From: Paeniglutamicibacter quisquiliarum
Lineage (GTDB): Bacteria > Actinomycetota > Actinomycetes > Actinomycetales > Micrococcaceae
Assembly (NCBI RefSeq): GCF_019084045.1
Contig: NZ_JAHRED010000007.1
Span: 186,001-250,000, forward strand
Direction: 5' to 3'
Length of the DNA stretch: 64,000 nucleotides
Below, one piece after another: positions 1-64,000 of this stretch. The notes under the pieces were generated by a model that saw only the letters and a program-made list of their open reading frames with translations, did no database searches and was not told where the DNA came from. The first letter of the stretch is position 1. Each line of letters begins with the position of its first letter. The translations under genes and the position numbers were made by a program.

Positions 1-344
1 TCGGCGCCGAAGTCGGAGCGGAAGGTAGAGGTCGGAACGACGTTTTCGATGCCCTCGGCACCGCAGAAACGGCCCAGCGCGAACGGCAGGTCGGCCGAGG
101 CGCAGACGACGGCGGTGTTCTCGAGTCCCGAGGCCAGCTCGTTGAAGCGGCGGACCGAGGAAGCGCAGACGCCGGTGTCGATGGACGGGAAGATATTCAG
201 CACGACGCGCTTGCCGCGCAGCTCGGTGCTGGTGACATCGCCGAGGTCGGCGCCGGTGAGCGTGAAGTCAGGAGCGGTTTCGCCAACGGCGGGCAGCTCG
301 CCAATGATCTGGACGGGGGAACCTTTGAGTGCAGTAATAGCCAT
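1..344 (-). CDS. tpx: Thiol peroxidase Tpx (2-Cys peroxiredoxin), C-terminus outside window
   Basis: Cytosolic peroxidase that reduces hydrogen and alkyl peroxides with thioredoxin. The visible 114 residues contain the Tpx pattern: an early beta-hairpin region, the APDFTL motif at about 24-29, the peroxidatic cysteine in SIDTGVC at residue 60 and the resolving cysteine in RFCGAEG at residue 94. Spacing matches E. coli Tpx, which has 61 and 95. The ATG at 344 follows an AGGAG-like stretch, and the gene runs off the left edge, so about a third of the protein is missing. It lies 45 bases from hutI on the same strand and is probably independent of the hut operon. The assignment is firm from the two-cysteine pattern. 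Confidence 0.95.
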
Positions 345-389
345 GCTCCTTGTTTATCACGAAGGTGCCCTCCCTCACGAAGTGGTTCG

Positions 390-1589
390 CTAGAGGCGTC
401 CCGCCGCCAGCACCCCCGCACGGAATACCGGACCGGTCAGGTTCATGCCCGGCCGGTAGGCCAGGTGCGCCACCGAGGGGGCGTTGAGCAGCTGGATGTC
501 CGCCCGTTTTCCGACCTCCAGGGACCCCACGGCCTCCTGCACGCCCAGCGCGAGCGCTCCCCCGTAGGTGGCCGCGACAATGGCCTCCTCGATGCTCAGG
601 TGCATCTGCAATACGGCCGTGGCCACGCAAAACGCCATGGATGAGGTGTAGGAGGTCCCGGGGTTGCAATTCGAGGCCAGGGCGATTTGCACCCCGGCGT
701 CCAGCAGTTCCCGGCCAGGTGCCAGGGGCTGGCGGGTTGAAAGGTCGCAGGCCGGCAGGCAGGTCGCCACCGTCCCCGGAACGCCCGTTCGCCTGGCCGC
801 ATCCCAGTCCTTCCAGGAACCGGCGAGCGCCGTCACATCCGCTTCATCTAGGTAGTTCACGTGGTCAACGCTGGCGGCACCGAACTCCACTGCCAGTTGC
901 ACCCCGGGACCGGGGCCCAGCTGGTTGCCGTGGACGCGCAGCCCCAGGCCGGCATCCCGCGCCGCGGTGAGGACCTGGCGGGACTGCGCCTCGTTGAAGG
1001 CCCCTCGCTCGCAGAAGACGTCGGCAAACTGCACGTAGGGGGCCACGCGTTCGAGCATTTCCCCGCAGACCAGGTCCGTGTACTCCTGGGCGTCCATGCC
1101 CGCGGGCACCAGGTGGGCCCCGAGGAACGTCACCTTATCCACGACCGTCGAGGCGATGCGGGCATGCCGCGCTTCCTCTTCCACGCCCAATCCGTATCCG
1201 GTCTTGGTCTCCAGATAGGTGGTTCCCCCTGCCAGCGCCTCGGCGGCACGCCCCATGACCAGGCGGGTGAGGTCGTAGTCGCTGGCCGCCCGCGTCGCCG
1301 CGGTGGTGACGGCGATGCCGCCGGCCGCATAATCCTGCCCGGCCATGCGCGCCACGAACTCGGCGCTGCGGTCCCCGGCGAAGACCAGGTGGCTGTGTGA
1401 ATCCACCCAGCCCGGCAGCGCCGCCCGGTGGCCGGCGTCGATGGTCTTCCCTGCCCGCGGGGCCTCGGTCGCGGGCCCGATCCAGGCGATCTTGTCCCCG
1501 TCAATGAGGATTGCCGCGTCCTTGACGACACGGAGCTCGGCATCGGCCGTGAAGGCCTCGGACAGATTGGTGATCAGCGTGGTGCTCAT
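390..1589 (-). CDS. hutI: Imidazolonepropionase HutI
   Basis: Third enzyme of histidine degradation: opens 4-imidazolone-5-propanoate to N-formimidoyl-L-glutamate in the cytosol. It has 399 residues, the usual family length. The metal-binding signature of the amidohydrolase fold is visible as DSHSHLVFAGDR near residue 65, followed by the VHGNQLGPG and DHVNYL stretches and LASNCNPGT towards the C-terminus, all characteristic of HutI. Its ATG overlaps the TGA of hutF in an ATGA arrangement, so translation is probably coupled, and it is the last gene of the minus-strand hut operon. The next gene on the strand, tpx, is unrelated. Confidence 0.96.
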   Translation of the reverse strand: MSTTLITNLSEAFTADAELRVVKDAAILIDGDKIAWIGPATEAPRAGKTIDAGHRAALPGWVDSHSHLVFAGDRSAEFVARMAGQDYAAGGIAVTTAATRAASDYDLTRLVMGRAAEALAGGTTYLETKTGYGLGVEEEARHARIASTVVDKVTFLGAHLVPAGMDAQEYTDLVCGEMLERVAPYVQFADVFCERGAFNEAQSRQVLTAARDAGLGLRVHGNQLGPGPGVQLAVEFGAASVDHVNYLDEADVTALAGSWKDWDAARRTGVPGTVATCLPACDLSTRQPLAPGRELLDAGVQIALASNCNPGTSYTSSMAFCVATAVLQMHLSIEEAIVAATYGGALALGVQEAVGSLEVGKRADIQLLNAPSVAHLAYRPGMNLTGPVFRAGVLAAGRL

Positions 1590-2845
1590 GAAAACTCCGG
1601 GTTCTCGGTGAAGAAGGCGGTGTACAGCTTGGCCGGGTCGCCCAGCCGGGTGTGGATGCCGTCGCGGGCGACAAGCTGCCCGTTGATGTGGACCTCGGCG
1701 ATGTCGGCCGCCGTGGCGGTGAGCGGGAGCTGGCCGGATCGCGAGCCGGCGGTGCGCACCGAATCGGTGCGCACCAGCAGGAAGTCGTCGTTGTCCCCCA
1801 GCCCCAGGGAGCGCAGCCCGCCCTCGCGGGCGGCGGCGGAGAGCTCCGTGGGCGAGAACCGTCCGCGCTTGCCGCTGCGCAGGCGCTCGGCATGTTCAAG
1901 GGCGCGCTGCTCGAGGTAGGGATCGAGCACCGCGTGCTGGTCGCTGCCCAGGCAAATGTGGGCGCCGGCGTCGGCAAGTTCCCGGGCGGGCCCGATCCCG
2001 TCGCCGAGGTCGGCCTCGGTGGTGGGGCACATGACGATGCCGGCCTTCCCGCGGCCCAGTGCCGCGATGTCGGTATCGCTCAGGTGCGTGGCGTGCACCG
2101 CCGATAGCCGTGGGCCGAGCAGGCCCGCCTCCTTGAGCAATCCCGTGGGGCTGGTTCCGTAGGCGTTGTGGCAGGCGTCGTTTTCCGCGGGCTGCTCGGA
2201 GAGGTGCACGTGCAGGGGCAGCGCGGGATCCAGCCGTGCGGCGATCGCCGCCAGGTCCGCGGGGGCGACCGCGCGCACCGAGTGCACCGCGGCGCCGAGG
2301 CTGAGCAGTCCCGCACCGGCATCCAGCTCCGCCAGCGCGGCGCCCAGTTGCCCGTGGCGCCGAAGCCAGCCCTCCACGGTGCCGTCGCTGAAGCGGGCCT
2401 GGGTTTCATCGAGTTCCAGCACCGACCCGTCCGCGGCCAGCCCGCCCCGGAGGTAGCAGGTGTCCAGCAGCACCAGGCGGATGCCCGCCGCCAGGGCCGC
2501 CCGGCCCAGGGCCAGTTCCATGGCGTGCGGCTCCCCGTCAGAACCCCGGGCCCCATAGGGTGTCCCGTCGATCCGGTGGTGCAGGTAGTGGAACTCCCCC
2601 ACGGCGCTGTACCCGGCGGCCACCATCTCCGCGAAGACCGCGGTGGCAAGCTGCTGGTATGCCGCGGGGCCCAGTGTCTGGGCCGCGGCGTACATGTGCT
2701 CGCGCCAGGTCCAGAAGTCCCCGGCTCCTCCGTCTGCGCCCTCGTGGGTGCGCCCGCGCAGGATCCGGTGGAAGGCATGGGAGTGCGCGTTCACCGGCGC
2801 CGGCACCCGCACCGCGTTCGGCGACGCGGTCCCCTGCGGGCTCAC
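1586..2845 (-). CDS. hutF: Formimidoylglutamate deiminase HutF, N-terminally short
   Basis: Converts N-formimidoyl-L-glutamate to N-formyl-L-glutamate plus ammonia, the five-step branch of histidine catabolism. Amidohydrolase features are clear: NAHSHAFHR close to the N-terminus, the HVHLSEQ stretch, a later HATH and the GSDQHAVLDP metal site. I place the start at the GTG whose bases overlap the upstream stop codon (GTGA). This gives 419 residues. HutF proteins known to me are about 450-460 long and carry roughly 40 more residues before the HSHAFHR motif, forming part of the small beta domain. Upstream of the GTG this frame is only the shadow of the preceding gene, so the missing segment is genuinely not there. 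See the separate finding. Confidence 0.9.
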   Translation of the reverse strand: MSPQGTASPNAVRVPAPVNAHSHAFHRILRGRTHEGADGGAGDFWTWREHMYAAAQTLGPAAYQQLATAVFAEMVAAGYSAVGEFHYLHHRIDGTPYGARGSDGEPHAMELALGRAALAAGIRLVLLDTCYLRGGLAADGSVLELDETQARFSDGTVEGWLRRHGQLGAALAELDAGAGLLSLGAAVHSVRAVAPADLAAIAARLDPALPLHVHLSEQPAENDACHNAYGTSPTGLLKEAGLLGPRLSAVHATHLSDTDIAALGRGKAGIVMCPTTEADLGDGIGPARELADAGAHICLGSDQHAVLDPYLEQRALEHAERLRSGKRGRFSPTELSAAAREGGLRSLGLGDNDDFLLVRTDSVRTAGSRSGQLPLTATAADIAEVHINGQLVARDGIHTRLGDPAKLYTAFFTENPEFS

Positions 2846-4125
2846 AGCAGGTCCTCCAGCACGTCGGCGAGCGCCGCGACACCCGCGGCGGCGTCGTCGT
2901 GCTCCACGTATTCCTCCGGCGAGTGGCTGATGCCCGAGGGGTTGCGCACGTAGATCATGCCGGAGGGAACCTCCGCTGCCAACACGCCAGCATCGTGTCC
3001 GGCGCCGGTGGGCAGCAGGGGCGCGTTGGGGATGAGCCGGTGCACCGATTTTTCCAGCGCCCGGGTCAGGGCCGGGTCGAAGTTCACCGTTCCGGAGAGG
3101 GACTCCTCGGTGAGCACCACCGTGCATCCCTCGAAGGCGGCGATCCTTTGGGCCTGGCCGTGGATCTTCTCCACCAGCATCGCGGTGACCGCATCGTCGG
3201 GGTGGCGCACATCGAGCCAGAGGTCCACCCGCGAGGCAATCACGTTGGTCCCGCCGGGGACCGGTTCGAGCCTGCCCACGGTGGCCCGGGCGTCGGCCTG
3301 GGCGCGGGCGACCTCGCGGACCTTCACCACCAGCGCCGCGGCGGCGACCATGGGATCCGCCCTGTCCACCATGAGCGTGGTGCCGGCGTGGTTGCCCTGC
3401 CCGGCAAAGCTCAGCCGCCAGCGTCCGTGGCCCAGGATGGAGTTGCCGATCGCCACGGCCGGCCCGCGGCCGGCGGCGTCGGTGTGTTCCTCGGTGTTCA
3501 GTCCGCGGCCCTGCTCCACGTGCAGCTCGATGAAGTCGCCGATGCTGGCCAGCGCCGCCTCGTCCCTGCCCATGCGTGCGGGGTCAAGGCCGTTGGCCGC
3601 CGCCACGTCGGCGAAGGTGTTTCCCGCCGCATCGCGCAGGTTCAGCGCCCTGGCCGGGTCGATGGCGCCGGTGAGCAGCCGCGAGCCCAGGCAGGCAACC
3701 CCGAAGCGCGAGCCCTCCTCCTCCGGGAAGACCGCCAGGGCCAGTGCCCTGTTGCGTTGCAGCGAGCCGGAGGCCTCGCGCGCCGCCAGCACGTCGAAGG
3801 CCGCCAGCGCGCTGGCCACGCCCAGCGGGCCGTCGAAGGCGCCGCCCCCGGGCACCGAGTCCAGGTGGGATCCGGTGACCAGGGCGCCGCGGCGCGATGC
3901 CGCATCCCTGGCGGAACCGGGCGTATCCCACCAGGCCCAGATGATGCCGTTGGCATCGGTTGAGACCTCGAGGCCGCGGGCCCCGGCCTCCGCGGTGAAC
4001 CACTCGCGCAGGGTGATCTCCGCGTCCGAGTACACGGGGCGCGAGTAGCCCCCGCGCGTGGCGTCGCGTCCGGTGTCGGCAATGGCCGCAAGCAGCGAGT
4101 TGACGGTGTTGGTAGGCAAGTTCAT
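2842..4125 (-). CDS. M20-family amidohydrolase (allantoate amidohydrolase / N-carbamoylase type) in the hut operon
   Basis: A 427-residue metal-dependent amidase of the AllC / N-carbamoyl-L-amino-acid hydrolase group. Visible signatures are TGSHLDSVPGGGAFDGPLG (metal ligands), PEEEGSRFG, IELHVEQG and a late GAGHDAG, in the family order. The ATG at 4125 is chosen because the upstream permease stops just 5 bases away. The gene sits between the permease and hutF with overlapping ends. Its position suggests it takes N-formyl-L-glutamate to glutamate plus formate, replacing the unrelated HutG, since no HutG-like gene occurs in the cluster. That role is inference from context. True allantoate hydrolysis is possible, but no purine genes are near. 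Confidence 0.85.
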   Translation of the reverse strand: MNLPTNTVNSLLAAIADTGRDATRGGYSRPVYSDAEITLREWFTAEAGARGLEVSTDANGIIWAWWDTPGSARDAASRRGALVTGSHLDSVPGGGAFDGPLGVASALAAFDVLAAREASGSLQRNRALALAVFPEEEGSRFGVACLGSRLLTGAIDPARALNLRDAAGNTFADVAAANGLDPARMGRDEAALASIGDFIELHVEQGRGLNTEEHTDAAGRGPAVAIGNSILGHGRWRLSFAGQGNHAGTTLMVDRADPMVAAAALVVKVREVARAQADARATVGRLEPVPGGTNVIASRVDLWLDVRHPDDAVTAMLVEKIHGQAQRIAAFEGCTVVLTEESLSGTVNFDPALTRALEKSVHRLIPNAPLLPTGAGHDAGVLAAEVPSGMIYVRNPSGISHSPEEYVEHDDAAAGVAALADVLEDLL

Positions 4126-4130
4126 GATTC

Positions 4131-5474
4131 CTATCTGCCGACCATGAGGTAGGCAACGGGGCTGGCGATGAGCAGGGTCAGGGCGACGCGCTGGGCCCAG
4201 ATGACGACCAGGTGCCAGACCTTCAACGGTATCCGGGTTGCCAGGATGCACGGCACCACGGCGGAGAAGAAGATGATCGCCGAGACGCAGACGACCCCGA
4301 TGACCAGGCGCAGGTGCTCGGAGGGGTGTCCGGCGACCACGGTGGCGGGCAGGAACATCTCGGCGATGCCCACGGCGGAGGCCTTGGCTGCCAGCACCGG
4401 GTCGGGCAGTCCCACGGCCCAGGTGATCGGCACGAAGATGTAGCCCAGCCAGTCAAAGATCGGGGTGAAGCGGGCCAGCAGCAGCCCGATCAGCCCGACC
4501 GAGAGGATCGAGGGCAGGATCGCCATGGCCATGAGCAGCCCGTCGCGGAAGTTCACCCAGATGTTGCGCCCCAGCGAGGGCGCGGACTCGAGCATCCCCA
4601 TGGCCTCGTTCCACGCGGTGGCCAGCCGGCGGGTGGTGACCTTCTCCTCCGGGGAGGCGACGGCCTGCGGGTAGTAGTCGTCCTTGATGCGGCTGAGCGG
4701 GGGAAGCCGCACGCAGATGGCGGTGACCAGGAAGGTGACGCCGAAGGAGAGGAAGAAGTAGGGCAGCCACAGGTGCATGATGTCCAGCGTCTTAGCCACG
4801 ATCACCATGAAGGTGACCGAGACGGTGGAGAAGCCCGTGGCGATGATCGCCGACTCCCGGGCGGTGTAGCGCCCGGACTGGTACATCCGGTCGGTGATCA
4901 GCAGGCCCAGCGAGTAGCTGCCCACGAAGGAGGCGACGGCGTCGACGGCCGAGCGGCCCGGGGTGCGCCAGATCGGGCGCATCACGCGCTGGACCAGCAC
5001 GCCGACGAACTCCATCAGCCCGTAGCCCACCAGCAGCGCCAGGAAGATGGCCCCGACCGGAACGATCATGCCCACGGGGATCACGAGCTTGTCGAAGAGG
5101 AAGGGTCCCAGATCCGGTTCGAAGAGCAGTGCCGGCCCCGCGTTGAACACCAGCATGGTGCCGGTGGCCAGGCCGATGATGTTCAGGAACGCGAACACCT
5201 TCTTGATGCCCGACTCGCGCCACCGCCCGGAGGCGAAGGGGTAGATCGTCCCGGCAAGGATGAGCCCCAGGGCCACGAAGCGCACCGCGTCGCCGAGCCC
5301 CGCGATGATCCAGCCGACCAGGTGGTCCAGCGGGATCGTCTCCTTCCCGCCGATGGTGATCGGGATGAAGAACATGAAGACGCCGATGAGGCTGTAGACG
5401 AAGAATCGCCACTTGCCCCGCGGCTGCGCGGAGGTGCGCTGGACATCGAGCTCGGTGTTGTTCGTTCCAGACAT
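4131..5474 (-). CDS. YjiH-family permease, probable histidine or urocanate transporter
   Basis: Polytopic membrane protein of 447 residues with about ten to twelve hydrophobic segments, of the YjiH type with two nucleoside-recognition (GATE) domains. After a short hydrophilic N-terminus rich in charged residues there are membrane segments from about residue 25, including FFVYSLIGVFMFFIPITIGG. The GATE repeats are centred on the SFVGSYSLGLLITDRMY region and on the KASAVGIAEMFLPATV region. YjiH-type proteins commonly accompany hut genes in actinobacteria, and I infer uptake of histidine or urocanate here from position alone. The ATG at 5474 has a GGAC-like site and lies 34 bases after hutU. Confidence 0.85.
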   Translation of the reverse strand: MSGTNNTELDVQRTSAQPRGKWRFFVYSLIGVFMFFIPITIGGKETIPLDHLVGWIIAGLGDAVRFVALGLILAGTIYPFASGRWRESGIKKVFAFLNIIGLATGTMLVFNAGPALLFEPDLGPFLFDKLVIPVGMIVPVGAIFLALLVGYGLMEFVGVLVQRVMRPIWRTPGRSAVDAVASFVGSYSLGLLITDRMYQSGRYTARESAIIATGFSTVSVTFMVIVAKTLDIMHLWLPYFFLSFGVTFLVTAICVRLPPLSRIKDDYYPQAVASPEEKVTTRRLATAWNEAMGMLESAPSLGRNIWVNFRDGLLMAMAILPSILSVGLIGLLLARFTPIFDWLGYIFVPITWAVGLPDPVLAAKASAVGIAEMFLPATVVAGHPSEHLRLVIGVVCVSAIIFFSAVVPCILATRIPLKVWHLVVIWAQRVALTLLIASPVAYLMVGR

Positions 5475-5508
5475 GGGAGTTGTCCTTTTTCGAGTGGGAG
5501 GGGGAATT

Positions 5509-7188
5509 CTATTGGGCCATCGGGATGCGCACGCCGCGCTCCTGGGCGACCTCGATGGCGCGTTCGTAGCCGGCATCCACGTGGCGGATCACGCCCATGC
5601 CCGGGTCGTTGGTCAGCAGCGCCTCCAGCTTGGCCGCGGCCAGCTCGGAGCCGTCGGCGACGGAGACCTGTCCGGCGTGGATGGAGCGGCCGATGCCGAC
5701 CCCGCCGCCGTGGTGGATGGAGACCCAGGTGGCACCGGAGCTGGTGGCGGTCAGGGCGTTGAGCAGCGGCCAGTCGGCGATGGCGTCCGAGCCGTCCTTC
5801 ATGGATTCGGTCTCGCGGTACGGGGATGCCACGGAGCCGGAGTCAAGGTGGTCGCGGCCGATCACGATCGGCGCGGAGACCTTGCCCTCGGCGACCAGCT
5901 TGTTGAACAGCACGCCGGCCTTGGCGCGGTCGCCGTAGCCCAGCCAGCAGATGCGCGCCGGAAGGCCCTCGAATTCCACGTGTTCGGCGGCGGCATCCAG
6001 CCAGCGGTGCAGGTGCCCGTTTTCCGGGAAGAGCTCCTTGAGCGCCTCGTCGGTGACGCGGATGTCCTCCGGGTCCCCGGAGAGCGCCACCCAGCGGAAC
6101 GGGCCAAGGCCCTCGCAGAAGAGCGGGCGGATGTAGGCCGGGACGAAGCCCGGGAACTCGAACGCCCGGTCGTAGCCGCCCTGGCGGGCCTCGTCGCGGA
6201 TGGAGTTGCCGTAGTCGAAGACCTCGGCGCCGATGTCCTGGAAGCCGACCATCGCCTCCACGTGGCGAGCCATGGACGCCTGGGCCTTCTTGGTGAAGCC
6301 CTCCGGATCGGACTTGGCCTCGGAGTCCCACTGCTCCAGGGTGTACTCCACCGGCAGGTAGGAAAGCGGGTCGTGCGCCGAGGTCTGGTCGGTGACGATG
6401 TCGAAGGCGACCTCGCCGGCCTTCTGGCGGCGCAGCAGCTCGGGGAAGACCTCGGCGGCGTTGCCGACGTAGCCCACCGAGAGCCCCCGGCCCTCGTTCT
6501 TCGCGGCGGTGACCTTGGCCAGGGCGGTGTCCAGGTCCAGCTCGACCTCGTCGAGGTAGCGCTTGGAGGCCCGGCGGCGCAGCCGCTCCTCGGACACGTC
6601 GACAATCAGGCAGGCGCCGCCGTTGAGGGTGACCGCCAACGGCTGGGCCCCGCCCATGCCGCCGCAGCCGCCGGTCAGGGTCAGGGTGTTGGCCAGCGTG
6701 CCGCCGAAGCGCTTGGCGCCAATGGCGGCGAAGGTCTCATAGGTTCCCTGCAGGATGCCCTGGGTGCCGATGTAGATCCAGGACCCGGCGGTCATCTGCC
6801 CGTACATCATCAGGCCCTCGGCCTCCAGCTTGCGGAACTCGGGCCAGGTGGCCCAGTCCCCCACCAGGTTGGAGTTGGCGATCAGCACCCGCGGGGCCCA
6901 CTTGTTGGTGCGGAAGACGCCGACCGGCTTGCCGGACTGGATCAGCAGCGTTTCGTCCTCTTCCAGGTCCGTCAGCGTCTTGATGATCGCGTCGTAGGCC
7001 TCCCAGGAACGGGCGGCACGTCCGGTGCCGCCGTAGACGACCAGGTCCTCGGGGCGCTCGGCGACCTCCGGGTCGAGGTTGTTCATCAGCATGCGCAGCG
7101 GGGCCTCGGTGGCCCAGGACTTGGCGGTCAGCTTGGTGCCGCGCGGGGCGCGGATGACGCGGGACGGATCGTGCTGGGTGAAGCTCAT
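5509..7188 (-). CDS. hutU: Urocanate hydratase HutU
   Basis: Converts urocanate to 4-imidazolone-5-propanoate using tightly bound NAD+ as electrophile; cytosolic, second step of histidine degradation. It has 559 residues, typical of the family. Recognisable stretches are [18 protein letters not shown] near residue 50, [20 protein letters not shown] (the NAD-binding region) near 170, the active-site cysteine segment [11 protein letters not shown] near 440, and [17 protein letters not shown] near 510. The ATG at 7188 follows GGAGAACC. It is the first structural gene of the minus-strand operon, 105 bases downstream of the IclR regulator. Confidence 0.98.
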
Positions 7189-7293
7189 CGGATGGTTCTC
7201 CTTGTCGGTGGTTCTTGATCTGGTGGTGCCCGTTCGGGCGGTGCAACGTGGGTTGTCGTGGGGAATCGAGGCGCGGCCGGCGCGGGCGCCGGG

Positions 7294-7980
7294 CTAGCTG
7301 CCGACGGCCAGGCCCAGCAGCGCCCGGGCCTCGGCGGCGACCAGTTGGCCGATGCGCTCGACCTCTGCCGGGTTCATCCGGTAGCTGGGGGCAACGACGG
7401 ATATCGCGGCCACGGGTCCGCCGTCGTCCGCGGCTCCGGTTGCCCCGAGCTGCCGCAAGGGGGCGGCGATGGCCGTGACGTCGACCTCGACGCCCTTGTC
7501 GGAGACCACGTAACCGGCGTCCGGGGTCTTTCCGGCGAACACGACTCCCAGGCTGGATCCCTCCAGGGGGACGCTGCGACCCACCCAGGAGGCGTGGCGC
7601 ACCGAGTGGGTTCCCTCGGCGATGGCCAGGTACACGGCGTGGTCGCTGCCCGTGCCCTGGTGTCCGCGCACCGAAAGGTAGGCGGATTCGCCTGTCGCGT
7701 CGACCAGTCGCTGCAGGGCCGGTGCGGCCAGGTGGATCAGCGACTCGTGGCTCAGGGCCTGGGCGCCGAGCTGCACCAGGCGCAGGCCGGGCCGGTATTC
7801 CCCGTCCGCGTCCTTGCGCACAAAGCCGCTGTTTTCCAGGGTGCGCAGCAGCCGCAGGGCCGTGGAGGCCGAGAGTTCCGTCTCGCGGGAGACTTCTGCC
7901 AACGACACCGCCCCTGCATCGCAGACGGCGCCGAGCAATTGCAGGGCTCGTTCCACGGTTCGGGTTGCCGGTTCTGCCAC
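7294..7980 (-). CDS. IclR-family transcriptional regulator of the hut genes
   Basis: DNA-binding regulator of 228 residues. The N-terminal winged helix covers residues 5-65 (TVERALQLLGAV, then SASTALRLLRTLENSGFVRKDADGEYRPG) and the C-terminal IclR effector domain fills the rest, with an effector-pocket-like stretch at ISVVAPSYRMNPAEVERIG. The start is taken as the GTG at 7980 because GGAGG lies six bases before it and it aligns with the family. A longer frame would add 24 residues without a better site. It is transcribed towards hutU and divergently from hutH. A perfect inverted repeat in the intervening region is a likely binding site. The probable inducer is urocanate or histidine (inference). 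Confidence 0.9.
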   Translation of the reverse strand: MAEPATRTVERALQLLGAVCDAGAVSLAEVSRETELSASTALRLLRTLENSGFVRKDADGEYRPGLRLVQLGAQALSHESLIHLAAPALQRLVDATGESAYLSVRGHQGTGSDHAVYLAIAEGTHSVRHASWVGRSVPLEGSSLGVVFAGKTPDAGYVVSDKGVEVDVTAIAAPLRQLGATGAADDGGPVAAISVVAPSYRMNPAEVERIGQLVAAEARALLGLAVGS

Positions 7981-8091
7981 GGTATTCCTCCATCGGGGTG
8001 TTTCGGTCTCGGGAACGCCTGTCTTTGGGTGCCTTTTGGCGCCCTGGGACAAAATTCAAACCCCTGGGGGCTTGCCCCGGAGCCACGTGAT

Positions 8092-8112
8092 GCGTTTCAC
8101 TTATTGAAACGC
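8092..8112. promoter_or_regulatory. Inverted repeat, likely IclR operator between iclR and hutH
   Basis: GCGTTTCA and TGAAACGC form a perfect 8-base inverted repeat separated by five bases, in the 213-base divergent region between the iclR GTG at 7980 and the hutH ATG at 8194. A further TTTCAT lies a few bases to the right. The symmetry, and the position some 80 bases before hutH, fit an operator for the adjacent IclR protein. Binding is inferred. Confidence 0.6.
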
Positions 8113-8193
8113 TAATTTCATCCCTTGGCAAGTGTTTGCGAGATCCGGCTCACACGACACCACGGAAAACCCACCTGTCAGAAGGAAGAACCC

Positions 8194-9756
8194 ATGAATG
8201 CCAGCATCACCATCTCGACCGGCGCGTTGAAGCCACAGGACGTCGTCGCAGTGGCACGCCACGGTGCGCAGGTGGAACTGGGCGCCGACGCACTTGCCGC
8301 CATCGAGTCCTCGCGCGCCGTGATCGACGCACTGGTCAGCGACACCGTCCCGCACTACGGAGTGTCCACCGGCTTCGGGGCACTGGCCACCAAGCAGATT
8401 CCGATCGAGCTGCGCGCCCAGCTGCAGCGCTCGCTGATACGTTCGCACGCGGCTTCCTCCGGCGCCGAGGTGCCGCGCGAGGTGGTCCGCGCGCTGATGC
8501 TCAACCGCATTTCAACCCTGGCCACCGGCCGCACCGGCGTCCGCCCGATCGTTGCCACCACCTACGCCGAAATCCTCAACGCGGGAATCACCCCGGTCAT
8601 CGGCGAGTACGGCTCCCTGGGCTGTTCCGGGGACCTGGCCCCGTTGTCCCACGCCGCCCTGGCGTTGATGGGCGAGGGCCCGGTCCGCGACGCCGCGGGC
8701 ACCGCCATGGACGCCTCCGAGGCACTTGCCGCCGCGGGCATCGCCCCGGTGGTCCTGGCCGAAAAGGAGGGGCTCGCACTGGTCAACGGCACCGACGGGA
8801 TGCTCGGCATGCTGCTCCTGGCCGCGGCCGACCTCCATGCGCTGGTCAGCATCGCCGACCTGTCGGCAGCCATGAGCATCGAGGGGCTGCTGGGCACCGA
8901 TGCCGTCTTCGCGCAGGACCTGCACGCACTGCGCCCGCACCCGGGCCAGCGCGACTCGGCCGCCAACATGCGCGGCGTCCTGGCCGGCTCGCCCCTGATC
9001 GAGGAGCAAAAGTCCGGCGCCCACAAGTTCACCCGGGTCCAGGACGCCTATTCGCTGCGCTGCGCCCCGCAGGTGCACGGCGCGGTGCGCGCGACCCTGG
9101 CGCACGCCGAATCCGTGGCCGCCCTCGAGCTGGCCTCGGCGATCGACAACCCGGTGGTCACCCTCGATGGCCGGGTCGAGTCCAACGGCAACTTCCACGG
9201 CGCCCCCGTCGGCTACGTGCTGGACTTCCTGGCCATCGCCGTGGCCGACCTCGCTTCCATCTCCGAACGCCGCACCGACAGGTTCCTGGACAAGGCACGC
9301 AACCACGGACTGAACGCGTTCCTGGCCGACGACCCCGGGGTGGACTCGGGCCACATGATCGCCCAGTACACCGCGGCCGGCATCGTCTCCGAGCTCAAGC
9401 GCCTGGCCGTCCCGGCGTCGGTGGACTCGATCCCGTCCTCCGCCATGCAGGAAGACCACGTGTCGATGGGCTGGCACGCGGGGCTGAAGCTGCGCAAGGG
9501 AATCGACGGGCTGGCCCGCGTGCTGGCCATCGAGCTGCTCACCAGCGCCCGCGCCCTGGACATGCGCGACGGCGGCCTGGACTCCTCCAAGTCCTCCCCG
9601 GTCATCACCGCGGTGCGCCGGCAGATCCGCACCCGCGTCGAGGGCCCGGGAACCGACAGGTTCCTTTCCCCCGAGATCGAGGCCGTCTTCCAGATGGTGG
9701 CGGACGGCTCGCTGCTGGATGCCGCCAACTCGGTGCTCGAAGCCCGGCTGGCATAG
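8194..9756 (+). CDS. hutH: Histidine ammonia-lyase HutH
   Basis: Deaminates L-histidine to trans-urocanate; cytosolic homotetramer with a self-formed MIO electrophile. It has 520 residues, normal for the family. The cyclising tripeptide is Cys144-Ser145-Gly146 in GSLGCSGDLAPLSH. Most family members have Ala-Ser-Gly, but a Cys at this place is also found in actinobacterial histidases as far as I recall. Other signatures are YGVSTGFGALA near residue 53, QDAYSLRCAPQVHG near 283 and QEDHVSMGWHA near 416. The ATG at 8194 is preceded by GAAGGAAG at 8181-8188. It is divergent from iclR, and hutD follows with a one-base overlap. Confidence 0.98.
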   Translation: MNASITISTGALKPQDVVAVARHGAQVELGADALAAIESSRAVIDALVSDTVPHYGVSTGFGALATKQIPIELRAQLQRSLIRSHAASSGAEVPREVVRALMLNRISTLATGRTGVRPIVATTYAEILNAGITPVIGEYGSLGCSGDLAPLSHAALALMGEGPVRDAAGTAMDASEALAAAGIAPVVLAEKEGLALVNGTDGMLGMLLLAAADLHALVSIADLSAAMSIEGLLGTDAVFAQDLHALRPHPGQRDSAANMRGVLAGSPLIEEQKSGAHKFTRVQDAYSLRCAPQVHGAVRATLAHAESVAALELASAIDNPVVTLDGRVESNGNFHGAPVGYVLDFLAIAVADLASISERRTDRFLDKARNHGLNAFLADDPGVDSGHMIAQYTAAGIVSELKRLAVPASVDSIPSSAMQEDHVSMGWHAGLKLRKGIDGLARVLAIELLTSARALDMRDGGLDSSKSSPVITAVRRQIRTRVEGPGTDRFLSPEIEAVFQMVADGSLLDAANSVLEARLA

Positions 9757-10406
9757 TGTCCGGTTCCCCCTCCGACCCCGGCCGGATGCCGGGCACCGCG
9801 CAGAGGCAGGACCTGTCACCCGGCACCGTCATCGCCTACTCGGGGATTCGGCCCGCCCCGTGGCGCAATGGCGGCGGGGTGACCCGGCAGATCGCTTCGG
9901 GTCGGCTGGACCGCTCCGGAAACCCGGAGGCAAGCACCGGAGAGGACTGGGACTGGCGGCTGAGCATTGCAGATGTCCAGACCCCCGGGGACTTCTCCGC
10001 CTTTGCCGGGATGTGGCGGATCCTGACCGTGATCGAGGGCGAGTCCATGGTGCTGCGCATCGACGGGACCGAGCGGCGGCTGGAACGGTACCGCCCGCTT
10101 GGTTTCGACGGCGGGGCCGCCACGAGTGCGACGCTGCCCGAGGGGCCGATCAGGGACTTCAACCTGATCGCCCGCACCGGAACGGTAAGCGGGCATGTTC
10201 GACTCGTGGAACTGTCACCGGGGCACCCGCTGCAACTGACCAGAGGCCGGCTCGGCGTCCTACTCCAGGGCGCGGCCACGCTGCAGGTGGGCGGGCAACA
10301 CGTCCAGGACCTGGAGCGCTACGACACGATCGTTGGCGGCGGGGAATCGACGCCGGCCATCACCGGCGGCGGCTTCGTGGCCGTGGTTTCGCTTGAGCAT
10401 GGGTAG
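9756..10406 (+). CDS. hutD: HutD-family protein, copy 1
   Basis: Cupin-like HutD protein of 216 residues. The family is found with hut genes. Its role is unproven, and it has been proposed to bind formiminoglutamate or another intermediate and to moderate the pathway. Family marks: RPAPWRNGGGVTRQIAS near the N-terminus, DWDWRLSIADVQTPGDFSAF, ILTVIEGE, and the C-terminal pattern of glycine turns. I choose the GTG at 9756 because its G is the last base of the hutH TAG (TAGTG), giving direct translational coupling; later candidates would cut into the family N-terminus. The extra roughly 25 residues before the conserved part are low in complexity. Confidence 0.88.
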   Translation: MSGSPSDPGRMPGTAQRQDLSPGTVIAYSGIRPAPWRNGGGVTRQIASGRLDRSGNPEASTGEDWDWRLSIADVQTPGDFSAFAGMWRILTVIEGESMVLRIDGTERRLERYRPLGFDGGAATSATLPEGPIRDFNLIARTGTVSGHVRLVELSPGHPLQLTRGRLGVLLQGAATLQVGGQHVQDLERYDTIVGGGESTPAITGGGFVAVVSLEHG

Positions 10407-10580
10407 GTGAATTCCTCACAGGCACGCTCGGCGGAGCGCAGGCCCGGGTCGGGGGCGTCGTGTCCGCTAACAGGCGCCGTCGCCGCAGCGGACATGCGCG
10501 CGCCGTCCCCGACCGAAGCCGCTGCTTGACTGCCACATCAAATTGGCGTGCCCGGGCAGCTGCCCCAGATAATGGTTTCC

Positions 10581-11237
10581 ATGCCGTCTTCCTCTCTCCT
10601 GGGCTTCGCCGGGGTTGCCCTTGTCGTGGTGCTGGCCCCCGGGCCCGACACCTTCCTGCTGCTGCGCTACGCCCTGAACCGTCCGCGCAACGGGGTCGCA
10701 GCGGCTCTTGGCATGATGGTCTCAATCATGGGCTGGGCGGCCCTGGCCGGCCTGGGTGTTGCAGCGCTCCTGCAGACCTACCCGGCCATCCACCAGGGCA
10801 TCGCGATCGTCGGCGGCGCCTACCTGCTCTACCTTGGCCTCGGATCGCTGATCAAGGCGCGCTTCCTTGCCGGCGCGTCAGCCGCGACGGCGCGCACCAC
10901 GACCAGGAAAGTGGCCGCGGCCGAAACCGAATTCACGTTGGTGCAGTCGGCGAGGGCAGGGGCCCTTTCTGCCGCGCTGAACCCGAAGCTGGGGCTGCTG
11001 TTCCTGGCGTTGATGCCACCGTTCATCCCTGCCGGATCGAACATGCTGGGTTCGGCGTTGATCCTGGGAGCAATCTTCGCGGCCATGGGCTTCGCGTACC
11101 TGATGGTGCTGACCGCGATCGCAGCCCGGGCCATGGCATGGTTCAAGAGCCCGACGGTGGGCATCTGGCTCGAACGGGTCTCCTCCGGGGCACTGGCCAT
11201 CATGGGCATCGTGGTGCTGCTCGGGGCGTTCACCTAG
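10581..11237 (+). CDS. LysE/RhtB-family amino acid exporter
   Basis: Inner-membrane exporter of about 218 residues with six hydrophobic segments. The LysE/RhtB signature is the first segment followed by APGPDTFLLL. A long gap between segments three and four carries ARAGALSAALNPKLGLLFLALMPPF, typical of the family. Members export amino acids or related compounds and protect against overload. Its position between two hutD genes suggests histidine or a derivative as substrate (inference). The ATG at 10581 (MPSSSLLGF) best matches the family N-terminus. ATG 10572 and GTG 10548 are in frame, and none has a good ribosome site. Confidence 0.85.
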   Translation: MPSSSLLGFAGVALVVVLAPGPDTFLLLRYALNRPRNGVAAALGMMVSIMGWAALAGLGVAALLQTYPAIHQGIAIVGGAYLLYLGLGSLIKARFLAGASAATARTTTRKVAAAETEFTLVQSARAGALSAALNPKLGLLFLALMPPFIPAGSNMLGSALILGAIFAAMGFAYLMVLTAIAARAMAWFKSPTVGIWLERVSSGALAIMGIVVLLGAFT

Positions 11238-11280
11238 CAGCACCGACCGCCGCCCGGACCCGATACGACTGGGCGCCCAC

Positions 11281-11286
11281 TAGACT
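11281..11286 (+). promoter_or_regulatory. -10 element giving a probably leaderless hutD copy 2 transcript
   Basis: TAGACT ends seven bases before the ATG at 11294, exactly where a -10 box would set the transcription start on the A of the start codon. No ribosome binding site is present. Leaderless messages of this form are common in actinobacteria. The -35 side is not recognisable. Confidence 0.55.
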
Positions 11287-11293
11287 TCTTTTC

Positions 11294-11899
11294 ATGACGA
11301 CGACTAACCGGATGCTGGCAGCCGGAACCATCTTGCACCTGGCCGACTCCACCAAGCGGAAATGGGCCCACGGGGAAGTCCGGGAAATCGCCGCCGGAAA
11401 GCTGGGACCCGATGCGACCCTGTTGCCCGCCGAAGGCAACGCGTGGGATTGGCGCCTGAGCGTGGCCTCCATCGAAGCGGCCGGGGACTTCACGCGCTAC
11501 GACGGCCTTGACCGGACGCTGACGGTGATCGCCGGCGAGCTGCTCGAACTCACCATCGACGGTGCGGCCCATGCGGTGGAAGCCCTGCGCCCGTTGAGGT
11601 TCTCCGGCGACAGCGCCGTCGCCGCCGCCCTGCCCACGGGAGACGTGCTGGCGCTGAACTTGATCACGCGCACCGGTGCCGTGCGCGGCAACGTGCGCAT
11701 CGTGGAACTCTCCAAAAAGCGCGAACAGCACCTCTTCGGAGCCCAATTCGGCGTGATGCTGCAGGGCAAGGCCACCATGCTGCGCGGGGAATCGGAAGAA
11801 ACACTTGCGCTGCGCGACACCGTGATCGGCGGGGAGGAAGACTCCCCGCGCATCAGCGGCCGCGGCTTCATGGCCGTGGTGTCCCTCGACCTGCCGTAG
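11294..11899 (+). CDS. HutD-family protein, copy 2
   Basis: Second HutD-like protein of 201 residues. It shares the core pattern of copy 1: NAWDWRLSVASIEAAGDFTRYDG, LTVIAGELLELTIDG, LNLITRTGAVRGNVRIVEL and the final DTVIGGEEDSPRISGRGFMAVVSL, which closely parallels the end of copy 1. It lacks the WRNGGG motif: the matching place reads KRKWAHGEVREIAAG. That motif lies in the putative ligand pocket of the family, so function may differ. The ATG at 11294 is preceded by a -10 box but no ribosome site. It is separated from copy 1 by the LysE gene and appears to be its own transcription unit. Confidence 0.82.
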   Translation: MTTTNRMLAAGTILHLADSTKRKWAHGEVREIAAGKLGPDATLLPAEGNAWDWRLSVASIEAAGDFTRYDGLDRTLTVIAGELLELTIDGAAHAVEALRPLRFSGDSAVAAALPTGDVLALNLITRTGAVRGNVRIVELSKKREQHLFGAQFGVMLQGKATMLRGESEETLALRDTVIGGEEDSPRISGRGFMAVVSLDLP

Positions 11900-11931
11900 C
11901 GGCTTGGGCCGAGGGCTGTTGGAGTCCTCGG

Positions 11932-12198
11932 CTACTGGTTCAGGCCGGGCTTGACCGGCACGAACCCCACCGCGTTCTTGCGGTGGATGGCCTTGGCCGG
12001 AGTGCGCTTGAAGCCCTTCGCATCCATCTTGTTCTGCAGCCGGAATTCGGCCAGGGCCGCGTCATAGATTTCGTTCATCCGGCTCCCGGTGACTTCTTCC
12101 TGCGTCCCGTCGGTGAACGCGATGGAGATGGCGAGCTTCGCGGGGAAGTGCCGGCTCATCCGGACGTTGCCGTCGGTGTCCTGCTGGAGATTGATCAT
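11932..12198 (-). CDS. Hypothetical protein, 88 residues
   Basis: I do not recognise this protein. It starts MINLQQDTDGNVRMSRHF and has a plausible small alpha/beta composition with a basic C-terminal tail (KGFKRTPAKAIHRKN). Coding looks real because codon third positions are strongly G/C and no competing frame covers it. The ATG at 12198 has a weak GATAGG site. An in-frame ATG at 12240 would add 14 residues. It is convergent with hutD copy 2, 32 bases away, and divergent from the membrane protein at 12462. Confidence 0.6.
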   Translation of the reverse strand: MINLQQDTDGNVRMSRHFPAKLAISIAFTDGTQEEVTGSRMNEIYDAALAEFRLQNKMDAKGFKRTPAKAIHRKNAVGFVPVKPGLNQ

Positions 12199-12461
12199 GT
12201 ATTGCCTATCTTTCGTGAACGTGTATCCCCCAGTCTCCACTACGCACGGCTGGGTTCATTACCCGCCGCCGCGGGCGGTGCCCACGCTTTCGCCACACTC
12301 CTGCTGGTTGCGGCCCGGCCGGGAGACGGACGACATGTGCCCGGCAGCCCAGACAACCGGCATCGAAGCACCCCCCGTTCCCCCGAATCCACCGGACCGC
12401 GTCGGTACGCACCCGATAGACTTGCCGCTTCATCGCCGACACGGGACGGGTACGGGCACCC

Positions 12462-12845
12462 ATGGACTACAACGACTACGAGCTTGTCGCCTTCTGTGGG
12501 CTTTGCCTCGGAGCAGCGATGCCGCTGGTGGCCATCGGCGTCTTCGTGCATCTGCGCCGCGGTGCCAGGGCCCTGGACTGGTACATGTTCCTGGGATGCA
12601 TCGGATCGATCGCCTATGGGTGCTTTGCGGGCCTGGTCGTGGACGCCGTGTTTCCGCCGCCCTACGTTCCGGGACTCTCCGAGGGCCGGGGGCTCGACCT
12701 TCGAGGCGTGGCCCTGGTCATCGGGTCATGGATCGGCGGGATCCTCGGTGTCGTCGCCACCGTGGCCACGTTCCTGGTTTCCAAGTTGGTTCACTGGCGC
12801 CGGCAACGGAAAACCGCCATGCAGCACGACGTGGACATCCGCTGA
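12462..12845 (+). CDS. Small membrane protein of unknown function, 127 residues
   Basis: Three predicted membrane segments: about residues 8-30 (VAFCGLCLGAAMPLVAIGVF), 40-62 (WYMFLGCIGSIAYGCFAGLV) and 85-108 (VALVIGSWIGGILGVVATVA). The N-terminus is acidic, and the short tail KLVHWRRQRK is basic and so probably cytosolic. A TAGACT box at 12417-12422 stands some 40 bases before the ATG and could be its -10 element. I recognise no family. It runs convergent with the Y4yA-like gene. Confidence 0.65.
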   Translation: MDYNDYELVAFCGLCLGAAMPLVAIGVFVHLRRGARALDWYMFLGCIGSIAYGCFAGLVVDAVFPPPYVPGLSEGRGLDLRGVALVIGSWIGGILGVVATVATFLVSKLVHWRRQRKTAMQHDVDIR

Positions 12846-12864
12846 CGCGCCGTCGGCCCACCCT

Positions 12865-14274
12865 TCAGGCCTGCAGGACCCGGTCCTCGATCTCGTCTTG
12901 CACCCAGGCCTCCCCGTCCCGGAACACGTTGAGGGCCAGCGGCAACTGGTGGGAGGCGCTCTCCACGATGTGCATGAGATAGCCGGCGGTGTTGGGAAAA
13001 GCGATGACATCGTTCGGGGCTGCACCTTGCGGGAACTCGAACCGCCGGCGCAGGATCAGCTCCTCCTCGATGCAGTAGGCACCCACCAGGAAACCGCTGA
13101 ACGGTTCGCGCGCGCGCCGCGGCCGTGCCGCGTGGATGAGGATCGGGTCGAGCAGGAAATCCGCCGAGGTCGATCGGCACTGCGTCCTGTTCATGTGCAG
13201 CCCCAGCAACGGCACGCCGTCGCTGCGCTCCTTCCCGAACGCGACAGCTGCAAGCGTCATGCCGCACCCGTCCAGCAGGGAACGCCCGGGTTCGCAGCGC
13301 AACTGGAGGTTTCGGCCGGCCAGCAGCTCCGCGATGCTCCCGGCCCCGGCCGGTTCGACGGCAAGGACCGTATCCAGCCATTGCCCGCGGACCGGGCTCT
13401 GGTGGTAGGGATAGACGTCCTTGCTCGGCTTCTTCCCGACGGCCCCGAGGGAATCGGATTTCCAGGTGATTTGCCCCGAGCCGGCCGGTTGCCCGGCGAG
13501 CGCCTCCCAAAAGCCGGCCCATTGGGCGGCGCTGTCCACATAGGACATCGGGATGCCCCCGCCCATGTCGATGAAGCCGGGCGCATGTCCCAAATCCACC
13601 AAGGCGTCGACCAGCTCCACCGACTCCGCCAGAGCAAGTGCCCGATGTTCGGCGCTGTACCCGTTGAGGTGGAAGTGGATCCCGACGATCCGAAGCCGGG
13701 AGGGATCCGGCGGCCCGGCCAGGAATTCGAGCCATTCCGCTGCCCGCAGGCCAAAGCGTGTTGGCGGCACCAGGGCGTTCTCGGTGGCCAGGCGCAGGGC
13801 GACGCGGGCACGCACCCCGCAGGACTCGGCAACTTCCCGCAGGTCTTCGGCCTCGTCCCGGTTGTCCAGGCTCACCACCACGCCGTTTTCCAGGGCCAGC
13901 CTGAGCAGCGCCGGCGACTTGACGGCGGCCGTGACAATGATCAGTTCCGGGTCCACGCCGCGGCGCAGGCACTGGTCGAGTTCGTGGAAGCTGGCCACGT
14001 CGATCCCGCACCCCGCGTCCACCGCGGCGTCGATGGCGCCGATGGTCTTGTTGGCCTTGCGCGCCAGGTACACCTGGAAATCCACCGAGTGCCGGGCCGC
14101 GGCCGAACGCAGTTCCTCGACGTTGCGGCCCAGGGAGGAGAAATCGTGGAGATTGACCGGGGATCCGAACGTGTCGATCAATTCCCGGCACTGTGCCGCG
14201 TCAGCGACCACCCGCTCCATCCAGGGTTCAAGGCGCGCGGTCAGCGGTGCGGTGCCGTGCATCAGGGGTTTCAT
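12865..14274 (-). CDS. Y4yA-like PLP-dependent decarboxylase (fold type III)
   Basis: A 469-residue enzyme of the alanine-racemase / diaminopimelate-ornithine decarboxylase fold. The PLP lysine is K73 in YLARKANKT. It is followed by GIDVASFHEL, GIHFHLNGYS, the phosphate-binding DMGGGIPMSY and the EPGRSLLDGCG segment that contributes to the partner active site. The overall form matches the family named after y4yA of Rhizobium sp. NGR234 better than LysA or SpeC. It probably decarboxylates an amino acid made by the two genes upstream, with which it overlaps by four bases (ATGA). Substrate unknown. It is last in a three-gene operon. Confidence 0.8.
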   Translation of the reverse strand: MKPLMHGTAPLTARLEPWMERVVADAAQCRELIDTFGSPVNLHDFSSLGRNVEELRSAAARHSVDFQVYLARKANKTIGAIDAAVDAGCGIDVASFHELDQCLRRGVDPELIIVTAAVKSPALLRLALENGVVVSLDNRDEAEDLREVAESCGVRARVALRLATENALVPPTRFGLRAAEWLEFLAGPPDPSRLRIVGIHFHLNGYSAEHRALALAESVELVDALVDLGHAPGFIDMGGGIPMSYVDSAAQWAGFWEALAGQPAGSGQITWKSDSLGAVGKKPSKDVYPYHQSPVRGQWLDTVLAVEPAGAGSIAELLAGRNLQLRCEPGRSLLDGCGMTLAAVAFGKERSDGVPLLGLHMNRTQCRSTSADFLLDPILIHAARPRRAREPFSGFLVGAYCIEEELILRRRFEFPQGAAPNDVIAFPNTAGYLMHIVESASHQLPLALNVFRDGEAWVQDEIEDRVLQA

Positions 14275-15893
14275 GATCGTTCTCCAAGGTGTTGGGGCAG
14301 TCGTTGTCGCACGATGCGCCGGGCCCAGCTGCGGGGTTCGGGATGCAGCGTGCGGTTCAGGGTGTCATGGCCCAGCGTGGGGCCCTCGGTGGGACGGCCG
14401 AGCGCGGCCAGGGATTCGTTCCGGTTGCCGTTTGCGTCGATGCAGGTTCCGTCGGCATCGGTCAGCAGCCCGCGTTCCCCCTCGCGCACCAGCACCTCGC
14501 CGGCGGCGAGCAGGCCGGCGATGACAGGGGACATGGCCCGGCCGCCCGGCGCCGCGGAGTCCAGCACGCCGGCGGGCGGGGTGACGGCGTCAAGCAGCAC
14601 CGTGTCCCGCGGCGGCCGCGGCGGGAACGGGCCCTGATCCAGCAGGCCGCAGTCGAAGAGCGCCAGCAGCTTCAGCGCCGTCCCCTCGGGAGGACCGAAG
14701 GCCATGCGCTCCAACTGCCCGGACACGCGGTGGAACAGCTTGGCTTGCGCGGGCAGCCAGCGCACCCGCGAAACTGCCCGCACCACCTCGGGATACAGGC
14801 CCGACCACACCCGGGCCCACAGCCATTGGGCGGTGGGCGGCGCCTGCAGGTGGTTCGCTCTGATGCTGCGCCGGATGTTTTCCGCGGCGGATTCGGTGCC
14901 CTGCCCCTCTCCCGTGCGCCCGGTCAGGGCCGTGCGCCACAGATCCAGAGGCGTGACCGGCGAGCCGCACCGTTCCGCGCAGTCGAGGGCGCAGGACAGC
15001 AGGATCCTGAACAGGCCGGTGTATGCGGCGCCGGTGCCCGCCGGGAGGCAGGCGATTTCGCGGCCCCAGTCAAGGACCCGTTGTCGGTGCCCGTCGATGC
15101 ACCTGCGGATGTCTTCCGGCACCTCATCGGGCTTGGGAACCATGGGCAGGGTGCTCCGGGAGGCCAGGGTGATCCCGGACGGTTCCCGGCCACCGGGGAT
15201 GTAGCGCAGCCAGGGCGTCCCGGATTCGGGGCCCGCGGACTCGGTCCACCGTCCGCCGCGGCCCTCGGTCAGCAGCAGGACGGCATCGTAGGCGGTCAGG
15301 GCTGCGCCCCGGATGAGGACCCGGCTGCCTACCGGGATGCCTTCCTCGCCCAGTGCCGGGTACTCCCCGATCAGCGGGCCGCCGTTGCGGGCCGAGGCGA
15401 GCGGTTGCCCCGGCGCATCCAAGGCCATCCCATGTCCGGTCGCGAGCACCACCTCGTCGTACAACCCCGACCCGGCATCGCTAAAGACCTCCCATTGCGC
15501 CCCGGCACGCTCCACGCCCGTGACCAGGGCCGGGACGTGGGTCAGGCCGAAGGCCGCCGTCCCGGCGAGGTGCCGGAACTGCTCGGCCAGGTACCTGCCG
15601 ACCACGACCCGGGGCGGGTAGCGCTCCCCGCGGTACCGCGGCTCGACCCGTGCCACCCATTGCGCGAAGGTCTCCGGTCCCGCCGAAGGCCCCGCGTCGA
15701 GGATGCCCGCGGACACATTGAGTCGCAACGCCGTGGGCTGGCCCTCCTGCCAGACCCTCCCGGCACCGGGCGGACAGGGGTCGAAAACATCGATGGCCAG
15801 CCCTTCGGCCGCCGCGTCGGGACACCTGTCCCGGAGCTCGAGCAGGGCAAACAGGCACTTGGGCCCTCCCCCGATGAACGCCACGCGCGTCAT
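14271..15893 (-). CDS. FAD/NAD(P)-binding protein of the PF13454 type
   Basis: A 540-residue protein beginning with a dinucleotide-binding motif, VAFIGGGPKCLFALLEL. It has the companion motif YPPRVVVGRYLAEQF near residue 95 that marks the FAD-NAD(P)-binding family PF13454, and a second glycine segment near VLATGHGMA. Such proteins are flavoenzymes or amine oxidoreductase-like proteins of mostly unknown reaction. Both ends overlap the neighbours by four bases (ATGA twice), so the protein is made with the SbnA-like synthase and the Y4yA-like decarboxylase and probably acts between them, oxidising an amino acid intermediate (inference). The usual third residue of GxGxxG is altered by KC after GGGP. 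Confidence 0.75.
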   Translation of the reverse strand: MTRVAFIGGGPKCLFALLELRDRCPDAAAEGLAIDVFDPCPPGAGRVWQEGQPTALRLNVSAGILDAGPSAGPETFAQWVARVEPRYRGERYPPRVVVGRYLAEQFRHLAGTAAFGLTHVPALVTGVERAGAQWEVFSDAGSGLYDEVVLATGHGMALDAPGQPLASARNGGPLIGEYPALGEEGIPVGSRVLIRGAALTAYDAVLLLTEGRGGRWTESAGPESGTPWLRYIPGGREPSGITLASRSTLPMVPKPDEVPEDIRRCIDGHRQRVLDWGREIACLPAGTGAAYTGLFRILLSCALDCAERCGSPVTPLDLWRTALTGRTGEGQGTESAAENIRRSIRANHLQAPPTAQWLWARVWSGLYPEVVRAVSRVRWLPAQAKLFHRVSGQLERMAFGPPEGTALKLLALFDCGLLDQGPFPPRPPRDTVLLDAVTPPAGVLDSAAPGGRAMSPVIAGLLAAGEVLVREGERGLLTDADGTCIDANGNRNESLAALGRPTEGPTLGHDTLNRTLHPEPRSWARRIVRQRLPQHLGERS

Positions 15894-16882
15894 CGGGGGC
15901 TGGCGCCCAGCACCTCGGCAACGGTGTCCGGCTCCGGTTCGGAGCCAAGGTTGCTGCGGACCCAGTCGTCGTCATAGACCGTGTGCAGGTAGGGGACCCC
16001 CGAATCGTGGACCAGGAATCCGATGCGCGTGCCTTCCTCGATTCCCGGCAGGTCCCGCCCCATCGCCGCCACGATGGCGCCCGTCGAGGCCCCCGCCAGG
16101 ATCCCCTCGCGCCTGGCCAACATGCGGCAGCCCCTGACCATGTCGATTTCGTCGATCCGGCACACGACGTCGGGGTCGGCCTGCAGGGCCAGTTCCGGGA
16201 CGATGCCCGCACCCAACCCGGGGAAGCGCCGAACGCCCTCTTCCCCGCCGAACAACACCGATCCAACCGCATCCACCGCGACCAGCTTGGTCTCCGGGTG
16301 GTGTAGGCGCAGGTACCGTTGGCAGCCCAGGAGGGTGCCTGTGGTGCTGGTTGCCACGAACAGCATGTCCAGCCGCCCGTCCACCGCATCCATGAACTCG
16401 GGCATCGTCGTGGTGAAATGCGCATCCGGGTTGTCCGGCGATCCGTATTGGTTGGTGGTCACGGCCCCGGGATTCTCGCCCAGCAGCTCTTGGACCCTTT
16501 GGCGCCGGGCGGCCAGCTTGTTTCCATCGACGGGGGTCCGCACCAGCTCGATCCTCGCCCCGTACGCGCGCATGAGCTCAAGCGCCGAGCGGTTGGCGTT
16601 CTCGTCGACAACCGCCACGAACCCGATCCCGCGGACCCCGGATTGCCTGGCCAGCGCGATGCCGAGGTTCCCGGAGGTCGATTCCACGATCAGGCCCCCG
16701 GGCTCGAGCCTGCCGGAGGCCATGAGCGACCCAATGAGGCTGCTGGCGGTGCGTTCCTTGGTGCTTCCCGAGAGCTGGAGGAGGTCCAGCTTCGCGAAGA
16801 CCTCGATCTCCGGCCTGCCGAAGAGCCGTTCCAGCTTCACCGTCGGGGTGCTGAAGGGGTCGAGCGTTCCAACGTGGGTCAT
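15890..16882 (-). CDS. Cysteine synthase-like PLP enzyme (SbnA / Y4xP type)
   Basis: A 330-residue fold type II PLP enzyme. The PLP lysine is K42 in LSGSTKERTASSL and the substrate-carboxylate loop is ESTSGNLGIALA. The phosphate loop is in the ATSTTGTLLGC segment. It resembles the siderophore enzyme SbnA (O-phosphoserine plus glutamate to a diaminopropionate precursor) and NGR234 Y4xP more than CysK, since the CysK TSGNTG signature reads TSGNLG. The likely job is joining a serine derivative with an amine nucleophile. The start is the ATG at 16882, preceded by GAGGAACGAAC. It is the first gene of a three-gene operon and divergent from a peroxiredoxin. Confidence 0.8.
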   Translation of the reverse strand: MTHVGTLDPFSTPTVKLERLFGRPEIEVFAKLDLLQLSGSTKERTASSLIGSLMASGRLEPGGLIVESTSGNLGIALARQSGVRGIGFVAVVDENANRSALELMRAYGARIELVRTPVDGNKLAARRQRVQELLGENPGAVTTNQYGSPDNPDAHFTTTMPEFMDAVDGRLDMLFVATSTTGTLLGCQRYLRLHHPETKLVAVDAVGSVLFGGEEGVRRFPGLGAGIVPELALQADPDVVCRIDEIDMVRGCRMLARREGILAGASTGAIVAAMGRDLPGIEEGTRIGFLVHDSGVPYLHTVYDDDWVRSNLGSEPEPDTVAEVLGASPR

Positions 16883-17151
16883 GTTCGTTCCTCGCATCTG
16901 GTTGGACAGCGGCATCCGGCCCGGCGGCCCTGGAACGGTGGTGACCGGGCCGGAGCCATGAATGGCCCGCGCTTCGCCTCGGCGTGGGGAACGCCGACGT
17001 CACACGGGTTATCGGGTGGACAAACCCGCGGCAGCGGGTTGCAACTGTGGCCAGTCTAGGAGCGGGTGTTGGTTCTGACCAGACCAAAACCGAAAAACTC
17101 CTTTCCCCGGAGGCTTGCCGAAACACCTGTCCGACATGGGAAACTCAGGGC

Positions 17152-17679
17152 ATGCACATGCGCGCGGAACCCACCGGAGACCACCTGGTCGGGCGACGCT
17201 TCCCCGAGGTCTCGCTCCCGGCGACCACGGGCATGACGATGTCGCCGGAGGACTTCGCCTCGGGGTCGTTCGTGTTGTTCATCTACCCGCGCACGGGGCG
17301 GCCGGACCGCATCGAGCCGCCCGAATGGTCGATGGTGCCCGGAGCCAAGGGTTGCACGTCCGAATCGTGCGAGTTCCCCGATCTTGCCGCGGACTTTGCA
17401 GCCATCGGCTTCGGCATCTACGGACTTTCCAGCCAGGACACCGACTACCAGCGCGAGGCCGCGGGGCGCCTGCACCTGCCCTACCCGCTGCTCTCGGATC
17501 CCGGGTTCGTCCTCGCGGCCGAGTTGGGATTGCCGACCTTCGACTTTGACGGCGGGAAGCTCCATGTACGCAGCACGCTGGTCGTTTCGGACGGCGAGAT
17601 CATCCTTGCCTATGTTGGCATCACCGACGCGGCCGCACATCCCCTGCTTCTCCTCGCCCGGCTCCAGGAAGAAGGCTAG
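17152..17679 (+). CDS. Peroxiredoxin of the BCP/redoxin type
   Basis: A 175-residue thioredoxin-fold protein. The peroxidatic cysteine is C68 in KGCTSESCEF, and C73 five residues later matches the Bcp pattern GCTxExC. Flanking features include LFIYPRTGRP, IYGLSSQDTDYQREAAGRLHLPYPLLSDP and a closing segment LVVSDGEIILAY. The loop before the active site is longer than in Bcp (PDRIEPPEWSMVPG), so it may form its own subgroup. Probable function: reduction of peroxides in the cytosol. Start at ATG 17152; ATG 17158 is also possible. It is divergent from the SbnA-like gene. Confidence 0.82.
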   Translation: MHMRAEPTGDHLVGRRFPEVSLPATTGMTMSPEDFASGSFVLFIYPRTGRPDRIEPPEWSMVPGAKGCTSESCEFPDLAADFAAIGFGIYGLSSQDTDYQREAAGRLHLPYPLLSDPGFVLAAELGLPTFDFDGGKLHVRSTLVVSDGEIILAYVGITDAAAHPLLLLARLQEEG

Positions 17680-18501
17680 GGGACCCAAGGCCGCGGAAAC
17701 CGACTCGATCGAAGCGGTACGGCCCGTGGTGCGGGTTCCCGAAGCGCCCCAGCGACGACGACCCCGGATGGATGCGGGGAACCCGACGAAACCATCTGCA
17801 ACGGCCTGCTTCCTGGTGCGCGCGATCCACCTTCAGGGTCTCCGTCGAGCGGCGATGATCTCCTGACGCCCCGGCTAATATAGCCACCTGCCTGAATAAT
17901 CGTTCCGAAACGCAACCATTCCCGGCGAGTTCCTGCCGACACCACGCCCCCGGGGACCTTCCAAAAAATATGTCACAGGTAACATTCGGAAATCTTTCAG
18001 CCCCCACTAAAAATTCATCTTCAATCCCGCCCGCGCTACCCGGGGCCCTGGAAACGAGGGGGCACGGCGCCGCAAGAACGCCTAAAAATAAACTCTTCGG
18101 TAACCCACATCACAGCATGTGGACCCCTGATCCGGAAATCCCAATCGCATAGGCCCCACTCCCATTCCCTTCGCCTTCCCATGGGCTCCGGCCGGACGCC
18201 TAACCCCCATCTCAGGAGCGCTTTCCCATATCACTGTCGACGTGCCGCACGGCACGCACACCTGCCGTTTATGCGGCGTTCACTTGTCGCCTCTACGTTT
18301 GCTTGACCAGCAGATGGAAATGAAGAATCCCGTTTGGTCGAGCAGCGGCATGCGCCGCGATCCGACCGTGGGGAGGGCGGCGACCACTTTCGATGCAGGC
18401 TTCCAAGGCACTTCGTGGTGACACGAAATCCAGGGGGCCTGCAGCCGGTACCGCCCGTCCCCGCAGGATTCGGCTATCTCCCCGATGAAAGGAGTTGGAC
18501 A
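17680..18501. other. 822-base region without a recognisable gene, with an AT-richer core
   Basis: Between the peroxiredoxin stop and the ATP-grasp ATG I see no convincing open frame. Roughly 17870-18130 is clearly richer in A and T than its surroundings, with runs such as CCAAAAAATATG and CTAAAAATAAAC, and has a small inverted repeat CCACAT...ATGTGG at about 18105-18122. A TTGACC at 18303-18308 has no good partner -10. The region may hold promoter and regulatory sequence for the operon that follows. No RNA structure could be assigned by eye. Confidence 0.5.
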
Positions 18502-19665
18502 ATGACCGCACACGCGAACAAGACCGGTAAGAAGATCGGCCAGCCGAGTCAGCTCAACAAGGTGGTGGAAAAACCGACGTCAGACAAAAGCTCGGTTGAT
18601 AAAAACGCCGCCGCGGCAAAAATCGCAGCCGGCTCCAAGCAGGCAGCCACTGCTGTCCGGGGCACCCGGGCAGTTGCCGCGAAGTCCGCCACGGCGGAGC
18701 CAACCGCATCAAAGTCTGCATCTGCCACAGCCGCCACCATTCCGTCCGCACCGGCAGCTGCCGCGAAGCCGGTGAAGTCCGCGACTGCCACGGCAAAGGC
18801 CGCACCCGCAAAGACCGCGGGCCGCACCGCCCCGACCACCCAGGCGACCGCCGCAAAGCCAACCAAGACCGCGACCGAAAAGCCAGCCGCCGCGTCGTCC
18901 CGAACCACCCCCGCGGCCAAGACAGCAAGCGCCGCGAAGGCCACCGTGAGCAAATCCGCGACGGCAACAACCACCCCGGGCACCGCCGCCACGACGGCTG
19001 CGAAGACACCCGAGGCCACGACTTCCCGAACCACCGCGACCACAGCGACCTCGACTCCTGCCACCAGCGCGACCAAGCCTGCAACAGCCGCAAAGCCGGC
19101 CACGGCCACCCAGACCCCCGGCGAAAAGACGACCGACGCCGCGACCAAGACCGGCGGCACGGCAACGACCGCGACCGCGACAGCAAAGGCCGCCGCGGTG
19201 GACCCAAAGACCACCCCCGCTGCAGCCAAGTCCGCGGTCGCGGAAAAGACCACGGCTACCAAGCCCGTGGCCACGTCAACCGCTTCGGCACCGGCTCCGG
19301 CCGTGAAGACTGCCGACGCCGCGCCCAAGACCGCCGAAGCCCAGAAGCCCGTCCGGGCCAGGGACAAGCCCTTGGCAACTTCCGTCCCGTCCACCAAGGC
19401 ATCCGACCCGCTGCCGGCCGCCACGCTCGCCGGCAACGCCGCTGCGAAGCCCGCCACCACGGCAGGGTCCGCCGGCGCAACCGCCACCGCGACCGTCCCG
19501 GCAACGAAGACGACCCCGGCAGCCAAGGACGCGGCCACGGACAAGCCGGCATCCAGCGCCGCCGCACCGGCAGTTGCCCCGGCGGCCGACCCGATGCCGC
19601 GCGCCACCCCGTCCGGTCCCGAGGCACCCGAGGCAACAGTCGGCACCGACGCGGCCTTCGCCTCC
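18502..19665 (+). repeat. Low-complexity Ala/Lys/Thr/Pro-rich coding tract
   Basis: About 388 codons encoding an almost unbroken succession of short AAK, ATK, TAAKP and PAAK units inside the N-terminus of the ATP-grasp protein. Codons are mostly GCN, AAG and ACC, and the tract has no hydrophobic segment. It resembles the lysine/alanine tails of histone H1-like and AlgP-like bacterial proteins. Exact boundaries depend on where the folded domain begins, near the TMPQETVLHTV segment. Confidence 0.85.
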
Positions 19666-21159
19666 ACGATGCCCCAGGAAACCGTCCTGCACACCGTGCG
19701 GAACATCTCCGAGGTCCGCCACTTCTTCCGCACCAACGACGTGCCGGTCTTCTTCATCGGCGCCACCCCGTTCAACCTGCTGGGCCTGGACCGCTGGGTC
19801 CGGAACTTCACCTACATCAGCTACTATGACGCCTGGGACGGCGCCCACCCGCGGGTCTTCACCCCGGTGCACAAGCCCTACCGCGAGTTCGGCTCCGGCG
19901 AGGAAATCAACAACTGGCTGCTGCTCAACGCCGAGGTCCGCGCCCGGATGACCAAGGACCTGCGCCCCGGCGTGCGTCCGAAGGTCGCCATGGTCTTCTT
20001 CGACGAGGAAACCGAGCAGATCTGCGACGAGCTGGGCTACGACCTGATCCTGCCTTCGGCCGAGCTGCGCTCGCGCCTGGATTCCAAGATCGTCACCACG
20101 CAGCTGGGCAACGAGGCCGGGGTGCCTTCGGTGCCCAACGTCCTGACCAAGGGTTCGGACTGGTCCGCCCTGCGCGCGGCGGCCGACAAGGCCGGGCTCG
20201 GGGACGAACTGGTGGTCCAGACTCCCTACGGCGACTCGGGCAAGACGACGTTCTTCATCAACAACGAAGCCGACTGGGACAAGCACAGCGACGAGATCAT
20301 CGGCGAGGACATCAAGGTGATGCGCCGCATCAACAACCTGCCGGTGGCCGTCGAGGCAGTGCTCACGCGCTCCGGCACCCTGGTGGGCCCGTTCCTCACC
20401 GAGCTGGCCGGCCACGGCGACCTGACCCCGTACCAGGGCGGCTGGTGCGGCAATGAAATGCACCCTGACGTGCTCACCGACACGCAGCGCGCACGGGCCA
20501 CCGACCTGGTCAAGCGCATGGGCGACCGCCTGTCCACGGAGGGCTACCGCGGCTTCTTCGAGGTCGACGTGCTCGTAGACACCGACACCGACGAGGTCTA
20601 CCTCGGCGAGCTGAACCCGCGCATCTCGGGGGCATCGGCCATCACCAACGTGACGGCCGGCGCCTACGCCGACGTGCCGCTGTTCCTCTTCCACCTGCTC
20701 GAGTACATGGACGTGGAATTCGACCTGGACATCGACGAGATCAACGCGCGCTGGGAGGCACTCTCGGGCGCCGACGTGTGGAGCCAGATGATCATCAAGG
20801 AAACTTCCGAGACCGTCGAGCTACTCACCGCCACCCCGGCCACCGGCCAGTACGTCCTGGACGCCAACGGCGCCCTGGTCTTCAGCCGCCCGGCCATGGA
20901 CTGGCACATGCTGCAGAACGAGTCGGAGGCGTTCTTCCTGCGCATCTACGGACCGGGCGACTACCGCTGGAAGGGCGCGGACCTCGGCATTCTGGTCACC
21001 AAGGGCCGCCTGCAGCTGGAGCGCAGCGGGTCGACCAAGCTGACCATCCGGGCCAAGCACTTCATCGACTCCATCAGGGCCGGATTTGCCGGCCTGCCGG
21101 TGGGCGTGGAGGCAACCCTCGACGCCACCGCCGGGATCGGCGTGAAAACCCAGTGGTAG
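18502..21159 (+). CDS. ATP-grasp ligase with long disordered Ala/Lys-rich N-terminal extension
   Basis: An 885-residue protein in two parts. Residues 1 to about 388 are a disordered, basic Ala/Lys/Thr/Pro tract. Residues 389-885 are an ATP-grasp enzyme with a preceding Rossmann-like domain (VPVFFIGATPFNLLGLDRW), the ATP-clamping glycine loop VVQTPYGDSGKTTFF, and metal ligands in GFFEVDVLVD and YLGELNPRISGAS. ATP-grasp enzymes form an acyl-phosphate and join it to an amine, thiol or other nucleophile. Annotators often label this type biotin carboxylase, but no biotin domain or partner is present. Start: ATG 18502 with AAAGGAG eight bases before it. The NylB-like hydrolase and decarboxylase downstream suggest that an amide bond with a (poly)amine is made and broken. 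Substrate unknown. Confidence 0.85.
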   Translation: MTAHANKTGKKIGQPSQLNKVVEKPTSDKSSVDKNAAAAKIAAGSKQAATAVRGTRAVAAKSATAEPTASKSASATAATIPSAPAAAAKPVKSATATAKAAPAKTAGRTAPTTQATAAKPTKTATEKPAAASSRTTPAAKTASAAKATVSKSATATTTPGTAATTAAKTPEATTSRTTATTATSTPATSATKPATAAKPATATQTPGEKTTDAATKTGGTATTATATAKAAAVDPKTTPAAAKSAVAEKTTATKPVATSTASAPAPAVKTADAAPKTAEAQKPVRARDKPLATSVPSTKASDPLPAATLAGNAAAKPATTAGSAGATATATVPATKTTPAAKDAATDKPASSAAAPAVAPAADPMPRATPSGPEAPEATVGTDAAFASTMPQETVLHTVRNISEVRHFFRTNDVPVFFIGATPFNLLGLDRWVRNFTYISYYDAWDGAHPRVFTPVHKPYREFGSGEEINNWLLLNAEVRARMTKDLRPGVRPKVAMVFFDEETEQICDELGYDLILPSAELRSRLDSKIVTTQLGNEAGVPSVPNVLTKGSDWSALRAAADKAGLGDELVVQTPYGDSGKTTFFINNEADWDKHSDEIIGEDIKVMRRINNLPVAVEAVLTRSGTLVGPFLTELAGHGDLTPYQGGWCGNEMHPDVLTDTQRARATDLVKRMGDRLSTEGYRGFFEVDVLVDTDTDEVYLGELNPRISGASAITNVTAGAYADVPLFLFHLLEYMDVEFDLDIDEINARWEALSGADVWSQMIIKETSETVELLTATPATGQYVLDANGALVFSRPAMDWHMLQNESEAFFLRIYGPGDYRWKGADLGILVTKGRLQLERSGSTKLTIRAKHFIDSIRAGFAGLPVGVEATLDATAGIGVKTQW

Positions 21160-21173
21160 TCCCGCTCTAAACC

Positions 21174-21196
21174 GGTGCTGCAATCCATGCAGCACC
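21174..21196 (+). other. Perfect 9-base hairpin between ATP-grasp and hydrolase genes
   Basis: GGTGCTGCA, a five-base loop ATCCA, then TGCAGCACC. No run of T follows, so this is not a standard intrinsic terminator. It may trim or attenuate the transcript and set the ratio of the first and second genes. The stem is followed by another TGCAGCA at 21213-21219, so an alternative pairing is possible. Confidence 0.5.
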
Positions 21197-21284
21197 CGAA
21201 GGCTGCACCGTTGCAGCAACATCAACGCCGCCCCTGGGCGGCATCGAATTGCTGCGATGGTGCAGCCATGGAAGGAAACAGTCG

Positions 21285-22565
21285 TTGGACGGCACGAACC
21301 TTGATTACCACCCATCCGGGGTGGACATGCAGAATTGGCAACTGCCGCAAAACCTTCGCTGGTCCTTCCAGCACATGGCCGATTTCCTGCCCACCGCGGT
21401 GATATCGCGGGGGCGGGGACCGGCGGCCAAGCTGCCCGCCGCCCACCGCGACCTGGACTCGATCGCGCTGCCCCCGGCGGGCCCCGAGGAAGCGCCGATG
21501 ACCGTTGGCTCGGTCATGGGCTCGACCGACACCGACGGCTGGATGCTGCTGCACCGCGGGTCGGTGCTCACCGAGCAGTACTTCGGCGAGATGGCAGCGG
21601 ACACCGAGCACCTGCTGATGTCGGTGAGCAAGTCGTTGGTCGGCGCCGTCGCCGGGTCGCTGTGCGACGCCGGCCTGCTGGACCCCGAGGCGCAGCTGAC
21701 CGAATACGTGCCCACGCTTGCCGACTCCGGCTACGCAGGGGCCACGGTGCGCCAGCTGCTGGACATGCGCTCGGGCATCGCGTTCTCCGAGGACTACCTC
21801 GACCCGCGCGCCGAGGTGCGGATGCTGGAGGAGGCCATCGGCTGGGCTCCCCCGGCCTTCCCCGGCCCCACCGGCATGTACCCGTATTTGACCACGCTGC
21901 GGCAGAAGACCGAGCACGGCGGGCCCTTCGAATACCGTTCCTGCGAGACCGACATGCTGGGCTGGATCTGCGAGGCGGTCTCCGGTTCGACCATGCCCAC
22001 GCTGATGTCCCACCTGTTGTGGGGCAAGATCGGTGCCGAGTTCGACGCCGTGATCGGGGTCGACCAGTACGGCACCGGCATGTTCGACGGCGGGATCAAC
22101 GCCACGCTGCGCGACATGGCCCGCTTCGGTTCGCTCTTCCTGAACGACGGGCTCTCCCTGGGCGGTGCGCGCGTGCTCTCGCGCGAATGGATCGAACAGA
22201 CACTGTCCGGCGCACCCGATTCCCGCGAGGCCTTTGCCAACAGCCCGGGAGACAACCGCATGCCCGGCGGGATGTACCGGAACCAGATGTGGTTCCCCTA
22301 CGAGGGCAACGACGTGCTGCTGTGCCTTGGCATCCACGGGCAGATGGTCTACATCAACCGCCCCGCCCAGGTGGTGGGGGTCAAGCTCTCCAGCTGGCCG
22401 CTCCCGCAGGACGCCTCCAAGCTCTTCCCCACGCTGCGCGCCTTCGACGCGATTGCCGCCCAACTGGGCACCGCTCCCCCGGCCCCGCGCCAGGAGTTCC
22501 TGCCGCTGTTCACCCTGCCCCCGCGGACCAAATCGCATCCCGTGGTCGGAAACGCGAAGTCTTGA
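21285..22565 (+). CDS. NylB-like serine hydrolase (beta-lactamase fold), copy 1
   Basis: A 426-residue cytosolic hydrolase of the class C beta-lactamase / 6-aminohexanoate-dimer hydrolase fold. Catalytic residues: S113 and K116 in MSVSKS, Y217 in FEYRSCETD, and Y171 in SEDYLDP. These line up with NylB S112, K115, Y215 and Y170 as I remember that sequence. The NylB residues needed for nylon dimer cleavage, D181 and N266, correspond here to E182 and D268, so the natural substrate is a different amide. The start is taken as TTG 21285 because GAAGGAAA precedes it and copy 2 begins at the same residue with ATG. ATG 21327 is the alternative. It is second in the ATP-grasp operon. Confidence 0.85.
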   Translation: MDGTNLDYHPSGVDMQNWQLPQNLRWSFQHMADFLPTAVISRGRGPAAKLPAAHRDLDSIALPPAGPEEAPMTVGSVMGSTDTDGWMLLHRGSVLTEQYFGEMAADTEHLLMSVSKSLVGAVAGSLCDAGLLDPEAQLTEYVPTLADSGYAGATVRQLLDMRSGIAFSEDYLDPRAEVRMLEEAIGWAPPAFPGPTGMYPYLTTLRQKTEHGGPFEYRSCETDMLGWICEAVSGSTMPTLMSHLLWGKIGAEFDAVIGVDQYGTGMFDGGINATLRDMARFGSLFLNDGLSLGGARVLSREWIEQTLSGAPDSREAFANSPGDNRMPGGMYRNQMWFPYEGNDVLLCLGIHGQMVYINRPAQVVGVKLSSWPLPQDASKLFPTLRAFDAIAAQLGTAPPAPRQEFLPLFTLPPRTKSHPVVGNAKS

Positions 22566-22614
22566 GCTTGATTTGTGACGCCCGTGACGGGCACACCCTA
22601 GGATTGGAACAGAA

Positions 22615-25365
22615 GTGAAAGCGCCATCGTCGATCATCGACAACGAACAATATGCAACACCTTCCAGCGTATGGCGGCTGCGCACCGACGCCTGGGAGTA
22701 CCTTGGCTACGCGACCAAGCAACTGCCCTCCCTCTCCAATTCCGGCCCGGATTCCCATGCCGTGGAGAAGGGCCTGCTGGCCGAGGTCAAGCGACAGCTG
22801 CGCGTGCTTGAGGCCGTGGAAACCTACTGGGCGGTGCCGGGCAAGGCGCACGTGCTTGAGCTGCGGGCACGGATCGAGGAGGGCGACTACGCCACGGCGC
22901 TGACCCTGATCGAGATCGTGACCCGCGGGTTCACGCGTTTCAGGCACGAGCTCGACGAAACCCCGGAGGATCCGGCTCCCGACGCCCAGCCGGTTGACCA
23001 GCCGGTGCCGGCCGTCGCCGACCGCCGTCCGCGCTTCGAGGTGCTGGTCGTGGACGACGTCTCCGAGACGGTGCGCGAGGAACTCATTGCAGAGATGGCC
23101 GTCCAGCGCCGGGACTCGGACGCCTTCACGTACCAGATCAACGTGGTGCCCTCCCTCGAGGACGCCCTCATCGCGGTGCTGCTGAACCCCACCATCCAGG
23201 CCTGCATCCTGCGCCCGGGATTCGGCGTCTCGGCCCGGCACCGGCCGGGCGACGACCTGCGCAGGTTCCTTGACGGCTTCGTCGATCCCGGGGTGTCCGC
23301 CATCCCGCCCAAGCAACGCATCCTGAAACTGGCCGACATGCTCAAGAAGCTGCGCCCGGAACTGGACCTGTACCTGGTTGCCGACGTGTCCATCGAGGAC
23401 CTCGCCGGTTCCGCGAACCGCCGCTTCGCCAGGCTCTTCCGCCGCGAGGAGTCGATGGAGCTGCACCTGTCGCTGCTGCGCGGGGTCGCCGAGCGCTACG
23501 AAACCCCGTTCTTCGACGCCGTGCAGGAGCACAGCCGCAAGCCCGCCGCGGTCTTCCACGCGCTGCCCGTTTCCCGCGGCGGTTCGGTGGTCAACTCCCG
23601 GTGGATCAAGGACATGGGCGAGTTCTACGGCCTGAACCTGCTCCATGCCGAAACCTCCGCCACCTCCGGCGGACTTGACTCGCTGCTGGACCCGCGCAGC
23701 ACCATCCGCGACGCCCAGGTCCTCGCCGCCCGCGCGTTCGGTGCCCGGCGCTCCTACTTCGTCACCAACGGCACCTCCACCGCCAACAAGATCGTGCACC
23801 AGTCGATCCTGGCCCCGGGAGACGTGGTCATCGCCGACCGCAACTGCCACAAGTCCCACCACTACGCGCTGATGCTCGCCGGGGCGCAGGTCGCCTACGT
23901 GGACGCCTACCCGCTGAACGAATACGCGTTCTACGGGGCGGTGCCGTTGAAGACGCTGAAATCGATCCTGCTTGACTACCGCCGCGCCGGGCGCCTGCAC
24001 GAGGTCAAGATGCTCACGCTGACCAACTGCACCTTCGACGGCATCGTCTACGACGTCGAACGCGTGATGGAGGAGTGCCTGGCCATCAAGCCGGACCTGG
24101 TTTTCCTCTGGGACGAGGCATGGTTCGCCTTTGCCGGGTTCCACCCCATCTACCGCAGGCGCACCGCCATGGCCGCGGCGGCAACGCTTGAGGACAACTT
24201 CAGGGACCCCGCGTACGTTGCGCGGGCCAAGGCCCAGCGGGCACTGCTCTTCGACCCCGAGACCGGGGAGCCGGCGGAGGACTCCGTCTGGCTGGAAAAC
24301 CGGTTGCTGCCGGACCCGGAGACGGCCCGGCTGCGCGTGTACGCCACGCAGTCAACGCACAAGACGCTGACCGCGCTGCGCCAGGGCTCCATGATCCACG
24401 TCTTCGACCAGGACTTCAGCCACCTCAACGAGGTGACGTTCAAGGCCGCCTACATGACCCACACCTCGACCTCGCCGAACTACCAGATCCTCGCCTCGCT
24501 GGACATCGGCCGGCGCCAGGCGGAGCTGGAGGGCTACGAGCTGGTGCAACGGCAGGCCTACCTGGCCCAGTCGGTCGCGCAGATGGTGGCGCGCCACCCC
24601 CTGCTCAAGAAGTACTTCCGGGTGCTGACCACCGTCGACCTCATCCCGGAGGAATTCCGCGAGACCCGGCGTCCGATGCCCCTGCGCGACGGGATCGCGG
24701 CCATGGACGAGGCCTGGCGCACCGACGAATTCGTGATGGACCCGAGCCGGCTGACCCTTCACATCGGCAACACCGGGGTGGACGGGGACACGTTCAAGCA
24801 CAAGTACCTGATGGACATGTACGGGGTCCAGGTCAACAAGACCAGCCGGAACACCGTGCTGTTCATGACGAACATCGGCACCTCGCGCAGCGCGGTGGCC
24901 TACCTCATCGACGTGCTGGTCAAGCTCGCCGAGCACTTCGAGCGCGAGCGGGCGGACATGAGCCCGCGGGCGTTGGCCGCGCGCGAGAAGAGGGTCGCCG
25001 AACTGGTCGCCTCCCCGCCCCCGCTGCCGGACTTCAGCCGCTTTGCCGACAGGTACCGCAGCGCAGACGACACCGTGGACGGGGACATCCGCACGGCGTA
25101 CTTCACCACGTACCAGAACCAGGCCTGCGACTACCTGATGCCGCCGGAGCTGTTCGCGCGCGTGTGCGCCGGCGAGGAAGTGGTGTCCGCCGGGTTCGTC
25201 ACTCCCTACCCGCCGGGATTCCCGATCCTGGTGCCCGGCCAGGTCTTCACCAAGGAGATCCTCTCCTTCATGGCGGCGCTGGACACCCGCGAGATCCACG
25301 GCTTCGACCCGGAAGTGGGCTTCCGGGTCATCAACGAGGTCCCGGCCCTCGCCGCCGGGGCCTAG
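22615..25365 (+). CDS. Orn/Lys/Arg-type PLP decarboxylase
   Basis: A 916-residue fold type I decarboxylase. Residues 1-140 are a variable N-terminal region, about 140-290 a receiver-like wing domain (FEVLVVDDVSETVREEL), 330-720 the PLP domain and the rest the C-terminal domain. PLP contacts: D500 in LWDEAWFAF and Schiff-base lysine K583 in STHKTLTAL; SYFVTNGTSTANK binds the phosphate. The length exceeds E. coli LdcC/SpeC (about 710) because of the N-terminal region and a 30-residue insertion after the PLP aspartate. Starts at GTG 22615, 49 bases after the hydrolase stop; TAGGAT at 22599-22604 might be an internal -10. Probably supplies a diamine or agmatine-like amine to the ATP-grasp ligase (inference). 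Confidence 0.88.
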   Translation: MKAPSSIIDNEQYATPSSVWRLRTDAWEYLGYATKQLPSLSNSGPDSHAVEKGLLAEVKRQLRVLEAVETYWAVPGKAHVLELRARIEEGDYATALTLIEIVTRGFTRFRHELDETPEDPAPDAQPVDQPVPAVADRRPRFEVLVVDDVSETVREELIAEMAVQRRDSDAFTYQINVVPSLEDALIAVLLNPTIQACILRPGFGVSARHRPGDDLRRFLDGFVDPGVSAIPPKQRILKLADMLKKLRPELDLYLVADVSIEDLAGSANRRFARLFRREESMELHLSLLRGVAERYETPFFDAVQEHSRKPAAVFHALPVSRGGSVVNSRWIKDMGEFYGLNLLHAETSATSGGLDSLLDPRSTIRDAQVLAARAFGARRSYFVTNGTSTANKIVHQSILAPGDVVIADRNCHKSHHYALMLAGAQVAYVDAYPLNEYAFYGAVPLKTLKSILLDYRRAGRLHEVKMLTLTNCTFDGIVYDVERVMEECLAIKPDLVFLWDEAWFAFAGFHPIYRRRTAMAAAATLEDNFRDPAYVARAKAQRALLFDPETGEPAEDSVWLENRLLPDPETARLRVYATQSTHKTLTALRQGSMIHVFDQDFSHLNEVTFKAAYMTHTSTSPNYQILASLDIGRRQAELEGYELVQRQAYLAQSVAQMVARHPLLKKYFRVLTTVDLIPEEFRETRRPMPLRDGIAAMDEAWRTDEFVMDPSRLTLHIGNTGVDGDTFKHKYLMDMYGVQVNKTSRNTVLFMTNIGTSRSAVAYLIDVLVKLAEHFERERADMSPRALAAREKRVAELVASPPPLPDFSRFADRYRSADDTVDGDIRTAYFTTYQNQACDYLMPPELFARVCAGEEVVSAGFVTPYPPGFPILVPGQVFTKEILSFMAALDTREIHGFDPEVGFRVINEVPALAAGA

Positions 25366-25373
25366 GGGCCAAT

Positions 25374-25413
25374 CCGCGTGGGGCATCGGCCGGGCGGCCG
25401 TTGCCCCACGCGG
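25374..25413. terminator. Bidirectional hairpin terminator
   Basis: CCGCGTGGGGCA pairs perfectly with TGCCCCACGCGG across a 16-base GC-rich loop. It lies between the convergent decarboxylase (stop 25365) and universal stress protein gene (stop 25422). There is no T tract on the plus side, which is common in high-GC actinobacteria. Confidence 0.65.
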
Positions 25414-25421
25414 AACCCGGC

Positions 25422-25922
25422 TCAGCCGGCCGGCCGCACCACCAGCACCGGGCAGACCGCGTGCCGCACGCACTGCTCGCTCACCGAGCCCAGCAGCATC
25501 CCCGCCAGGCCGCCGCGCCCGCGGGTTCCCACCACCAGCATCCGGGCCTCGTGCGAGATCGCGATGAGGCTCTTGGCCGGCGGCGCATGGACGGGTTCGT
25601 AGGTGATCGGGACCGTGGGGAACTTTTCGGCGACCTCGCGGGCGTCGCGCTCCAGCTCCTCGCGCACCGCGGCGGTGAACTCGCCCATCGCCGGGACGTA
25701 CCCGAATTCCCACCCCGCAGGGCGCGGTGCCGTCGCGATTGACCACGCCCGCGACACCACGACGGGGGCGGACAGCTCCCGGGCCAGTTCCAGGGCCATG
25801 GACAGCGCGTCCTGCGCGCCCTTGGATCCGTCGTGGCCCACGACGATGCTGCCCGCCGGCGCGGGTTCCGGCGCGGCGTTGGCTGCGGGGTTCGGGACGT
25901 TGGATGTTCCTTCGGTGCTCAT
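25422..25922 (-). CDS. Universal stress protein, UspA family
   Basis: A single UspA domain in 166 residues after a 20-residue Pro/Ala-rich lead. The ATP-binding signature GTRGRGGLAGMLLGSVSEQCVRHA, with the G-2x-G-9x-G-S pattern, is near the C-terminus and the first strand IVVGHDGSKGAQDAL is near residue 25. The protein is cytosolic and is generally raised in starvation or oxidative stress. It is followed on the opposite strand by the decarboxylase terminator, and the terC gene lies 60 bases upstream, perhaps sharing a transcript. Confidence 0.92.
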   Translation of the reverse strand: MSTEGTSNVPNPAANAAPEPAPAGSIVVGHDGSKGAQDALSMALELARELSAPVVVSRAWSIATAPRPAGWEFGYVPAMGEFTAAVREELERDAREVAEKFPTVPITYEPVHAPPAKSLIAISHEARMLVVGTRGRGGLAGMLLGSVSEQCVRHAVCPVLVVRPAG

Positions 25923-25982
25923 GGCCGCTTCTCCTGGGGTCGTCGGTGGTTGGTGGTTGCTGGCCGGGTACAGCGCCCGGCG

Positions 25983-27164
25983 CTAGGTGTATTCGTCGTG
26001 CAGCCGGTGCGCCTCGGCCACCTGTTCGCGGATCTTGTCGACGTCCTTGGCCTTGTTGCGGTACTTCGGCTCCATGGCCAGGATCTGGGCCTCCTCCTGC
26101 CTCAGCAGCCGGTAGACCCGCTCGCGTTCGGCCGGGTCTGCGGTGTAGCCGAGGTCGATGTAGTTCACCGCATGCCTGCGGGCGGAATTGATGGCGGTCT
26201 GCGCCTTGCCGGCCTTGCTCAGCAGCGAGACAACCACTGTCACCAGCAGCACGCCGATGATGAAGCCCAGGGACAGTCCCGTGGTGATCTCGATGACCGG
26301 GACGGGTTCGCCGTCGTTGATGAAGGGCAGGTTGTTCTCGTGCAGCGCGTGGAGCACCAGCTTGACGCCGATGAACGCCAGGATCGCGGCCAGCCCGTAG
26401 GAGAGGTAGATGAGGCGGTCCAGCAGGCCATCGAGCAGGAAGTACAGCTGGCGCAGCCCCATCAGCGAAAAGGCGGTGGCGGTGAAGACGATGTACACGT
26501 TCTGCGTCAGGCCGAAGATCGCGGGAATGGAGTCAAGCGCGAACAGGATGTCGGTGCCGCCGATCGACACCATGACCAGCAGCATGGGGGTCAGCGCCCG
26601 CTTGCCGTGGTGCATGGTGAACAGCTTGTCACCGTCGAAGTGGTCGGTCGTGTGCAGGAACCTCTTGGCAAGGCGCATGATGAAGTTGTCCGACTGGTCC
26701 GTCGCGTGGTCCCCCGGCTTGAGCAGGTTGCCGGCGGTGAGCAGCAGGATCAGGCCGAAGAGGTAGAACACCCAGGCGAAGGAATTGATCAGCGCCGCAC
26801 CGAGGAATATGAACCCGGTCCGGGCGACCAGCGAGAACACGATGCCGAACAGGAGCACCTTTTGCTGGTCTTCGCGGGGAACCCGGAAGCTCGCGATGAT
26901 GATGAGGAAGACGAAGAGATTGTCGACTGACAGCGCCTTTTCCGTGATGTAGCCGGCGAAGTACTCCGACCCCATCGTGGACCCGCCGAAGACCAGGACC
27001 AGGATGCCGAACAGCACGGCAATCCCCACATAGACCGACGACCAGATCGAGGCTTCCTTGAGCGTGGGCACGTGGGCCTTGCGGATGTGGAAGAAGTAGT
27101 CGAAGGCGAGCAGGGCAAGAATGACGACGACGGTGATGCCCCAGATGAGGGGTGAAACGCTCAT
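25983..27164 (-). CDS. TerC-family integral membrane protein
   Basis: A 393-residue protein with about nine membrane segments, including GITVVVILALLAFDYFF, SVYVGIAVLFGILVLVFGG and the conserved TerC stretch ITEKALSVDNLFVFLIII with acidic residues. A second conserved acidic site is GGTDILFALDSIPAIFGLT. TerC proteins are linked to tellurite resistance and to manganese export or metal loading of exported proteins. The C-terminal soluble tail of some 70 residues (RRHAVNYIDLGYT onward) is cytosolic. ATG 27164 (MSVSPLIWG) is chosen because a membrane segment follows at once. Upstream residues in the longer frame are not conserved-looking. Confidence 0.9.
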   Translation of the reverse strand: MSVSPLIWGITVVVILALLAFDYFFHIRKAHVPTLKEASIWSSVYVGIAVLFGILVLVFGGSTMGSEYFAGYITEKALSVDNLFVFLIIIASFRVPREDQQKVLLFGIVFSLVARTGFIFLGAALINSFAWVFYLFGLILLLTAGNLLKPGDHATDQSDNFIMRLAKRFLHTTDHFDGDKLFTMHHGKRALTPMLLVMVSIGGTDILFALDSIPAIFGLTQNVYIVFTATAFSLMGLRQLYFLLDGLLDRLIYLSYGLAAILAFIGVKLVLHALHENNLPFINDGEPVPVIEITTGLSLGFIIGVLLVTVVVSLLSKAGKAQTAINSARRHAVNYIDLGYTADPAERERVYRLLRQEEAQILAMEPKYRNKAKDVDKIREQVAEAHRLHDEYT

Positions 27165-27425
27165 GAGTCCCTGCTTTCGGACGGAGACGGCAACGGGCCC
27201 GGCAAATTGCTCGGCGCTGTCCTTTCCCGTGGCCGAACGCGCCCCGGGCCGGGCCGCGTCCGGCATCCTCGATCATGGGCAACCGAGCAAAGTCCTTGGC
27301 ACGAAACTAGCACCCCGCTAGGGCGTTTGATAACCCCTGGAGCGTAGGGGGCCCGATCGGATCCTCCTGGCCCGGGCGCCCTGGGCATCCGCGCCCGTGC
27401 CGAAGCCACGGGACGTGGAGGCTGC

Positions 27426-27959
27426 CTACAACGTTCCCCCGGCGGCATCCGGGGATCCTGTTCCCGCGGCCTGTCCGGCGTCGCCAACCGTCTCTCGGGC
27501 CAGGAAGGTCTCGAGCTCGAAGAGGTTGCTCGCCCTCTCCGCGACATTCAGCAGCGTGGACATCGAGGCAACCTCCTCGACCTGCTCCTTGAGGAACCAG
27601 AGCATGAATTGCTCGCCCAGCGGGTCGTTTTCCGCCCGTGCCGCGGCGAACAGGTTCTTGATGCTTTCGGTGACCTCGAGTTCCTGGGCGAGCGCCAGCT
27701 TGAGCGGCTCCTCGGCCGATCCGAAGTCGTTGCGGACCTCGCCGATCCCGGGAATGGCGAACTTGATGCCGCGGTCCAGCATGTACTGGACCATCATCAT
27801 GGCGTGGTTTCTCTCCTCCAGCGACTGGCGGTAGAAGTGCTTGGCCAGCTGGGGCAGGTCCTGCCCGTCGAACCACGTGGCAATGGCGATGTACTGCTGG
27901 GAGGCCGCAAACTCGTTGCCCAGCTGGCGGGTCAGCAGCTCGTTGAAATGGTGGCTCAT
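27426..27959 (-). CDS. Ferritin (iron storage)
   Basis: A four-helix-bundle ferritin of 177 residues. Ferroxidase ligands are visible at E16, E49 and H52 (NEFAASQQY and SLEERNHAMMM), with further glutamates in the second helix pair. No heme-binding methionine like that of bacterioferritin is evident. It oxidises Fe(II) and stores iron in the cytosolic 24-mer. ATG 27959 is chosen because GGAGAG lies six bases before it; a start 15 bases further upstream is possible. The C-terminal tail (GQAAGTGSPDAAGGTL) is glycine-rich and probably disordered. Confidence 0.92.
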   Translation of the reverse strand: MSHHFNELLTRQLGNEFAASQQYIAIATWFDGQDLPQLAKHFYRQSLEERNHAMMMVQYMLDRGIKFAIPGIGEVRNDFGSAEEPLKLALAQELEVTESIKNLFAAARAENDPLGEQFMLWFLKEQVEEVASMSTLLNVAERASNLFELETFLARETVGDAGQAAGTGSPDAAGGTL

Positions 27960-28166
27960 GATGCTCTCCTTCATCGGTGTGCACGGGTGCGGACCTGGGG
28001 CGCCGAGACCGGCCGGGCCGGGATGGCGGAGGACCTGTATCGAGCGTCCCCCGCCCCCATTCCCCGAGTCAAGGCCCCGGGGTGCGCCTGCAGATGAAAC
28101 GGTCGTGTCCCGCGGATTCCCCCGGCCCGGGGCCTTCCCGGAGCGCGGCCGGAGCGGGCCGTTGGC

Positions 28167-29045
<879 letters not shown>

Positions 29046-29208
29046 CTATCCCGATCTCCCACTCACGCTAGAGAAACGCAGTTCCCATTACAAGCATCGA
29101 TAGACGCGGGGCATCGAAGCACTCCGCCGGAGCACCTCTTCCGGGCGCCGGTGATGCGATCCCGCCGGTCCCCCCGGCCCGGCGGGATCGCCTGCCCGGC
29201 GTCTCCCC

Positions 29209-29433
29209 TCAATCGCTCGCGGTCCGGTGGCCCGGAGCCGCCGAGTGTTGCTCGGCGATCAGGTATTCCTTCACCGCCTGGGCCGGAACGCGGTAGGAGC
29301 GCCCAAATCGCACGGCCGGCAGCTCCCCGGCATGCACCAGCCTGTAAACGGTCATCTTGGAGACCCGCATCGCCAACGCGACCTCGGCCACCGTCAGGTA
29401 GTGTGCGTCCTCAAATCCCTTCAAATCCACCAT
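29209..29433 (-). CDS. Small excisionase-type helix-turn-helix protein
   Basis: A 74-residue DNA-binding protein with one MerR-like/excisionase HTH: YLTVAEVALAMRVSKMTVYRLVHAGELPAVRFGRSYRVPAQ. It is close to the conserved short actinobacterial HTH protein typified by Rv0500A, a relative of BldC. No integrase or phage gene is near, so the excisionase label is structural only. ATG 29433 (MVDLKG) is chosen because the conserved region starts soon after. The longer frame upstream does not look coding. Confidence 0.85.
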   Translation of the reverse strand: MVDLKGFEDAHYLTVAEVALAMRVSKMTVYRLVHAGELPAVRFGRSYRVPAQAVKEYLIAEQHSAAPGHRTASD

Positions 29434-29725
29434 TTCGTCCCCAATCGAAGTGTCTTCATCCCCAGATGAAACAGCTGACAACGTGCACCGCTTCAACCCC
29501 TTGTGCAACGTTGTTCCCATGGTAGGCACATGGCCTTGGCAGCGCCATGGAAACGACATTGCAATTGGGGCACGGAGTTCTCCCCGCCAGATGCGGGCCC
29601 GCACGTCTTCGGCGGCATCCCCGGCTCCTGCCCGTTCCGGCCGTCCCGTGCATCCGTTTGGCGTCGCACCATCGGCGCACGCCGCCGCTATGGATACTGC
29701 TGCGCCGCGGTGCTTCAATTGCTCC

Positions 29726-31108
29726 ATGACGCACCTTGTGCAGGCCGACTACCTCGTGGTCGGGGCCGGCGCCATGGGCATGGCGTTCGCCGATGCACTG
29801 ATCGACCACGCCGACGTGCGCGTCGCCCTTGTCGACCGGCGCCACGGCGCGGGCGGGCACTGGCTCGACGCCTATCCGTTCGCCCGGCTGCACCAGGCCT
29901 CCGCCTTCTATGGGGTGGCCTCGACGTTGCTGGGCGATCGCCGGGTGCAGCAGCACGGTCCTGAGGCCGGGCTCCACGAGCGGGCCGACGTCTCCGAGAT
30001 CTGCGCCTACTACGCACATGTCCTCGCCGACAGGATGCTGGGCTCCGGGAAGGTCGAGTTCTTCAACAACTGCGAGTACGTCGGGGACCGGCAGGTCGTT
30101 TCGCATGTCTCCGGCCGGCGGTTCGAGTTCCCGCCGCGATGCCGGCTCGTCGACGCCCGCTACCTCGCCCCCGATATCCCCTCGGTGACGCCGCCGCACT
30201 TCGGAATCGAGTCCGGCGTCCGCGTGGTTCCGGTCAACAGCCTCGCCCACATCATCGACGCGCCGAGCCAGTACGTGATCGTGGGATCGGGCAAGACGGC
30301 CACCGACGCCTGCATCTGGCTCCTGGCCCACGGCGTGGATCAGGCAGCGATCTGCTGGGTGCGGCCGCGCGATCCCTGGATGCTCAACCGGGCGGTCGTC
30401 CAGCCTGATCCGGCGGTGTTCCTGGGCATGGCCGCGGACACCATGGAGGCCGCCGCGGGCGCCACCTCGCTGGAGGACCTCTTCCTGCGGCTCGAGGACG
30501 CGGGCGTGATGATCCGCATCGACGGGTCGGTCTTCCCGACGATGGCCAAGACGCCGACCCTTGCGCACTGGGAGCTGGAGAAGCTGCGCACCATCGAGCA
30601 CGTGGTGCGGCTGGGACATATCCGGATGGTGGAACGGGGGCGCATCGCCCTCCAGGAGGGGTCGGTCCCGATCGAGCGGGACGCGCTCGTCGTCCACTGT
30701 GCGGCCTCCGGCCTGCGCTACCCGCCGACGATCCCGATCTGGGGACCACGGGAGATCACGTTGCAGCCGATCCGGGCCGGGTTCCCGTGCTTCGGGGCGG
30801 CCCTGGCCGGCTACGTGGAAGCGACCCGCGACGATGACGCGGAGAAGAACCGGCTCTGCCCGCCGACCCCGTATCCGAACTCGCTGGCGGGCTGGGCGAA
30901 CATGCAGGTGCTTGGCACCCGCGCGGTGGCATCTTTCGCTTCCGCGCCCGACATCAAGGCCTGGGCCGATACCGTGGCTCTGAACCCGGCCCGCGTCCCG
31001 CCCGGGGACGGCAGGTCCCCGGCGCTGCAGGACGCGCTCGGTCGGCTCAAGACCCGGGGCCCCTCGGGAATCGCGAGGTTGGCCGAGCTGGTGGGCGCGT
31101 CGATCTGA
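29726..31108 (+). CDS. FAD/NAD(P)-binding oxidoreductase
   Basis: A 460-residue flavoprotein-like enzyme. The N-terminal FAD motif is VVGAGAMGMAFADALI at residues 10-25 and a second dinucleotide motif, YVIVGSGKTATDACIWLL, sits near 185. The order is that of flavin monooxygenases, and an ATG-like motif is replaced by VVHCAASG. The substrate cannot be told. The start at ATG 29726 follows a GATACT that may be a -10 box; the longer frame adds 92 unconvincing residues. It stands between the HTH gene (divergent) and the second NylB-like gene (convergent). Confidence 0.8.
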   Translation: MTHLVQADYLVVGAGAMGMAFADALIDHADVRVALVDRRHGAGGHWLDAYPFARLHQASAFYGVASTLLGDRRVQQHGPEAGLHERADVSEICAYYAHVLADRMLGSGKVEFFNNCEYVGDRQVVSHVSGRRFEFPPRCRLVDARYLAPDIPSVTPPHFGIESGVRVVPVNSLAHIIDAPSQYVIVGSGKTATDACIWLLAHGVDQAAICWVRPRDPWMLNRAVVQPDPAVFLGMAADTMEAAAGATSLEDLFLRLEDAGVMIRIDGSVFPTMAKTPTLAHWELEKLRTIEHVVRLGHIRMVERGRIALQEGSVPIERDALVVHCAASGLRYPPTIPIWGPREITLQPIRAGFPCFGAALAGYVEATRDDDAEKNRLCPPTPYPNSLAGWANMQVLGTRAVASFASAPDIKAWADTVALNPARVPPGDGRSPALQDALGRLKTRGPSGIARLAELVGASI

Positions 31109-31154
31109 CGGTCAATGCCTTCGGAACCCTGGTGACGGCGCTTTCCCGGTCCGG

Positions 31155-32396
31155 CTACGAAACCGGCTCGGGTTCCTGAAGCACCGGGGCGGACGCGGTC
31201 TCGACCTCCACCACCAGCGCGGCGGAAATCGCGTCGAAGGCGCGCAGGACGGGAAAGAGCCTGGCGGGATCCTGCGGCGTCGGCCAGGTGGACAGCTTGA
31301 CCGCCACCACCTCGGCGGTGCGGTTGATGTAGACCATCTGCCCGTGGATGCCCAGGCACAGCACCACGTCGTTGCCCTCGTAGGGGAACCACATCTGGTT
31401 CCGGTACATCCCGCCGGGCATCATGTTGTCCCCCGGGCTGTCGGCGAAGGCATCGCGGGAATCCGGGGCACCGGCCAGGGTCTGCTCGATCCACTCGCTG
31501 GAGAGCACCCGTTCACCGGTCAGGGAAAGACCGTCATTGAGGAACAGCGAACCGAAGCGGGCCATGTCGCGCAGCGTTGCGTTGATTCCGCCGTCGAAGA
31601 CCCCGGTGCCGAACTGGTCGACACCCATGGCGGCGTCCGATTCCGCTCCGATCTTGCCCCACACCAGGTCCGACAGCAGCACGTCCATGGTGGCGCCCGA
31701 AGCGACCTCGCAGATCCATCCCAGCATGTCGGTCTCGCAGGAACGGTACTCGAAGACGCCGCCGTGGGCGGTCTTGCGCTCCAGGGTCCGCAGGAACGGG
31801 TACATGCCGGTGGGTCCGGGAGCCTTGGAGGCGGCCCAGCCAATGGCCTCCTCCATTTTCCGCACCCCGGCGGCCGGGTCCAGGTAGTTCTCGGAGTAGT
31901 CAATGCCGGAGCGCATGTCCAAAAGCTGGCGCACCGTCGCGCCGGCGTATCCGGTTTCGGCCAGTTCCGGCAGGTAGTCGGTCAGCTGCCCCTCAGGGTC
32001 AAGCTTTCCTGCGTCGCACAGCGCGCCCGCCACCGCGCCCACCAATGACTTGCTCATCGACATCAACAGGTGCTGGGTCGGCGTCGCCATCTCGCCGAAG
32101 TACTGCTCGGTGAGCACCTGCCCGCGGTGCAGGAGCATCCACCCGTCGGTGTCAGTCGTGGCCATCACCGAGCCGACGCTCATGGGCAGCTCCCCGGCGT
32201 AGGCCGGGGGCAGCGTGACCGAATCCAGGTCGCGGTGTGCTGCCGGAAGCGGCGCCACCGGGCCACTCCCCCGGGAGATTTTCGCGGTGGGCAGGATGTC
32301 GGCCATGTGCTGGAAGGACCAACGCAGGTTCTCCGGGGACCTCCACGTGTTCATGTCCACCGCAGGGGTGGGGAGATCCGGGTTTGTGCCGTCCAT
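31155..32396 (-). CDS. NylB-like serine hydrolase (beta-lactamase fold), copy 2
   Basis: A 413-residue close paralogue of the hydrolase at 21285-22565, with most positions identical over the whole length. Catalytic S113-x-x-K116 is in MSMSKS, the tyrosine is in FEYRSCETD and a second tyrosine is in SENYLDP. The residues matching NylB D181 and N266 are again Glu and Asp. It ends earlier and with a different tail (ASAPVLQEPEPVS). The start ATG 32396 is unambiguous because copy 1 aligns from residue 1. It stands alone on the minus strand between the flavoprotein and the GlsB-like gene, not next to an ATP-grasp or decarboxylase gene. Confidence 0.88.
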   Translation of the reverse strand: MDGTNPDLPTPAVDMNTWRSPENLRWSFQHMADILPTAKISRGSGPVAPLPAAHRDLDSVTLPPAYAGELPMSVGSVMATTDTDGWMLLHRGQVLTEQYFGEMATPTQHLLMSMSKSLVGAVAGALCDAGKLDPEGQLTDYLPELAETGYAGATVRQLLDMRSGIDYSENYLDPAAGVRKMEEAIGWAASKAPGPTGMYPFLRTLERKTAHGGVFEYRSCETDMLGWICEVASGATMDVLLSDLVWGKIGAESDAAMGVDQFGTGVFDGGINATLRDMARFGSLFLNDGLSLTGERVLSSEWIEQTLAGAPDSRDAFADSPGDNMMPGGMYRNQMWFPYEGNDVVLCLGIHGQMVYINRTAEVVAVKLSTWPTPQDPARLFPVLRAFDAISAALVVEVETASAPVLQEPEPVS

Positions 32397-32670
32397 GAGA
32401 GTCGCCTTCCGTTGCTACACCGTTTGTTGATTGGGACCCTACCATCGGGTATTCACGGAACCGCAGACCATTCATGCCGTGTTTTCGCGTCGGCAGCCCT
32501 TCCGGCCGGGGAACAGGTCCTTGTCATTTCCCGCCATTGATGCACCCGTCGGAATTACTCCGTCGTTCCTCCCGCATGGTTGGCCGCGCGGAGTCGAGGC
32601 ATGCCCTAGGGTCGAAAGTGGTGAAGCCGCCACCGTGCTGCACCCACAACCTAGAGAAAAGGCCGGAAAC

Positions 32671-32931
32671 ATGATCGGATTCATCGTCGCAGGACTCGTC
32701 ATCGGGGCCCTTGCACGGCTCATCAAGCCCGGCAAGCAGAACCTGAGCCTGCTCGTCACCCTGCTGCTGGGACTTGCCGGGTCCGTCATCGGCGGGGTGG
32801 TTGCCAACCTGCTGGGCACCGGCAACATCTTTGAGCTCAATGTCATCGGATTCATTGTCGCCGTCGTCGCCGCGGTCCTCCTGATCGGCACGGCAGAAAG
32901 CCTGGCTTCTCGCCGCAACTCGGTTCGATGA
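32671..32931 (+). CDS. GlsB/YeaQ/YmgE-family membrane protein
   Basis: An 86-residue stress-linked membrane protein with three hydrophobic segments: MIGFIVAGLVIGALARLI, LLVTLLLGLAGSVIGGVVANLL and VIGFIVAVVAAVLLIG. It has the family pattern of glycine zippers and the GALARLIKPG turn. Start ATG 32671, with AAAAGG some 10 bases before. The family is often induced by general stress, and some members are holin-like. It is divergent from NylB-like copy 2 and convergent with the LacI-type regulator. Confidence 0.9.
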   Translation: MIGFIVAGLVIGALARLIKPGKQNLSLLVTLLLGLAGSVIGGVVANLLGTGNIFELNVIGFIVAVVAAVLLIGTAESLASRRNSVR

Positions 32932-32964
32932 CCCACCGGGGCCGGCCCCGGACGAGGAATGAGC

Positions 32965-33000
32965 GAGGCACCTGGATTGGCTTGTCAATGCAGGTGCCTC
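32965..33000. terminator. Hairpin terminator between glsB-like and lacI-type genes
   Basis: GAGGCACCTG (32965-32974) pairs with CAGGTGCCTC (32991-33000). The loop contains a second short ATTG/CAAT pairing. It lies between convergent stop codons at 32931 and 33057 and could act in both directions. Confidence 0.6.
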
Positions 33001-33056
33001 CGTCGTCCGCCCCGGAATCTGCAAGGACCTGAATTTCCGTGCCGATCCGGTTTCGC

Positions 33057-34136
33057 CTACGCGACGGGGCCCAGCGTTGTTCCGGGCACGAACTCGCCGG
33101 CGAACTTTTCGTGGCGGACCTCGGTCCCGGCCCGGGCGCCCATCAGGCCTTCCAGGACCTCGACACCGCGTTGGGCCACCCGTTCCACCGGGATGCGCAG
33201 GGTGGTCAACCCGATCAGGTCAAGGCCCGGGATGATGCCGTCGCACCCGGTGACCGAAATGTCTCCGGGGGCATCCAGCCCGACCGCCTTGGCCGCACGC
33301 AGGAAGATCATCGCGCGGTTGTCGTTCGGGAACATCGCGGCGGTTGCCGCCCCCTCGCGTGCCAGTTCCAGGATGCGGCCGATGCCCGCCTCCGGCCGGC
33401 CAAAGGCGTCGCTCACGATCCGGTGGACCGTGATGCCGCGGCCCTCCAGATGGACGGCCATGGAGCTGCCGCGGCGGTTCTCCGCGGTGGAGACCCGGGC
33501 GGAGGGAACCAACACTGCCACGGACCGGTGGCCGGCGGAGGCGACCCGGTTGGCCAGCGTCGCGCCGTGGACGTCCTCGTCGTAGGACACCCCGTGGATC
33601 CGGGGGTGCTCCTCGACCCGGCCCACCGACACCACCGGCACGCTGTCCAGGAAGGGCTCCAGGTCGACGGCCTTGATCACGCCGGTGGAGACCAGCAGCC
33701 CGCCGACGCGCAGGCCGAGCATGCGGCGCAGGGCGGCGAGTTCGTCTTCGGCGCCTTCCTGCCAGTGCGGCACGGCGGTGATGAGTTCCAGCCCGTGGTT
33801 GCTCACCGCTTCCTGCACCAGGGAGTGCAGCTGTCCATACGCCGGATTCCGGGGGTCCCGCAGCAGCAGTCCGACCAGGTCGGACTTGCGCTTGGAAAGC
33901 CCCTGCGCCATGGCGTTGGGCACGTACCCCAGCTCGCGCACCGCCTTGAAGACCTGCTCGCGCGTTTGGGGGGAAACCGGCGGGTAGCCCACCAGCACCC
34001 GGGAGACGGTCGCACGCGAGACATTGGCGGCCCGCGCCACGTCTTCCATCCGGACCTTCAGGCCCTCGCGCGGAACCTCCGGGACCGGGCGGGAACGGGA
34101 TTGCCCGGTCATCGGGGCCTTGGGCAAACCGGGCAT
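33057..34136 (-). CDS. LacI-family transcriptional repressor
   Basis: A 359-residue regulator. The LacI HTH and hinge helix are VRMEDVARAANVSRATVSRVLVGYPPVSPQTREQV at residues 28-65, and the sugar-binding-protein-like core follows (VGLLLRDPRNPAYGQL). ATG 34136 is chosen for AAAGGGAG ahead of it. It is the last gene of the minus-strand transport operon, 38 bases after the phosphodiesterase gene. Its operators are probably the two palindromes at 39156-39238. The inducer is likely a product of glycerophosphodiester breakdown (inference). Confidence 0.92.
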   Translation of the reverse strand: MPGLPKAPMTGQSRSRPVPEVPREGLKVRMEDVARAANVSRATVSRVLVGYPPVSPQTREQVFKAVRELGYVPNAMAQGLSKRKSDLVGLLLRDPRNPAYGQLHSLVQEAVSNHGLELITAVPHWQEGAEDELAALRRMLGLRVGGLLVSTGVIKAVDLEPFLDSVPVVSVGRVEEHPRIHGVSYDEDVHGATLANRVASAGHRSVAVLVPSARVSTAENRRGSSMAVHLEGRGITVHRIVSDAFGRPEAGIGRILELAREGAATAAMFPNDNRAMIFLRAAKAVGLDAPGDISVTGCDGIIPGLDLIGLTTLRIPVERVAQRGVEVLEGLMGARAGTEVRHEKFAGEFVPGTTLGPVA

Positions 34137-34174
34137 GCTCAGCTCCCTTTCCGCTGCTTCACTAGGTCCAATCC

Positions 34175-35062
34175 TCATCCTACGGCCATTCCCCCGGCGT
34201 TCCGGGCCGATTGCTCCCGGCGCCGGTCGCGGTAGGGAACCAGCAGGGACGGCCAGTCGGTCTGGATCACGTCCGCGCCAAGGGACATCAGCCGGCCCCA
34301 GCCCTCGTCCGGGGCTCCCAGCACGGAGGTCTCGTCATCGAAGCCGGCGAAGAGCGGGACCCGGTTGCTCAGGTTGATCGCGTTCAGCAGGGCGAAGAGT
34401 CCCCGTCCGTGCAGCCAGTGGATGTAGCCGGGCTCGGCGAACTCGTGGTCGGGGTCCGGGGCGATCAACTCCATGCCGACGGTGTTGATGCCTTCGGTCG
34501 CCAGCACCTGGAGCACCTCGCTGTGTGACCTGACGATCGGCGCGTAGGGGTACTTCACGGGGTGCGCGGCGAGCGTGTCCAGCAGTTCCGCCTCCACGGG
34601 CGACTTGAACAGCAACCTGCCCGGTTCCGGCAGCCGGTCCAGGAACGGCAGCAACCGCGGCCAGGAACCCCAGGAGCGGTCCACGTTGAACAGCGTCCGC
34701 GGGTGGGCGCGGAGCACTTCCTCCACCCCGGCCACCCGCAGGGGCTCCCCGGGGTGCGAGCACCACTTGTAGGCAAGCTCCAGGATCTGCGCCGTGGACA
34801 GCGTGCGGATGTTCTCGGCAATGCCGAAGTGCATCGCCTCGTAGCCGTCGTGGAACAGGAAGAAGTCCCCGTCGGTGGATTCCACCACGTCGATCTCCAC
34901 CATGTCCGCCCCCTGGGCCAGGGCCGCGGCGACGGCCGGACCCGTGTTCTCCGCGATGCTGCCCAGCCCGGTGCCGCGGTGCACGGCAACCAGCGGACCA
35001 CCCCGGGCGAAGGCCGAATTGAGCGGTTCGTTGATCGCTGCGTAGGTGCCCTGTCCAAACAT
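34175..35062 (-). CDS. Glycerophosphodiester phosphodiesterase, cytosolic
   Basis: A 295-residue TIM-barrel GDPD. The active-site histidines are in VAVHRGTGLGSIAENT and FLFHDGYEAMHFG, and the metal acids are in GADMVEIDVVEST. There is no signal peptide, so it acts inside the cell. It cleaves glycerophosphodiesters to glycerol 3-phosphate and an alcohol. It is encoded one base after the permease gene stop, so it belongs to the importer operon and is presumably the enzyme that handles the imported molecule. Confidence 0.9.
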   Translation of the reverse strand: MFGQGTYAAINEPLNSAFARGGPLVAVHRGTGLGSIAENTGPAVAAALAQGADMVEIDVVESTDGDFFLFHDGYEAMHFGIAENIRTLSTAQILELAYKWCSHPGEPLRVAGVEEVLRAHPRTLFNVDRSWGSWPRLLPFLDRLPEPGRLLFKSPVEAELLDTLAAHPVKYPYAPIVRSHSEVLQVLATEGINTVGMELIAPDPDHEFAEPGYIHWLHGRGLFALLNAINLSNRVPLFAGFDDETSVLGAPDEGWGRLMSLGADVIQTDWPSLLVPYRDRRREQSARNAGGMAVG

Positions 35063-35063
35063 G

Positions 35064-36842
35064 TCAGTTCCTCTGGTTTCGTGGATTTGCGGGTTCGGCC
35101 GTGGAGTCCGCCGGCGGCGCGGCCATCGCCCGTTTCCTGCGGCCTCCGGCGGAGGGCCGGCCGTAGACCAGCCACATGGTGGTCGCGGTGATCAGCATCA
35201 GCAGCACGGTGTAGACGAAGGTCAGCGCGGTGCCGTCGTTGAGCGTGTCCTCCGCGGTGGCGTTCTTGATGACGATGCCCAGCGGCTGGTACAGCGGGTG
35301 GGAGACGAACACCGCGGTGTCGTAGTCGTCGAGCAGGCTGTTGAAGTTGAGCGCGGCGATGGCCGCCGCGGTCGGCGCGACCACGGGCAGCAGCACCAGG
35401 CGGAAGGTGGTCAGCGGTCCGGCGCCGAGGATCGCCGCGGCCTCCTCGAGCTGGTCGGGGACCCCGGTGAACGCCGCCTTGAGCATGCGCAGGGTGAACG
35501 GGATCTTCAGGATCACGTAGGTGATGCCCAGCAGCGCCACGGTGCCGGTCAGCACCACGTTGCCCATGATCCAGCTGGCGTGGTCGTAGGCGATGACCAG
35601 CCCCAGGGCAATCAGCGTCGAGGGAAGGATCCACGGGATGTGCAGCACGAATTCGATGGCGGCGCTCACCTTGTTGCGGTACTTCTGCAGCAGGCGTGCG
35701 ACGAAGAGCATGCCGGCGACCACCGTGAGCGAGGCGAAGGCGCCGTAGCCGATCGAGACCAGGAAGGGCCAGAACGCCTGGTAGTCGGTGAACACCAATT
35801 CGTAGTTCGCCAGCGTGAAGCTCTCCCACGACAGGGTCCCGGAGCTGATCGCCGAGGCGCTGGTGAAGGAGAAGACCACGATCAGCAGCGGGGGCAGCAC
35901 GTACACGGCCAGCAGCAGGTAGGCGGCCGCGTGGACCGCGGCGTTGGCCCACCGGTTTTCGATCCGCTGCTTCTTCAGCGCCGCCGGGACCTTGGAGACG
36001 GCGAAGTAGGTGCCGCCCCTTTCCATCCGGTTCAGGATGCCCAGCAGGAGAATGGTGGAGATCCCGAGCACGATGGCCAGCGTGGCTGCCAGGTCGCGCG
36101 AGGACGGGGAGTTGGCGAAGGTCAGGATCATCGGCGTGATGGTCTGGAATTCGGTGCCGCCCAGCACCTGCGGCGCGGCCAGCGCGCCGAGCCCGCCCAG
36201 GAAGGTCAGGATGGTGATGGCGTAGAGCATCGGGCGGATGGTCGGCAGCACGATGGTGAGCAGCACCCGCCACGTGGAGGCGCCCATCATCCTGGCCGCC
36301 TCGATCGTCTGGAAGTCGACGCGTGCCAGCGCATTGGTCATGAACAGCAGGTGGTTGCCGGTGCCGGCGACGGTCATCACGAACACCACGGCCGCCATGC
36401 CGGTGAACCAGGCCCGGTCCATTTCCGGGAATGCGCCGGCCAGCAGGTTGGTCACGAAGCCCTGCTCGCCGTAGATGATCTTGTAGCCTGCAACCTGGAC
36501 GATGCCGCCGTAGATGAGCGTGGTCGCATAGCCCAGGTAGAGGAAGCGGGCTCCCCTGATGTCGAAGTACCGGGTGGCCAGCACGATGAAGACGCCGACC
36601 AGGTTGACCGTCACCGACAGCACCATGGCCAGGACGAAGCTGTTGCGCAGCGAGTCCATGGCACGCTGCGAGGAACCCAGCCTCTCGAGGGCGCGGAAGC
36701 TCGGCTTCCCGTCCGGTGCGAAGACCTCGCCCAGCAGCCGCAGGTTCGGCCACACCAGGAAGGCCGCCGAGAACCACAGCAGCACGGCGGCCACCACGAT
36801 GAACAGCGGGGAGCGCAACATCTTGCGCACCGAGGTGCTCAT
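35064..36842 (-). CDS. ABC transporter permease, two permease domains in one chain
   Basis: A 592-residue inner-membrane protein with about 12 hydrophobic segments and two binding-protein-dependent permease domains, as in AfuB/ThiP-type and 2-aminoethylphosphonate importers. Each domain carries its own EAA-type loop: in the first half near the segment EAARMMGASTWRVLLTIVLPTI, in the second half near EEAAAILGAGPLTTFRLVLLPVVAP. Its ATG overlaps the ATPase stop (ATGA) and the phosphodiesterase follows after one base. Confidence 0.9.
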   Translation of the reverse strand: MSTSVRKMLRSPLFIVVAAVLLWFSAAFLVWPNLRLLGEVFAPDGKPSFRALERLGSSQRAMDSLRNSFVLAMVLSVTVNLVGVFIVLATRYFDIRGARFLYLGYATTLIYGGIVQVAGYKIIYGEQGFVTNLLAGAFPEMDRAWFTGMAAVVFVMTVAGTGNHLLFMTNALARVDFQTIEAARMMGASTWRVLLTIVLPTIRPMLYAITILTFLGGLGALAAPQVLGGTEFQTITPMILTFANSPSSRDLAATLAIVLGISTILLLGILNRMERGGTYFAVSKVPAALKKQRIENRWANAAVHAAAYLLLAVYVLPPLLIVVFSFTSASAISSGTLSWESFTLANYELVFTDYQAFWPFLVSIGYGAFASLTVVAGMLFVARLLQKYRNKVSAAIEFVLHIPWILPSTLIALGLVIAYDHASWIMGNVVLTGTVALLGITYVILKIPFTLRMLKAAFTGVPDQLEEAAAILGAGPLTTFRLVLLPVVAPTAAAIAALNFNSLLDDYDTAVFVSHPLYQPLGIVIKNATAEDTLNDGTALTFVYTVLLMLITATTMWLVYGRPSAGGRRKRAMAAPPADSTAEPANPRNQRN

Positions 36843-37966
36843 CGGGAAGCCTCCGCGACCAATGGCGCGCTCGCTGTCCGTTGCGCCGCGGCCTCTTCGG
36901 TTTCGGCCCCCGCATCCCCGTACTGCAGCACGTCCGCCGGATCGATGCCCACGAGAACCGGGTCGCCCGCCGCGAAGCCGGGGTGCCCGGTTTCTTGGAG
37001 CATGCCCTTGACCACTCCCTGGTCGCGTCCTGCCAACTGGACCCGGTAGCTGCTGTAGACCCCGTGGTACTGGCGCGAGAGCACGGTGCCCGGCAGCATG
37101 AGCCGCGTGCCGTTCCCACGGACGACGTCGTCCGGGGTGTGCAGCCCCACCTTCTCCACGCGGAGGTACGACGGCGAGCGGGCGTCAAGTGCGCCCGCTT
37201 CTGCATTCTCGCGCGCGTGGCCGGCGAGGGCGGCAACGGTTCCGGCGGCAAGCCGGTTCACGTCGCCGATGAAGTTGCAGACAAACTCGGTGGCCGAGCG
37301 CATGTAGACCTCCTGCGGGGTTCCCACCTGCTCGATCCGGCCCTTGTTCATCACGGCGATCCGCGTGCTCATGGTCAGCGCCTCGTCCTGGTCGTGGGTG
37401 ACGTAGACGGTGGTGATGCCGAACTGCTCCTGCAACTCCTTCAGCTGGCCGCGCAACTGGTGGCGCAGCTTGGCATCCAGGTTGGACAGCGGCTCGTCGA
37501 GCAGCAGGATCTTGGGCCGCAGCACCAGGGCGCGGGCGATGGCGACGCGCTGCTGCTGGCCGCCGGACAGTTCGGTCACGCCCTTGCCCAGCTGATTGCC
37601 GTCCAGATCCACCGACGCGGCGATCTCGTCCACGCGCCGCGCGGTCTCTGCCTTGGACACACCCGAAACCTTCAGGCCGAAGCCGATGTTCTCGCGGACC
37701 GTCATGGTGGGGAACAGCGCATAGTTCTGGAAGACCATGCCGATCTGGCGGCGCTGGCTGGGCAGGTGGGTGACGCGCTTGCCGTCGATGTGGACATCTC
37801 CCGCGGTGGGGTCGATGAACCCGGCCAGGGTGCGCAGGGCGGTGGACTTGCCGCAGCCGGAGGGGCCGAGGAGGGTGAAGAACTCGCCTTCCTCGATTTT
37901 CAGGTTGAATTCGGGAAGCGCGTGGAAATCGTCGAAAACGACGTCGATGTTTTCATAGGTGATCAT
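36839..37966 (-). CDS. ABC transporter ATPase (spermidine/iron/phosphonate type)
   Basis: A 375-residue ATPase. Walker [10 protein letters not shown] near residue 35, Q-loop [11 protein letters not shown], signature LSGGQQQR, Walker [14 protein letters not shown] and H-loop [10 protein letters not shown] are complete. The C-terminal TOBE-like domain follows ([11 protein letters not shown]). ATG 37966 is chosen because the conserved [14 protein letters not shown] starts there; the longer frame adds 15 residues in a region with no ribosome site. It powers the double permease with which it overlaps. Confidence 0.93.
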
Positions 37967-38029
37967 GGCGTTTGCCCTGTCCTCTGAAGTGCCCGGGGTT
38001 CCCCCGGGCACCCCGATTGCGGGACCTTC

Positions 38030-39109
38030 CTACTTCCGGTACTCGAGTTCGATCTTTTCGACCCAGGCGTCGATGTTTTCGGCAACCAGCGCCCAGTCGA
38101 TGTCCTGCGGGGTGAAGGCGTCGGTCTGGGCGATGGCCTGCTGGTCCGCGTTCGCGACGGCCTTGGTGTTGGTCGGCGCGGTGAAGAACTCGTTGGACCA
38201 GTCTGTCTGGACCTTGGCGCTGCCGAACCAGTCGATGAAGTCCTGCGCTTCAGCGGCCTGGTCGGTGCCCTTGACCATTGCCACATGCTGGACGGAGAAC
38301 GGCACGCCGATTTCCGGCTGGACTGCCGTGGTCTTGAGGCCGTACTCGGCCTCGCGGCTGTTCTTGCCAGCCAGCCACATCTGGCCGGCGTCGACCGTGC
38401 CGGCCTTCATCCGTGCGTACAGGTCCTCGCCCTTGACCGCGGTGTTGCCGTGTTCGAAGTAGGCAGCCATCTGGTCCCAGCCCTCCTGGCTGATGCCGAG
38501 CTCGCCCTTCGGATCGGCGTAGCGGGCCAGGATGCCGGCGTAGACCATCTGCGTGGTTGCTCCTGTCGAAGCCAGCGGCACCTCGTAGCGGCCCTTGAAC
38601 TCGTCCTTGGTCCAGAGCTCGGTCCAGTCCTTCGGTGCGTCGGCCGGCTTGTACGCGGCATCGTTGACGACCAGCATGATCGGCTCGCGGACGATCGGCC
38701 AGAACGTCTTGCCCTCTTCATCGCCCATCGCGGCGTCGACCTCGCCGGACCAGGCCGGGGTGTAGGGCTCGAGCACGTCCTGGGCCTTGAGCTTCTCGAA
38801 GTACACGTTGTTCATCCCGAAGGTCACGTCGGCGATCGGGTTGTTCTTCTCGGCGCTGAGTCGGTTCATGACATCGCCGCCGCCGAGGTCGACCAGCTCC
38901 ACGTCGAAGCCGGCCTCGGCGGCCCGGGCCTTCAGCCAGTCGCCGCGTCCGTCTGAGACGGAGTTGCTGTAGACCACCAGGGTGTCACTGTTTTCCCCCG
39001 CCGAGGCCGAGTCGGACCCCGGGGCGCAGGCGGTCAGCAGGATCGATCCGGCGACCAGGGCGGACGCCGCGGTGAGGATGCGGTGTTTGGTGAATGGTCG
39101 AACATTCAT
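38030..39109 (-). CDS. ABC transporter solute-binding lipoprotein
   Basis: A 359-residue periplasm-side binding protein of the Fe(III)/thiamine/2-aminoethylphosphonate fold. The signal peptide ends in the lipobox LLTAC (cysteine about residue 25), so it is a membrane-anchored lipoprotein. It continues with LVVYSNSVSDGRGDWLKARAAEAGF, typical of this group. The gene opens the operon, and a GGAG site precedes the ATG at 39109. Operator palindromes lie 45-130 bases upstream. Because two glycerophosphodiesterases flank the importer, the ligand is probably a phosphodiester or phosphorylated polyol. Confidence 0.92.
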   Translation of the reverse strand: MNVRPFTKHRILTAASALVAGSILLTACAPGSDSASAGENSDTLVVYSNSVSDGRGDWLKARAAEAGFDVELVDLGGGDVMNRLSAEKNNPIADVTFGMNNVYFEKLKAQDVLEPYTPAWSGEVDAAMGDEEGKTFWPIVREPIMLVVNDAAYKPADAPKDWTELWTKDEFKGRYEVPLASTGATTQMVYAGILARYADPKGELGISQEGWDQMAAYFEHGNTAVKGEDLYARMKAGTVDAGQMWLAGKNSREAEYGLKTTAVQPEIGVPFSVQHVAMVKGTDQAAEAQDFIDWFGSAKVQTDWSNEFFTAPTNTKAVANADQQAIAQTDAFTPQDIDWALVAENIDAWVEKIELEYRK

Positions 39110-39155
39110 GGGGTTGCTCCGACTTCTTGGGCTCGATGGATGTATGCACAGTTGG

Positions 39156-39173
39156 AATGAACGCGCGATCATT
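39156..39173. promoter_or_regulatory. LacI-type operator, copy 1 (one mismatch)
   Basis: AATGAACGCGCGATCATT, one base away from the perfect palindrome 65 bases to its right. The central CGCG is typical of LacI-family sites. It lies 47 bases upstream of the binding-protein ATG (minus strand). Confidence 0.65.
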
Positions 39174-39220
39174 CATGAGCTGACTTTTCTCCGCACCATA
39201 CTATTTGTGGGATGCATCCG

Positions 39221-39238
39221 AATGAACGCGCGTTCATT
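39221..39238. promoter_or_regulatory. LacI-type operator, copy 2 (perfect 18-base palindrome)
   Basis: AATGAACGCGCGTTCATT is its own reverse complement. Together with the copy at 39156 it sits in the 276-base divergent region between the importer operon and the secreted phosphodiesterase. A 65-base spacing (about six turns) would suit looping by a tetrameric LacI-type repressor. Confidence 0.7.
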
Positions 39239-39385
39239 ACCCAGTGTGCAGGCAGTGTTCAACCGGGCGGTCAATATTGGGTGAACCGGAAATGAACAGC
39301 GTGCCGAAAGGACTATTGCCTCCGTCACCTGTCGCTAGGCTGGGATCGACTTCTCTCCGCTCCGCACCTCATAGGAGCGATTCCG

Positions 39386-40801
39386 ATGAATCACCGCACT
39401 CTGACCGCAACCGCTTGCCTCTTGTTGGCGCCCCTCGGGTTGGGCCTCGCCGCACCGGCTCTTGCAGCATCCTCCCCCGGCGCGGGATCGGACACCAACC
39501 TGTCCTTCGGGCAAATCAAGAACGAACTGGCGAACCATTCGCCGTCCGCCAAGCTGCTGGTGGCCGCCCACCGTGGCCAGTGGCGCGAAGCCCCGGAGAA
39601 TTCCCTCGCAGCCATCGACCTGGCCATCCAGGACGGGGCCGAGATCGTGGAGATCGACGTACGCCTGACCAGCGACGGCGTGCCGGTCCTGATGCATGAC
39701 ACGACCGTGGAGCGCACCACGGACGGCAAGGGCCGCGTGGACGAAATGACCCTGGCCGAGATCAAGCAGTTGCACCTGCGCGAGGGCCTGGGCAGCAAGG
39801 CGGCCGCCGTCACCAGCCACACCGTGCCGACCCTCGAGGAGGCCATGGCCGTGGTGAAGAACCGGGCCATGGTGAACCTGGACAAGGGCTGGGACTACCG
39901 CGAACAGATCCTGCCGGTCCTCGAGGCGACCGGGACCGTTGACCACGGCATCTTCAAGGGCAGCCCCACCGTCGACGCAGCCGAGGAATTCATGGCCCGC
40001 GACGGCAGGATCCAGTACATGCACATCGTGAACGACGCCACGGCCGGGCAAGCCTTCGCCTTCGAAGGCCGGCAGCCCGTGGCGGTGGAGGTCGTCTTCG
40101 ATTCCGTCTCCGATGCCCAGGCCCAGCCCGCCTACCTGGAAAAGCTGGCCGGCCAGAGCCGCGTGTGGGTCAACTCCATGTGGAACTCGCTGGCGGCGGG
40201 GAACACCGACGAAGCCGCACTCCGGCAGGATCCCGCGCTCGGCTGGGACAACCTCGTCACCAACTACCGCGCCACGATGATCCAGACGGACAACGTGGAG
40301 ACCCTCGACTACTGGCGCGATGGCGGAGCCCTCAAGCTGTGGGACCGGCAGCCGGGGACCAACACCGTCCGCGTCCAGGCCGAGGACTTCCTCAGCGGAG
40401 CCGACAACTACGGCGAAACCGACGAGAACAAGTGCCTCGAGCGGACCCTGCGCCCGACCGAGAGCGTCGACGCCTGCAACTTGGATGGCGCCAACATCCT
40501 CCAGTACATCCGCGACGGCGAATGGTTGACCTACGAAGTCGACATCACCACGCCGGGCCTCTACACCGTTTCAGGACGCGTTTCCTCCGACGTCGAACCC
40601 GCCGGCACCGTCGCGCTGGACTGGGGATCCTCCCGGGAGGAACCGGTCGCCATCAAGAACACGACGCACAACCGGAACTTCGAACGCCAGGAATGGGACC
40701 AGCGCTACCTTGAACGCGGAACCCACCGCTTCAGCCTGCACTTCACGGCACCGGATTACGTTTCCCTCGACTACATCCAGTTTGACCGCGCCATCGGGTG
40801 A
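39386..40801 (+). CDS. Secreted glycerophosphodiester phosphodiesterase with C-terminal carbohydrate-binding module
   Basis: A 471-residue protein. A Sec signal peptide (residues 1-28, cleavage probably after PALA) is followed by a GDPD barrel at about 55-310 with AAHRGQWREAPENSL, AEIVEIDVRLTSDGVPVLMHD and ERTTDGKG as its active-site segments. Residues 325-471 form a beta-sandwich module of the CBM6/CBM35 type starting VRVQAEDF and ending DYIQFDRA. It would act outside the cell on phosphodiesters bound to a polysaccharide or teichoic-type polymer (inference). RBS AGGAG precedes ATG 39386. It is divergent from the importer operon and shares its operators. Confidence 0.9.
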   Translation: MNHRTLTATACLLLAPLGLGLAAPALAASSPGAGSDTNLSFGQIKNELANHSPSAKLLVAAHRGQWREAPENSLAAIDLAIQDGAEIVEIDVRLTSDGVPVLMHDTTVERTTDGKGRVDEMTLAEIKQLHLREGLGSKAAAVTSHTVPTLEEAMAVVKNRAMVNLDKGWDYREQILPVLEATGTVDHGIFKGSPTVDAAEEFMARDGRIQYMHIVNDATAGQAFAFEGRQPVAVEVVFDSVSDAQAQPAYLEKLAGQSRVWVNSMWNSLAAGNTDEAALRQDPALGWDNLVTNYRATMIQTDNVETLDYWRDGGALKLWDRQPGTNTVRVQAEDFLSGADNYGETDENKCLERTLRPTESVDACNLDGANILQYIRDGEWLTYEVDITTPGLYTVSGRVSSDVEPAGTVALDWGSSREEPVAIKNTTHNRNFERQEWDQRYLERGTHRFSLHFTAPDYVSLDYIQFDRAIG

Positions 40802-40858
40802 CGCCCGGGGCCCGGTTAGGACAAGCGCCGGGAACCATGCCTAGGCCGACCACGGGAT

Positions 40859-40899
40859 AAGGCGGCGTCCACCGGGATGATCCCGTTGGACGCCGCCTT
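40859..40899. terminator. Bidirectional hairpin terminator
   Basis: A 13-base perfect stem (40859-40871 with 40887-40899), enclosing a second five-base stem CGGGA/TCCCG. It lies between the convergent secreted phosphodiesterase and the FadR-type regulator. AAGG and CCTTT flank the stem, giving T-like ends both ways. Confidence 0.75.
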
Positions 40900-40976
40900 T
40901 CCCGACCAACCAATGTCGTGTCGGACCTGTTCCCGTCCACGTGGGGACTGATCCGGTTTCGCAACGTGCTGCGTTC

Positions 40977-41639
40977 CTAGGTCGTGACCAGCACATTGGC
41001 AGCGGAGTCCATGTGCTCCTTGATGACCGTGGCCGCAAGCCCGGCGTCGGCTGAGGCTATGGCATCGACAATCTCTGCATGCCGCTTCACGTTCATGTTC
41101 TTGATGCCGCGCTCGGTGCCGCCCCACATGATCGACATACGGATGCTGCCCTCGAGTTGTTCCCATGAGTGCAACAGGGGCTCGTTGCCTGTGAGCCGGC
41201 ACAGGACACGATGGAATTCGAGGTCGGCTTCGATCCCGCGCTCTATCCCGTGTCCGGCTTCGGCCCCCATGTGCTTCAGCGAGGCCTGCAACTGCGCGAC
41301 TGCGTCGCTCCGGTCTTCAAGGGTGCAAAGCTGCTGTGCGGCGAGGGTCTCCAGTGCCGCCCGCACGGCGAAGATGTCCCGGATCTCCTTGGCGTCGAGG
41401 TTTCGCACGGAGAGCCTGCCCCGCGCCCCGGCGGAGACCAGGCCTTCCTGCTGGAGCTGACGCAACGCCTCTCGCAGCGTGCCCCGGCTGATGTTGAGCA
41501 TCTCGGAGAGCTCGGTTTCCACCAGGTGCTTGCCCGGTGGGATCTCCCCGGTGGTGATCGCCCGGCGCAGGGCAGTGAGCGCCTGCTGCCTCAGGCTGGT
41601 CTTTTCGAGCCCCAGCAAGGACACTGCTTCCACGCCCAT
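40977..41639 (-). CDS. GntR-family (FadR subfamily) transcriptional regulator
   Basis: A 220-residue protein. The GntR winged helix is in residues 10-75 (LRQQALTALRRAITTGEIPPGKHL, then ELSEMLNISRGTLREALRQLQQEGLV) and the all-helical FCD ligand domain is in 85-215 with FHRVLCRLTGN and the final KRHAEIVDAIASAD, where Asp/His residues usually bind a metal. ATG 41639. A TGTCAACGGTCAAC element lies 22-36 bases upstream, and repeats of it fill the promoter region at 45046-45149. The regulator therefore probably controls itself and the transketolase/dehydrogenase genes. Confidence 0.9.
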   Translation of the reverse strand: MGVEAVSLLGLEKTSLRQQALTALRRAITTGEIPPGKHLVETELSEMLNISRGTLREALRQLQQEGLVSAGARGRLSVRNLDAKEIRDIFAVRAALETLAAQQLCTLEDRSDAVAQLQASLKHMGAEAGHGIERGIEADLEFHRVLCRLTGNEPLLHSWEQLEGSIRMSIMWGGTERGIKNMNVKRHAEIVDAIASADAGLAATVIKEHMDSAANVLVTT

Positions 41640-41661
41640 GGTTTCCTGCTTCCTCTGGTCT

Positions 41662-41675
41662 TGTCAACGGTCAAC
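41662..41675. promoter_or_regulatory. FadR-type operator upstream of the regulator
   Basis: TGTCAACGGTCAAC, the same 14-base form as the sites at 45046 and 45098 apart from one base. It lies in the promoter of the GntR/FadR gene, suggesting autoregulation. Confidence 0.65.
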
Positions 41676-41744
41676 ATCTACACGTTATCCTCCGATCCTA
41701 GCCCCTCATGCGTCATCCGCGGCATGAGGGGCCCGGAGCCCTGC

Positions 41745-42737
41745 CTAGAGTTCGCCCAAGACCTTCTCCACGATCCGCGCAACCGAAAGTCCATAGCGCT
41801 CATGCAGCGTGGGCAGGGCGCCGGCATGCAGGAATTCGTCCGGCAGGGCGATGGGAACCACGCGCTTGTTGATGCCCGAGTGCACCACCGCGGAGGCCAC
41901 GGTTTCGAACAACCCGCCGACGACCGAATGGTTCTCCAAGGTCACCGCCAGCCTGTCGGTGTTCAGTTCGCGCAACACGGTTTCGCTGTCGAACGGCTTG
42001 ATCGTCGGGGCGTGGACGACCGCGACATCGACGTGGTGCTTTGCCAGTTCCTTGGCGGCAGCCAGCGCCCTCATGGTCATCAATCCGCTGGAGACGAAGA
42101 CGACGTCGGCACCGCCGCGCAGGACCTTCGCCTTGCCCAGTTCAAAGGTGTAGTCGTATTCGTCAAGAACCGTCGGCACGTTGCCTCGCAGCAGCCGCAG
42201 GTAGGTGGGACCGCCACTCGCCGCGAGCTGCGGCACGGCCTGTTCAATGTCCAGGGAGTCGCACGGGTCAACGATGGTCAGGTTGGGCATGCCGCGGAAG
42301 ATCGCCATGTCCTCGGTGGCCTGGTGGCTGGGACCGTAGCCGGTGGTGAGACCGGGCAGGCCGCCGACCACGTTGACATTGAGGTTCGGCTCGGCGGCGT
42401 CCAGACAAAGGAAGTCGTAGGCGCGACGGGCGGCAAAAACCGAATAGGTGGAGGCGAACGGCACGAGGCCGGTCTGGGCCATGCCGGCGGCCGCGCCCAG
42501 GAGAAGCTGTTCGGCCATGCCCATCTGGAAGAACCGCTCGGGAAATGCCTTGGCGAAGATGTGCATGTCGGTGTACTTGCCCAGGTCGGCCGTGAGTCCG
42601 ACGATCGCCGGGTTTTCCTCTGCCGCCCTCACCAGGGCATGCCCGAATGGGGCGGGCGCAGTTTTCTGGCCGGGGTCTGCAAAGGAAGCAATCATGGCCG
42701 ATGTTTTCAGACGGGCCTTCACGGGGGTCGTGGTCAT
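41745..42737 (-). CDS. Transketolase C-terminal subunit
   Basis: A 330-residue subunit with the pyrimidine-binding and C-terminal domains of a split transketolase. The catalytic-glutamate region is RFFQMGMAEQLLLGAAAGMA near residue 85, matching GIAEQNMVGIAAG in DXS/TK proteins. The rest shows the expected APSHQATEDMA and VVHAPTIKPFD segments. ATG 42737 overlaps the stop of the N-terminal subunit (ATGA). It forms the active site with the N-terminal subunit. Confidence 0.93.
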   Translation of the reverse strand: MTTTPVKARLKTSAMIASFADPGQKTAPAPFGHALVRAAEENPAIVGLTADLGKYTDMHIFAKAFPERFFQMGMAEQLLLGAAAGMAQTGLVPFASTYSVFAARRAYDFLCLDAAEPNLNVNVVGGLPGLTTGYGPSHQATEDMAIFRGMPNLTIVDPCDSLDIEQAVPQLAASGGPTYLRLLRGNVPTVLDEYDYTFELGKAKVLRGGADVVFVSSGLMTMRALAAAKELAKHHVDVAVVHAPTIKPFDSETVLRELNTDRLAVTLENHSVVGGLFETVASAVVHSGINKRVVPIALPDEFLHAGALPTLHERYGLSVARIVEKVLGEL

Positions 42738-43621
42738 TTGGTTGCTCCTTCGTGTCCCGCGGTGAGTTGCTCGCGGCAGATTTTCCATTCATGTTCGTCG
42801 ATGCGCATGAAGTGCGCCTTTTCCCGTTCCTCCAGCAGCGGGACGCCGCGGCCAACGCGGGTGTCGCACAGGATGACCGATGGCCGGGCGTCGGGTTCTG
42901 CCTCTTTCGCGACGGCGTCGAATGCCGCCAGGAGCTGGCCGACATCGTTGCCGTCCACGCGCTGGACGTGCCAGCCGTTGGCGGCCCACTTGTCGGCCAC
43001 CGGTTCGGTTCGCAGGACGGTGTCGGTCTTGCCGTCGGCCTGGAGCGCATTGATGTCCACCAAGACGGTGAGGTTCCCCAGTCCGTGGTGGTGGGCGCCC
43101 ATGGCGGCCTCCCAGGTGGACCCCTCGTCGAGCTCGCCGTCGGACATGAAGTTGATGACCCGGGATGTGGATCCCTGGTGCCGCAGGCCCAATGCCGTGC
43201 CGATGGCGATCGGCAGCCCGTGTCCGAGCGATCCCCCGGAGATCTCCATGCCCGGGGTGTAGGTGGCCATCCCCGACATGGGTAGCCGCGAGTCGTCCGA
43301 TCCGTACGTCTCGAGTTCCTCGATCGGGACGATGCCGGCCTGCGCCAGGGCCGCGTAGTGTCCGATGGCGTAGTGCCCGGTGGACAGCAGGAACCGGTCG
43401 CGCCCGTCCCAGTCAGGGTCCTCGGGCCGGTAGACAAGCTGGTCGGCATAGACCGCGGCGAACATGTCGGCGGCGCCCAGGGCCTGACCGACGTATCCCT
43501 GCCCCTGCACTTCCCCCATGTTGAGGGCGTGGTGCCGCATCCGGTAGGCGAAGTCCTCGACCATGCGGTGGCGCTCGGCCGCGCCGGTCCCCGCGGTGGC
43601 GGTGAGTGTTGTGGTGGTCAT
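42734..43621 (-). CDS. Transketolase N-terminal subunit
   Basis: A 295-residue thiamine diphosphate-binding subunit. The TPP/Mg motif runs from SDGELDEGSTWEA to the N in VLVDINALQADG, and STGHYAIGHYAAL is near residue 80. Transketolases transfer two-carbon ketol groups. Split, operon-encoded pairs are usually dedicated to a catabolic pathway rather than to the pentose phosphate pathway. ATG 43621. The partner overlaps downstream and the MHS permease lies 35 bases upstream. Confidence 0.93.
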   Translation of the reverse strand: MTTTTLTATAGTGAAERHRMVEDFAYRMRHHALNMGEVQGQGYVGQALGAADMFAAVYADQLVYRPEDPDWDGRDRFLLSTGHYAIGHYAALAQAGIVPIEELETYGSDDSRLPMSGMATYTPGMEISGGSLGHGLPIAIGTALGLRHQGSTSRVINFMSDGELDEGSTWEAAMGAHHHGLGNLTVLVDINALQADGKTDTVLRTEPVADKWAANGWHVQRVDGNDVGQLLAAFDAVAKEAEPDARPSVILCDTRVGRGVPLLEEREKAHFMRIDEHEWKICREQLTAGHEGATK

Positions 43622-43656
43622 CGTTGCTGGTCCTTTGGTTGCTGGAGTGCCCCGGT

Positions 43657-44997
43657 TCATGCGTGCACGTTGTTGGCCGCGGGCGAATTCTCGGCTTCGG
43701 TGGCGAACTTGCGCTCGGCCGGGCCCCAGGTCTCGCGGGTGGCGAGTGCCGCCCACAGTCCTATGGCTCCGTAGAAGCTGAAAAGCAGTGCCGGACCCAT
43801 CCAGCCGAAGCTGATGAACAGCAGGGTGGTGACGAAGGGTGTGAAGCCGGAAACCATCGCCGAGATCTGGTAGGCAAGTGAAGCCCCGGAGGAGCGCGTA
43901 TTCGCTTGGAAGAGCTCGGGGAACCAGGCACCCTGCGCCCCGGCCAGCGAATTCTGGCAAACGGCGTAGGAAATCACGACGGTCGCAACAATCAAGACGA
44001 ACAAGCCGGTGTTCACAAGGAGGAACATCGGAATTCCAAAAAGCACTGCGAAGGCAGTCGAAGCAATGTAGGCTGGCCGGCGGCCGATCTTGTCCGTCAG
44101 GGAACCCCACGCCATCGTGGCAAAGATGCCGATGGCGGAGGCGACACACAGGGCGACCAGGGTCTGGGATTTGTCGGCCAGCTCGCTGGTGTGGAGGTAG
44201 GAAATCATGTAGGTGATCGACACGGCGTAGCCTGCCGTCTCGGCAATGCGCAGGCCAATGCCGCGCACGATGTTGCGCCAGTCCTCGCGGATGACCTTGG
44301 CGATTGGGTTTCGGACGATCTGACCCGAGCTCTTGACCTCGTCGAACACCGGGGATTCCGGGACCTTCGAGCGGATGACCAGCCCGACGGCAACCAGCAC
44401 GATGCTGGCCAGGAAGGGGACGCGCCAGGCCCAGTCTCCGCCGAGGTTGACGCTGTAGAGGAACACCACGTTGGCCAGCAACAGGCCGATCGGGAAGCCG
44501 GCCTGGACGATTCCGGTGTATTTGCCCTTCTTTTTCCACGGGGCATGCTCGTAGCTCATCAGGATCGCCCCGCCCCACTCGGCACCGAAGGCCAGGCCCT
44601 GGATGATTCGCACCAACACCAGCAACACGGGGGCCACGATGCCAACTTGTTCGTAGGTCGGCAGCAACCCGATGACGAACGTTGCCAGACCCATGAGGAT
44701 CAGCGAGGCGACGAGCACGGGCTTGCGGCCCATCTTGTCGCCGAGGTGTCCGCCGAGAATTCCCCCCAGCGGGCGGGCAGCGAAGCCCACCCCCAAGGTG
44801 GCAAAGGCGGCCAGCGTCCCGGTCACCGAATCGGCTCCGGGGAAGAACGCCGTTCCGAAATAGAGCGCGGCAGCGGTGCCGAAGCCGATGAAGTCATAGG
44901 TCTCGATCACTGCCCCGACGCTTGAGCCAACGGCGACGCGCTTGGCGTCCTTGGTGCCGTGGACGTGCCCACGCATCGCAAGGTTTTGGTTCGTCAT
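43657..44997 (-). CDS. MFS permease, metabolite:H+ symporter (MHS) family
   Basis: A 446-residue, 12-segment inner-membrane symporter. The MHS signature is the N-terminal VGAVIETYDFIGFGTAAALYFG and the conserved loop GGHLGDKMGRKPVLVASLILMG. Family members carry shikimate, alpha-ketoglutarate, citrate, proline or betaine. The neighbours (split transketolase, SDR) suggest a hydroxy-acid or sugar acid. The ATG at 44997 follows AAAGGTAA. It is first in the minus-strand operon, divergent from the SDR gene, with shared operators. Confidence 0.9.
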   Translation of the reverse strand: MTNQNLAMRGHVHGTKDAKRVAVGSSVGAVIETYDFIGFGTAAALYFGTAFFPGADSVTGTLAAFATLGVGFAARPLGGILGGHLGDKMGRKPVLVASLILMGLATFVIGLLPTYEQVGIVAPVLLVLVRIIQGLAFGAEWGGAILMSYEHAPWKKKGKYTGIVQAGFPIGLLLANVVFLYSVNLGGDWAWRVPFLASIVLVAVGLVIRSKVPESPVFDEVKSSGQIVRNPIAKVIREDWRNIVRGIGLRIAETAGYAVSITYMISYLHTSELADKSQTLVALCVASAIGIFATMAWGSLTDKIGRRPAYIASTAFAVLFGIPMFLLVNTGLFVLIVATVVISYAVCQNSLAGAQGAWFPELFQANTRSSGASLAYQISAMVSGFTPFVTTLLFISFGWMGPALLFSFYGAIGLWAALATRETWGPAERKFATEAENSPAANNVHA

Positions 44998-45045
44998 GTC
45001 TTTACCTTTCGGACAAACCGGCGGTTCCGCCTTTGGGACCACCAG

Positions 45046-45059
45046 TGTCAACAGTCAAC
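45046..45059. promoter_or_regulatory. FadR-type operator near the MHS permease promoter
   Basis: TGTCAACAGTCAAC. One of three copies within 104 bases of the divergent promoter region; it is nearest to the permease gene (start 44997). Confidence 0.65.
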
Positions 45060-45097
45060 AGGTTACGCCCTCTACTGTGATGCACGCCACCGGCCAT

Positions 45098-45149
45098 TGT
45101 CAACAGTCAACCGTTGACTCATTTTTATGGTTGACTGTTGACAGTCAAC
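45098..45149. promoter_or_regulatory. Composite FadR-type operator cluster between MHS permease and SDR genes
   Basis: Contains TGTCAACAGTCAAC at 45098-45111, an overlapping odd palindrome AGTCAACCGTTGACT at 45105-45119, and the inverted form GTTGACTGTTGACA at 45130-45143 running on into AGTCAAC. The array presumably covers both divergent promoters and binds the GntR/FadR protein. Confidence 0.7.
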
Positions 45150-45225
45150 GGGAATATGGTGTTGGCAGTCACATCGGAACATCTGGCCAGAGGCGGCACC
45201 GCCGCGGCCCACGAAGGAGCGCACC

Positions 45226-45999
45226 ATGAGCAATACACCCCGCACCGCTGTCATCACCGGCGCCGCATCGCCCCAGGGCATCGGCATGGCCGTCGCCGAT
45301 CGGTACGCCCGCCTCGGCTGGGCCGTTGTCGTTCTCGACCTGGATGGCGAAAAGTCCGCAAAGGTCGCCGCTGAAATCGGATCCACACACGATGTGGCAG
45401 CGTTCGGCTACGCCGTTGACGTGGCGGACGAGGCCTCCGTGGCGGCTGCATATCACGCGGTGCGCGAAGAGGTGGCTTCAGGCAACCTGCCACCGGTGGG
45501 AGCACTTGCCAACATCGCCGGAATCACGTCCCCCGTTCCCTTCCTGGAGACCACGCGCGAACTCTGGGACAAGGTCATGGCCGTCAACGCCACCGGGACC
45601 TACCTCGCCACCAAGGCGTTTCTTCCGGACATGCTTGAGAACGGATGGGGACGCATCGTGAACATGTCCTCCGTTTCGGCACAGCGCGGTGGCGGCGTTT
45701 TCGGCAAGGTCCCCTACTCCGCGGCCAAGGCGGCGATCCTCGGGTTCACCAAGGCGTTGGCCCGCGAACTCGAGGACAGCGGAGTGACGGTCAACGCGGT
45801 CACACCGGGCGCCGTCGACACCAACATCCGGGTCGGTTCGACGCCCGAGACCGAGGCCGCCATCGCTCGTGACATCCCGCTGGGGCGCACCGCCACCACC
45901 GAGGAGGTCGCAGCGGTCATCACCTTCCTCTCCAGCGAGGATGCTTCCTACCTCACGGGAGGAACCCTGGACATCAATGGCGGCAGCCACCTGCACTAA
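45226..45999 (+). CDS. Short-chain dehydrogenase/reductase
   Basis: A 257-residue NAD(P)-dependent oxidoreductase. The cofactor motif is TGAASPQGIGMAVADRYA (TGxxxxxGIG), ANIAGI marks the structural NAG-like turn, and the catalytic Ser-Tyr-Lys appears in NMSSVSAQ and PYSAAKAAI. It ends in LTGGTLDINGGSHLH as in many SDRs. It acts on an unidentified hydroxy compound, perhaps the substrate imported by the MHS permease. Start ATG 45226 after GAAGGAG. It shares operators with the divergent permease-transketolase operon. Confidence 0.92.
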   Translation: MSNTPRTAVITGAASPQGIGMAVADRYARLGWAVVVLDLDGEKSAKVAAEIGSTHDVAAFGYAVDVADEASVAAAYHAVREEVASGNLPPVGALANIAGITSPVPFLETTRELWDKVMAVNATGTYLATKAFLPDMLENGWGRIVNMSSVSAQRGGGVFGKVPYSAAKAAILGFTKALARELEDSGVTVNAVTPGAVDTNIRVGSTPETEAAIARDIPLGRTATTEEVAAVITFLSSEDASYLTGGTLDINGGSHLH

Positions 46000-46073
46000 C
46001 GCGGGTCGCGCCTGGAAGCCGTCGGCGGCGAGGCACCCGAGGCATCGCCCGGGACTGCCATGGCCCGCAAACA

Positions 46074-46120
46074 AAAGGATCGCCTGCACTCCCCCAATAA
46101 GGGAGTGCAGGCGATCCTTT
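46074..46120. terminator. Strong bidirectional terminator, 20-base perfect stem
   Basis: Bases 46074-46093 pair perfectly with 46101-46120, with a seven-base loop CCAATAA; the stem ends in AAA/TTT. It lies between the convergent SDR gene (stop 45999) and kbl (stop 46130), 10 bases from the kbl stop. Confidence 0.85.
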
Positions 46121-46129
46121 GCTTTGCCT

Positions 46130-47329
46130 CTAGCGGCTGGCGACGAACGCCTGCACGCAGGTCTCGATGTCCTCGGCCGAGTGGGCCGCCGAAAGCTGGA
46201 CGCGGATGCGCGCGGCGCCCTTGGGCACCACCGGGAAGCTGAAGGCGGTGACGAAGACGCCGTGGTCCAGCATCTTGCCGGCAACCTCCGCGGCCTTGAC
46301 GGCATCGCCGAACATCACCGGGATGATGGCGTGCTCGCCCTCGAGCAGCTCGAAGCCTTCCTCGGTCATGCGGCGGCGGAAGAGCGCGGCGTTGGCGAAG
46401 AGCTTCTCGCGCAGCTCGCCCGAGCCCTCGACCAGTTCCAGCGCCTTGAGGGTTGCCGCGACGATGGCAGGGGCCAGCGAGTTGGAGAACAGGTAGGGGC
46501 GCGCCTTCTGACGCAGCATCGCCACGATCTCCCCGCGGCCCGAGACGTAGCCGCCCGAGGCCCCGCCCAGGGCCTTGCCGAAGGTGCCGGTGTAGATGTC
46601 CACGCGGTCCGAGACGCCCGCGTGCTCGGGGGTGCCGGCGCCGGTGGCGCCCATGAAGCCCACGGCGTGGGAGTCATCGACCATGACCAGGGCGTCGTAC
46701 TTGTCGGCCAGGTCGCAGATCTCCGCCAGCGGCGCCAGGTAGCCGTCCATGGAGAAGACGCCGTCGGTGACGATGATGGTGCGGCGGGCGCCCTTGCCGT
46801 CGTTCATTGCGGCGGCTGCCTGCAGCTGGGTTTCCAGGTCCGCCATGTCCTGGTTCGCATAGCGGAAGCGCGCCGCCTTGGACAGGCGGATGCCGTCGAT
46901 GATCGAGGCGTGGTTCAGCGCGTCGGAGATGATGGCGTCGCCCGCGCCGAAGAGCGACTCGAAGACGCCCCCGTTGGCGTCGAAGCAGCTGGAGAACAGG
47001 ATGGTGTCCTCGGTGCCCAGGAACTGGGAGACCGCTGCCTCCAGTTCCAGGTGCAGGTCCTGGGTGCCGCAGATGAAGCGGACCGAGGCCATGCCGAAGC
47101 CGCGGGAATCCATGGCGTCCTTGGCGGCGGTGATGATGCGCTCGTCGTCGGCCAGGCCCAGGTAGTTGTTGGCGCAGAAGTTCACGACCGGCCTGGCCGC
47201 GGAGCCGAGCTCGCCGGCGGAGATGCGGGCGGACTGGGCGGAGTCGATGTGGCGTTCGGACTTGAACAGGCCGTCGGTGCGCAGCTGCGCCAGTTCGGCT
47301 GCCAGCTCGTCTTTCATGGTGGTGTACAT
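46130..47329 (-). CDS. kbl: Glycine C-acetyltransferase (2-amino-3-ketobutyrate CoA ligase)
   Basis: PLP enzyme of 399 residues that cleaves 2-amino-3-ketobutyrate with CoA to glycine and acetyl-CoA, the second step of the Tdh/Kbl threonine route. It belongs to the alpha-oxoamine synthase family. [19 protein letters not shown] is near residue 200 and the PLP lysine is in [30 protein letters not shown] is near residue 50. The ATG at 47329 is preceded by AGGAGAAGC. It is downstream of tdh, in the same operon with a 50-base gap. Confidence 0.95.
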
Positions 47330-47379
47330 GTGCTTCTCCTGGAAGTCGCGTCGGAAGGTGGAAGAGGCTTGGGGAGAGT

Positions 47380-48426
47380 TTAGAAGACGGTCCAGTCGAG
47401 GACGACCTTGCCGCCGTGGCCGGAGCGGGCGGCCTCGAAGCCCTTTTCCCATTCGGTGGCCGGCAGGTAGTCGGTGACCACCGAGGAGATGCGCTCACGC
47501 AGCACCGGGTTGGAGGTGAGCATCGCGCTCATGGCGTACCAGGTCTCGAACATCTCGCGGCCGTAGATGCCCTTGAGCGTGAGCATGTGGGTGACGACCT
47601 TGCCCCAGTCGATGTCGATGGAGCTGGAGGGCAGGCCCAGCATGGAGATGTGCCCGCCGTGGTTCATGTTCTCGATCATCTCCGGCAGGGCCGTGGGGTG
47701 GCCCGACATTTCCATGCCGAAGTCGAAGCCCTCGACCATCCCGAGCTCGCGCTGGGCGTCCTTGATGCGGGTCTTGGAGACGTCGATCGCCAGGTCCACG
47801 CCCATGCCGCGGGCCAGTTCCAGGCGCTCGGGCGACACGTCGGTGATGGCGATCTTGCGTGCGCCCGCGTGGCGGGCAACGGCGACGGCCATCAGCCCGA
47901 TGGGCCCGGCACCGGTGATCAGCACGTCCTCGCCGACCAGCGGGAAGGACAGCGCGGTGTGCACTGCATTGCCGAACGGGTCGAAGATCGCCCCGAGCTC
48001 CGGGGTGATCGAGGGGTCGCGGTGCACCCAGACGTTGGCCTCGGGGATGACGACGAATTCGGCGAAGGCGCCGTCGCGCTGCACGCCCACCGAGACGGTG
48101 TTGATGCACATCTGGCGGCGTCCGGCGCGGCAGTTGCGGCACATGCCGCAGACCACGTGGCCCTCGCCGGAGACCCGGTCCCCGACCTTCACGGTGTGGA
48201 CGTCGGACCCGACCTCCACGACCTCGCCGTAGAATTCGTGGCCCGGGATCATCGGCGCCTTGATCATGGCCTTGGCGGCGTCGTCGTAGGCCTGGATGTG
48301 CAGGTCGGTGCCGCAGATGCCGGCCGTCATCACGCGGATCTTCACGTCGTGGAACCCGGTGGCGGGTTCGGGGCGGTCCACGAGCTCGAATCCGGCGTGG
48401 GGTCCGGACTTGTACAGTGCCTTCAT
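47380..48426 (-). CDS. tdh: L-threonine 3-dehydrogenase
   Basis: Zinc alcohol dehydrogenase family enzyme of 348 residues that oxidises L-threonine to 2-amino-3-ketobutyrate with NAD+. The catalytic zinc region [17 protein letters not shown] and [12 protein letters not shown] is near residues 38-70. A structural zinc lobe has [15 protein letters not shown], and the NAD motif is [20 protein letters not shown] 48426, with GAGGAAA upstream. It is first in the tdh-kbl operon and divergent from a LysR regulator. Confidence 0.95.
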
Positions 48427-48556
48427 CGGTGTTTCCTCACTTGCGCCGGTCCGAGCGCGTTCATGGACGAGTCGACTCCAGTCTGGCATCTCGCACCCGC
48501 GGTGGATACCTTAGAAGATACGCAGGTTTCTCAATCAACGATTTAGGATTGACTAC

Positions 48557-49471
48557 ATGGAAGTCCACCAGCTGCAGATCCTGCGCGAACTCGGCGACCT
48601 CGGCTCGGTCAAGGCCGTGGCCAGCGCCCTCTATGTCACCCCCTCGGCGGTCTCGCAGCAGCTGGCCCTGCTGCAGCGCAACATCCACGTGCCGCTGACC
48701 CGCAAGGAGGGACGGAACCTGGTGCTCACCGAGGCCGGGGAGGTGCTGGCCGCCGCCGGGGCCTCGGTGATTTCCTCGCTGGCCGCCGCCCGCGCGGCGA
48801 TCGGCGAGTTCCAGGAGAGCCCCGCCGCTCCGGTGACCGTGGCAGGGTTCCACTCCGTGGGGCAGGCACTCTTCGGCCCGCTGCTGGCCAAGCTCGATGC
48901 CCCCGGGGCCCCGGTGCCGCAGTTCTTCGACGAGGACGTCGCCCAGCAGGACTTCCCGGCGCTGACAGCCCGCTACGACCTGGTGCTGGCCCACCGCATG
49001 GACTACTCCCCGCCCTGGCCGGCGGACAAGGTGGTGGTTTCCGCCCTTGCGCACGAACCGCTGGACATCGCGCTGCCCTCCCACCACCGGCTCGCCTCCC
49101 GGGCGGCACTGCGCCCGGGGGACCTGGCCGGCGAGCGCTGGGTGGTCAGCCGCGAGGGCTACTCCCCCGCAGACGTGCTCAAGGCCATCAGCGCGGTGTC
49201 CGGGGATGCGCCGCGGGTCATCCACCGCATCAACGACTACGCCACCGTGGCCGCACTGGTTGCCTCCGGGGATGTGCTGGGTGTCATCCCGCGCTACACC
49301 GCCGGATCGGCGCTGGGCACCTCCGTGGTGCTCCGGCCGCTGGAGGGCATCGCCAACCGGCGGCGCATCGACCTGCTGGCGCGGCCAGAATCGATGCACC
49401 GGCGCAGCGTGCAGCTGGTGGCGGCCGCCATGGGCGAGGCCATGGCCGGGCTCAGCGGCGAACACGGGTAG
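48557..49471 (+). CDS. LysR-family transcriptional regulator
   Basis: A 304-residue protein. The LysR HTH lies in residues 1-60 (ILRELGDLGSVKAVASALYVTPSAVSQQLALLQ) and the effector-binding domain in 90-300. It is divergent from tdh, with a 130-base intergenic region, so it probably senses threonine or glycine and controls tdh-kbl. The region has a short AT-rich segment (CTCAATCAACGATTTAGGATTGACTAC, 48531-48555) just before the ATG that could hold a binding site. Confidence 0.9.
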   Translation: MEVHQLQILRELGDLGSVKAVASALYVTPSAVSQQLALLQRNIHVPLTRKEGRNLVLTEAGEVLAAAGASVISSLAAARAAIGEFQESPAAPVTVAGFHSVGQALFGPLLAKLDAPGAPVPQFFDEDVAQQDFPALTARYDLVLAHRMDYSPPWPADKVVVSALAHEPLDIALPSHHRLASRAALRPGDLAGERWVVSREGYSPADVLKAISAVSGDAPRVIHRINDYATVAALVASGDVLGVIPRYTAGSALGTSVVLRPLEGIANRRRIDLLARPESMHRRSVQLVAAAMGEAMAGLSGEHG

Positions 49472-49488
49472 CCGGCAGCACCGGCACA

Positions 49489-49535
49489 GGGAAGGCGCAC
49501 CTCCGCGGAATCCCCCGGCCGAGGTGTGCCTTTCC
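49489..49535. terminator. Bidirectional hairpin terminator
   Basis: A 15-base stem (49489-49503 with 49521-49535, two G-T pairs) whose right arm ends in CCTTTCC. It lies between the convergent LysR gene (stop 49471) and the Gfo/Idh/MocA gene (stop 49550). Confidence 0.7.
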
Positions 49536-49549
49536 TGCCGCCGGCAGGG

Positions 49550-50728
49550 CTACGCGTTCACGCGTTCCTGGTTGGCGGCGAAGTACGCCAGCACTTCCCC
49601 GCTGAGCGCCGGGACCTGCCTGGCCGATCCGTCGGTGCGCAGCGACTCGGTGGCCAGCACGCCGGCGGCAACTGCGGCACGGGCCGCAACCGGCGAGGTC
49701 TCGGTCGGCCCGCCCTGCGCGGCGAAGCGCAGGAACTCGGCGATCAGGCGCGGATCCGCGCCGCCGTGCCCGCCGTCCGCAGCCTCGATCTCCACCTCGA
49801 GGTCCGCCGCCACGTAGCCGTCCTGGCTGCGGGTGTTCCACACCTTGATGGTGTCGCCGGCGTCGTCGCCAAAGTTTTCCAGGCGCCCGGCGGTGCCGAT
49901 GACGGTGTAGTTCCGCCAGTAGTCGGGAGTGAAGTGGCACTGCTGGTAGGAGGCCAGCACGCCGTTGTCCAGCCGCATCTGCATCATGGAAATGTCTTCC
50001 ACGTCGATGACCGGGTTCAGGTCCCGCTGGGCCGCCGGCGGCCAGTTCTCCAGCGAGAACCAGTCCCCCATGCGCCGGTCGGTGTTGTCCCGGCGCGAGG
50101 CGACGTCACCATAGACGGCCAGGTCGCCGACCGCGGAGACCGACTCGGTGTAGCCGCCGGCCAGCCAGTGGATCACGTCGATGTCGTGGGCGCCCTTTTG
50201 CAGCAGCAGGCTCGTGGTGTTCCTGCGCTCGGCGTGCCAGTCCTTGAAGTAGTAGTCCCCGCCGTTGCCCACGAAGTGGCGGCACCACACGGCCTTGACC
50301 GTGCCGATGGCACCGGATTCGATGATCCCGCGCATCTGGCGGATCACCGGCATGTGGCGCATGTTGTGCCCGACGTAGAGCCGGGTTCCGGTGCGGAAGG
50401 CAGTTTCCAGCAGGCCGTCGACGGCCTCCAGGGTGACATCCAGCGGCTTTTCGCAGAACGTCGGGATGCCCGCCTCCAGGGTGCGCCGGGCGACGAGCGC
50501 GTGCTGGTTGTCGGGGGTCAGCACCAGCACCGCGTCCAGGCCCGCCCCCAGCAACTCGTCCAGGTCCGCGGTGATGATGGCCCCGGGCAGCTTGGCCGCG
50601 GCGTCGGCGCGGCCGCGCTCGGAGGTGTCGCACACCATGGCCACCACCGAGCCCTGGCCGGGGCGGTGGGCGTGCTTGTACAGGCCGGAGCGCAGGCCGA
50701 AGCCGACGACACCTACTTTGAGATCCAC
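49550..50728 (-). CDS. Gfo/Idh/MocA-family oxidoreductase
   Basis: A 392-residue NAD(P)-dependent dehydrogenase. The Rossmann motif VGVVGFGLRSGLYKHAHRP is at the N-terminus, the family EKP motif occurs as FCEKPLDVTLEAV near residue 95, and the C-terminal domain contains HWLAGG. Members oxidise sugars, inositols or amino sugars. It is the last gene of the Dpp-type importer operon, so it probably acts on the imported sugar. GTG 50728 is preceded by AAGGAG. Confidence 0.9.
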   Translation of the reverse strand: MDLKVGVVGFGLRSGLYKHAHRPGQGSVVAMVCDTSERGRADAAAKLPGAIITADLDELLGAGLDAVLVLTPDNQHALVARRTLEAGIPTFCEKPLDVTLEAVDGLLETAFRTGTRLYVGHNMRHMPVIRQMRGIIESGAIGTVKAVWCRHFVGNGGDYYFKDWHAERRNTTSLLLQKGAHDIDVIHWLAGGYTESVSAVGDLAVYGDVASRRDNTDRRMGDWFSLENWPPAAQRDLNPVIDVEDISMMQMRLDNGVLASYQQCHFTPDYWRNYTVIGTAGRLENFGDDAGDTIKVWNTRSQDGYVAADLEVEIEAADGGHGGADPRLIAEFLRFAAQGGPTETSPVAARAAVAAGVLATESLRTDGSARQVPALSGEVLAYFAANQERVNA

Positions 50729-50863
50729 GAAATTACTCCTTAGTGACTAAAACATTTGGGCGCCTGCGGCGGCACGTCGTGGTGGACACGCGGCCGGGGC
50801 GGTTGGGGGGGCTTGCGGTTCTTCCGCGTTGGGAGGCGCGGAAGACCCGGGGCGGGGGTGGCG

Positions 50864-51910
50864 CTAGCCGGCTGAGACATCCAGCGCGAAGTGGCACCGG
50901 GAGACGTGGGTGTCGCTGATCCGGATGAGCTCCGGTTCCCGCTGCGCACAGATCGCCTGGGCCATGGGGCAGCGGGTGTGGAACCTGCAGCCCGCCGGCG
51001 GGTCGATGGGCGAGGGCGGGTCCCCCTGCAGCACGATCCGCTCCCTGTCGGTGCCGTCGTTCTTGCGCAGCTCGGGGGCGGCCGACAGCAGGGCCCGGGT
51101 GTAGGGCTGCCCGGTGCGATCGTAGACATCTGCATAGCTGCCCAGCTCGACCACGCGTCCCAGGTACATGGTGGCCACCCGGTCCGCGATGTGCCGCACG
51201 ATCTGCAGGTCGTGGGCGATGAACAGGTAGCTCAGGCCCAGTTCCCCCTGCAGGTCATCGAGCAGGTTCACCACCTGGGCGCGCACCGAGACATCCAGCG
51301 CGGATACCGGCTCGTCGCAGATGAGCATCTGGGGGTTCAGCGCGATGCCGCGGGCGATGCCGATGCGTTGCTGCTGCCCGCCGGAGAAGTTGTGCGGGTA
51401 CCGGTCCGCGTGGTTCGGGTTCAGCCCCACCAGTTCCAGCAGCTCCTTGATCTTCGCCCGGCGTCCGGCCTTCGGGGCCACCTCCGGGTGGATCTCGAAG
51501 GGTTCTGCGACCAGCTCTTCCACCGTCATGCGCGGGTTCAGCGAGGAGTACGGGTCCTGGAAGATCAGCTGGATGTTGCGGCGCATTTCGCGCTTCTCAT
51601 CTCCCCGCAGGTCGTTGATGTCCTGGCCGCGGAAATACACCCGGCCCTCCGTCGGCTTCTCCAGCCCGGCCATCACCCTGGCCAAGGTGGACTTGCCGCA
51701 GCCGGACTCCCCGATCACGCCCAGGGTCTCCCCCGCGTTCACCGAAAGGTCCACACCGTCCAGGGCCTTGACGAACTTGCGCGGGCCGATCGGCAGGTGG
51801 CGGTGCACCGCATAGTGCTGCTTCACCGCGCGCATTTCCATCAGCGGGGCGCCCGCCGGCATCGTCCCGGTTCCCGCCGCGATCTGCGTACTGGTGCTAG
51901 GCGTGGGCAT
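50864..51910 (-). CDS. Oligopeptide/oligosaccharide ABC transporter ATPase, DppF type
   Basis: A 348-residue ATPase. Walker [18 protein letters not shown], signature [14 protein letters not shown], Walker [15 protein letters not shown], and the C-terminal oligopeptide-type zinc-like extension [17 protein letters not shown] 51910 overlaps the end of the upstream ATPase by 14 bases. It is the second ATPase of the Dpp/Opp importer. Confidence 0.93.
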
Positions 51911-52928
51911 GGGCCAGGACCTCCCGGGTCTGGAAGCAGGCGCTGTGCCGTGCCTCGTCGATTGATTCCAGTGCGGGGATGGCCGTGAGGCATTCCGCGG
52001 TGCCGAAGGGGCAGCGGTTGGCAAAGCTGCAGCCGACGGGCAGGTTCAACAGGTCAGGCGGCGTGCCGGGGATCGCCGGCAGCCGGTGGCCCTTGAGCTC
52101 CTCCCCGGCGATCGAGGCGGCCAGGCCCCTGGAGTACGGGTGGCCGGGTCGCGAGAGCACCTCGGCGGTGGGACCGTGCTCCACGATGCGGCCGGCATAC
52201 ATGACGGCGACCTGGTCGGTGACCTCCCTGACCACGGATATGTCGTGGGTGATCAGGATCAGCCCCATGTTCCGCTCCTCCTGCTGTTCCTTGAGCAGCT
52301 CGAGGATCTGCGCCTGGACGGTGACATCCAGCGCGGTGGTCGGTTCGTCGGCGATCAGCAGCACCGGGTCTAGGGCCAGCGCCATGGCGATGACGATGCG
52401 CTGGCGCATGCCGCCGGAGAACTGGTGCGGGTAGTCGTTCACCCGCGAGGCCGCGGCGGGGATCCTCACCTTGTCCATCATCTTGATGGCCGCTGCCTTG
52501 GCGTCCCGGCGGGAGTACCCGCGGTGCACGCGGTAGAGCTCGCCGATCTGCCGGCCCACCGGGTGGACCGGGTTCAGCGCGGTCAGCGCGTCCTGGAAGA
52601 CCATCGAGACCCGGGAACCGACCAGTTGGCGGTGGCGCCTGGGGGTGATGGTGAGCAGGTCCTCGCCCTCCAGCAGGATCTCGCCGCGCGGGATGTGCGC
52701 CGGGGGCATGTCCAGGATGCCCATGATGGCCCGGGCGGTGACCGACTTGCCCGACCCGGACTCGCCCAGGATGCCCAGCGCCTGCCCGCGCCTGACCTCG
52801 AAGTTCATGCCGTTCACTGCCGTGGCGACGCCCTTGGAGGTGTTGAATTCGACCTCAAGGTCCCGCACGCGCAGCAACACCTCGTCCGCCGGCTCCCCGG
52901 CGCGGTTCTGCGGGTTCGTGGTGCTCAC
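51897..52928 (-). CDS. Oligopeptide/oligosaccharide ABC transporter ATPase, DppD type
   Basis: A 343-residue ATPase. Walker [17 protein letters not shown], signature [14 protein letters not shown], Walker [16 protein letters not shown] and the C-terminal motif [19 protein letters not shown] 52928 directly abuts the permease stop codon (52929-52931), so translation is coupled. Confidence 0.93.
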
Positions 52929-53903
52929 TTACTTGCCTTTCGGATCGAACTCATCGCGCATGGCCTCGCCAAAGAGCACGAAACCCAGCACGGTGATGGT
53001 CAGGAAAATCGCCGGGAAGACCAGCAGGTGCGGGGCCGCGGAGATGTACTCGCGCGCCGCCGCAAGCTGCAGGCCCCAGGACACCGAGGGAGGGGTGAGC
53101 CCGATGCCGATGAAGGTCAGGCCGGCCTCGGCGGAGATCACCCCGCCGATGCCCAGGGTCTGGAGCACCAGCAACGGGGTCAGCGAGTTCGGGATGATGT
53201 GCTTGGCGATGATCCGCCCGTTCGAGGCACCCAGCAGCCGGGAGGCCTGGACGTATTCGCGGTTGCGCACCTCCATCACCGAGGAGCGCATGAACCGCAC
53301 CCCGCCGGGCCAGGAGAACAGCGCCAGGGCGAAGATCACGGTCCAGACGGTGCGCTGCGAAAAGAGCTGCAGCACCACAATTGCGGCCAGGATGAACGGC
53401 AGGCCGAAGGCCATGTCGCAGGCGCGGGAAATGATCGTGTCGACCCAGCCGCCGAAGAAGCCGGCCAGCGAGCCGAGGATCGCGGAGATCACGAAGGAGA
53501 TCGCGGTGACCACGATGCCCACCAGGATCGAGGCCCGCGCCCCGTAGACCACGTTGGTGTAGTAGTCGCAGCCCTGGATGTCGACGCCGAAAAGGTGCTC
53601 GGCGCTGGGCGGCTGGTTGGTCTTGAGGATGTCGCAATTCGCCGTGGGGTCAGAGCCGAACCCGGCAAAGAGCTGCGGGAAGGCTGCCATCAGCAGCATC
53701 ACCGCAACGATCGAGCCCGAGATCAGGAAGCGCGGCTTGAGCCACACCGGCCCGCGGCTCCTCTTCGTCGCCGGCCGGCGGCGGGCAAGGCCGGCGGCCG
53801 GCGCCGGGACGCCTATTCCAGCCGGGGCGGTGATCGGGTTGGTCGGGGCCAACGGATCCGCGACGGGCTCCGTGGCCTGGTTGGTTTCGGTGTTCTGGCT
53901 CAT
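52929..53903 (-). CDS. ABC transporter permease, DppC type
   Basis: A 324-residue permease with about six membrane segments, preceded by a Pro/Ala-rich hydrophilic N-terminus of 50 residues. The EAA loop region is VQASRLLGASNGRIIAKHIIPN. ATG 53903 overlaps the stop of the DppB-type gene (ATGA). Confidence 0.92.
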   Translation of the reverse strand: MSQNTETNQATEPVADPLAPTNPITAPAGIGVPAPAAGLARRRPATKRSRGPVWLKPRFLISGSIVAVMLLMAAFPQLFAGFGSDPTANCDILKTNQPPSAEHLFGVDIQGCDYYTNVVYGARASILVGIVVTAISFVISAILGSLAGFFGGWVDTIISRACDMAFGLPFILAAIVVLQLFSQRTVWTVIFALALFSWPGGVRFMRSSVMEVRNREYVQASRLLGASNGRIIAKHIIPNSLTPLLVLQTLGIGGVISAEAGLTFIGIGLTPPSVSWGLQLAAAREYISAAPHLLVFPAIFLTITVLGFVLFGEAMRDEFDPKGK

Positions 53904-54823
53904 ATCCGCACCCTCGGGTCAATGATGCCGTAGAGCAGGTCCACGAACAGGTTGAAAAGGAGGTAGACCAGCACGAGCATCGTGGCGATGCCCACCACGA
54001 CGGTGCCCTCCTTGTTGTTGATGGCGGCGACCATCAGGCCGCCGATGCCGGGGATGTTGAAGATCGCCTCGATGATCACCGCCCCGCCGAGCATGCCGGC
54101 CAGGGACAGGCCCAGGTAGGTGACCACCGGGATCATCGCGTTGCGCAGCGCGTGTCCCCAGATGACCCGGCGCGGCGAGAGGCCCTTGGCCCGTGCGGTG
54201 CGCAGGTACTCGGCCCGCAGCACGTCCACCAGGGAGGTGCGGGTCAGCCGCGCCAGCCCGGCGGAGGCCTCGATGGCCATGACCAGGGCCGGAAGGATGA
54301 AGGCCAGCGGCCATCCGGCGCGGATGCCGGCCGGATCGACCCAGCCCAGCTGGACGCCGAAGACCGTCTGCGCGCCCAGCGCGATGACGAAGCCGGGGAT
54401 GCCCAGGAAGATCACGGTGAAGACCAGGGCGAAGTGGTCCCCGGCCTGTCCGTTGCGCAGTCCGCCGTAGACGCCGATCGCCAGCCCGATGACCATTTTC
54501 AGCGCCCAGGCGGTCATCGCCAGGGCAAAGGTCACCGGCAGCCGTTCCAGGATCAGGCCCAGCACGGGGCGGCCGAAGAAGTCGATGCCGAAGTTGCCCT
54601 GGACCAGGCCCAGCATGTAGTTGCCGTACTGGACCAGGAACGGGTCATCGAGGTGGTAGGCCAGCCGGATCTGCGCGACGGTCGATTCGGGCAGCGGACG
54701 CGAACCGGTCAGCGCCGCCACCGGGTCCCCGGGCATCAGGAACGTGAGTGCGTAGATGATGAAGGTGGCGCCGATGACCACCGGGACCATCTGCAGGATT
54801 CTTCGTATGGTGTAGCCAAGCAT
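53900..54823 (-). CDS. ABC transporter permease, DppB type
   Basis: A 307-residue permease with six segments. The N-terminal segment MLGYTIRRILQMVPVVIGATFIIY is the DppB/OppB start, and the EAA loop is LRTARAKGLSPRRVIWGHALRNAMIP. ATG 54823 follows AAAGGAAG. It is the first membrane subunit after the binding-protein gene, 109 bases away. Confidence 0.93.
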   Translation of the reverse strand: MLGYTIRRILQMVPVVIGATFIIYALTFLMPGDPVAALTGSRPLPESTVAQIRLAYHLDDPFLVQYGNYMLGLVQGNFGIDFFGRPVLGLILERLPVTFALAMTAWALKMVIGLAIGVYGGLRNGQAGDHFALVFTVIFLGIPGFVIALGAQTVFGVQLGWVDPAGIRAGWPLAFILPALVMAIEASAGLARLTRTSLVDVLRAEYLRTARAKGLSPRRVIWGHALRNAMIPVVTYLGLSLAGMLGGAVIIEAIFNIPGIGGLMVAAINNKEGTVVVGIATMLVLVYLLFNLFVDLLYGIIDPRVRI

Positions 54824-54932
54824 GCAACTGCTTCCTTTCGCCGCCCGGTGCGGGGCGGCATCCGCACGGGTGCCGGAGCGTGCCGGTGTTCGGCCAGCGC
54901 GCTCCGGCACCCGTGCAAGTGTCGTGCCTGGG

Positions 54933-56525
54933 TCAGCAGCCGTATCCGGCGCGGTAGAACTGCAGGTCGCCCTGGGCGTCGTTCATCACGGCGCACTTGG
55001 TGTGCAGGCCGAAGTCGGTCGGGATGAACAGCGGGATCGCGGGCATGTCCTTCATGACCACGGCCTCCGCCTGTGCGTACAGGGTTGCGGCCTTGGCCTC
55101 GTCCTGTTCGCCGCGGGCCGCGCGCAGCAGCTTGTCGACGCCGTCGTTCGAGTAGCCGGTGGTGACGTTGCCGTCTCCCCCGGTCTCGTACTGGCTCAGG
55201 TACTGGTCCGAGCTCTTGTACGACCAGCCCCAGAGGCCGAAGACGGCGCCTTCAAGCTTCTGGTTGTTGCGGCGGGCCTCGAGTTCGGTGCCCAGCATCG
55301 GCTTGAGCTGGACCTTGATGCCCAGGTTGTCCTGGATCTGCTTGGAGATGGCCTGGACCAGCTGCGCGTCGGAGGTCGAGTTGTGCTCGATGATGAAGGT
55401 GCCGTCGAATCCGCCGGCCTTCTTCAGCAGGTCCTTGGCGCCGGCGGCGTCAAAGGTGCACGATTCGCAGGAGCCTGCCTTGTAGGAATCCAGCGACGGC
55501 GGGACAAGGGAATCGGATGCGGCGGCGTAGCCCTGCAGCAGCGAGGCGGCGATGGCCTCGCGGTCGATCGACATGGAGATGGCCCGGCGCAGGTCCGGGT
55601 CCTCCAGGCCCTTGACGTATTCGGGGATCTGCAGCGTGTACTGCTTGGAACCGGTCTTGACCTCGTAGAGGGATTCCTCGCCGAGCTGGCTCTTGGCCTT
55701 GGAGACCATGGTCGCCGGCACGTTGCGGATCATGTCCAGGTTGTTGGCGGTCATGTCGGTGTACGCCGCATCCACCGCGGTGTAGATCTGCCCGACGAGC
55801 CTGTCCGCCCCGCCGGAGAAGCCGGCTGCGCCCTTGAAGCCGTCCCACTTTTCCAGGACGACTTCCTGGTTGTGGTTCCAGGAGACGAACTTGTACGGGC
55901 CGTTGGAGACCGGGTTCTCCTCGTAGGCCTTCGGGTCGCTGAAGGCGGCCTCCGGAAGCGGGCACAGCGGCGAGGTGGAAAGCACCTTCGGGAAGTCCGC
56001 GTTGGCCGCGTTGAGGGTGACCTCGAGGTTGTTCCCATCGATGACCTTCACGCCCGAGAGCGTCTTGGTCGTCGGCTTGGAGCCGTCGGTGGGGTTCAGT
56101 TCCTTGTACCCCTTGAAGGAAACGAAGCTGCCGTTGCCCTGCCAGGCGTTCGAGCCCGTGGCGGTCTTGGCCCAGGCCTTGGCGAACGAGTCGGCGGTCA
56201 CCGGCGAGCCGTCCTGGAAGGTCCACCCCTCCTGCAGCTCGATGTTCCAGGTGGTGGCATCCTCGCTCGTGACCGACTTGGCGGCCAGCGGCTCCAGCTC
56301 CTGCGTCTCGACGTTCACCTCCATGAGGTTCGCGCAGGTCGCCATGGCGACCTGGCTTCCCGGGGACTCGTGCGGGACCAGCGACGTTGGCTCGGCCAGC
56401 TGGAACGAGAGGCGCTTCTCGCCACCGGCCGCCCCTCCGGCCTCCGCCCCGACCGAACAACCGCTGGCCGCCAGCATGAACGCTGCGGACGCCGCTGCGA
56501 CGGCAATCAACTTCTTCTTCGACAT
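54933..56525 (-). CDS. ABC transporter solute-binding lipoprotein, DppA/OppA type
   Basis: A 530-residue lipoprotein. The signal peptide MSKKKLIAVAAASAAFMLAASGC ends at the lipobox cysteine (residue 23). The mature part has the SBP family 5 layout, with LQEGWTFQDGSPVTADSFAKAW and LRRAISMSIDREAI. Family 5 proteins bind peptides, and also oligosaccharides or nickel complexes. Its promoter has an inverted repeat matching the ROK regulator next to it. Confidence 0.93.
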   Translation of the reverse strand: MSKKKLIAVAAASAAFMLAASGCSVGAEAGGAAGGEKRLSFQLAEPTSLVPHESPGSQVAMATCANLMEVNVETQELEPLAAKSVTSEDATTWNIELQEGWTFQDGSPVTADSFAKAWAKTATGSNAWQGNGSFVSFKGYKELNPTDGSKPTTKTLSGVKVIDGNNLEVTLNAANADFPKVLSTSPLCPLPEAAFSDPKAYEENPVSNGPYKFVSWNHNQEVVLEKWDGFKGAAGFSGGADRLVGQIYTAVDAAYTDMTANNLDMIRNVPATMVSKAKSQLGEESLYEVKTGSKQYTLQIPEYVKGLEDPDLRRAISMSIDREAIAASLLQGYAAASDSLVPPSLDSYKAGSCESCTFDAAGAKDLLKKAGGFDGTFIIEHNSTSDAQLVQAISKQIQDNLGIKVQLKPMLGTELEARRNNQKLEGAVFGLWGWSYKSSDQYLSQYETGGDGNVTTGYSNDGVDKLLRAARGEQDEAKAATLYAQAEAVVMKDMPAIPLFIPTDFGLHTKCAVMNDAQGDLQFYRAGYGC

Positions 56526-56614
56526 GATGCTCCTCGTGTACGAATGACCCGTGTTACTCCGCCGTGCGCGACGGTGTTGGCCAGGCAACCACAGGGTGTG
56601 ATTAGCCTCACCAC

Positions 56615-56635
56615 TTATTTCACGCTCTAAAATAA
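56615..56635. promoter_or_regulatory. Probable ROK-family operator at the importer promoter
   Basis: TTATTT and AAATAA form a perfect six-base inverted repeat separated by nine bases, between the binding-protein ATG (56525) and the ROK gene stop. ROK repressors such as NagC bind AT-rich symmetric sites of similar design. It is the only clearly AT-rich stretch in this operon. Confidence 0.6.
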
Positions 56636-56718
56636 ACCAGACGAAGCGACGCATGTCAACAAATCCGGCCGCGCTTCCCGCGGTGCGGCCTCTGCCGGCG
56701 AGGTTCGGCGGCATTCGG

Positions 56719-57948
56719 CTAGGTCGCCGGCAGGACCTCGGGAACCGCATGCCCCAGGGGGTCGGCGAGGATCGCATCGACCATGGTCGAGGCGGCAAAC
56801 AGCGAGAGGGAGAAAACGTGGTCGGAGGACAGCACGACCCGGCCCGCGGCACCGGCCCCCGCGTGTGCGGTGCGGGACACCTCGGCCAGCAGGGAGGCGA
56901 AGACCGCCGGCGTCTCGGCCGGGGTTCCCGCGACCACCAGCAGTTCCGGATCGTGGATGTCGATGAGCTGGCTCGCGGCCCGGCCCACATAGCGGTTGCG
57001 CTGTTCAAGCACGGAAATCGCCGCCTCGTTTCCGGCCAGGGCCAGCTCCAGTACGTGTTCGATGTGCTGCACCTGCCCCAGGCCCCGGCGCCGGGCCTCC
57101 GCTGTCACCGCGTCGTCGGATCCCATCACCGCCAGGCACCCGGTCTTGCCGCAGGGACACGGAACCTGCCGGTCGCTGACGCGCAGGTGCGCGATCTGCC
57201 CGGCCGTCTGGCTGAACCCCGCGCGGATCCGGCCGTCGTCGACCATCACCGAACCGATGTCGGCGGTGATGACCATCAGGACGAAGTCGTTGGACTGCCG
57301 CCCGTGGCCGTACAGCAGCTCCGACTGGGCCGCCGCACGCGCGTTGTTCTCGAGGATGACCGGGGCCGGCAGGCGGCCGCGCAGCAGCTCCATCACGTGC
57401 ACGTCGTGCCAGCCCGCCCCGGGGTTGTCGATGATCACCCCGGCGGGCCTGTCCACGATGCCGCCGGTGGCGATGCCGGTCCCCAGCAGCTGCCTGCCGC
57501 GGGCGTGGCCGTCCACCAGGACCTCGGCCGCCGCAACCACCAGGTCGATCGACTCCCCGGCCCCCTTGCCGGCGTGCGGCACCAACACGGAGGCCTGCTC
57601 CAGGCCGTCAAGCCCCATCAACACCACCCCCGAGGTCCGCGGGCCCAGGTGGATGCCCAGCACCAGGGGGTTCTTGGCGTTGATCTCCAGCGGGATCCGC
57701 GGGCGCCCCTGCCCGCCGGCGGAGGAGGGCAGGGCCAGCAGCAGCCCCGCCTCCAGCAGGGCCGAGGCGATGTTGGTGACAGATGCGGCACTGAGCCCCA
57801 GCTGGGCCGCGATCTCGGAGCGGGACAGGCCGGGGTGGCCGAACACGTGCTTCATGACGGCCGCGGTGTTCAGCCGGCGCAGGTCGTCGCCGCGATGGCC
57901 GCGGCCGTTGCGCGGGCCTCCGGCAGGGTCCCGTTCGAGGTGTTCCAT
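56719..57948 (-). CDS. ROK-family transcriptional regulator
   Basis: A 409-residue regulator. The N-terminal winged helix (LSRSEIAAQLGLSAASVTNIASALLEAGLL) is at residues 40-75 and the sugar-kinase-like ROK domain is at 90-390. Its zinc motif is CPCGKTGCLAVMG. ATG 57948 (MEHLERDPAGG) is chosen over longer frames because the HTH begins soon after. It is on the same strand as the importer genes and 193 bases before them, and probably senses the imported sugar. Confidence 0.9.
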   Translation of the reverse strand: MEHLERDPAGGPRNGRGHRGDDLRRLNTAAVMKHVFGHPGLSRSEIAAQLGLSAASVTNIASALLEAGLLLALPSSAGGQGRPRIPLEINAKNPLVLGIHLGPRTSGVVLMGLDGLEQASVLVPHAGKGAGESIDLVVAAAEVLVDGHARGRQLLGTGIATGGIVDRPAGVIIDNPGAGWHDVHVMELLRGRLPAPVILENNARAAAQSELLYGHGRQSNDFVLMVITADIGSVMVDDGRIRAGFSQTAGQIAHLRVSDRQVPCPCGKTGCLAVMGSDDAVTAEARRRGLGQVQHIEHVLELALAGNEAAISVLEQRNRYVGRAASQLIDIHDPELLVVAGTPAETPAVFASLLAEVSRTAHAGAGAAGRVVLSSDHVFSLSLFAASTMVDAILADPLGHAVPEVLPAT

Positions 57949-58131
57949 AGAGCCACGCTTTCCATTTCTCGCCCGCCCGGGCCGCTGGGCCGGCACGGAT
58001 GGGCCGCCAACACGGCCGGAACCGCGCCGGCAATCCACGGCACCGGTTTTCCGACCTTACCCAGCGAATCCGCCGAATCCGAATTTTCCGCGCATCGTGA
58101 ACCCCGAGGTCACCTGCGGAACCCGGCCCGC

Positions 58132-59052
58132 CTAGGAATCGGAAAGCAGATGGTCGATCCCGTGGGCGCCGACCCCGTGCAGCGGATCGTCCTGCGGCAG
58201 CCCGGACATCAGCGCCGCGTAGTTCGCCGCCCACGCCCGGGCGCGGATCCACGTTCCGGGCGAATACAGCCGGTGGCCCTCGAGCCGTTCCCGGAATTCC
58301 GCGCGTCCCCGCGGCGTGAAGTGCAGCCACGCCACCGCCAGGTCGCTGGCCGGGTCCCCCGCGGTCAGGTCCCCGAAGTCGATCACCGCACCGAGCCGCT
58401 CCGCCGGTCGGCCTTCGCCGCCGGCAGCCTCGTCACGCACGAGCATGTTGTGCGGGTGCGGATCCCCGTGCAGCCACAGGCGCGCACCGACGTGCCCATC
58501 CGCGGCGAGCCCCTGTTCCCAGATGGACAGCAGTGCCCCGCGTTCCGGGGCGGGCACCGCCTGGAGGCGCGACCTCACGGCCTCGTCCCGCTCCCGCAGC
58601 GGCACCCCGCGCACCGCATTGCGCGGGGCATCGGCCGGGGCCGGCACATGCAGTGCCCGGAAGAACGCGGCCAGCGCCGGGGCGTAGTCGTCGCGGACCT
58701 GCGCCGGCACCGTCGCCGCGCTGCGCCCGGACAGCCAGGGCACGACCACCCAGTGGTACGGGTAGCCCTCCCCCGGCTTGCCCCGATGCAGCGGGACGGG
58801 CACCTGCAGCGGCAAGCGGGGCGCCAAGAACGGCAGCCAGCGGATCTCGTTGAGCAGCAGCGCATGGGCCAGGTCCCGGCGCGGCAGGCGCACGGCAAGA
58901 TCGGGTCCCAGCCGGTAGATCGCGTTGTCCCAGCCGTCGTCGGCGAACCTGACCTCCAGCCCCGCCAGCTGGGGGAACTGCCCGCGGACCAGCGCGCGGA
59001 CCAGCTCCGGATCCACGCGCACGTCGGCCGCGGGCCGGGGCGTGCGGCTCAC
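58132..59052 (-). CDS. Aminoglycoside phosphotransferase-like kinase
   Basis: A 306-residue APH-family protein. The catalytic loop LHGDPHPHNML and the metal site AVIDFGDLT are intact, and the ATP-binding N-lobe is at about 35-100. Such proteins phosphorylate aminoglycosides, homoserine, choline or other metabolites. GTG 59052 overlaps the VOC gene stop (GTGA). It is last in an ArsR-led operon, which suggests induction by a toxic or stress signal. Confidence 0.88.
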   Translation of the reverse strand: MSRTPRPAADVRVDPELVRALVRGQFPQLAGLEVRFADDGWDNAIYRLGPDLAVRLPRRDLAHALLLNEIRWLPFLAPRLPLQVPVPLHRGKPGEGYPYHWVVVPWLSGRSAATVPAQVRDDYAPALAAFFRALHVPAPADAPRNAVRGVPLRERDEAVRSRLQAVPAPERGALLSIWEQGLAADGHVGARLWLHGDPHPHNMLVRDEAAGGEGRPAERLGAVIDFGDLTAGDPASDLAVAWLHFTPRGRAEFRERLEGHRLYSPGTWIRARAWAANYAALMSGLPQDDPLHGVGAHGIDHLLSDS

Positions 59053-59444
59053 GCCTCCTCGTTCATCGCCGCGATCTGGATCAGGTTCCCGCAGGTGTCG
59101 TCGAACACTGCGGTGGTCACCGGCCCCATGGCCGTCGGCGGCTGGGTGAACTCGACGCCCAGGCCCACCAGCCGGTCGTACTCGGCCTGCACGTCGGCGA
59201 CCGCGAAGGAGGTGAACGGGATCCCGTCGGCCACCAGCGCGTCGCGGAACGGCTTCACGGCCGGGTGGCTGGCCGGCTCCAGCACCAGCTCAACCCCGTC
59301 GGGGTCCTCCGGCGAGACGACGGTCAGCCAGGAGAACTCGCCCATCGGGACCTCGGTCTTCTTCACGAACCCCAGCGTGGCCGTGTAGAACTCCAGCGCC
59401 TTGGCCTGGTCGCTGACCAGCACGCTGGCAAGATTGATCCTCAT
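59049..59444 (-). CDS. VOC-family protein (glyoxalase/bleomycin-resistance fold)
   Basis: A 131-residue VOC protein with two beta-alpha-beta-beta-beta modules: RINLASVLVSDQAKALEFYTATLGF and the closing FDDTCGNLIQIAAMNEEA. It fits the subgroup that follows ArsR/AHA1 operons; its exact activity is unknown. The ATG overlaps the ArsR stop (ATGA). Confidence 0.88.
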   Translation of the reverse strand: MRINLASVLVSDQAKALEFYTATLGFVKKTEVPMGEFSWLTVVSPEDPDGVELVLEPASHPAVKPFRDALVADGIPFTSFAVADVQAEYDRLVGLGVEFTQPPTAMGPVTTAVFDDTCGNLIQIAAMNEEA

Positions 59445-59854
59445 GGTTTCTTCCCTTCCGACGATGGCGAAGTGCCCGTGCGCGGCGCGCCCGGGCCGGC
59501 GGTGCCGCCCATGGCTTCGGTTTCATTCGCGGTGGACGGCCGCCCGGCCTCCGGCGCAGCCGTTGACGCGGCCGTGTCCTGCCGGCCCGCCTCCGGCCAG
59601 CGCTCGGCGATCCGGCGCAACGGCGCGGTGTCCACGTAGTGGAACTTGAAGCGGCCCGAGCGCTCGCTGCGCACCAGCCCCGCCGACTCAAGCACCGCCA
59701 GGTGCTGCGAAATCGCCTGCCGGCTCGGGTTGATGCCGTGCCGCGAGGACAACCGGTTGCAGATCTCAAAGAGCGTCTGCCCGGTGCGCTCCACCAGCTC
59801 GTCCAGGATCACCGCCCGGGTCGGGTCCGCCAGCGCCTTCAACAGCTCTTCCAC
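59441..59854 (-). CDS. ArsR-family transcriptional regulator
   Basis: A 137-residue protein. The HTH runs from VEELLKALADPTRAVILDELV to SRQAISQHLAVLESAGLVRSERSGR. The start is set at GTG 59854, which follows directly on a strong -35/-10 pair and gives the usual N-terminus. ATG 59908 would place the coding sequence across the promoter and operator. The 40-residue tail is Pro/Ser-rich and probably disordered. It leads the arsR-VOC-kinase operon. Confidence 0.85.
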   Translation of the reverse strand: MEELLKALADPTRAVILDELVERTGQTLFEICNRLSSRHGINPSRQAISQHLAVLESAGLVRSERSGRFKFHYVDTAPLRRIAERWPEAGRQDTAASTAAPEAGRPSTANETEAMGGTAGPGAPRTGTSPSSEGKKP

Positions 59855-59859
59855 ACCAC

Positions 59860-59889
59860 CATTAAGGCAAGCCCACGCTTGCCTGTCAA
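59860..59889 (-). promoter_or_regulatory. arsR promoter with operator filling the -35/-10 spacer; probably leaderless
   Basis: On the minus strand: TTGACA (59889-59884), an 18-base spacer 59866-59883 consisting entirely of the palindrome GGCAAGC-4-GCTTGCC, then TTAATG (59865-59860). The GTG start lies five bases past the -10 element, so the message probably has no leader. An ArsR dimer bound to the spacer would block RNA polymerase directly. Confidence 0.75.
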
Positions 59890-59972
59890 GAGCCACCGCC
59901 TGTTCCATCCGCGTTGTCCACATCCCCGCGCACCGAGCCCCGCAACCGTGTGCGGCGGCGCATGCTTGGACC

Positions 59973-61745
59973 ATGACCACGGCAGCAGCCATCGCCCTGC
60001 TCGCGGGGGACCGCGAGGATCCGAGGTACCCAGTGACCCCGGACGATGAGCTGCGCGCCTACACCGCCCTGGTTCGGGGGCTCGAGGAGCTGGGACCGCG
60101 CATCCCCCGGCACACGAACTCGCCTGCGGACGCCGCCTACTTCGTCCAGCTGGTCGAACGCGCCCACCGCGCCACCGGCTTTGCCCAGCTCTCGGCCACC
60201 GACCTGGCTCAGCGCACCCTGGTCAACGAACTGCCCGAGGACACGCTGCTCGGGATCAATCGCTGCCTCGCGGATCCCGACGCCTACATCGACGGAGACA
60301 TGGCCCTTCCCGAAGCGCCCGCCACGCCGCCCAAGGGACGGCCCACCTTCAAGGACACCACCGAGTTCCTGCAGCACTCCTTCCGCATCGGCTTCATCGA
60401 GGCCCGGGACCGTGTGCGGGCCGCCTCCCGGCTCTTCCCGCACACCGATGTCCACGGCATCGAGCAGCCCCCGAAATTCCCGTTGCTGGCCGAGGCGCTC
60501 GCGGGCGGCAAGGCCTCGCCCCAGCAGCTTGCCGAGGCCGCCAGGAAACTTGAGCGGTTGCAGCCGGAGATCAAGCAATACCCGAATCCCGAGGAACTTG
60601 CCTCCCGGCTTGAGGCCCAGGTCGCCGACTCCGTCCGGGAGGAAGACCCCCGCACCACCAACAAATTGTTCGGCACCATCGGGGTCTCGCTCGCCGGGGG
60701 CGTCAAGGAACCTTCCGAGGAAGTGCTGCGCGCCAAGCTCGGCGCGTTCTACCGCGGCACCAACGCCGGGATCGCCGAGTTCCTGCTGCGCGTCCGGGCG
60801 GCCGACGCCGAGGCCCTGCTAGCGCTCTTTGCCCAAATGGACAACCCTCGCACCAAGGCGGGAAACCGCGACGCACTTGCCCAGCAGGCAAGCAACGCAT
60901 GGTACGGCGCCGACGCCTCCAACGGTTCCAACGGTTCCAACGAAACAGCCGCAGCCACCCCCAAGGACGGAAGCCGCACGCAACCCGGCACTGCACCTTC
61001 GCTCCCGGACTTCCCCGACTTCCTTCTCGATCCCGCGACCGGCCTCCCGCTGACCGACCCCGCCGAAGCCAGCAAGCTCACCCTGGATCCGTTGCCGACG
61101 GAGGCCAACATCCTCGAAGCCATGAACAACACCGAATATGGCTCCGACGGCCTCACCCCGCCGCAGCGGCATCTCCAGGGCCTGATGAACCTGATCAAGA
61201 CCAACGGCAGACCAACCAACGGAACCAAGACCGCGGGACTTCCCTCACCTGAAATATTCATCATCACGACGCTGGACGAGCTCGAGGGCAGGGCGGCGCA
61301 ATCCGGTCTCACGCTGCACGGGCAGAAATGCACCCCGGCCGAACTCCGGCATGCCCTGTGCATTGGCGGGGCGATCCCCATCACGATGAACGGGGAAGGC
61401 CGGATCCTGGATCTGGGCACCGAGCAGCGTTACTTCCCCGACTACATGCGCAAGGCAATCCTCGCCATCTACGGCGGGTGCATCTTCCCCGGGTGCACTG
61501 TGCCACCGGAGCATTGCGAGATCGACCATGACGACGAATGGGCCAAGGGAGGAACAACCAGGATCAATGACGGGCGGCCATTGTGTTCCGGGCACCACCA
61601 TGCCAGGCACACGGGACAGCTCACCGTGATCCGCGATGCCGACGGCCTGTTCTCCGTCATCCTGCCCACGTACCTTGACCCGGAACAGAAACCCCGGCGC
61701 AGCACCTACTGGCGACAATCACCCAACACCCCGCCGCTGTTCTGA
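59973..61745 (+). CDS. DUF222 protein with C-terminal HNH endonuclease domain
   Basis: A 590-residue protein. DUF222-like helices cover residues 20-330 and a Pro/Ser/Asn-rich linker with GSNGSN repeats lies at about 315-340. A C-terminal HNH domain has the motif CIFPGCTVPPEHCEIDHDDEWAKGG and the end DGRPLCSGHHHARH, containing the zinc cysteines and the catalytic histidine. The 13E12 repeat family protein of mycobacteria has this layout. Function unknown. Start ATG 59973. It is divergent from arsR. Confidence 0.88.
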   Translation: MTTAAAIALLAGDREDPRYPVTPDDELRAYTALVRGLEELGPRIPRHTNSPADAAYFVQLVERAHRATGFAQLSATDLAQRTLVNELPEDTLLGINRCLADPDAYIDGDMALPEAPATPPKGRPTFKDTTEFLQHSFRIGFIEARDRVRAASRLFPHTDVHGIEQPPKFPLLAEALAGGKASPQQLAEAARKLERLQPEIKQYPNPEELASRLEAQVADSVREEDPRTTNKLFGTIGVSLAGGVKEPSEEVLRAKLGAFYRGTNAGIAEFLLRVRAADAEALLALFAQMDNPRTKAGNRDALAQQASNAWYGADASNGSNGSNETAAATPKDGSRTQPGTAPSLPDFPDFLLDPATGLPLTDPAEASKLTLDPLPTEANILEAMNNTEYGSDGLTPPQRHLQGLMNLIKTNGRPTNGTKTAGLPSPEIFIITTLDELEGRAAQSGLTLHGQKCTPAELRHALCIGGAIPITMNGEGRILDLGTEQRYFPDYMRKAILAIYGGCIFPGCTVPPEHCEIDHDDEWAKGGTTRINDGRPLCSGHHHARHTGQLTVIRDADGLFSVILPTYLDPEQKPRRSTYWRQSPNTPPLF

Positions 61746-61782
61746 GCCCGGATCGCGGTGCCTGGCAGGGACCACGGTTAAA

Positions 61783-61832
61783 CGAAGTCGAGCCCCGGCC
61801 CCCACACTGTGGGTGACCGGGGCTCGACTTCG
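61783..61832. terminator. Bidirectional hairpin terminator
   Basis: A 16-base perfect stem (61783-61798 with 61817-61832), with an inner CCCAC/GTGGG pairing. It lies between the convergent HNH gene and gatB. Confidence 0.75.
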
Positions 61833-61853
61833 CCTGAAGCGGCAAGCGGGGAA

Positions 61854-63368
61854 CTAGCCCTCGATGCCCAGCTTCTCCAGCACCAATTCGCGCACGCGGC
61901 CGGCGTCGGCCTGTCCGCGGGTGGCCTTCATGACCGGCCCCATCAGGGCGCCGATGGCCTGCAGCTTGCCGCCCTTGACCTTGGCGACCACGTCGGGCAT
62001 GGCCTCCATGGCGGCATCGATTGCGGCACCCAGTGCCGAATCGTCGTTCACCACGGCCAGCGACCGCTTCTCGACGATCTGGGACGGGGTTCCCTCGCCG
62101 GCGACCACGAACTCGAGCACCTGGCGGGCGATCTTGTCGTTGATCTTCTTGCCCTCGATCAGCGAGTTCAGCTCAACGATCGTTGCAGGTTCGACGCCCA
62201 TGTCGGTGACGTCCTTGTCGGCGTTCTTGGCCAGGCGTGCAATCTCGCCCATCCACCACTTGCGTGCCACCGCGGCGGTCGTTCCCGCTGCAATGGTTTC
62301 CTCGATTGCCTCGGTGACACCGGCGTTGACGACGTCGCGGAACTCGGCATCCGAGTAGCCCCAGTCGGCCTGGAGGCGCTTGCGGCGCTCGGCCGGCGGC
62401 TCGGGCAGGCGGGCGCGCAGCTCCTCGATCCACTCGGGGGTGGTGACGACGGGAACCAGGTCCGGCTCCGGGAAGTAGCGGTAGTCGTCCGCGTCGGACT
62501 TCGGGCGGCCCGAGGTCGTGGTGCGGGTGTCCTCGTGCCAGTGGCGGGTTTCCTGCACGATGGCCGCACCCGAGTTCAGCACCGCCGCGTGGCGCTCGAT
62601 CTCGAAGCGCACCGCGTGCTCGACCGCACGCAGCGAGTTCACGTTCTTGGTCTCGGTGCGCGTGCCGAACTTCTCGGCACCCTTGAGCATCAGCGAGACG
62701 TTGGCGTCGCAACGCACGTTGCCGCGTTCCATCTTCGCGTCGGAGACATCCAGCGCCTTGACGATCTCGCGGATCGCCGCGACGTAGGCCTTGGCCAGTT
62801 CGGGGGCGCGCTTGCCGGCACCCTCGATGGTCTTGGTGACGATCTCGACCAGCGGGACGCCGGAGCGGTTGTAGTCCACCAGCGAGTAGTCCGCGCCCTG
62901 GATGCGGCCGGTGGCCCCGCCCATGTGGGTGAGCTTTCCGGCGTCCTCCTCCATGTGCGCGCGCTCGATCTCCACGCGGAAGACCTCGCCGTCGGACAGC
63001 TCGATGTCCAGCCAGCCGTCGTAGGCGATCGGGTCGTCGTACTGGGAGGTCTGGAAGTTCTTCGGGGTGTCCGGGTAGAAGTAGTTCTTCCGCGCGAAAC
63101 CACAACGCTCGGCGATCTTGCAGTTCAGCGCCAGGCCTATCATGATCGCGTATTCCACGGCGGTCTTGTTGACCACCGGCAGCACGCCGGGCAGGCCCAG
63201 GCAGACCGGGGTCACGTTGGTGTTGGGCACATCGCCGAACACGTTCGGCGCCGAGGAGAACATCTTCGTCTTGGTGTTCAGCTCGACGTGGACCTCGAAG
63301 CCCAGTACCGGGTCGTATTTTTCCAGTGCGACGTCGAAGTCGACCAGTTCATCGGTGTACGAAGCCAT
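61854..63368 (-). CDS. gatB: Aspartyl/glutamyl-tRNA(Asn/Gln) amidotransferase subunit B
   Basis: A 504-residue subunit of the GatCAB complex that amidates misacylated Glu-tRNA(Gln) or Asp-tRNA(Asn). Conserved stretches: GFEVHVELNTKTKMF, NTNVTPVCLGLPG, the YRYFPEPDL motif near residue 300, and the C-terminal GatB/YqeY helical domain from about 350. It directly follows gatA with a one-base gap. ATG 63368. Confidence 0.98.
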   Translation of the reverse strand: MASYTDELVDFDVALEKYDPVLGFEVHVELNTKTKMFSSAPNVFGDVPNTNVTPVCLGLPGVLPVVNKTAVEYAIMIGLALNCKIAERCGFARKNYFYPDTPKNFQTSQYDDPIAYDGWLDIELSDGEVFRVEIERAHMEEDAGKLTHMGGATGRIQGADYSLVDYNRSGVPLVEIVTKTIEGAGKRAPELAKAYVAAIREIVKALDVSDAKMERGNVRCDANVSLMLKGAEKFGTRTETKNVNSLRAVEHAVRFEIERHAAVLNSGAAIVQETRHWHEDTRTTTSGRPKSDADDYRYFPEPDLVPVVTTPEWIEELRARLPEPPAERRKRLQADWGYSDAEFRDVVNAGVTEAIEETIAAGTTAAVARKWWMGEIARLAKNADKDVTDMGVEPATIVELNSLIEGKKINDKIARQVLEFVVAGEGTPSQIVEKRSLAVVNDDSALGAAIDAAMEAMPDVVAKVKGGKLQAIGALMGPVMKATRGQADAGRVRELVLEKLGIEG

Positions 63369-63369
63369 G

Positions 63370-64000
63370 TTAGGAAACCCCTCCAGTGGTGGCGGCGGAC
63401 AGCTCGGGGGCCTGGTCGATCAACCGGCCACCCCACTTGTCTTCCAGCAGTTTTTCAAGTGCCGCACCGGCACGGTACAGGCGGGCGTCCTCGCGGGCAG
63501 GTGCCAGGAACTGGATGCCTACCGGCAGGCCCTCGGACAGGCCACCGGGAACGGTGATGCCCGGGATGCCGGCCATGTTCGCCGGGATGGTGGCAACGTC
63601 GTTGAGGTACATCGCCAGCGGGTCGTCGGTCTTGGAGCCCAGCTCGAAGGCGACGGTCGGGGACGTCGGGGAGATCAGCACGTCGGCCTGCGCGAACGCG
63701 GCGTCGAAGTCGCGCTGGATCAGCGTGCGGACCTTCTGCGCCGAGCCGTAGTAGGCGTCGTAGTACCCGGCGGAAAGCGCGTAGGTGCCCAGGATGATGC
63801 GGCGCTTGACCTCGTCGCCGAAGCCGGCGGCACGGGTGGCACCCATGACGCGTTCGATGGTCAGCGGTCCCTCCGCGGGCAGCACGCGGGTGCCAAAGCG
63901 CACGCCGTCGAACTTCGCCAGGTTGGAGGAGACCTCCGAGGGCATGATCAGGTAGTAGGCGCCCAGCGCGTACTTGAAGTTCGGGCAGGAAACCTCGACG
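63370..64000 (-). CDS. gatA: Glutamyl-tRNA(Gln) amidotransferase subunit A, C-terminal part
   Basis: The visible 209 residues are the C-terminal part of Gat[34 protein letters not shown] and [15 protein letters not shown] are typical, and the end SAATTGGVS is ordinary. It is an amidase-signature enzyme that supplies ammonia from glutamine for GatB. The gene continues past the right edge, so the Ser-Ser-Lys triad is outside the window. It is adjacent to gatB. Confidence 0.97.

What the first reader, a model, noticed from the sequence alone, without database searches (positions are those of the whole stretch)
18502..25365. Three-gene pathway: ATP-grasp ligase, NylB-like hydrolase, Orn/Lys/Arg-type decarboxylase
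The three genes run in one direction with gaps of 125 and 49 bases. Each domain is clear: an ATP-grasp enzyme makes an amide-type bond, a serine hydrolase related to NylB cleaves amides, and the decarboxylase makes an amine such as cadaverine, putrescine or agmatine. A plausible reading is a metabolic or storage cycle in which an amino acid is decarboxylated, the amine is joined to an acid by the ATP-grasp enzyme, and the conjugate is later cut by the hydrolase. None of the three matches a characterised set known to me. The substrates and the cycle are inference.
Basis: partly seen in the sequence, partly recalled or inferred. Interest (0 to 1): 0.78.

Follow-up and report, generated by a model that had tools for sequence, protein, structure and literature searches.

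The report
Amide make-and-break genes with decarboxylase
Three neighbouring bacterial genes, found together far more often than chance would give, look like a small pathway that makes an amine, joins it to an acid and later cuts the join, which may explain the natural job of nylon-digesting-type enzymes and of a decarboxylase of unknown activity.

Summary
The three genes are real: an ATP-grasp ligase (NCBIfam NF005096), a NylB-type serine hydrolase with its catalytic residues, and a decarboxylase of the Rv2531c family, which has solved structures but no clarified activity. The association is not random. In 120 family genomes (window's own included) the ligase and the hydrolase (E 1e-60) occur in exactly the same 20; the decarboxylase is in 18 of these and 3 of the other 100, and in 8 of the 18 it lies elsewhere in the genome. 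In Mycobacterium it is in 45 of 51 ligase-bearing genomes and 20 of 67 others. Of 80 named loci, 73 have a NylB homologue near the ligase; 19 have GABA transaminase, amine oxidase or a CaiB-type CoA-transferase; of 40 control stretches, none. Best reading: an amide make-and-break module on a diamine, working like the Puu gamma-glutamylputrescine pathway with unrelated enzymes. Every substrate is inferred. The window's own cluster has no catabolic neighbour, and its genome also carries a glutamine-synthetase-like gamma-glutamyl-type module, so replacement of Puu is not shown.

The parts
18502..21159 (+). ATP-grasp ligase gene (885 aa), NCBIfam NF005096/PRK06524
   Evidence: Over the curated cut-off, 727.8 bits against 684; biotin carboxylase/PurK-like predicted fold, mean pLDDT 80; AAAGGAG before the ATG
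18502..19671 (+). N-terminal low-complexity tail of the ligase, 390 aa: 122 A, 79 T, 40 K, 39 P, net charge +28
   Evidence: Counts; extensions of varying length and make-up in relatives, absent in others (with approximate starts)
19672..21156 (+). ATP-grasp domain, ELNPR motif at residue 703 of the protein
   Evidence: Alignment A1: the window and 28 of the 34 loci then in hand, mean column identity 63%; motif position
21201..21267 (+). Very stable hairpin in the 125-base gap, just before the ribosome-binding site of gene 2
   Evidence: 21160-21284 folds at -69.4 kcal/mol, z -7.9; inverted repeat; gaps of six relatives range from z -6.1 to +0.3; one Rfam match, E 0.49 and far below its gathering score, elsewhere in the region
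21285..22565 (+). NylB-type serine hydrolase (426 aa, TTG start)
   Evidence: PF00144, NylB structures; Ser113, Lys116, Tyr217 and pocket positions Glu182 and Asp268 conserved among homologues
22615..25365 (+). Orn/Lys/Arg-type PLP decarboxylase (916 aa), Rv2531c family; STHK motif at residues 580-583
   Evidence: PF01276, 9n0n/9n0o 765 bits over residues 22-909, motif position

Best explanation
A three-gene amide make-and-break module acting on a diamine. The decarboxylase (gene 3) makes the amine, most likely cadaverine from lysine, otherwise putrescine or agmatine. The ATP-grasp ligase (gene 1) uses ATP to join one amine end to the carboxyl group of a small acid, probably one that carries an amino group (glutamate or an omega-amino acid). 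The free end is then oxidised by amine oxidase or transaminase plus aldehyde dehydrogenase encoded elsewhere in this genome, and the NylB-type hydrolase (gene 2) cuts the amide, releasing an omega-amino acid (5-aminovalerate or GABA) and the acid for re-use. The product enters a GabT / semialdehyde dehydrogenase / glutaryl-CoA route. This is the protecting-group logic of the Puu pathway carried out by unrelated enzymes. Shown: gene identities, conserved catalytic residues, the association of the three genes, and catabolic neighbours in a minority of relatives. Inferred: every substrate, the order of steps and the direction of flux. My confidence is about 0.85 that ligase and hydrolase make and break the same kind of amide, 0.65 that the decarboxylase supplies the amine, and 0.4 for the full catabolic diamine reading, the figure given below.
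For: (a) Ligase and hydrolase (E 1e-60) in exactly the same 20 of 120 family genomes. (b) Decarboxylase in 18 of those 20 against 3 of 100; adjacent or within about 5 kb in 10 and elsewhere in the genome in 8, so not just one inherited block. (c) Mycobacterium: decarboxylase in 45 of 51 ligase-positive and 20 of 67 ligase-negative genomes; 40 of 40 for ligases scoring 824 bits or more, 4 of 10 for those at 717-751. (d) Of 80 named loci: NylB homologue 73, GabT 12, primary-amine oxidase 7, CaiB-type CoA-transferase 7, glutaryl-CoA dehydrogenase 6, decarboxylase 6; in 40 control stretches 0, 0, 0, 0, 1, 0. On the ligase tree the GabT label needs 9 gains or losses. (e) L117 holds amine oxidase, two aldehyde dehydrogenases, two NylB homologues, ligase, GabT, CaiB-type transferase and a glutaryl-CoA dehydrogenase with 733 bits to 3swo. 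(f) In 11 loci (10 genomes) outside the class a C45/AAT amide hydrolase is near the ligase in 10 and a NylB homologue in none: another fold for the same kind of reaction. (g) The window's own genome has an unlinked row of GabT-like, glutaryl-CoA dehydrogenase-like (60% identity to that of L117), aldehyde dehydrogenase and 3-hydroxyacyl-CoA dehydrogenase genes. (h) The two NylB pocket positions 181 and 266 are Glu/Asp in 104 and Asp in 107 of 110 aligned rows, which would fit a cationic group on the acyl part (inference).
Against: No substrate is known for any of the three. No GabT, amine oxidase or glutarate gene was found within 10 kb of the window's ligase, and 61 of 80 named loci lack GabT, amine oxidase and CaiB-type transferase. 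These neighbour families were chosen after seeing them near the ligase, and the queries for amine oxidase, CoA-transferase, glutaryl-CoA dehydrogenase and the aldehyde and glutamate dehydrogenases came from loci among the 80, so those loci count themselves; GabT alone against controls gives only p 0.008. The window's genome also has a glutamine-synthetase-like gene near two PF07722 hydrolases, a candidate classical gamma-glutamyl-amine route. In its glutarate-like row the GabT-like gene is just under the TIGR00700 cut-off (492 against 507), the acyl-CoA dehydrogenase is under all named cut-offs shown and the aldehyde dehydrogenase is nearest to a ketoglutaric-semialdehyde model, also under its cut-off. 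The CoA-transferase tested with NCBIfam (L016) is under the cut-off of the succinate-glutarate model, and that of L117 is nearest in the PDB to formyl-CoA and succinate-HMG transferases. The own-genome amine oxidase is 40% identical to the query. Decarboxylase and ligase also occur apart: 2 of 20 and 3 of 100 in the family; 6 of 51 and 20 of 67 in Mycobacterium; outside the class 10 ligase genomes without it and 3 decarboxylase genomes without the ligase. Species counts share ancestry.
Confidence: 0.4

Rival explanations
1. Conjugate store or stress metabolite: the decarboxylase makes a diamine, the ligase turns it into an amide that is kept as a store or protectant, and the hydrolase releases it on demand, as glutathionylspermidine synthetase/amidase does with its own conjugate (recalled).
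For: Same pair logic; in the window and in 61 of 80 named loci none of GabT, amine oxidase or CaiB-type transferase is close. The downstream neighbours look to me like universal-stress, TerC-type and ferritin-type proteins (my reading of the translations, not searched).
Against: GabT, amine oxidase or CoA-transferase beside the ligase in 19 of 80 loci and 0 of 40 controls (families picked after the fact).
Confidence: 0.25
2. The ligase and hydrolase form a module for an omega-amino-acid dipeptide or amide (for example a GABA- or 5-aminovalerate-amide), and the decarboxylase is a functionally separate acid-resistance or polyamine gene.
For: The ligase-hydrolase pair is tighter than the link to the decarboxylase; GabT is near the ligase in 12 of 80 loci against 6 of 80 for the decarboxylase.
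Against: Decarboxylase 18 of 20 against 3 of 100, in 8 of the 18 unlinked; 40 of 40 in one Mycobacterium ligase group.
Confidence: 0.2
3. Biosynthesis of a small amide natural product, with the hydrolase as a trimming, deprotecting or resistance enzyme.
For: ATP-grasp enzymes make amides in natural-product pathways (recalled: BtrJ of butirosin).
Against: Among the neighbour proteins that I ran (40 entries, some repeated) none was named as NRPS or PKS; many others were not run.
Confidence: 0.08

Closest known systems
Puu gamma-glutamylputrescine pathway (E. coli; GlnA2/GlnA3 in Streptomyces coelicolor)
   Same: Protect a diamine as an amide at ATP cost, oxidise the free end, cut the amide, then GabT and semialdehyde dehydrogenase.
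   Different: Known ligase is glutamine-synthetase-like and known hydrolase is of the PF07722 kind; here ATP-grasp and NylB-type (or C45) enzymes. Streptomyces system: abstract and one section of PMC8998196 read; the E. coli enzyme details are recalled.
Glutathionylspermidine synthetase/amidase (Gss)
   Same: A ligase and an amidase that make and break one polyamine amide (recalled).
   Different: Gss is one fused protein with a CHAP-type amidase (recalled); here separate genes, and no Pfam match at all in gene 1 at E 0.01.
NylB, 6-aminohexanoate-dimer hydrolase
   Same: Fold family; equivalents of Ser112, Lys115, Tyr170 and Tyr215 by my reading of the alignment, conserved.
   Different: A homologue lies near the ligase in 73 of 80 named loci; the position of residue 266 is Asp and that of 181 mostly Glu; no nylon substrate implied.
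Rv2531c amino acid decarboxylase (PDB 9n0n, 9n0o, 9n0p)
   Same: Match over residues 22-909 of 916, 765 bits.
   Different: Its activity has not been clarified (review PMC12910592, passages); here it lies next to the ligase-hydrolase pair.

Membership tests
NCBIfam NF005096 / PRK06524 ('biotin carboxylase') | Score over the curated cut-off of 684 bits | tested here: met
   727.8 bits, residues 391-873
ATP-grasp superfamily | ATP-grasp fold with Mg/ATP motif | tested here: met
   Foldseek best hits biotin carboxylase and PurK, best E 4e-15, TM about 0.5, 12% identity; E[L/V]NPR present in all rows of A1 (role of the motif recalled). Pfam: no family at E 0.01
NylB-type serine hydrolase | PF00144 with Ser-Lys-Tyr catalytic set | tested here: met
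   Ser in 109, Lys in 109, Tyr in 110 of 110 aligned rows, the exception being one fragment with gaps (some rows are duplicates)
NylB-type serine hydrolase | Hydrolysis of 6-aminohexanoate dimer | not testable with these tools
   No assay
Rv2531c decarboxylase family | Match over most of the length and PLP-lysine motif | tested here: met
   765 bits over residues 22-909; STHK at 580-583 (that this Lys binds PLP is recalled)
Puu pathway | Glutamine-synthetase-like ligase in the cluster | tested here: not met
   Ligase is ATP-grasp
Puu pathway | PF07722 gamma-glutamyl-GABA hydrolase in the cluster | tested here: not met
   The cluster's hydrolase is PF00144; none of the five PF07722 places found in the genome is on the window's contig, two full-length ones lie near a glutamine-synthetase-like gene
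Puu pathway | Diamine ligation, oxidation, release of GABA or 5-aminovalerate | not testable with these tools
   Inferred from neighbours only
Glutathionylspermidine synthetase/amidase | Gss synthetase domain and fused CHAP amidase | tested here: not met
   No Pfam family in gene 1 at E 0.01; hydrolase is a separate PF00144 gene

The most novel reading that the evidence does not exclude
Actinobacteria carry a second, independently invented protecting-group pathway for cadaverine or putrescine, in which an ATP-grasp ligase replaces the glutamine-synthetase-like PuuA and a NylB-type (or C45) hydrolase replaces PuuD, fed by the Rv2531c-type decarboxylase. This would be a native role for NylB-type enzymes and a pathway for an uncharacterised mycobacterial decarboxylase family.
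Probability: 0.35. Interest if true: 0.78.

Novelty: new variant of a known kind. Interest (0 to 1): 0.6.

Why it matters
It gives three poorly understood protein families a shared, testable job: the 'biotin carboxylase' family NF005096, which here keeps company with amide hydrolases; NylB-type hydrolases, best known from man-made nylon; and the Rv2531c decarboxylase, whose solved structures did not reveal an activity. If right, a widespread but patchy actinobacterial amine pathway has been missed because its ligase and hydrolase do not resemble the known ones.

Tried and rejected
Carboxylase reading of gene 1: the family name and best folds are biotin carboxylase/PurK, but no biotin carrier or carboxyltransferase was among the neighbour proteins that I ran, while amide hydrolases were; not disproved. 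RNA element between genes 1 and 2: a strong hairpin, but no Rfam match in the gap (the one match in the region is elsewhere and far below its gathering score) and the structure varies in relatives; left as a side observation. Decarboxylase substrate from sequence: best named models LdcC 187, AdiA 162, ornithine 142 bits, all far below cut-offs; undecided.

Literature for novelty (open-licence library only): Rv2531c, 7 papers, one read in passages; ATP-grasp with 6-aminohexanoate-dimer hydrolase, 0; five-term search, 0; glutamylcadaverine, 2, one read in part; two of ATP-grasp/putrescine/NylB, 18 of which 15 listed, none on this by title and abstract start; 6-aminohexanoate-dimer hydrolase with Asp181, 2, one read in a passage; NylB with natural substrate, 2, one read in passages; gamma-glutamylputrescine with ATP-grasp, 1, on fungal FluG, listing only; 6-aminohexanoate with cadaverine, aminovalerate and Mycobacterium, 0; three of 6-aminohexanoate/polyamine/actinobacteria/amine oxidase, 28 of which 10 listed, none of the 10 holding 6-aminohexanoate. 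Papers outside that library were not searched.
Full report
What is there. The window lies in a Micrococcaceae genome whose nearest named ligase is from Paeniglutamicibacter sulfureus (94% identity). The three genes lie at 18502-21159, 21285-22565 and 22615-25365, same strand, gaps of 125 and 49 bases. A terminator scan finds no plus-strand terminator-like site in the two gaps, so one transcript is likely but not shown.

Gene 1 belongs to NCBIfam NF005096 (over its cut-off), named 'biotin carboxylase' but with no Pfam match at E 0.01. Its predicted fold is ATP-grasp of the biotin carboxylase/PurK sort at 12% identity, TM about 0.5. It bears a 390-residue tail rich in A, T, K and P, net charge +28. 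Gene 2 is NylB-like. In 110 aligned rows (some of them duplicates of one locus) the catalytic Ser and Lys are present in 109 and the Tyr in 110, the exception being one fragment with gaps; the position of NylB Asp181 is Glu in 97 and Asp in 7, and that of residue 266 is Asp in 107 (positions by my reading of the alignment). A review figure legend lists Asp181 among the NylB reaction-site residues (PMC11052090, passage); that it contacts the substrate's amino group is recalled. Gene 3 matches Rv2531c, 765 bits over residues 22-909 of 916. A 2026 review says that the structural study did not clarify its activity (PMC12910592, passages); the structure paper itself was not held.

Association. In 120 family genomes, the window's own included, the ligase is found in 20 (19 over the cut-off, plus G022 whose ligase matches are in pieces; weaker matches, presumably to other ATP-grasp enzymes, occur in nearly every genome and are not counted) and the hydrolase at E 1e-60 in exactly the same 20. 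The decarboxylase is in 21: 18 of the 20 (not G052, G105) and 3 of the other 100 (G038, G069 partial, G097). It is adjacent or within about 5 kb in 10 of 20, in three layouts (same strand; convergent; about 5 kb from the ligase on the other strand), and elsewhere in the genome in 8. Fisher values are 3e-23 and 2e-16, uncorrected for ancestry. Within genus g6, G005 and G061 have all three and the sampled G036, G083 and G103 have neither ligase nor decarboxylase by these criteria, although in G005 the decarboxylase is on another contig.

In the phylum sample of 396 genomes the ligase is in 15: 5 in the window's class, all 5 with the decarboxylase, and 10 outside it, none with it; four further genomes have the decarboxylase alone, G479 in the class and three outside. 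In a Mycobacterium sample of 118 the ligase is in 51 and the decarboxylase in 65, 45 of 51 against 20 of 67 (Fisher 9e-11). Split by ligase score, 40 of 40 genomes with 824 bits or more and 4 of 10 with 717-751 bits have the decarboxylase; one genome with ligase fragments has it too.

Neighbours. At 40% identity over half the query, a NylB homologue is in 73 of 80. Of the 7 without, three are on contigs that end near the ligase (L079, L096, L134); two (L066, L070) come from strains whose second ligase locus (L119, L117) has NylB homologues; L124 is from a bin whose other locus (L101) has one and itself has an amidase; L120 showed no NylB or other listed partner. GabT is in 12, an aldehyde dehydrogenase 7, primary-amine oxidase 7, CaiB-type CoA-transferase 7, glutaryl-CoA dehydrogenase 6, decarboxylase 6, C45/AAT hydrolase 6 and large glutamate dehydrogenase 5. 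In 40 stretches of 20 kb taken at two fixed places in 20 ligase-bearing genomes (5 of the window's family, 15 Mycobacterium) these were 0 except one glutaryl-CoA dehydrogenase. Any of GabT, amine oxidase or CoA-transferase: 19 of 80 against 0 of 40, p 3e-4; GabT alone p 0.008. Two cautions: the families were chosen because I had seen them there, and some queries come from loci among the 80 (L064, L066, L067, L096, L117, L128), which therefore count themselves. In 24 Mycobacterium loci taken from the sampled genomes (a few are the same records as named loci) the NylB homologue is in 22, amine oxidase in 3, GabT in 2. On the ligase tree the GabT label needs 9 gains or losses, 8 forced, shuffled mean 11.5: scattered over the tree rather than inherited once and kept.

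GabT is over its equivalog cut-off in L051 and the amine oxidase over its subfamily cut-off in L067, and the L117 acyl-CoA dehydrogenase matches a solved glutaryl-CoA dehydrogenase, 3swo, at 733 bits. The CoA-transferase is less clear: the L016 member is under the cut-off of the succinate-glutarate model, the L117 member is nearest in the PDB to formyl-CoA and succinate-HMG transferases. L117 alone carries amine oxidase, two aldehyde dehydrogenases, NylB homologues, ligase, GabT, CoA-transferase and glutaryl-CoA dehydrogenase.

Outside the class the partner changes: in 11 loci from 10 genomes a C45/AAT hydrolase is present in 10 and a NylB homologue in none; an M20 peptidase is in 5 and an amidase in 2 (queries from L050 and L051 in this set). 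Unrelated amide-cleaving folds beside one ligase are, to me, the strongest sign that the ligase makes an amide that must be cut.

The window's own genome has, unlinked, a GabT-like gene (just under the TIGR00700 cut-off), an acyl-CoA dehydrogenase 60% identical to the glutaryl-CoA dehydrogenase of L117, an aldehyde dehydrogenase (nearest a ketoglutaric-semialdehyde model, under its cut-off) and a 3-hydroxyacyl-CoA dehydrogenase in a row, beside a PucR-type regulator and a permease; it could receive 5-aminovalerate or glutarate. Another GabT over the cut-off lies elsewhere, and there is a primary-amine oxidase over its subfamily cut-off (849 bits), 40% identical to that of L067. Against a simple replacement story it holds a glutamine-synthetase-like gene (under the named cut-offs) near two PF07722 hydrolases, with a P450 and a permease.

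Mechanism. The best-supported reading is a make-and-break amide module on an amine supplied by the decarboxylase, used in diamine catabolism in at least some hosts. It works like the Puu pathway but fails its membership tests for ligase and hydrolase family. Storage or stress conjugates remain a live rival, above all for the window's own lineage, where no catabolic gene of those tested is adjacent. The acid partner is unknown; the acidic pocket of the hydrolase hints at an amino-bearing acyl group.

Novelty. I found no paper in the open library that links these families; papers outside it were not searched. I rate it a new variant of a known kind, interest 0.6. Mending the report against the calls changed wording and added cautions, not odds.

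Noticed in passing
window 31155-32396 (-): Second NylB-type gene, about 77-78% identical to gene 2, convergent with a flavoprotein-like gene at 29450-31108; in three of the sampled genus genomes (G022, G074, G111) a second copy lies elsewhere in the genome.
   Followed up: partly
window 21160-21284 (+): Exceptionally stable hairpin pair (z -7.9) between ligase and hydrolase, ending just before the ribosome-binding site; the gap of P. sulfureus also folds strongly (z -6.1), five other relatives less so.
   Followed up: partly
window 18502-19671 (+): 390-residue A/T/K/P-rich, positively charged tail on the ligase; A/K-rich extensions also in Mycobacterium L117 and L119 and in Leucobacter loci, none in some others. 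Function unknown.
   Followed up: partly
L029:6708-8951: In G022 a second, incomplete copy of the ligase-hydrolase pair lies upstream of the other copy; the main ligase copy also matches in two pieces.
   Followed up: no
window 12865-16915 (-): Trio of a PALP enzyme, a NAD_binding_9 protein and an Orn/Arg/DAP-decarboxylase-type enzyme, looking like a small amino-acid or siderophore-type pathway.
   Followed up: partly
L211:1853-10087: Permease, P450, redox protein, glutamine-synthetase-like gene, solute-binding protein and two PF07722 hydrolases in the window's genome: a candidate gamma-glutamyl-amine pathway.
   Followed up: partly
L016, L017, L020, L021, L080, L081: DUF5058-type protein, a 241-aa protein without Pfam match (both tested in L020) and an M20 peptidase recur near the module in Glutamicibacter-type loci.
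   Followed up: partly
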